Source of the DNA: a virus
Reading direction: 5' to 3' (one strand)
Virus record (IMG/VR): IMGVR_UViG_3300021962_000709
Coordinates: 1-22,385 of that record
Length of the DNA stretch: 22,385 bases
In this document: positions 1 to 22,385 of the stretch, one piece after another
How the letters are laid out: the number at the start of each line of letters is the position of its first letter
Position numbering within the stretch: position 1 is the stretch's first letter
The notes under the pieces: model-generated
Seen by the model: only the letters and a program-made list of their open reading frames with translations
Database searches by the model: none
What the model was told of the DNA's origin: nothing
Program-made: the position numbers and the translations under genes

Positions 1-192
1 TGGTATATGTAATTTACCTTCTAAAGTCTGAGGTAATTTATTATCAAATTGAAACATCCAGTCTGTTGGTTCTAGAATTTCTACCTCTCTATCGTTTTCA
101 TCTCTATGCCATACCAGTTCTTCTTCCGGGATGTCTTGGGTAAATTTTCTATAAATGTATTCCTGTGTCTGTAACTGTTTGTAAGGTCTCAT
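1..192 (-). CDS. Small conserved phage protein, partial (C terminus beyond the window)
   Basis: An open frame starts with ATG at 192 and stays open for 64 codons to the window edge, so only the N-terminal part is visible. It begins MRPYKQLQTQEYIY and contains EELVWHRDENDREVE and DWMFQFDNKLPQ. From memory, this pattern (WHRD, W-x-FQFDN-x-LP, then a glycine before an IP) recurs in small uncharacterised proteins of marine and freshwater phages. In those I recall a following segment that resembles a cupin strand (IP...YHR...G). The cupin idea is inference, and the residues that would test it lie outside the window. The ATG lies one base after the TAG stop of the 185-aa gene upstream, so it is the next cistron of the same late operon and probably translationally coupled. 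Confidence 0.6.
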   Translation of the reverse strand, partial: MRPYKQLQTQEYIYRKFTQDIPEEELVWHRDENDREVEILEPTDWMFQFDNKLPQTLEGKLHIP

Positions 193-193
193 A

Positions 194-751
194 CTACCAA
201 TACCCGCTAAAATTTCTTGATCCTCCAAGTGACTTCCAATATCTTCCGATATTACAAGCCCAGTATCCTGGTTTTGTTTTATCTTTTTTAGTAGCACATT
301 GATGACGGGCAGCAAAAGAAGCTCTTGCTCCTGGTTCATCTATCTTAACATTCAATCCTGTTGTACCTCCGAAAGATACTTTTACTACATTTCCTTTTTT
401 ATTTTTAGTATAAACGTAGAATTTTTTAGATCCTCCTCTTTTTGGTTTGTTTAAAGGAACATCCTTACCTCTGTATTCTCCTTCGTCTAATTCTTCATCG
501 ACCATTGGAAGATCTAAAGGTACTTTTTGTCCTTCATACATTCCATATTCTCCGATATCTGTTAATTCTAGTAGTAGAATATCCTGTTCACTTAATACGA
601 TTTTACCGTCTCTAAAGGCCTGTCTTGCTTCAGCAAACAATTGTATAAACGAATCAGAGGAATAACGGTAGACACATTCAGATAGTGTTAGGTTATTGTT
701 TAAATGGTATTGCAGGGTTGGTAATCCTACTATTTCCTGTAATCTTATCAT
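194..751 (-). CDS. Conserved phage protein with C-terminal KKFYVY...ARHxC...YWxC domain, unknown function
   Basis: A 185-aa protein with two parts. Residues 1-100 are acidic and mostly helical in character. Residues about 108-176 form a compact basic domain with the pattern KKFYVYTKN-KGNVVKVSFGG-(x)-RASFAARHQC (to 152)-KDKTKPGYWAC (to 166). The domain ends in an aromatic tail (GYW). Two short stretches, GQKVPLDLPM (75-84) and GKDVPLNKPK (95-104), look like an internal duplication. I recall this C-terminal domain from many hypothetical proteins of marine phages. Two Cys and one His are spaced as in a small metal-binding fold, but that is inference. The start overlaps the stop of the nuclease gene upstream (ATGA). 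No function can be assigned. Confidence 0.8.
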   Translation of the reverse strand: MIRLQEIVGLPTLQYHLNNNLTLSECVYRYSSDSFIQLFAEARQAFRDGKIVLSEQDILLLELTDIGEYGMYEGQKVPLDLPMVDEELDEGEYRGKDVPLNKPKRGGSKKFYVYTKNKKGNVVKVSFGGTTGLNVKIDEPGARASFAARHQCATKKDKTKPGYWACNIGRYWKSLGGSRNFSGYW

Positions 752-1185
752 AAGAAATCTTTTCTAAAATATCTTCCTTCTATATTATCATTTATATAGT
801 TAGAATCTGGTTCTATTACTCCTTTTATAAATAGTAATTTGTTCTCATAGTATGTATGTAACTTTTTATTTGGGGTAAAGATAAGAATTTCTCTTGAGAA
901 TTCCGACTGTTTTCCTTCTTTTATTAAGCTTTTTATTTCTGAGTGAGAACCGTAATATGTCTTCCAATCAGATTCTTTCTTAACTATTTTAGATTTACTA
1001 GCTCTTTTATCTGTTATTAAAGCTAATTCTTTTTTACCTAAAGCTTTTTTTGTAACAGAAATAAGTTGCTTCTTTCCTAAGTACTTTCTACCGGTTGGTA
1101 GATGTGTTACTTCATAGATAAACCCGAAGTTGTCTCCGGGCATATCTGATAGTTCTCTAATTTCTTTATTTTTATATAACCACAT
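748..1185 (-). CDS. GIY-YIG-like endonuclease (phage DWxxYYGS subtype)
   Basis: A 145-aa protein with the layout of a divergent GIY-YIG nuclease. FIY (residues 22-24) stands for the GIY strand, and KYLG (34-37) for YIG in the context TGRKYLGKKQ. DWKTYYGS follows at 73-80, and a candidate metal-binding Glu at 114 lies in TYYENKLLF. The order FIY...TGxKYxGKK...DWxxYYGS...FxREIL...E is known from many free-standing nuclease-like proteins in T4-like phages. Such proteins may act as homing endonucleases or in DNA processing. It sits between a tail fibre gene and a conserved hypothetical gene, overlapping the latter by 4 nt (ATGA), so it is transcribed with the late genes. That placement within a structural operon is common for phage-borne homing nucleases. 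No separate promoter is evident. Confidence 0.75.
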   Translation of the reverse strand: MWLYKNKEIRELSDMPGDNFGFIYEVTHLPTGRKYLGKKQLISVTKKALGKKELALITDKRASKSKIVKKESDWKTYYGSHSEIKSLIKEGKQSEFSREILIFTPNKKLHTYYENKLLFIKGVIEPDSNYINDNIEGRYFRKDFL

Positions 1186-1203
1186 TTTTTATTTTATTTT
1201 CTA

Positions 1204-2772
1204 TTAAGATAGTGTATCTACTGTCAATGTACCGCCTGGTGCTATACTTAATCTGTATAATGTTCCTGATACATCGTTCATGTATATATAACTCGGAGCT
1301 CCTTTTATATTTAAAGATCCTGTTACATTCAATGAACCTGTTACCTGTACTGTACTTCCTGATGCAAATAGTAGATTTTTTCTGCTTGCTCCTGTTCCTG
1401 TACCGTTTCCGATAATAAAAGCAGATTGTGCTGATGATGTTATATTATATTGCCCTGTTACATGTTGATAGATTCCTACTGCTACAGTGTTATTTCCTTC
1501 TGCATGTGAAAAAGATCCGCTTGATACAGTATTATAACCTTCTGCATGTGAAAAGTTTCCTAATGCTATTGATGAATCTCCTTCTGCGTGTGAATAATCT
1601 CCTCTTGCAATTGTTTCAAAGCCTTCTGCATGAGACCAGCTTCCTGATGTTATTGTGCTTTGTCCTTCTGCATGTGAAAAGTTTCCTAATGCTATTGTTT
1701 GATCCCCTTCTGCATGTGCCCCTATACCTATTGCTTGAGTTAGCTGCCCTTCTGCATGTGACCAAATACCTATTGTTTGTGTAGCATTTCCTTCAGCATG
1801 TGAAGAGCTTCCTGATGCTAATGTGTTGTCTCCTTCAGCATGTGAGTAGTCTCCTGATGCTATTGCGTAATACCCTTCAGCATGTGAGCTTTCTCCTGAT
1901 GCTGAAGTGTAGTATCCTTCTGTATGTGATGATTGTCCGTTTGCTACTGTAAACTGGCCTTCTGCATGTGAGTAGTCTCCTGCTGAAATTGATCCGTATC
2001 CTTCAGCATGTGATGTAAGTCCTGTAGAGTTTGTACTTCTTCCTTCGGCATGTGATGCTATTCCTGATGCTACTACATTATCTCCTTCAGCGTGTGAATA
2101 GTTTCCTGAACCTATTGATCCTTTTCCCTCTGTATGTGAATAGTCTCCTGTTGCTATTGTAGTTGCACCTTCTGCGTGTGAATAATCTCCTATTGCTACC
2201 GACCCTCCTCCTTCAGCATGTGAATAAGATCCTGATGCAATGTTATAAAATCCTTCAGCGTGTGAATAAGATCCTGATGCTATTGATGAGTACCCTTCGG
2301 CATGAGAACCTATACCGTGGGCTACTGTGATTACTCCTTCTGAGTGAGCATAATTATCCTTGGCAGTAGTTGTCCATCCTTCAGCATGAGAACCTGTTCC
2401 TGTTGCTTGGTTACTGACACCTTCAGCATGAGAGTACAGTCCTGTAGCTGCTGTACTAAATCCTTCTCCATGTGAGAATCTACTATTCGGTGCAGAAATA
2501 CTTCCATTTCCGTTAATTAAAGATCCTGTTATTTGAATCTGACTATTTGTAGTTGAAACCCCTACACTCCCTGTCCATTGTGAAATAATTGGAATTGTAA
2601 AAGACATACTTATAGGTCCTGGTACTGCACTTCCTGTATCACCGCTTCCTGTAGTGAAGAGTGTTATAGTTCCGTTTGAATAAGATGCTGAATAGAAGAA
2701 TGAGGAGAAGTTGGTGTCTAGCTGCTCATATGTTAATGCTGATCCTGTTATTGTTCTTAATGTGATTGCCAT
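1204..2772 (-). CDS. Tail fibre-like protein with 24 SHAEG 14-residue repeats
   Basis: A 522-aa protein. The N terminus (MAITLRTITGSALTYEQLDTN) resembles the attachment region of many phage structural proteins. Residues about 100-435 consist of 24 consecutive 14-residue repeats with the consensus SHAEGxxTxASGxY, plus a degenerate 25th unit (QHVTG). Variants include SHGEG, AHSEG, SHTEG and AHAEG. The pattern resembles the S-x-A-x-G repeats of YadA and Hep/Hag heads, which form trimeric left-handed beta-rolls. SHAEG repeats of this kind are known in phage fibres and in proteins ending in a Peptidase_G2 domain. The last 85 residues (AFIIGNG...VTGSLNVTGSLNIKG) look like a fibre tip, and I see no clear Peptidase_G2 or chaperone domain. 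It follows two paralogous structural genes by 4 nt. The likely role is a trimeric adhesin or fibre contacting the host. Confidence 0.8.
   Translation of the reverse strand: MAITLRTITGSALTYEQLDTNFSSFFYSASYSNGTITLFTTGSGDTGSAVPGPISMSFTIPIISQWTGSVGVSTTNSQIQITGSLINGNGSISAPNSRFSHGEGFSTAATGLYSHAEGVSNQATGTGSHAEGWTTTAKDNYAHSEGVITVAHGIGSHAEGYSSIASGSYSHAEGFYNIASGSYSHAEGGGSVAIGDYSHAEGATTIATGDYSHTEGKGSIGSGNYSHAEGDNVVASGIASHAEGRSTNSTGLTSHAEGYGSISAGDYSHAEGQFTVANGQSSHTEGYYTSASGESSHAEGYYAIASGDYSHAEGDNTLASGSSSHAEGNATQTIGIWSHAEGQLTQAIGIGAHAEGDQTIALGNFSHAEGQSTITSGSWSHAEGFETIARGDYSHAEGDSSIALGNFSHAEGYNTVSSGSFSHAEGNNTVAVGIYQHVTGQYNITSSAQSAFIIGNGTGTGASRKNLLFASGSTVQVTGSLNVTGSLNIKGAPSYIYMNDVSGTLYRLSIAPGGTLTVDTLS
1468..2475 (-). 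repeat. 24 x 42-nt in-frame tandem repeat array (SHAEG)
   Basis: Twenty-four 42-nt units encode the SHAEG repeats. On the plus strand each unit shows a core such as ccttcagcatgtgaatag. The units have diverged at third positions and in the nine variable residues, so this is an old and selected array, not a recent expansion. The near-constant 14-residue period with no frameshifts shows that the protein is under selection. Confidence 0.93.
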
Positions 2773-2776
2773 ATCT

Positions 2777-3730
2777 TTAAATATCTATTTTTACAATTAT
2801 TGTCATTTCTGTGTTAGCAGATTTTGGTACCGGCCTATTTACTTTTCCTACCGCTATTAACTGGTTTGCATCATTATACAGACCTACTGTTGTAATATAT
2901 GGTTGAAAAGCACTTCCTGTTAGATTATTATTTAATTCCCCCGTACTTACATTAGTACCTGTACTATATACTTCATCTATATTATCGTAAACTGTTTTTA
3001 ATGAACTTGATAATGCTGTAGGATTATAAGTAAAATTAAATTCTGACTCTCTTGCTTTACAGTGGTAGTTATGTGTAAATATTGGTTGACTTGATTTAAA
3101 AGCTAGTACTGATTTACTAGAATAGTATTTTATTGAACTTGCTGCAAAAGAAGCTACTGATATATCTGTTATAATTGCCATCCCGTGAGGGTATATTATA
3201 TCTCCCACATACTTTCTAGGAGAGCTTCCAGATATGTAAAGCTGTCCTTCTCCATTATCTAATATAACATTTGAGATTGTTGATGGGATAGGATCCCAAC
3301 CTCTAGGAGGTTTTCTTTCTGCTGAATCAAATGTTTGTAAATACCCATCTGCTATATAACCACCTACTACTGGTTGGAATATTTCGTAAAGATTTTGTAC
3401 TAATGTAAATACGAAACTCTCTGGTTTTATTGCAGTTCCGTATAGATCTCTAGGTATACTCAACAGAAAAGCTCCTGTTGTTAATTCTCTAGACTGTGAT
3501 TGGTAGAGTGTAGTTTGTGGGTAGTAATCGAAAGCACTACTTGTAACACTTCCGGATACTTTAGTTGGGTAGTAGAGTTGCTGTAGACTGCTTTCGCTAA
3601 TACCAGATACGTTATTGTTGTATGTTATATTATATGATGAGAATTGACTACCAGTTATTGCCCATGACTTATGGGCAACATAGGTAGTTATAAAAGCGTC
3701 TTGTTTGTTTAATTTTTTGTAAGCACTCAT
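2777..3730 (-). CDS. Phage structural protein, paralogue of the adjacent 338-aa protein
   Basis: A 317-aa protein rich in Ser, Thr, Gly and Tyr, with many SGS/TGS turns, typical of virion beta-structured proteins. Its C-terminal part contains ARESEFNFTYNPTALS and then ITTVGLYNDANQLIAVGKVN. The next protein upstream (3734-4750) has matching segments RNSEFNYSTNPSNIT and ITTVGLYNDNNDLLGVAKLS at the same relative positions, so the two are tandem paralogues. I see no signal peptide, membrane segment or catalytic motif. It lies 3 nt after its paralogue and 4 nt before the SHAEG fibre gene. A role in the baseplate periphery or in fibre attachment is an inference from this position. Confidence 0.75.
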   Translation of the reverse strand: MSAYKKLNKQDAFITTYVAHKSWAITGSQFSSYNITYNNNVSGISESSLQQLYYPTKVSGSVTSSAFDYYPQTTLYQSQSRELTTGAFLLSIPRDLYGTAIKPESFVFTLVQNLYEIFQPVVGGYIADGYLQTFDSAERKPPRGWDPIPSTISNVILDNGEGQLYISGSSPRKYVGDIIYPHGMAIITDISVASFAASSIKYYSSKSVLAFKSSQPIFTHNYHCKARESEFNFTYNPTALSSSLKTVYDNIDEVYSTGTNVSTGELNNNLTGSAFQPYITTVGLYNDANQLIAVGKVNRPVPKSANTEMTIIVKIDI

Positions 3731-3733
3731 TCA

Positions 3734-4750
3734 TTAATAATCCAACTTGATTCTTACTAAAGCTTCTTTTGTAAAATCTTTTAATAAAGGTTTTGATAAT
3801 TTAGCAACTCCTAATAAATCGTTGTTATCGTTATATAGTCCAACTGTTGTGATATATGTCTGAGGATTGTTGATCATTACATCATGTCTCAATTCTCCTG
3901 ATCCTGTTATGTTTGATGGATTAGTAGAGTAGTTAAACTCACTATTTCTAACTCGAATAAATACAAAGTTTGAGGAAATAGTCTCTTCAGATCTTACTGA
4001 GAAGGATCCTCCTTGTTTTACCATTGTGAAGAATAAGTCTAGGTTATTTGGGGTAGCACTGTTGCTAGCTTCATTTAATACTGCTGCTATTCCTCCTCCT
4101 ACAACTGGCGCTTTTAGAGCTTCCCCGTTGAATATAATAACTCCTACATCTGGTAAGAATTTTCCATAGGATCCTGAGTTAAGGGTAAATCCGGTTGTTG
4201 TTAGTCCTGTAAATGCACTTCCGTTCGATCCTGATACTATATCGTATACTCTTCCTGAATCTGTGTAAGAGACTGTTGTTAAGTTTGCACTATTATCAGT
4301 AAGTTTAATTGTATTAGATCCTGATGTTAGTGTTATATTAAAGCTACCTGGTTTTAGTTTCTCTTTATATCGAGATCTATTTACAGATAAAATATACACT
4401 GAATTTGGAATAGTTGTTCCAAAAGTAAAATCTGTATCCTCATCTCCATTTACTAATGTTCTGTACTGTCCATAAGTTACTGAAGAAGGTGATTTACCTA
4501 CAATTCCGTTTATGTTTTCTGAACCTGATCCTAACCTATTTCCATATGCCGCTGCAAACTGTATTGCAGTTCCTGTAGCATTTGGATCTAGTTGATAAAT
4601 ATTATAATAGTAATTACCTGTGGTACTACTTACCTGTGATGATGCAGTAAAGAAAGCTGTTAATTGTGTAGCTTGTCCTGACCAAGCAGGTGCTACTACT
4701 GCCTCTGCACTTATTGTGATATCTTCTGGGTCTAATCTTTTAAATGACAT
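3734..4750 (-). CDS. Phage structural protein, paralogue of the adjacent 317-aa protein
   Basis: A 338-aa protein starting MSFKRLDPEDITISAEAVVAPAWSG. The N-terminal half is Ser/Thr/Asn-rich beta structure with repeated SGS/TGS turns. Near the C terminus, RNSEFNYSTNPSNITGSGEL is followed by the ITTVGLYNDNN block and a terminal strand ending VRIKLDY. The same blocks occur in the 317-aa neighbour, which marks a tandem duplication. I recall similar SEFN...NPS and YITTVGLYND blocks in structural proteins of uncultured aquatic phages, but no exact function is known to me. It is transcribed between the 219-aa structural gene and its paralogue with very short spacers, so the proteins are probably made together late in infection. 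Confidence 0.75.
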   Translation of the reverse strand: MSFKRLDPEDITISAEAVVAPAWSGQATQLTAFFTASSQVSSTTGNYYYNIYQLDPNATGTAIQFAAAYGNRLGSGSENINGIVGKSPSSVTYGQYRTLVNGDEDTDFTFGTTIPNSVYILSVNRSRYKEKLKPGSFNITLTSGSNTIKLTDNSANLTTVSYTDSGRVYDIVSGSNGSAFTGLTTTGFTLNSGSYGKFLPDVGVIIFNGEALKAPVVGGGIAAVLNEASNSATPNNLDLFFTMVKQGGSFSVRSEETISSNFVFIRVRNSEFNYSTNPSNITGSGELRHDVMINNPQTYITTVGLYNDNNDLLGVAKLSKPLLKDFTKEALVRIKLDY

Positions 4751-4756
4751 AGCTTA

Positions 4757-5416
4757 TTATTGGTTTACTTTTACAATAGTTACAGGGATTGTTAATCGAG
4801 CTCCTGAATCTCTTCCTATTACTGTAATAGTTGTTTGTAGTGTTGTGTTTTCTCCAAACAATGTGTTAATTGTTGTACCAGTTAGGTTGATTGAAGTTCC
4901 TATTACAGTTTTAGAAACATTTGTTCCTAGGGTTGTAGTAGAGTTTAGTGCTGCTGCATCTGGTGTGTTGATACCAACTCCGTTAAATGTATTTAATACT
5001 CTTGCATCAGCGATTGTTGCTACATATCCTGCAGATTCAAATGCTTGAGAGGATCCTAAATAGTTTAATGTTTGAGGAGTGATTGCAAGTGATGCTCCTT
5101 GTTTTAATCTGATTGCTGAGAATCCTAAATCTAGAATTGGTAACTTAGCGGTTCCTCTTGGAAGAGTTGTAAGTTTGTATTTCATGATTTGAGTCTCATC
5201 AGGGAATGCTTCCAATAATGGCATAGCCTCGATAGCTTCTCCGAAATATGCAGATCCAGATGGATGGTCAGGATTATATAATGTATAATCGATTTCATCA
5301 TCTGCTAGAGCATATTGTGTAATCTTAAAAGAACCGTCTCCTCTTGCAAGAAGTTCTCTACCTTTTTTTGTTAAAATTGCATCTACTGTTACGACAGTAT
5401 TGTTTAAATATCCCAT
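4757..5416 (-). CDS. Conserved virion structural protein (MGYLNNxxVTVDAILTKKGRELL type)
   Basis: A 219-aa protein whose N terminus reads MGYLNNTVVTVDAILTKKGR and is followed by a GDGSFKITQYALADDEIDY block. I recognise this opening from structural proteins of marine T4-like phages, where the first 100 residues are highly conserved. The last 100 residues are variable and Thr/Asn-rich, and look like an immunoglobulin-like beta domain (TTITVIGRDSGARLTIPVTI). Unlike most neighbours it is preceded by a real intergenic gap (54 nt) holding a TATAAAAT box, so it may have its own late promoter and be made in larger amounts. The role is probably tail or baseplate structure. No enzymatic motif is visible. 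Confidence 0.75.
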   Translation of the reverse strand: MGYLNNTVVTVDAILTKKGRELLARGDGSFKITQYALADDEIDYTLYNPDHPSGSAYFGEAIEAMPLLEAFPDETQIMKYKLTTLPRGTAKLPILDLGFSAIRLKQGASLAITPQTLNYLGSSQAFESAGYVATIADARVLNTFNGVGINTPDAAALNSTTTLGTNVSKTVIGTSINLTGTTINTLFGENTTLQTTITVIGRDSGARLTIPVTIVKVNQ

Positions 5417-5445
5417 TGTCTATTACTTTTGTTAATAAATATATG

Positions 5446-5453
5446 ATTTTATA
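5446..5453 (-). promoter_or_regulatory. Possible late promoter box TATAAAAT
   Basis: The 54-nt gap upstream of the 219-aa structural gene contains TATAAAAT on the minus strand, 29 nt before the ATG. It resembles the T4-family late promoter box (TATAAATA) read by gp55-type sigma factors. In such an AT-rich genome a chance match is likely, so this is tentative. A second AT-rich element (TATATTTATT) lies just downstream of it. Confidence 0.3.
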
Positions 5454-5470
5454 CTTTCTAAAAAAACTTA

Positions 5471-6604
5471 CTAAATAGTTGGCGGTGTACTTCCAGATAC
5501 TAAATACCCTAGTAAGTCTGTATACGCTATATACCCTGTATCTTTTAGTCTTATTTTACCTTGCTTTACCGGTGAAGGTTTACTTCCTTCTAATTCAAAC
5601 ATTCTAATACTCTGTATTTTATATAATCGGTCATTTGCACTTATCGTCTGTTTAGGTGTGTTATTCCACCCTCTTACTACTTCTAAGGTATAATCATTAC
5701 TTGTGCTACGTCTAGTCATTGATATAACTTTTATAACTTCTTGACCATACGCACTACTAAAGTAATCTCTTTTTATAAGTAAGTCTCCTGGTTGATATGT
5801 TACTAAAGGCCTATTTGTTATCTCAGCTATTACTATTATTTCTGCAGCAGTAGTATCTGAGTATGTTTGGTCCATGTAAAATAGGTATGGAGCTTCTAAT
5901 GCAAAAGCAGGATATGTTTCTAAGCTATTATGAAAGTATTCTAGGTAAGTCCTTTCTGCTACATCTACATTGTTTATTTCTGTATCCGGTGTCTGTAGTG
6001 GGTAGTACGTACCTTGTAAGCTTGATCCTAATATTGCGGAGTCAATACTTGAATATGTTAAATTATTTGTAGCAGTACCTTCATATCTTGCATTTGTCCA
6101 TCCTGTATCTGAGTATAAGCTATCTTGTACAGCGGCAAAAGTTGTAGAAGTATCTTTAAGTATATAGCTGGAAAGTCTATTATCTTGTGCTGTATTTAAA
6201 ATTACATTATAATCACTTACGTAAAAACTTCCTCCTCTTAAATTAGGTAAAAGTATAACTTCTCCATCTTGAACTACTTCATTTAGTGCAGGGGCAGTGT
6301 ATGATATATAGGGTGTAATATTTCTTGGTTCTACTGTAAAAAAGTAATACCTAAAGGGTGCTGTTCCTCTAATAACTCTAGAGGTTATTTGAAGTTCTAC
6401 AGTTGCTCCGGGGTCATTATCTACTGGTAGTGTTACGGTCTGTACTTGTTCAAGAGTATTTTCTACACTATTACCTCCGTTATCGTTAAAGGGGACTGTT
6501 ACTCCTAATACTATCACGGGTGTAGATTCTGTACACCATATATTAATACCTTCTGGGTATAGATCTGCTATATCGAGAAATTCCTGCTGTGTTAAGTTTG
6601 CCAT
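5471..6604 (-). CDS. Phage structural protein, unknown role
   Basis: A 377-aa protein beginning MANLTQQEFLDIADLYPEGI. No signal peptide or catalytic motif is visible. Residues about 50-130 look like an immunoglobulin-type beta sandwich (VTLPVDNDPGATVELQITSR, then FRYYFFTVEP). The middle is rich in Tyr and Thr. The C-terminal third is compact, with RPLVTYQPGDLLIKRDYF, then EVVRGWNNTPKQ, and finally QGKIRLKDTGYIAYTDLLGY. It lies 33 nt downstream of the 1418-aa Hint-containing protein and 54 nt upstream of the 219-aa structural gene, in a run of virion genes. That context supports a tail or baseplate component, but I do not recognise a named family. Confidence 0.7.
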   Translation of the reverse strand: MANLTQQEFLDIADLYPEGINIWCTESTPVIVLGVTVPFNDNGGNSVENTLEQVQTVTLPVDNDPGATVELQITSRVIRGTAPFRYYFFTVEPRNITPYISYTAPALNEVVQDGEVILLPNLRGGSFYVSDYNVILNTAQDNRLSSYILKDTSTTFAAVQDSLYSDTGWTNARYEGTATNNLTYSSIDSAILGSSLQGTYYPLQTPDTEINNVDVAERTYLEYFHNSLETYPAFALEAPYLFYMDQTYSDTTAAEIIVIAEITNRPLVTYQPGDLLIKRDYFSSAYGQEVIKVISMTRRSTSNDYTLEVVRGWNNTPKQTISANDRLYKIQSIRMFELEGSKPSPVKQGKIRLKDTGYIAYTDLLGYLVSGSTPPTI

Positions 6605-6637
6605 TTTTACTTGTAATACTTCTTATTGTTTATCTAA

Positions 6638-9600
6638 TTACGGTACAGGATTAAAAAGATCAGGATCAAATATATCATCGTAAATACATGTATCAGTTCC
6701 TAAAGCTTCTTTATTATGAACCAGTATTCCGTTTGCATAGTACGTATAATGTTCTTGTAATTTAAAGTTATACACTTTTTCATAAGCTCTATTACTATCT
6801 AGCTCTATATTACTAATTTCTACCTGTACTCCTTCTTGTGTTAGTAATATATCTCCTTTTTCAAGTTTAGAAACTTCAAGTTTATGATCTTTTTCAGTTG
6901 CAGAAGGTGAGTATGAACTCCACCCTTTACTTACTTCCCAGAATGGATGTTCTGTCGTAGCTTCTATAACTGTTTCATTACTTAACGTATACTTAACAAT
7001 ATCTTTCTTAGTTGGAGAAGTAATTGCTAATACTTCGCTAATAAGTTCTTCATCTGTTATTTCATTATAGGATAGTACTTTATCTCCTACTTTTATTGTA
7101 TCAATACGTACTGTTGACCTATCGGCAAGAGTAACTAAAGTATCTCCTGTGAAACAGCATAGATCTAATCCATCAAAATTATCTGGATCTGGAATAATAG
7201 GGGGTCTTAGTCGAATAGATGGTGTACAGTCGTTACTTTCTACAGCAGTTATTTGTATGAAGAAAGTTTCCGAGTATATTCCGTTTGAGTTAGGGTCAAC
7301 TTGTGGGTTAGCAGCTAAAAACTGATCCGAATATCTTATTCTAAATAATGCTACATTTCCTCCTATACTATATGGGTGGGAGAAAATTTGATTGCCGGTA
7401 GGTCCGTAGTACCATTCCCATTGGTATATTGGAATACCGTTAAACGGTCCTGCTAAGAATGTACCAGAGTTTGATGTAGAAAATGCACCTGGATTTATTA
7501 TGTTAGCGGGACGTACAAGTTGATCTACTACTGTACCTAATCCTCCTTCAACTGGTTCATATACTCTTATTCTGTACACTTCATTATCTGGATCTATTCC
7601 TGTAAAGAATCTTGCTAATCCGTAATTATACTCATTTGGTGTTCCAAAAATAAGTATATTATCTGTGCCTAAATACCCATTTGTAGTCCATCTACCTATT
7701 CCTCTTGTTACAATTTCGTTTACATATAGTGAAGATGTTACTACACTACATAATCCTGCTACAATTGGATAAGTAAATGTACATGTTAATGGTATTTGAG
7801 TATCTCTTACCGTTAGTGTATATGTGTCGTTTTGAGTACCGCCAAAGTATACACCTGTTGCTCCTGCAAGTAGTCCGTTGTATACCGATGTTGGTCCTGT
7901 ATTGTTTATTATGTTTAGAGTTACATTAGAGGAAGGGTTTTGAGACCCTGTCACAAACCATGATGTAACGTTATAAGTATCCGTTTCTTTAACACTTGAT
8001 CTAAAAAATCCTGATTGATCAATATCACATACTGCAACTTGTACATTAATTGATGAAGTACATATACTAGCAGTTACTCCTGCATTTGAAGCGGTTAATG
8101 AATGGGTAGAGTAGTTTGCATAATTATTTGTATTAAAAGGAAATGTATAACTTCCTGTAGGAATATTACTACTTGTTATCTGATATTGCATAGATACTTG
8201 TGATAATCCTGTAAATATTGCATTACTACTCCAGCTTCCTGAATCTAGGTATAGGGTCTTATTGCTCCCGCTATAATATATTCCTCCATTTACATTTGTA
8301 TAAGAGTTATATGGAGCTAATATACAGAGTCCTTCTGAATTTAACCACCTATTTACGTCAAAATTATTAGTAAAAAATGTTGGTGTTTTAAATAAGTTTG
8401 CATTATTAAGTTCTCCATCTGTTACTCTAATTGAACTGTTTCTCAATTCTCCGTCAAAACTAGCTTCTTGATGGGTGTGCCTGTTATCAAAACCTACCCC
8501 GAATGGTGTTTGAATACTTAAAATGTAAGAAGTGTTTAGCTCATCTCCTACTTGGCCTTGTGTTACAGTTGTATACACCCCACCATTACCTCCTACTATA
8601 AAACCAGTGTCAATTGAACCTGTATATTCTGGTCTTGATCCTGTTAGTATTACAGATTTAGCTTTATTTCTCTGAAGTAAGTATGGTTTAATAATTATAC
8701 CTGTATCTGCTGTTGATCTAGCAGGTATAAAGTCTTTTACCATTTTGAAAATAGTGTTATCAAAAAACTTAATCAGTCTAACAAAATCCTGTACATTATA
8801 GGCGTCTGATCCGCTCATAATTTGATCTGTTAGTAAACTTAAACTACTTGTTACATTTCTAGAAGGTCCTATATTGTAATAACTATCTAAGTATAAGTTT
8901 CTAGGATCTCCTAAATAGTTGTCTATATTAAAATTAGATAAAGATCCTGTTGATAGAGATTTTGAAATAATGTAATTATCTACATTATCTGTAGGAGAGA
9001 ATCCTATTTCAATTGGATGTAAGTCGTCTGTATATTTATACTCTCTTTTTACTGTAGAGGTATATTGAGATAATGTACTTCCAGTTACAATACTTCCTGT
9101 GTTATCTAAACGTACTTTATCTAAAGAACTCGTATAATACCTATAGTCTCCATAGAAAGGTCTTTCGTTTACATTTCTACCTCCGTATATTTTTATGTCT
9201 AATATATCTGAAGGAATTCCAAAGCAGTTTATCAATGCTCTTAAACCTCTTTCAGTTCCTTTTGATTTTAACAGTAAAGGAAGATTATGATACATTCTCT
9301 TATAAACCTCTCTTTGGTAGTTATCAAATGAAGAAGGTTGTATTGAAGCGTTTGAACCTGTTACTGATCCTGTTACATAGGTATTTATTACCTCACTTCC
9401 TGATTGGTAAGGTTGTCCTATAAATGATGAGAATAGATCTTCTACTGATTTATTTGAAGTATATAACTTTACTCCAAAATTTTTCAATACCTCAGCAACT
9501 AAGTCTCTAGATACTCCAAAATCTAATCTATTATCTGCATTATATTTATCCGATACTCCTTTTGCATATACCCACATATTGTCAAAATGTTGACCAATCA

Positions 9601-10894
9601 TATGGATAAAAGTTATATAACTTGCGTTAGAAGAATCATCTCTAAGATAAGAAGGTATACTGTTTATTAATATATTAGTGTTTGTAACATCGTATGTAGC
9701 AGCTACGGTTTGTTTGTTACTAAACCATATATCTCCTACTGAGGTTGTATCATTTATATACGGTTTTGTGTTATTAGTTTTTGGCCAGCTATTACTTCCT
9801 GATTCGTAATATAGAAATCTTTCGTAGTGATCAAAATTGTTTACTATACCTTTTACTAAACTTTCGTAATACGCAAGACTTCCTGTAGTTCCTAGTGAAG
9901 GTGTTGTAACTGTTTGAAAACTCGCAATTTGTGCATTATAGGATTGTATAAGATCAAACTTGTACTTAAAGTTTAATAACCTTTCTTGAGCAGATGAAAA
10001 ATGTACAAAATTATTGTAATCGTTATGATCTATACTTAGCTGTACCCCTTTACTGTTTACTAGTGAGTATAGTTCATTAGTTGTGTTAGAGATAGGTAAA
10101 CTTAGTAAAGTATCATAGTCATAATACCCCGTAGGTATTACACTCTCATCTATGAGGTCTAGGTTGAAGTTTGGAGATCTTAATTCTAAAGCAGGTACTT
10201 CTTCTGTTTCTAATATACTTGTAACTTCGTAGACTACACTATCGCTTACGAGTTCTACAACACTTACTGTAGATTTTACTGGAATATCTTCCGGTAATGG
10301 TTCGTATAGTTTTATGACTACTGAGGTATCGTCTACTTCTTGTAATGTATCAATATTTATCCCTATAAATAGATTGTTGTCTAATAAGTTTATTCTAAAC
10401 TCATTAAAGTATGACTGTGTTTCTAACCTTGTTTTTACGGCAGAGGTAAATGATAATACCTCCTCAGAAGTTAAATTAAAAGTCTTAAGTTTTAATTCTG
10501 TTCTATCTGGTGAGATTAAGTCAATAAAGAATTCAACAGTACTTCTATTTTCTGCATAAAGATCATCTACGAAGTTGTATAGTAGTTTTACATCTCCATT
10601 ACCGTACCCGTATAGTTCTACATCCGCAACCGGATCTACAGTTAGTACAGAAGCACCTTCTTTTCCTGCTGAAGCAGCATTACCTAATTCCTTATAGTTT
10701 ATATAGTTATAGTCACTTTCTATTAATTCTCCAGCAAGATTGTATATATGTAACTCTACTGAATGTTTGTTACTGTCAAATAGTTGATTTATCTGAAAGT
10801 TATTAACTAATGCAGTATCTTCTTGAGAGAATACTTCTATATTAGGTATACTTTGAGGTGTATCTTGATTGACTGTATATGTAATGTTTGTCAT
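6638..10894 (-). CDS. Large baseplate/tail structural protein with C-terminal Hint (intein-like) domain
   Basis: A 1418-aa protein. Residues 1-250 are mixed beta structure. Residues about 285-365 (NDYNNFVHFSSAQERLLNFK onward) and 520-575 (YQREVYKRMYHNLPLLLKSK, then GLRALINCFGIPSDI) are helical blocks that I recall from large structural proteins near gp6 in aquatic T4-like phages. Residues 780-1230 are beta-rich with Cys-containing Ig-like segments. Residues 1247-1394 form a Hint domain: it starts at Cys1247 (CFTGDTLVTLADRSTVRI), has TTEHPFW with the TxxH motif (His1316), and ends ILVHN (His1393-Asn1394). The next residue is Lys, and 24 residues follow. By synteny after gp25 and gp6 it could be a gp7-like wedge protein, which is an inference. 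The start overlaps the previous stop as TAATG. Confidence 0.85.
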   Translation of the reverse strand: MTNITYTVNQDTPQSIPNIEVFSQEDTALVNNFQINQLFDSNKHSVELHIYNLAGELIESDYNYINYKELGNAASAGKEGASVLTVDPVADVELYGYGNGDVKLLYNFVDDLYAENRSTVEFFIDLISPDRTELKLKTFNLTSEEVLSFTSAVKTRLETQSYFNEFRINLLDNNLFIGINIDTLQEVDDTSVVIKLYEPLPEDIPVKSTVSVVELVSDSVVYEVTSILETEEVPALELRSPNFNLDLIDESVIPTGYYDYDTLLSLPISNTTNELYSLVNSKGVQLSIDHNDYNNFVHFSSAQERLLNFKYKFDLIQSYNAQIASFQTVTTPSLGTTGSLAYYESLVKGIVNNFDHYERFLYYESGSNSWPKTNNTKPYINDTTSVGDIWFSNKQTVAATYDVTNTNILINSIPSYLRDDSSNASYITFIHMIGQHFDNMWVYAKGVSDKYNADNRLDFGVSRDLVAEVLKNFGVKLYTSNKSVEDLFSSFIGQPYQSGSEVINTYVTGSVTGSNASIQPSSFDNYQREVYKRMYHNLPLLLKSKGTERGLRALINCFGIPSDILDIKIYGGRNVNERPFYGDYRYYTSSLDKVRLDNTGSIVTGSTLSQYTSTVKREYKYTDDLHPIEIGFSPTDNVDNYIISKSLSTGSLSNFNIDNYLGDPRNLYLDSYYNIGPSRNVTSSLSLLTDQIMSGSDAYNVQDFVRLIKFFDNTIFKMVKDFIPARSTADTGIIIKPYLLQRNKAKSVILTGSRPEYTGSIDTGFIVGGNGGVYTTVTQGQVGDELNTSYILSIQTPFGVGFDNRHTHQEASFDGELRNSSIRVTDGELNNANLFKTPTFFTNNFDVNRWLNSEGLCILAPYNSYTNVNGGIYYSGSNKTLYLDSGSWSSNAIFTGLSQVSMQYQITSSNIPTGSYTFPFNTNNYANYSTHSLTASNAGVTASICTSSINVQVAVCDIDQSGFFRSSVKETDTYNVTSWFVTGSQNPSSNVTLNIINNTGPTSVYNGLLAGATGVYFGGTQNDTYTLTVRDTQIPLTCTFTYPIVAGLCSVVTSSLYVNEIVTRGIGRWTTNGYLGTDNILIFGTPNEYNYGLARFFTGIDPDNEVYRIRVYEPVEGGLGTVVDQLVRPANIINPGAFSTSNSGTFLAGPFNGIPIYQWEWYYGPTGNQIFSHPYSIGGNVALFRIRYSDQFLAANPQVDPNSNGIYSETFFIQITAVESNDCTPSIRLRPPIIPDPDNFDGLDLCCFTGDTLVTLADRSTVRIDTIKVGDKVLSYNEITDEELISEVLAITSPTKKDIVKYTLSNETVIEATTEHPFWEVSKGWSSYSPSATEKDHKLEVSKLEKGDILLTQEGVQVEISNIELDSNRAYEKVYNFKLQEHYTYYANGILVHNKEALGTDTCIYDDIFDPDLFNPVP
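6713..7156 (-). other. Hint / bacterial-intein-like (BIL-type) autoprocessing domain, residues 1247-1394
   Basis: The domain is about 148 residues long, the size of a mini-intein without a homing endonuclease. Visible motifs are the N-terminal Cys in CFTGDTLVTL (block A); VGDKVLSYNE; block B TTEHPFW with its conserved Thr and His; a KLEKGDILLT strand; and the C-terminal block VYNFKLQEHYTYYANGILVHN with His-Asn. The next residue is Lys, not Cys/Ser/Thr, so standard protein splicing is not expected. The layout is that of A-type bacterial intein-like domains, which cleave at one or both ends. The residue before Cys1247 is also Cys. Confidence 0.85.
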
Positions 10895-11232
10895 TATGTA
10901 GTAGTTGTTTCTAAATCTAAAATCTGTTGATTAGCTTGTAAAAGCTCTCCTCTTAATTGTGCAATTTCATCTAATAGAGGTTGTATTTCTTCTGTATTTG
11001 CTTCAAAATTTATTAATTCTGAGCTTTTTCTTACTAGGTATTCATGTGAGTTTGTTTCTCCTTCTACATCTATAACGAAATATAGTTTCTCATATAATCT
11101 AAAAAACTCATCCACAGTATCTGTATCTTCTACTGGTACCGGCTGTGTAAATGTAGAAAAATTTCTATCTACTACTTTTCCGAATTCAGTTGAATTGAAG
11201 ACGGTTTTTTGCATTTGTACATCGTTAGCCAT
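10894..11232 (-). CDS. Small phage protein with C-terminal coiled coil
   Basis: A 112-aa protein, MANDVQMQKTVFNSTEFGKV onward. Residues 1-60 are mixed, with the segment VDEFFRLYEKLYFVIDVEGE. Residues about 72-108 (EANTEEIQPLLDEIAQLRGE, then LLQANQQILDLE) have heptad-like Leu/Ile spacing and look like a coiled coil. It overlaps the end of the DNRLRE-like gene by 8 nt, and its stop overlaps the start of the 1418-aa gene (TAATG), so it is translated in step with both. I do not recognise a family. A small baseplate or assembly partner of one of the flanking proteins is plausible from position only. Confidence 0.7.
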   Translation of the reverse strand: MANDVQMQKTVFNSTEFGKVVDRNFSTFTQPVPVEDTDTVDEFFRLYEKLYFVIDVEGETNSHEYLVRKSSELINFEANTEEIQPLLDEIAQLRGELLQANQQILDLETTTT

Positions 11233-12346
11233 TTCTTATTACTTTAAATACATTCTGATTATCCACTACTGTAGTGCTTCCATCTAAAGTCGTTTGTACT
11301 AATATACGATAATATCTCTCTGGTTGCAAGCCATCCATATATACGTCAAAATAACCTCCTTGACTATCACAGCTTACTTTTGTAAATTCTGTATCGAAAT
11401 TAATTATCATCTCTTCTGTATTCTCATCTCTTATTCCCCAATAAGAACCTGAAGGAAGAGCGTAATTAGTCAAATACACTGAGCTAGTTGTAAATGTTCT
11501 AACTGGGTATTTTGGTTTTGCAGAAACTCTGAATCTCTGTTTTCCTGTATTTGTGTATCTTCCTGTATTATTTGTGATATTAATAGTTGAGATATTATTT
11601 GAAAGAACTGAAAGGCTTCCTGTATTGTAAGCGCTATCATCCCATTTAAAGTCTAAATATGGAGGATATATCGTATTTGTGTCTGCACTAAAGTATTTTA
11701 ATATTATAGAGGAAGTTGTATTAAATTCTAAAGCATCAGAGAGTTTTAATATTAACCCGTTATTACCGATAGTTCCTGCTTTCCAAAGCTTTACAGCTGG
11801 TGTTACATTTATGTCAATATCGTATGTAGAGTTCATAGGATTTGATTGGGTAAATTCAAGACTAGTTGCTCCTGAACCTGTATACCAGTTTCCTCCTCCT
11901 GCTTTAGATCCTGTAAAGGATCCTGTTACACCTGGTGGATATCCAGATAACAACCAAGGTGTTCCTGGCCCTGATTTTTGATAAATCCAAGAAACTCCAG
12001 ATGTATTTGTAGCGATGTCTCCATATTTTCCAATACCACTATCCCATCCTCCTGTTGCATTAGAGTAGACAGGGTAGGTGTATATAGTTGTACTAACAGG
12101 TATTTGGTAAGCATCAGCAAGGTATATACCTAAAGATGCACTGTAATTATTATTCCCTATTTTTTTATTAATAACATCAGCGATTTCAGTAGAACTAAAT
12201 TGTACAAGTATACGGCTTGCTTCTCCTACACCGGTAACACCAGAGTAGCCTGCTATTTCGATTATCTCATCTAATCCTGCATTAGATGAAGAAGCTTCGC
12301 TAGAAATAAATGTATCTTTTTCGGGAAATATTCTATATACTGCCAT
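11225..12346 (-). CDS. Virion protein with DNRLRE-like jelly-roll N-terminal domain
   Basis: A 373-aa protein starting MAVYRIFPEKDTFISSEASS, followed by NAGLDEIIEIAGYSG and ASRILVQFSSTEI. The sequence P-x-KDTFIs...N-x-G...e...RiLvqFd is the signature of DNRLRE-type beta domains, which are usually found in secreted or surface proteins. In phages, similar openings (FPEKDTTIYS...NTGIDEIL) occur in structural proteins next to gp6. A Trp-rich stretch (residues about 70-160) and a final Ig-like domain (VYLTNYALPSGSYWGIRDEN to the end) follow. It starts directly after the gp6 stop. The likely role is a baseplate component. The DNRLRE assignment rests on motif resemblance only. Confidence 0.7.
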   Translation of the reverse strand: MAVYRIFPEKDTFISSEASSSNAGLDEIIEIAGYSGVTGVGEASRILVQFSSTEIADVINKKIGNNNYSASLGIYLADAYQIPVSTTIYTYPVYSNATGGWDSGIGKYGDIATNTSGVSWIYQKSGPGTPWLLSGYPPGVTGSFTGSKAGGGNWYTGSGATSLEFTQSNPMNSTYDIDINVTPAVKLWKAGTIGNNGLILKLSDALEFNTTSSIILKYFSADTNTIYPPYLDFKWDDSAYNTGSLSVLSNNISTINITNNTGRYTNTGKQRFRVSAKPKYPVRTFTTSSVYLTNYALPSGSYWGIRDENTEEMIINFDTEFTKVSCDSQGGYFDVYMDGLQPERYYRILVQTTLDGSTTVVDNQNVFKVIRNG

Positions 12347-12347
12347 A

Positions 12348-14147
12348 TTATAATGTTGTTATTCTTCCTTTAATATCTGTATCTGGGAATTTTACTTCAA
12401 AGATCATAGGATCATAAGAAGGGTATACTATGTTATTCCTAGTAGCTCCGTTTATGTCATATGCATACTGTGAATAGTTTCCTCCCGATAGGTTGTTTAC
12501 TTGTATTTTTTGAACTGTCTGTACACCTGCTATTTGATCCAGTAATGTATAAACACTGGATAGGTTAATAGGTTGGTTTATATTCCATTTTTTAATATCA
12601 AAATAATCCTTCAATAACGTATTACACTGCAGTAATACATCTCTTCCTAAGTAGTTAGGTCTTACTACTATATCATATTGTACTTCTATATTTACAACAA
12701 AAGCATCTTTAATATTAATAGCATCTGTTAATATCATATATTCTGCTAAATATTTCTTTAAGTTATTTTTTAAAGAAGTTGGGGCTGTTATAAGATTACT
12801 GTTAAGATCGTATGCTAATGTATAAAGAGATAATGATAATGGATTACTATCGACTATGCTATCTGTACTTGAATTAGGGTTGGTTAATTGATCTTGAGTT
12901 ATATAGACTTTACTAACTGTTCCGTATTTTGCTGGAAGGGATAATGCTCTAACTGTATAATCCTGTAGGGTAACTGCTCTTCCCTGTTCATTAAATGCTC
13001 TTAAAGAATTTTGTCTTAATTCTTCTACTGTATCTCCATCCTTACCTCCTGTTGCAGCTTCTGGGTTGATAAACTCTATAGAGTTGGTTGGATCTGTTAT
13101 AGGAGTTATTATGTTTGTAATAGTATTTGCTGGTACATTAGAAGATACTCCTCCTCCTACTAGATACTTAATTGTTAAGGTTGTATTTGAAGGAGCTAAA
13201 CCATAAGTCTGAGTATGTAAGAAGTTAGAAGGATCATATGCATAATCTATTCTAGAAATTCCTTGAGAGGTTCCTAATCCTACATTAGTTGGGTCTGGTG
13301 TTAGAACATCATCGTTTTGTCCTGTGATTCCTGCACCAAACTGTATTTGCAATTCTCCTGTTGAGGTAAATCTTGTTACAAATCTTCTAGGTACTTTTTG
13401 AAGAACTAAATTATATGGTACTAATCCGCTATCTGTTCCTAAATTCTGATCATCTATAAAGACTGTATCTTGCCCTAAAAACGGTACTTCATACCAGATT
13501 TTATTACTACTATCTGTAATTGATAAAATACCTACTACATTTGTATCATTAATAGTAATTGTTTTAAACTTCTCTGCAGTTGTAATTTGTTGAGTAACTG
13601 TCTTTACTTCTCCAGAATAAGCTTTTCTAGTTTTTGATAATCTAAATTGGGTAGGAGAAAGTCCTGAAAGAGTTTCTATTGTTACTTCTGTCGGGTCGTA
13701 AGAGCTTGAGAATGTAAAATCTATAGGAGTGTCTATGTAAAATCTAGATTGACCTGATGTAGCAGAGCTTAGTTGTGTACCTGCTGGTATCTGTAAAGCT
13801 TGTGACCAGTCTGGCTGGTCTGCTATAGCTGATACAAGGTGTGATACTTCTATGTCTACTTCTGAGGCTGTTGTAACTTTTGGACGGTATCCCATCATAT
13901 AAGCTAAATTGTATAAATTTACAGGGTCTTTAGCATACTGTATGTATGTTTCTTGTAACTGTAAATCCTGGTAGAAAGATAAGATATCTCCTACATAAGC
14001 AGCCATTTCTATAAACATCATACCCGGTGAGGTAGGTGTAAAGTCGTTGTAGGTGTTTGGAAAGTAGTTCTTTGCGTACTCGATTAACTCAGATCTTAAA
14101 TCTGTAAAATCTCTTCCTGTATATTTTATATCTCTATCTTGAGCCAT
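12348..14147 (-). CDS. gp6: Baseplate wedge protein gp6 (baseplate J-like family)
   Basis: A 599-aa protein, close to the size of T4 gp6 (about 660 aa). The N terminus has the family's signature: KYTGRDFTDLRSELIEYAKN, then FTPTSPGMMFIEMAAYVGDI and LSFYQDLQLQETYIQYAKDP. The middle contains the J-like core, with YLVGGGVSSNVPANTIT followed by NPEAATGGKDGDTVEELRQN, the usual region before the conserved Arg-rich helix. The C-terminal part (VEVQYDIVVRP-like strands, then SVYTLLDQIAGVQTVQKIQV) also fits. In T4, gp6 forms the ring that joins the baseplate wedges around the hub. It follows gp25 with a TAATG overlap, which gives a classic gp25-gp6 pair. Confidence 0.92.
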   Translation of the reverse strand: MAQDRDIKYTGRDFTDLRSELIEYAKNYFPNTYNDFTPTSPGMMFIEMAAYVGDILSFYQDLQLQETYIQYAKDPVNLYNLAYMMGYRPKVTTASEVDIEVSHLVSAIADQPDWSQALQIPAGTQLSSATSGQSRFYIDTPIDFTFSSSYDPTEVTIETLSGLSPTQFRLSKTRKAYSGEVKTVTQQITTAEKFKTITINDTNVVGILSITDSSNKIWYEVPFLGQDTVFIDDQNLGTDSGLVPYNLVLQKVPRRFVTRFTSTGELQIQFGAGITGQNDDVLTPDPTNVGLGTSQGISRIDYAYDPSNFLHTQTYGLAPSNTTLTIKYLVGGGVSSNVPANTITNIITPITDPTNSIEFINPEAATGGKDGDTVEELRQNSLRAFNEQGRAVTLQDYTVRALSLPAKYGTVSKVYITQDQLTNPNSSTDSIVDSNPLSLSLYTLAYDLNSNLITAPTSLKNNLKKYLAEYMILTDAINIKDAFVVNIEVQYDIVVRPNYLGRDVLLQCNTLLKDYFDIKKWNINQPINLSSVYTLLDQIAGVQTVQKIQVNNLSGGNYSQYAYDINGATRNNIVYPSYDPMIFEVKFPDTDIKGRITTL

Positions 14148-14557
14148 TACTGTTCAAAGTTTATTAACAATTCGTCTTGTATGTTTGTCATGTTTATACT
14201 ATAGTTTATATATAGTGTAAATGTATTTGTATCTGGGGATGGTTGTGCTGTAATTTTATTAAGTCTTACATTTGGAAACCATTTCGTAACACCTGCTCTT
14301 ACAGCATCCTTTACTCTCTCCGAAGTATCTGTTGTACTTTGTCCAAAGATAAACTGTCTAAGTCCTGCTCCCATTTCTGGGTTTAGGAATCTCTCTCCTT
14401 CTTCTGTTAGGAAGAAATTTACTAGATTAGCTTTTATAGCTTCCCTGGTAGTGAAAGTGGTTGTAAATACCTGATTTGAGGTAAAAGGCAATCCTACTCC
14501 TACTCCAACACTTGGTTGTAAATCTAAAGGGTTTATCTGTTGTACTTCAAATGCCAT
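14147..14557 (-). CDS. gp25: Baseplate wedge protein gp25 (GPW/gp25 family)
   Basis: A 136-aa protein, matching T4 gp25 in length (132 aa). The conserved GPW/gp25 core is visible: TFTTREAIKANLVNFFLTEE, then GERFLNPEMGAGLRQFIFGQ and ERVKDAVRAGVTKWFPNVRL, followed by a terminal beta strand pair ending DELLINFEQ. It contains the family's N-x-L...T-x-x-GER-x-x-x-P-x-x-G-x-x-L motif. In T4, gp25 binds gp6 and helps start sheath assembly at the baseplate. It overlaps by one base with both neighbours (TAATG at 14557 and at 14147), which suggests coupled translation with gp6. Confidence 0.93.
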   Translation of the reverse strand: MAFEVQQINPLDLQPSVGVGVGLPFTSNQVFTTTFTTREAIKANLVNFFLTEEGERFLNPEMGAGLRQFIFGQSTTDTSERVKDAVRAGVTKWFPNVRLNKITAQPSPDTNTFTLYINYSINMTNIQDELLINFEQ

Positions 14558-14976
14558 TATGCTCCGAATCTTGCTTTATCTTTTTCTACTGATGCTTTAT
14601 AAATTGCTCCTGCATTCTTTGCAAAACTTAAAGTACTTAAGTCCAAACCTGGTGCTGGTCCTGCTTGGAAGCTTTCTACAGGATTCATCCCTAATCCAGG
14701 TGCTTGAACCATATCAGAGGTTGCACTTATTAAGTCTCTATACGTTTCTTGAGTCATAGAAGCTCTCGTCTCGTTTAAAATATCCATAATTGGATCTCCT
14801 GTTCTTACAGGTTTTACAACAGTTGGTTTGTAATTCTCGTACTTAGTAACTTGCTGCACTGCTGGTGCTGCTGTTTTTGTTTGAGTAAAATTCTCAGAAA
14901 GAAGGGTAGGTAGTTCTTCTCGAACAACCTCTCTTACTGCTTCTTTTATCAATTTTTTAAAAAGTTCTACCTTCAT
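14557..14976 (-). CDS. Phage protein with N-terminal amphipathic helix, unknown function
   Basis: A 139-aa protein. It starts with a charged amphipathic helix, MKVELFKKLIKEAVREVVRE, then ELPTLL. A Pro/Thr/Lys linker follows, and then a region rich in Met, Ala and Gly (PIMDILNETRASMTQETYRD, and MVQAPGLGMNPVESFQAG). I recall small proteins starting KLIKEAVREVLKEEL in marine phages near baseplate genes. No catalytic motif, signal peptide or membrane helix is visible. It lies between the 330-aa coiled-coil protein (17-nt gap) and gp25 (TAATG overlap). A small baseplate or assembly factor is the natural guess, but the function is unknown. Confidence 0.7.
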   Translation of the reverse strand: MKVELFKKLIKEAVREVVREELPTLLSENFTQTKTAAPAVQQVTKYENYKPTVVKPVRTGDPIMDILNETRASMTQETYRDLISATSDMVQAPGLGMNPVESFQAGPAPGLDLSTLSFAKNAGAIYKASVEKDKARFGA

Positions 14977-14993
14977 ATTAATAAATAGTTATG

Positions 14994-15986
14994 TTATGGT
15001 AATTGATTATCTATTCTAAATTTAATTTCATCTAGTAATACATCTGTAGATGAACTGAAAGATGGTTCTCCTCTCAGTACTATAATTCCTCTCCTATCTT
15101 TTGCAATAGCATACCTTCTAGGTGCTATTTTTGGTGAGTTTGGATCTTGTATAATTTCTAATTTATATCCTCTATATTCGTAATTAGGATCGATAGCACC
15201 TCCTGCACTATTTTCTAAACCTGTATTACCAATAGGTTGTGCTGTATTAATTAGGTCTTTTAATTCTTGTGATGAGTTGTTTGCTAAACATCCTTCAACT
15301 GCAATATCTATTGACTGTAGTTTTAACTTTAAATTTGTTAATACTGGTGATATTCTATTAACAGTTGAGGTAATTGCTGTTGCTTCGTTGCCAAATTTAT
15401 CTACTTGTGTATTAATTTTATTAATTCTATCACTAAATTTATTTAAAGTACTGATAGGGATACCTATTCCTCCTACTTGAGGAGGTATTATTGCTGTTGG
15501 TGCAGGTATTTGTTTTATAATCTGTATTGCTAATTTTAATGTAGTTACTGTGATATTCAGTTTAGTAGCTATTGGTTGAAATTTACTAACTCTACCTTCT
15601 ATTAAGGTAATCTGTTTTAAAAGATTATTCCTCAATGCAATTATTCTTTTAAGCTCTTCTACATTAGGACATTCATTTATAAACTTGTTTAAAGCTTCAA
15701 ATGCTCGTTGCTGTACGTATGCTATAAGCTTACCTCTCATAGTGCCGACCTGGCTTGCTACTACTGCTGCTAACCCACCTCTTACTCCTCCTGCTTTATA
15801 TGCATTTTTAAGCTTCTCGAAATCTTTTTTTAACTTATCAGCTTTTTTCTTTAACTCTTCTGCTTTCTTCTTAGCAGCTTCTATCTTAGCTTTTGCTTTA
15901 TCAAAATCTTCTTTCGCTTTTCTTGCACCAGCAAGTGCTTTATCTATATTCTGCTGAGCAGCTTGTGTTTCTTGTTGTGTTGCCAT
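14994..15986 (-). CDS. Coiled-coil structural protein next to the spike gene
   Basis: A 330-aa protein with three parts. Residues about 8-65 are a Lys/Ala/Glu-rich coiled coil (AKAKIEAAKKKAEELKKKAD). Residues 65-250 are mainly helical, with long Ile/Leu heptads and a Pro-rich break (QIPAPTAIIPPQVGGIGIPI). The C-terminal 65 residues form a compact beta domain (YEYRGYKLEIIQDPNSPKIA, then YAIAKDRRGIIVLRGEPSFS). The start ATG overlaps the stop of the spike/hub gene (TAATG). Elongated helical proteins beside the spike and wedge genes could be hub, needle or tape-measure-associated proteins. It is too short to be a full tape measure for a long tail. The exact function is unknown. Confidence 0.7.
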   Translation of the reverse strand: MATQQETQAAQQNIDKALAGARKAKEDFDKAKAKIEAAKKKAEELKKKADKLKKDFEKLKNAYKAGGVRGGLAAVVASQVGTMRGKLIAYVQQRAFEALNKFINECPNVEELKRIIALRNNLLKQITLIEGRVSKFQPIATKLNITVTTLKLAIQIIKQIPAPTAIIPPQVGGIGIPISTLNKFSDRINKINTQVDKFGNEATAITSTVNRISPVLTNLKLKLQSIDIAVEGCLANNSSQELKDLINTAQPIGNTGLENSAGGAIDPNYEYRGYKLEIIQDPNSPKIAPRRYAIAKDRRGIIVLRGEPSFSSSTDVLLDEIKFRIDNQLP

Positions 15987-17140
15987 TATTCTACGTACAC
16001 TTTACTTGATAAGACTCCTCCTAGGTTACTCCTTAATACCGTTATTGATGCTTCTAAAGCTTTCCCTTCTTCTACTAAGGAAGTCACAGGCCCTCCACTA
16101 ACTGCTACTGCTTGTGACATTGCAGCACTAACACTTTGTAAAGTATCTAGTAACTCATGTGCCCAATTCTGCATTGCTAATCCTCGTATTACTGGCTGTT
16201 TTAGCATTAGAGGTGCAGTTCGTGCTTTTTCTCCTAATAAAATTGTTTTACCGTCCATACAAATATAATCAGTAGCATCAAAATTTAATGTTCTAGCATT
16301 CAACCCTATAGCTTCTTTCGCAGAAATTAAAGCACTTTCTTCCTTTGCATTAATAGTAATTCTTCCTCCGTTCAATACTATTTGATTTCCTAGGTATTGA
16401 CCTGAAGCTTGTGGAAGTACATCGTAGGTAACTTGTTTCCTTGTTGCAGGAGTTATATTAACTATATGATCTGACATCATATAGATTGAATTTGCATCCT
16501 TATTTACATCCTCTACAATAGGATCTATCCCATTTTTTGTCTTTATCTGCCCGTTACTTATTATGGTAAAAGGCTTTCCGTTATTTACTGTCCCTGTAAA
16601 TGGATTTTTATCTGATTTATACCCTCCCATTCTAATGGATTGCCCTTGTCTTCCTTCAACTAGTACATCTCCTGGGAATGGGTATAGGGGATTTATATCT
16701 TTTAATTCTGGTATGTCTTTTCCTATTGGAAATTCAAAATCAACACCTTGAGTTGGTAATGCATTATGGTGAGGACTTCCCCATATATTCAACACACTTG
16801 AATAGTAACTTAGAACTTGACTATTATTTTCTTGAAAATCTGGAGTTGGTCCTGTTATTATTAGTACTATTTCATTAACTAGAGGATACTGTTTTACTCC
16901 ATTGGTAAGAGGAAATGCAGGAGGTAGTGTTGCTTCTTTATCTACTGGTGTTAATATATCTTGGTATATTATAGATCCTATTGGTAATTTATTTCCTTGA
17001 GCATCATACAATACTTTATTTTCATCCAATACTATATCCACTACTCTTCCGAATACAGAAGTAGGTTGAGTGCTTGATCCTCCACCTGCTCCTCTCCCTG
17101 CACTGCTTATTGTATTTCCAAGAAAATAACTACCTGCCAT
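15986..17140 (-). CDS. Baseplate spike/hub protein, gp5-like OB-fold and beta-helix (no lysozyme domain)
   Basis: A 384-aa protein. The N-terminal region (residues about 28-115, SVFGRVVDIVLDENKVLYD, then LTNGVKQYPLVNEIVLIITG) has the look of the gp5/VgrG OB-fold. The middle contains FPGDVLVEGRQGQSIRMGGY and GKPFTIISNGQ, a segment I recall from marine phage spike proteins. Residues about 255-310 (NQIVLNGGRITINAKEESAL, then ISAKEAIGLNARTLNF) show the short-period strands of a spike beta-helix. A helical tail follows. T4 gp5 carries a lysozyme domain between OB-fold and helix, and no such domain is visible here. The stop and start overlap neighbours as TAATG at both ends. It is probably the membrane-puncturing tip of the tail tube. 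Confidence 0.75.
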   Translation of the reverse strand: MAGSYFLGNTISSAGRGAGGGSSTQPTSVFGRVVDIVLDENKVLYDAQGNKLPIGSIIYQDILTPVDKEATLPPAFPLTNGVKQYPLVNEIVLIITGPTPDFQENNSQVLSYYSSVLNIWGSPHHNALPTQGVDFEFPIGKDIPELKDINPLYPFPGDVLVEGRQGQSIRMGGYKSDKNPFTGTVNNGKPFTIISNGQIKTKNGIDPIVEDVNKDANSIYMMSDHIVNITPATRKQVTYDVLPQASGQYLGNQIVLNGGRITINAKEESALISAKEAIGLNARTLNFDATDYICMDGKTILLGEKARTAPLMLKQPVIRGLAMQNWAHELLDTLQSVSAAMSQAVAVSGGPVTSLVEEGKALEASITVLRSNLGGVLSSKVYVE

Positions 17141-17490
17141 TACTCTTCGTCTTTTTTATCTAGTTGTTTACCTAGTTCTTCACTCTGTTCCATTAGCTTT
17201 GCAAGCTCTTCTGGGTTAAAGAAGTCTGCTTCAGAAGCTTTTCCTCCTCCTTCAAGTCTCTGAACAAGTGCTACCATTTTAATAAGATGCTCATCATTCT
17301 TTACTCCAACCTCTAAATACTCTTTTATCATAGGAACAACTAAAGTTGCATCTCCTATGTTCTCAACAAGAGGTTTTAACTCTCCTATAAGAGCGTTAAT
17401 CTGTTTCTCTTTATTCTTAGAGTTGTCGTAAATTTCCTTTAGAACATCAGAAACGGTCTTTTTCCCGAATATTGTTGTATCTAATCCCAT
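17140..17490 (-). CDS. Small helical phage protein, unknown function
   Basis: A 116-aa, almost fully helical, charged protein: MGLDTTIFGKKTVSDVLKEI, then NSKNKEKQINALIGELKPLV, IGDATLVVPMIKEYLEVGVK, and an acidic end (LGKQLDKKDEE). No signal peptide, membrane segment or catalytic motif is visible. I recall similar small proteins (GLDTKxFGxKTxSDLL...GDATxVVPLIKxYxxxGVKND) in aquatic phages beside baseplate genes, where they are unannotated. It is the first gene after the late sigma factor and is translationally coupled to the spike gene (TAATG). A chaperone or tail assembly role is a guess from context only. Confidence 0.7.
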   Translation of the reverse strand: MGLDTTIFGKKTVSDVLKEIYDNSKNKEKQINALIGELKPLVENIGDATLVVPMIKEYLEVGVKNDEHLIKMVALVQRLEGGGKASEADFFNPEELAKLMEQSEELGKQLDKKDEE

Positions 17491-17499
17491 ACTATATTT

Positions 17500-17507
17500 A
17501 TTTTATA
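17500..17507 (-). promoter_or_regulatory. Possible late promoter box TATAAAAT upstream of the baseplate module
   Basis: The 33-nt gap between the sigma factor gene and the 116-aa gene contains TATAAAAT on the minus strand, ending 9 nt before the ATG. It resembles the T4-family late box. If used, the mRNA would start within a few bases of the ATG and be almost leaderless, so the element could instead be an A/T-rich translation-start region. Confidence 0.25.
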
Positions 17508-17523
17508 AATATCTTGTGATATA

Positions 17524-18222
17524 TTATTGAATTTCGTAACCTGCTTCTTGATACACAGTATATGTCTTATAGAAGTTTTCTTTAAGCTTTGAAATTACTT
17601 TCGTAAGAGTAGGGGTTTCACATTCAGTCATCTCTCTTATATAGATGTACAGAGCTTTCTTTTTAAAGATATCTAGATCATGTCTGGTTTTAAATAGCGT
17701 AAGAATTGCATCTGCAACTGTTTGTTCATGTGTTTTTGTAAAATCCTGTTCTAGAGTTTCATAACTCTCTTCTACGAACTTATCTACTACTACTGCTAAT
17801 TTTATTTCCCTAGAATATTTTGAATCTAATTCTGATTCATAAGAATCCTCCATCTCATCAAAAGATCCAACTTGTTTTAATTTTTTATAGTTTTTATTAT
17901 TATAGTTGATAAGCCATCTCTTTACAATTGTCTGGAAGTATGAAAATGCTTTAGCTCCATTGGTAGGGTCGAATCTATGTAGTTTTTCCTCTACAAGCAT
18001 ACTTACTACATCTAATTTTAAATCCTCTATACTATCTACATCTAGGTAGTAGAACTTAAAAGTATGAATAATATTCTCTGCTAATTTATAAAGCGGGAAA
18101 TAAATCTCTTGTTTAAAAAGTTTATCTCTAAATACAGGGTCAGAGGACGCGTTATATTTTACTATTGCATCCTCTGTTCCTTGTGTAAAGTAGTAGTTGT
18201 CTTTATTTACTGGTTTTGCCAT
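17524..18222 (-). CDS. gp55: Late-transcription RNA polymerase sigma factor, gp55-like
   Basis: With the start chosen at 18222 (MAKPVNKDNYYFTQGTEDAI) the protein has 232 aa; an upstream ATG at 18246 would add eight residues. T4 gp55 has 185 aa. Residues about 45-115 match sigma region 2: a helix with YKLAENIIHTFKFYY, a segment like DVVSMLVEEKLHRFDPTNGA, and then KAFSYFQTIVKRWLINYNNK. The F-D-P-x-x-G-x-x-x-F-S-Y-F-x-x-x-x-x-R-x-x-I pattern is the core of gp55-type factors, which bind the polymerase clamp helices and direct recognition of the late TATAAATA box. The C-terminal half is charged and divergent. It overlaps the end of the 97-aa membrane protein gene by about 20 nt. It stands ahead of the baseplate genes, so it probably turns on that block. 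Confidence 0.82.
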   Translation of the reverse strand: MAKPVNKDNYYFTQGTEDAIVKYNASSDPVFRDKLFKQEIYFPLYKLAENIIHTFKFYYLDVDSIEDLKLDVVSMLVEEKLHRFDPTNGAKAFSYFQTIVKRWLINYNNKNYKKLKQVGSFDEMEDSYESELDSKYSREIKLAVVVDKFVEESYETLEQDFTKTHEQTVADAILTLFKTRHDLDIFKKKALYIYIREMTECETPTLTKVISKLKENFYKTYTVYQEAGYEIQ

Positions 18223-18496
18223 AATCATCTGGTAGACGATAGGCATTAATAGTATCTTGTATTTCTTTCATAAAGTTAAAGAAAACTCCGACTTCATCAT
18301 CGGATCTAAAAGTGCCCTTCTCATCTAATTGTTCAACATAAATTTTTGATTCACTAATAAGATACGCAACCTTTCTTAAATAACCTACTTGGTATTCTAT
18401 GATATCTTCTTGTTTTGTCACCTTACGATGTAAGTTCCAAGTCGTATATCCAAATACTAAAACCAATATTACTAAAATAACTGTTAATGTTATCAT
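18203..18496 (-). CDS. Small single-pass membrane protein
   Basis: A 97-aa protein. Residues 2-21 (ITLTVILVILVLVFGYTTWN) form one transmembrane helix with positive charges after it (LHRKVTKQ), suggesting an N-out/C-in anchor. The rest is a helical cytoplasmic part with the acidic segment FRSDDEVGVFFNFMKEIQDT. The anchor plus SDDEVGxFFxxxKExQ is a pattern I recall from small hypothetical proteins in marine phages near gp55. The start is the first ATG, 1 nt after the HD hydrolase stop. The end overlaps the sigma factor gene. The function is unknown; a link with host membrane or polymerase takeover is speculative. Confidence 0.75.
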   Translation of the reverse strand: MITLTVILVILVLVFGYTTWNLHRKVTKQEDIIEYQVGYLRKVAYLISESKIYVEQLDEKGTFRSDDEVGVFFNFMKEIQDTINAYRLPDDYGKTSK

Positions 18497-18497
18497 A

Positions 18498-19235
18498 TTA
18501 AATTCCTTTTACTAAATTCATTAATCCTTCCGAGGCATTAACCTTTTTACCTGTCGAAGAGGTTGTCTTCTCTACTTTAGGTGTAGAAGTTCCTCCTGAA
18601 GCTTTCCAAGCATCATATTCTATTTTAGAAGCTAGGAAATCTGCTTGATGTAAGATATACACTATATTAGTCCTTAATTTAGAATCTGGATTAAAGGTCA
18701 TATAATACGGCTTATTTACATCATCGTATAATCCATCGTGTAATTTAACAGCTAGATATTCTTTTTCATTCATAGCTATACCATTTTGCTGAAGGATAAA
18801 TAGTGAACGGTCTTGTATAAGCATAAAAGAAAGATCTTTATTATGTGTATAAATTTCCCCTAATTTATCTCTCCTCCAGGCATCTGTTTGAGGAAGGTAA
18901 TTTGGCTGCCCTTTAAAACCTATTTTACCTAAGTCATGATTAAGAGCAGCAAAAACTAACTCTTCATCTGTAAAATCAATAGTAGCACCCATTTCCTGCC
19001 ATAATTGCTTTGTCTTTAAAGCACAATGAACAACACGGTTTACGTGGTCAATATACCCTCCCGGGAAGGCATTATGGTAGGAAGGTTTACCCGAAGCAGG
19101 AGCCATGATCATATCTTCTACTAAGGATTCGTAAAGAGATTTTAATTTCTCCTTACGATCTCCGGTAATAAAAGTATCTACTATCTTTAGATGCTTATCC
19201 CAATTCTTTTGTAACTGTTCTGCCGAAAAGTTCAT
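18498..19235 (-). CDS. HD-domain metal-dependent phosphohydrolase
   Basis: A 245-aa protein with the HD-superfamily metal motif. First His: His64 in FPGGYIDHVNRVVH (His54 in YHNAFPGG may also contribute). HD doublet: His100-Asp101 in AALNHDLGKIG. Final Asp: Asp199 in HQADFLASK. These residues bind one or two divalent metals and hydrolyse phosphate esters, often of nucleotides. Similar proteins with YHNAFPGGYxDHxxRV are common in T4-like aquatic phages, usually of unknown substrate. The C-terminal tail (residues 212-245) is low-complexity Ser/Thr/Lys. It begins with a TAATG overlap to the 57-aa gene and ends 1 nt before the membrane protein gene. A role in the nucleotide pool or in degrading a signalling nucleotide is possible, but the substrate is not determined. 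Confidence 0.87.
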   Translation of the reverse strand: MNFSAEQLQKNWDKHLKIVDTFITGDRKEKLKSLYESLVEDMIMAPASGKPSYHNAFPGGYIDHVNRVVHCALKTKQLWQEMGATIDFTDEELVFAALNHDLGKIGFKGQPNYLPQTDAWRRDKLGEIYTHNKDLSFMLIQDRSLFILQQNGIAMNEKEYLAVKLHDGLYDDVNKPYYMTFNPDSKLRTNIVYILHQADFLASKIEYDAWKASGGTSTPKVEKTTSSTGKKVNASEGLMNLVKGI

Positions 19236-19408
19236 TAAGCTTGATGTTCTGTATTTAACAATGTTTGCATATCACCTATCTTCTCTAAAAGTTCTGCTAC
19301 TTTAGCATAAGCAGCTGCTTGTTCATTTCTGTGTATATGATACCCAATGTTTTTAACCTCTGCTTCAAAGCGTTCCAACTTTTGTTGAAATAAATCTTTA
19401 TTTCTCAT
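19235..19408 (-). CDS. Short helical protein, 57 aa, first gene of the late block
   Basis: A short open frame starting ATG at 19408 reads MRNKDLFQQKLERFEAEVKN, then IGYHIHRNEQAAAYAKVAEL, and ends MQTLLNTEHQA. Its TAA stop shares one base with the HD hydrolase ATG (TAATG), the same junction used at five other sites in this operon, which supports it as a true gene. It is charged and helical throughout, with no membrane segment. I recall similar small proteins starting MRNKDL in T4-like phages. The leader is A-rich (AAAAAAAG before ATG), in the style of Bacteroidota. The function is unknown. Confidence 0.8.
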   Translation of the reverse strand: MRNKDLFQQKLERFEAEVKNIGYHIHRNEQAAAYAKVAELLEKIGDMQTLLNTEHQA

Positions 19409-19415
19409 CTTTTTT

Positions 19416-19423
19416 TATTTATA
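19416..19423 (-). promoter_or_regulatory. TATAAATA box upstream of the late block
   Basis: An exact T4-family late promoter box, TATAAATA, lies on the minus strand 7 nt before the ATG of the 57-aa gene. Since gp55-type promoters start about 5 nt after the box, the mRNA would be nearly leaderless, which argues for caution. The AAAAAAAG after it could also serve translation. The exact match and its position at the head of the sigma/baseplate operon are the support. Confidence 0.35.
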
Positions 19424-19471
19424 TTAATATTAGTTATTTTTAATTATTATCTTATTAATTATTTAATAATG

Positions 19472-19503
19472 GTTAAGTTATGAACTTTTTTTTTAAGAAG
19501 CAA
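19472..19503 (-). promoter_or_regulatory. Weak host-type promoter before the late block
   Basis: On the minus strand AGTTGCT is followed, 20 nt after its TTG, by TAACTTAAC. The TTG box, the flanking AGTTGCT and the exact 20-nt spacer are the same as in the promoters of the lipoprotein and small membrane protein genes, but the -7 box is less good (TAACTTAAC against TATATTTAG). If active, it would give a leader of roughly 55-60 nt before the 57-aa gene. The spacer also contains a short inverted repeat (AAGTT-CAT-AACTT) that overlaps the -7 box. Confidence 0.4.
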
Positions 19504-19505
19504 CT

Positions 19506-20159
19506 CTACTGTTCAAATATTACTTTCATCTCTTTCTTTACTGTTTGTTTATTTTCTCCAAAGGTAACATTAATGTAGATAGTTGCCGATTGTCCTATAA
19601 AATCCTGAAAGAAAGCCATAGATTGTTGAGGAGTATACGTATATCTTGAATTAGTACAGAAATATGACTGAAGTACTGATTGGTTAGCATAAAAGTCTGT
19701 ATGAGGTTGAATTGTGTATCCTACTAGGTTCATAATAGAGGACTGTTGTGAAAGCTGAGGAAATGTATAAGTCTGAGTTCCTACTGCAATTGGTGTATTC
19801 ATTTGATTACTTGACCACAACCCTTGGTACGAGTAAACCGGGTAGGTCCAAGTCACATTCCCCGGTAAGTAAAAGAAATTAGAGTCAAAAGACGTAATAA
19901 CTAAAGGCACATTATTGATCACATAGTGAGGATCTAAAGGAGATAACTGCCCTTTTACAGTAAAATAATTCAATCCAGCATGTTTTATATGCCAAACCCC
20001 TTGCCCATCTTGATAAGTTCCAGGATGTCCCATAGTATCAATCCAGAAAGAACCATAGCAATCCCCGTTTAAACATACATTAGGTTCGATTTCAGGAGTA
20101 GAACAACTAAAAACGAATAAAGAAAGTAATAAAAGAAATAAATTTTTCAACTGTTTCAT
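19506..20159 (-). CDS. Secreted lipoprotein, possible superinfection-exclusion factor
   Basis: The start chosen is ATG at 20159 because it gives a complete lipoprotein signal peptide, MKQLKNLFLLLLSLFVFSC, with the lipobox Cys at 19. A longer frame to 20213 would begin inside the promoter. The mature part of about 199 residues contains Cys pairs (VCLNGDCYG) and aromatic-rich beta strands, such as FWIDTMGHPGTYQDGQGVWH, HAGLNYFTVKG and NVTWTYPVYSYQGLW. I recall similar predicted lipoproteins in uncultured aquatic phages, with no known function. It has its own host-type promoter, separate from the virion genes, so expression is probably early. Known phage lipoproteins (such as T5 Llp) block the receptor or DNA entry of competing phages, and that is the inferred role here. 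Confidence 0.82.
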   Translation of the reverse strand: MKQLKNLFLLLLSLFVFSCSTPEIEPNVCLNGDCYGSFWIDTMGHPGTYQDGQGVWHIKHAGLNYFTVKGQLSPLDPHYVINNVPLVITSFDSNFFYLPGNVTWTYPVYSYQGLWSSNQMNTPIAVGTQTYTFPQLSQQSSIMNLVGYTIQPHTDFYANQSVLQSYFCTNSRYTYTPQQSMAFFQDFIGQSATIYINVTFGENKQTVKKEMKVIFEQ

Positions 20160-20181
20160 AACATTATTTTTTTGATTGTAC

Positions 20182-20213
20182 CTAAATATACGAAGAAAAA
20201 AGGGAGGGAGCAA
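20182..20213 (-). promoter_or_regulatory. Bacteroidota-type promoter of the lipoprotein gene
   Basis: On the minus strand AGTTGCT holds the -33 TTG (20213-20211). A 20-nt spacer follows, then TATATTTAG (20190-20182), a good match to the Bacteroidota -7 box TAnnTTTG. The ATG lies 22 nt after the box, leaving a short A-rich leader. The arrangement is repeated with the same spacing before the small membrane protein gene. Confidence 0.7.
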
Positions 20214-20250
20214 CTAAAATCTAATTTATTTTCGAAGAATCGCCGCGCAA

Positions 20251-20290
20251 GATTTTTATATATAACCCGGACCCTCCAGGTTCTTCCGGG
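20251..20290 (-). terminator. GC-rich hairpin after the T5orf172 nuclease gene
   Basis: Starting 8 nt after the nuclease stop, CCCGGA (20290-20285) pairs with TCCGGG (20271-20266), with a loop of 13 nt in which ACC/GGT can pair in an alternative register. It is followed by the AT-rich TTATATATAAAAAT. It stands out as GC-rich in AT-rich DNA and sits where the nuclease unit should end. There is no clean U-tract, so it may be an imperfect terminator or an RNA-stabilising hairpin. Confidence 0.5.
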
Positions 20291-20297
20291 ATAAACT

Positions 20298-20930
20298 CTA
20301 ATAAATAATAGGTTCTCCAACGGTAAACAATGCTCCTACCTCGCGAATCTTATCAAAAGCCTCAAAAGGGGTAACCTTGAAAAACTCTCTAGAACCGCCC
20401 TTGTCGGAAGAAACCCTAACAGAACTAAAATGCTTATGAACGGCTTTTTCCACTCTCATAGCCGTACCCTTCTTAAGAGGTAAAGCAAATTTCGGAACCC
20501 ATTCCTCAACCGTAGCTGTAGCGTTTATCGCCGTGACTCTCCTAGGAACATCATGAATGGTCATTCCTATCTTAACCAAGGAAGTATACCCGGGATTCAC
20601 AAGAACGTAAACATACTCGATATCATCTGTAGATTTCTCTTTTATCTTAGAATTTTCTATACCGTGGAAATATCTCCAGGAATAAGTATTGGTATCTTTA
20701 TCTACTATACCTTCAGGGGCTTCTATAAGATATTTTGCCGATAAGAAAGTAAGGAGTTTCTCTGGAGATACATGTCTGTATTTAGATTGTAGTATAATGA
20801 AGTTCTCTTTCCATGTCTTTCCTACCTTAGGGTAGGCCAAAACAGATTCTGGTGAAGAATCAACAATTGTAATCTCTCCTATTAATTCAAGGGACATAGC
20901 CTCCGAAAGACTTATTTTATCTTTATACAT
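20298..20930 (-). CDS. T5orf172/MUG113-type GIY-YIG nuclease
   Basis: A 210-aa protein. The C-terminal half is a GIY-YIG variant of the T5orf172/MUG113 type: strands YVYVL (106-110) and VKIG (119-122, in GYTSLVKIGMT), catalytic Arg130 or Arg131 in HDVPRRVTAIN, metal-binding Glu161 in RVEKAVHKHF with His165, and the closing REFF motif (181-184). The N-terminal 100 residues (SLSEAMSLELIGEITIVDSS onward) match nothing I recognise and may bind DNA. Such nucleases in phages may degrade host or rival DNA or act in homing. The gene lies 15 nt after the small membrane protein gene, under the same host-type promoter. Its base composition looks more GC-rich than the structural genes, which may reflect a different origin. 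Confidence 0.8.
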   Translation of the reverse strand: MYKDKISLSEAMSLELIGEITIVDSSPESVLAYPKVGKTWKENFIILQSKYRHVSPEKLLTFLSAKYLIEAPEGIVDKDTNTYSWRYFHGIENSKIKEKSTDDIEYVYVLVNPGYTSLVKIGMTIHDVPRRVTAINATATVEEWVPKFALPLKKGTAMRVEKAVHKHFSSVRVSSDKGGSREFFKVTPFEAFDKIREVGALFTVGEPIIY

Positions 20931-20945
20931 ACTTCTTACCTTTAA

Positions 20946-21143
20946 TTACTTAATTCTAAAGTATCCTGTCATAAATAAAATAACGACAACAGGCCAAAAC
21001 ATAGCACAACCCCAAATCTCTAATAATGTAAACCTTGATGTGACTTTTGTGTAGTGAATTGCTATATCAAGTATAGCTGCAATTGCAAAACCGATAACAT
21101 AGTATGGTATCGAAAACATAAAATTTAAAATACTCTCTAACAT
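20946..21143 (-). CDS. Small membrane protein, two transmembrane helices
   Basis: The start chosen is ATG at 21143, giving 65 aa (MLESILNFMFSIPYYVIGFA). A longer frame to 21203 would begin within the promoter. Two hydrophobic stretches are visible: residues about 8-29 (FMFSIPYYVIGFAIAAILDI) and about 41-60 (LEIWGCAMFWPVVVILFMTG), joined by a short charged loop (HYTKVTSRFT). The protein ends YFRIK. A host-type promoter lies 28 nt upstream, and the nuclease gene follows after 15 nt. The function is unknown. Small membrane proteins in early phage operons can affect lysis, exclusion or membrane takeover, but nothing here tells which. Confidence 0.72.
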   Translation of the reverse strand: MLESILNFMFSIPYYVIGFAIAAILDIAIHYTKVTSRFTLLEIWGCAMFWPVVVILFMTGYFRIK

Positions 21144-21171
21144 AACCTTTATTTTTAATTGATTTCTATAA

Positions 21172-21203
21172 CTAAATATAAGAATAAAGATTGTATCTAG
21201 CAA
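21172..21203 (-). promoter_or_regulatory. Bacteroidota-type promoter of the membrane protein-nuclease operon
   Basis: On the minus strand AGTTGCT holds TTG (21203-21201), followed by exactly 20 nt and TATATTTAG (21180-21172). The TTG directly follows the TAG stop of the 137-aa gene. The match to the lipoprotein promoter is exact in both boxes, the flanking bases and the spacing. Confidence 0.72.
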
Positions 21204-21617
21204 CTATTCTTTAAGAAAAAGCTGATAATATTTAAAAATAATTGCACATTTCTCGTACATTTCTAATTCTTTGTAGAATTCAAGTAATTCTTCTAAAGCA
21301 TATTTAATAGCCTGTAATCCGAATTCATCTTCTATATCCATCACTGTATCTGACTGTAATGCTTCAATTCTCTCAAGGTAATTTATAAGACCGTTAAAGT
21401 ACTTTAGTTTTATATTTTCTCTTACGGAGTCATACCTTTCCTGGTACCTACTAGCATACATCTTATCTATAATGAAGTAATTCTCCACGCCTCTAACAAC
21501 CATGCCAAAGAGTATGAAGGTATTGTCCATCATATCCTCTATCTTATGTTCTTTATAAATCTCTTCATCTCCCATGGAGAATATATTGAAAAGATCATCA
21601 CTATTAAGCTTTTTCAT
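21204..21617 (-). CDS. Helical protein, 137 aa, unknown function
   Basis: The start chosen is ATG at 21617 (MKKLNSDDLFNIFSMGDEEI). The frame is open to 21722, but that would place translation through the promoter box, and the extra residues look non-coding. The protein is helical and acidic, with no signal peptide: IKLKYFNGLINYLERIEALQ, then QAIKYALEELLEFYKELEMY, then EKCAIIFKYYQLFLKE. The last helix pair has the form of a protein-interaction bundle. I do not recognise a family beyond similar hypothetical proteins in T4-like phages. A host-type promoter lies 88 nt upstream, and the leader contains a 12-bp palindrome, so the gene may be regulated. Confidence 0.7.
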   Translation of the reverse strand: MKKLNSDDLFNIFSMGDEEIYKEHKIEDMMDNTFILFGMVVRGVENYFIIDKMYASRYQERYDSVRENIKLKYFNGLINYLERIEALQSDTVMDIEDEFGLQAIKYALEELLEFYKELEMYEKCAIIFKYYQLFLKE

Positions 21618-21652
21618 CTTATATAAATATATACTTGACCTATAATGAAAAA

Positions 21653-21664
21653 TTTTCCGGAAAA
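21653..21664. promoter_or_regulatory. 12-bp perfect palindrome TTTTCCGGAAAA, possible operator
   Basis: A perfect inverted repeat lies in the leader of the 137-aa gene, 36 nt before the ATG and downstream of the -7 box. Its CCGG centre is unusual in this AT-rich DNA. It could be an operator or an RNA hairpin. No regulator is identified in the window. Confidence 0.3.
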
Positions 21665-21705
21665 AAAACTGGGGGTAGTTGGAAAATTGCCCAAAAGGTT
21701 CTATA

Positions 21706-21738
21706 TTAAATATAAGAAACAAATTCGATAGAATACAA
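21706..21738 (-). promoter_or_regulatory. Bacteroidota-type promoter of the 137-aa gene
   Basis: On the minus strand TTG (21738-21736) is followed by 21 nt and TATATTTAA (21714-21706). The spacing and -7 box agree with the two AGTTGCT promoters downstream, although the bases around TTG differ (ATGTTGT). Confidence 0.6.
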
Positions 21739-22066
21739 CATAAGAGGTAGGTTAGGGGTATAGGTGGTAACCGTGCTAGGGTTTAGCAGCTATATAGACC
21801 AAACTTATAGAGAGAGGACACCTTGAGCAGTAATTCTTCTTTGAAGGACTAGGATTGGATTGGTTGGGCTCATAACAACATCTCTCTTAAAGCTATGTAG
21901 TATATATAAATATATACCCCCATACCTCAATTTTCATCAGAAATATACATCTATATGTGGGGCGAGAACCCGACGGCGAACCCGTTTGAGGGAAATATAC
22001 TATCAATGTTCTCTCAACTTGACCTCACCTTGACGTCACCTTGACCTACAAGAAAAAAAAAGAGGC
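21723..22066. other. 344-nt region without a supported gene; tandem repeats and AT-rich box
   Basis: The region lies between the terminator of the 88-aa gene and the promoter of the 137-aa gene. From the high end it holds three 11-bp repeats (22019-22051), a GC-rich patch with GAACCCG repeated (21966-21992), an AT-rich element TATATAAATATATAC (21903-21917, repeated at 21620-21634), and a run of about 170 nt with a 5-bp hairpin (TGCTA/TAGCA). Only tiny frames exist: 29 codons on the plus strand from 21955 and 22 codons on the minus strand near 21873. No tRNA T-arm (TTCRANNC) is present. It could be an origin, a regulatory region or a non-coding RNA. Confidence 0.5.
22019..22051. repeat. Three 11-bp tandem repeats, TTGACsTCACC
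   Basis: The units are TTGACCTCACC (22019-22029), TTGACGTCACC (22030-22040) and a partial TTGACCTACAA (22041-22051). The spacing is exactly 11 bp, close to one helical turn, so protein bound to them would lie on one face of the DNA. The middle unit contains the palindrome TGACGTCA. Confidence 0.8.
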
Positions 22067-22080
22067 CTAAGCCTCCTCTT
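22052..22080 (-). terminator. Intrinsic terminator overlapping the stop of the 88-aa gene
   Basis: On the minus strand GAGGAGGC (22078-22071) pairs with GCCTCTTT (22066-22059) around a TTAG loop, followed by a run of nine T. The core stem GAGGC/GCCTC is perfect, and the outer part uses a G-T pair. The TAG stop codon is inside the loop, so coding and termination share the same bases. Confidence 0.88.
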
Positions 22081-22333
22081 CGTATTCTACCAAACTCTCA
22101 AATCGATATGTTACTACTACCTTCTTTGCCATCACATAAGTAAATCCAGTAAAACTAACTCTTCCTACTCGATCTACATTACATTCGTAATCATTTAAGA
22201 CTACTCTACCATCTAAAGAAGATCTTGATTGTCTTGTGATGTGACCAGGACCAAAGCTATAGGTTGATTCTCCTTTGTACTTTCTTGGTCCGATTGTAAA
22301 CATTGCTCCGTTTAAAAATTGTTCTCTTGTCAT
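22067..22333 (-). CDS. Conserved small phage protein, 88 aa, unknown function
   Basis: An 88-aa protein: MTREQFLNGAMFTIGPRKYK, GESTYSFGPGHITRQSRSSL, DGRVVLNDYECNVDRVGRVS, FTGFTYVMAKKVVVTYRFES, then an acidic end (EYEEEA). It has a compact alternating beta pattern without signal peptide or membrane segment. I recall MTREQFL...F...YKG..TY proteins with a VGRVxFxGFTYVM block in several T4-like aquatic phages, all uncharacterised. A host-type -7 box lies 27 nt upstream and a strong intrinsic terminator overlaps the stop codon, so it is a one-gene unit and probably early. The function is unknown. Confidence 0.78.
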   Translation of the reverse strand: MTREQFLNGAMFTIGPRKYKGESTYSFGPGHITRQSRSSLDGRVVLNDYECNVDRVGRVSFTGFTYVMAKKVVVTYRFESLVEYEEEA

Positions 22334-22360
22334 ATTGTATCTTGTTTTAATTATTGATAC

Positions 22361-22369
22361 CTAAATATA
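22361..22369 (-). promoter_or_regulatory. -7 box of the promoter for the 88-aa gene (-33 box outside the window)
   Basis: TATATTTAG followed by GTA lies on the minus strand 27 nt before the ATG, identical to the boxes of two other promoters in this window. With the same 20-nt spacer the TTG would fall about 5 nt past the window edge, so it cannot be seen. Confidence 0.55.
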
Positions 22370-22385
22370 AGAACTATTACTTAAT

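Follow-up and report, generated by a model that had tools for sequence, protein, structure and literature searches.

The tail/baseplate-region protein of 1418 residues encoded in the window (the whole stretch of viral DNA analysed here, a complete record of 22,385 bases) contains a genuine and probably active Hint domain of the A-type bacterial-intein-like (BIL) kind. Based on sequence comparison and structure prediction, this domain would be a self-processing element situated before a short C-terminal tail and not simply a device for releasing that tail, a reading to which we assign a probability of about 0.5. Domains of this kind are known; judged from sequence, the novelty would lie in the phage tail/baseplate-region setting combined with a conserved lysine at position +1.

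Identity and setting of the Hint domain

The Hint domain spans residues 1247–1394 (6713..7156, on the minus strand like all window features given below) and is the only one in the window. The sequence-only reading had described an intact Hint domain of about 148 residues, lacking a homing endonuclease and followed by Lys1395 and an acidic tail of 24 residues, and each element was found where it had been placed: the domain measures exactly 148 aa and no endonuclease insert is present within it. The block A nucleophile, at intein position 1, is Cys1247 (7154..7156), which is invariant in all Hint-bearing homologs and is preceded at position -1 by Cys1246 (7157..7159), a Cys found at the same place in Hint-free homologs. 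Block B is TTEH at residues 1313–1316 (6947..6958), the block-F His is intact as His1382, and block G ends in His1393-Asn1394 (6713..6718). Lys1395 at position +1 (6710..6712) is conserved in all Hint-bearing homologs and absent from Hint-free ones. It begins the C-terminal tail (6641..6712; pI 4.05), which contains Cys1403 and resembles the tail of Hint-free relatives.

Residues 1247–1394 matched the PT-HINT family PF07591 above the Pfam cut-off (43 bits, E 5.4e-11), and a phmmer search of the PDB with the Hint sequence identified a BIL domain (E 3.8e-12). The AlphaFold check proposed with the original reading returned a confident Hint fold (pLDDT mostly >90), with both the linker before the domain and the tail after it predicted to be disordered. 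By Foldseek, the best solved structural matches were two BIL domains, Tetrahymena BUBL1 BIL2 and the Clostridium thermocellum BIL (target-normalised TM-scores of 0.92 and 0.88, respectively). As a side observation, AXH (the ataxin-1/HBP1 module) ranked first or close to first among the Pfam matches of the window Hint and many related Hints, with up to 67 bits in the bacterial protein L445, and the Hint profile matched ataxin-1 AXH structures with E 3e-10. AXH and Hint may share an ancestor, a question on which the literature search returned no paper.

The Hint fold, Cys at position 1, the block-B His and the C-terminal His-Asn place the domain in the Hint superfamily. The A-type BILs of C. thermocellum (2lwy) and Tetrahymena (BUBL1 BIL2, 6tmm/6y75) have the same fold, size, Cys1 and His-Asn end, likewise lack an endonuclease and tolerate a non-nucleophilic +1 residue; as in A-type BILs generally, the window Hint occupies a variable region of a protein that is not conserved. 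It differs from them in its phage tail/baseplate-region setting and in its conserved +1 Lys. Although it scores above the PT-HINT cut-off, only 24 residues and no toxin domain follow it, whereas classic Flavobacteriaceae PT-HINTs end in YFV...VLVHN followed by T/G/D/Q and 90–122 residues. Class 1 phage inteins share the fold and blocks A, B, F and G, but carry Cys, Ser or Thr at the position of Lys1395 and, when full-length, a homing endonuclease.

The host protein (6638..10894) was assigned by its open reading frame, homology and gene order. It shares 49.7% identity over residues 1–1051 with gp109 of Flavobacterium phage vB_FspM_immuto (Immutovirus; NC_055915), an alignment covering 85% of its Hint-free part, and gp109 itself has no Hint domain. 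Gene order in Immutovirus matches that of the window, where the gene follows a gp25-like wedge gene (14147..14557; phrog_261, E 3.6e-16) and a gp6-like wedge gene (12348..14147; phrog_6, E 2.7e-27). A more distant copy in a Microcystis phage also lies downstream of a tail lysozyme gene. The earlier description as a tail/baseplate protein thus agrees with synteny, by which the protein is assigned to the baseplate region of a contractile-tailed phage, and the Immutovirus relative suggests a Bacteroidota host. Its position after gp25/gp6-like genes would also fit T4 gp7, to which a comparison with the single T4 sequence gave no signal. A PDB profile search with the host protein returned no match, and AlphaFold gave no reliable model of residues 1–870 (pLDDT 48). 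Conservation is concentrated in approximately the first 770 residues, and the Hint domain sits within the variable C-terminal part.

Several neighbouring genes were also recorded. Two with homing-endonuclease-like or endonuclease matches (748-1185 and 20298-20930; phrog_447/7363/314 and phrog_681) flank the tail module, and in Immutovirus a protein annotated with a T5ord172 domain is encoded ahead of the tail genes. The 522-aa product of 1204-2772 has YadA-head repeats, matches phrog_25468 strongly and is probably a fibre or knob. The literature search for an Immutovirus genome paper or virion proteomics found passing mentions only.

Gain, loss and selection

Among 39 viral-contig loci with homologs, the Hint domain was present in L002, L003/L005, L006, L007 and L008, in addition to L004 and the window. 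No cultured relative bearing the Hint turned up in the collections searched. The core tree requires two changes in Hint presence, with starred support, and these are most simply read as a single gain at the base of an eight-row clade with a nested, clean loss in L011/L012; L004 sits on a long branch and its placement is less sure. The core of L011 is 71% identical to that of the window. In L011 and L012, the Cys before the Hint site runs straight into DNGQYAYSPEECITED (SPQECITED in L012), and the tail after this Cys resembles the post-Hint tail of L003 and the window (shuffle test of L011 against L003, p 0.002; against the window, p 0.026). The Hint-free outgroup L015 has a comparable tail. 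Since the N-side Cys and a Cys-containing tail both occur in Hint-free L011, L012 and L015, the Hint domain sits between two old parts, which argues against the tail as a mere by-product of cleavage. The sequence-only reading had instead seen a duplicated acidic motif in the flanks (DPDNFD before, DPDLFN after), into which the domain would have been inserted. This likeness spans six residues, and the N-flanks of L004 and L006 lack it; as an insertion scar it was rejected on a shuffle p of 0.25.

The catalytic Cys, His and His-Asn were invariant down to 61% identity, and the block-B His was invariant across 56 diverse Hints collected by a search that did not select for it. Pairwise dN/dS of the window Hint was 0.15 against L003, 0.08 against L004 and 0.24 against L006, indicating at the sequence level that the domain is under purifying selection. 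An inert, degenerate insert kept for a structural role on the periphery of the tail would account for the loss in L011/L012, which marks the domain as dispensable, and for the loss of the block-B Thr in L006-L008, but we consider it improbable given the strength of this selection and the invariant catalytic residues. The tail is less conserved than the core (dN/dS ~0.4-0.5 over 14-24 codons) and most of it is lost in L004; together with the missing block-B Thr, these observations count against self-excision.

In two pairs the Hint had diverged less than the core at synonymous sites (dS for window-L003, 0.25 vs 0.69; for window-L004, 0.92 vs 1.7), which suggests exchange as a module. This, the patchy distribution and the free-standing homing-endonuclease-like genes within the window would suit a mobile mini-intein in its last stages, which has lost its endonuclease and splices merely to be harmless. 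Such an origin is nevertheless quite improbable in view of Lys instead of Cys/Ser/Thr at +1, an insertion site outside the conserved part of the host protein, and a closest structure that is a BIL and not an intein. The genome scan found no close bacterial relatives of the window Hint.

A second Hint domain was found by pattern scan in 2723-aa proteins (L397, L398 and L400) whose core is shared with the window protein (~31% over residues 46-574). Judged via its relative L086, it was not sister to the window Hint in a Hint tree whose deep forks are weakly supported. It also has Lys at +1 and separates two conserved stretches that run on without a break in Hint-free L417, L424 and L426; the region following it comprises 504 aa and is conserved. 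The +1 Lys is kept in L409, L416, L086, L420 and L421 while the residues after it differ, and no Lys occurs at the junction in Hint-free L417 and L424 (L426 is more distant, with an unsure alignment there). The alignments indicate that the distant homologs gained their Hint separately, interrupting a continuous domain.

Both acquisitions bear on whether the domain only cleaves, Asn cyclisation and/or thioester hydrolysis trimming the C-terminus and freeing the tail or Hint plus tail, which could time baseplate maturation. Lys is not a canonical nucleophile and cleavage dominates in BILs (PMC4031507), but the tail predates the Hint and is conserved in part, and simple C-terminal loss is unlikely for the 2723-aa homologs, with their split domain and conserved post-Hint region. 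Cleavage as the sole activity therefore appears unlikely on balance, though it deserves serious weight.

Lysine at position +1

An initial survey of the +1 residue used a pattern in which Lys was fixed, which cannot reveal enrichment of Lys; two further surveys, both small, were therefore added. The initial pattern returned ~48 clusters of Hints ending in HN-K from viral and cellular contigs, including lambda gpJ-like and DUF4815 proteins. Many HN-K Hints in other proteins lie at the extreme C-terminus, one to five residues following the Asn, and 13 viral ones end exactly at Lys. In viral proteins ending in ...HNK (L053, L062, L074, L101, L114, L128, L133 and others), Asn cyclisation could free a single lysine only. 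Tandem Hints with a two-residue joint (HNKFCF, HNKACF, HNRACF or HNRYCF) were also observed on viral contigs L060, L069, L093, L105 and L090.

In the gpJ-like tail tip proteins (L064, 1049-4012, minus strand, phrog_31 match with E 2e-106; also L096, L127 and L156), the Hint-HN-K is N-terminal, in the order ~22-27 residues, Hint, KGGGK and gpJ body. C-terminal cleavage alone would leave a near-native gpJ start, in favour of a purely cleaving domain. The +1 Lys may be native here, given that the start of gpJ is Lys/Gly-rich, so this family lends weak support to Lys as part of the module.

In the viral survey, where Lys was not required, the +1 residue was C in 72 cases, S in 19, T in 12, K in 8, R in 2, and A and L in one each (n=115). 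Lys was found in three of the five host families without a nucleophile at +1 (p 0.003, against an assumed background of 7%). The Pfam-based survey covered 300 Flavobacteriaceae genomes, the family to which Flavobacterium sp. LMO8 belongs. Toxin-type PT-HINTs had a variable +1 residue and a long downstream domain, and ANG-type Hints had K or R at +1 with a tail of 2-5 residues, so that their HN-K or HN-R end lies ≤5 residues from the C-terminus. In bacteria, the proteins L445 (which weakly matches an RHS repeat), L447, L435 and L436 terminate in a Hint of the HN-K or HN-R type, and no toxin domain follows.

The occurrence of Lys at +1 in unrelated phage and bacterial Hints, and its absence from Hint-free relatives, suggest that it belongs to the Hint module. 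The window Hint is one of a scattered, little-noticed group of phage-tail Hints in which Lys replaces the splicing residue, and this Lys may take part in catalysis. More speculatively, HN-K Hints could form a distinct and widespread autoprocessing class, in which the +1 Lys replaces the nucleophile and itself reacts, through alpha-amine ligation or by forming an epsilon-amine isopeptide, thereby shaping or joining a virion protein. Such a class would have been acquired repeatedly by phage tail proteins (at least twice in the window family, and also in DUF4815 and lambda gpJ-like proteins), as well as by RHS-type proteins of bacteria.

The thioester and Lys might also couple the protein to another molecule, by cross-linking or hedgehog-like C-terminal capping. 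The predominance of Lys and Arg among non-nucleophilic +1 residues and the Hints that stop exactly at Lys are in keeping with this. However, the Hint is followed by only 24 residues, predicted to be disordered, and by no sterol-recognition-like extension of the kind found in the Hedgehog Hog domain, and no putative partner or acceptor was identified; coupling of this type is rather improbable.

Proposed self-processing and its meaning

The established chemistry of BIL domains allows a thioester to form, the Asn to cyclise and the flanks then to be ligated by aminolysis; cleavage is often the dominant outcome (PMC4031507). The sequence-only reading had considered splicing unlikely owing to the Lys at +1. 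That residue is present and is not a canonical nucleophile, but the conclusion was overstated: A-type BILs can splice without a +1 nucleophile (PMC4031507), and Lys recurs in so many such Hints that it is no defect. Accounts of the ligation step differ between reviews, A-type BILs being described elsewhere as unable to ligate their flanks (PMC7765530); in a Magnetospirillum BIL, splicing occurred only once the +1 Tyr had been changed to Cys (PMC4031507).

We infer the reactivity of the window Hint, the order of steps and the product as follows. As a self-processing element, the domain would fold and then most likely form a thioester at Cys1247. Asn1394 would cyclise, whereby the Hint would cut itself out, and the freed amino group of Lys1395 would attack the thioester by aminolysis, as has been proposed for A-type BILs. 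The mature protein would comprise ~1270 aa and still carry the old tail with its Cys; simple cleavage would accompany this outcome or compete with it. Masses calculated for the full protein are 158.2 kDa for the precursor, 138.7 for the N-part, 16.8 for the Hint, 2.7 for the tail, 141.4 for the spliced form and 155.5 for the C-cleaved form.

Excision followed by religation, at least in part, is plausible, at somewhat less than even odds, and excision or cleavage without religation is a credible outcome as well. The ancestral tail and the split domain of the distant homologs make religation somewhat likelier than cleavage alone. An inert insert is a doubtful outcome, and thioester transfer to another virion protein a very doubtful one. 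Ligation cannot explain the whole HN-K class, since many of its Hints are C-terminal, where rejoining exteins makes little sense; the class may have an activity other than ligation.

To our knowledge, splicing or ligation chemistry with Lys at +1 has not been described for inteins. Among the open-access papers searched, none was found to describe a Hint domain in a baseplate protein. The window protein, which exists in natural Hint-plus and Hint-minus versions, would allow post-translational self-processing to be tested in a phage tail. If the +1 Lys is catalytic, it would represent a splicing or ligation chemistry and a possible tool for protein engineering.
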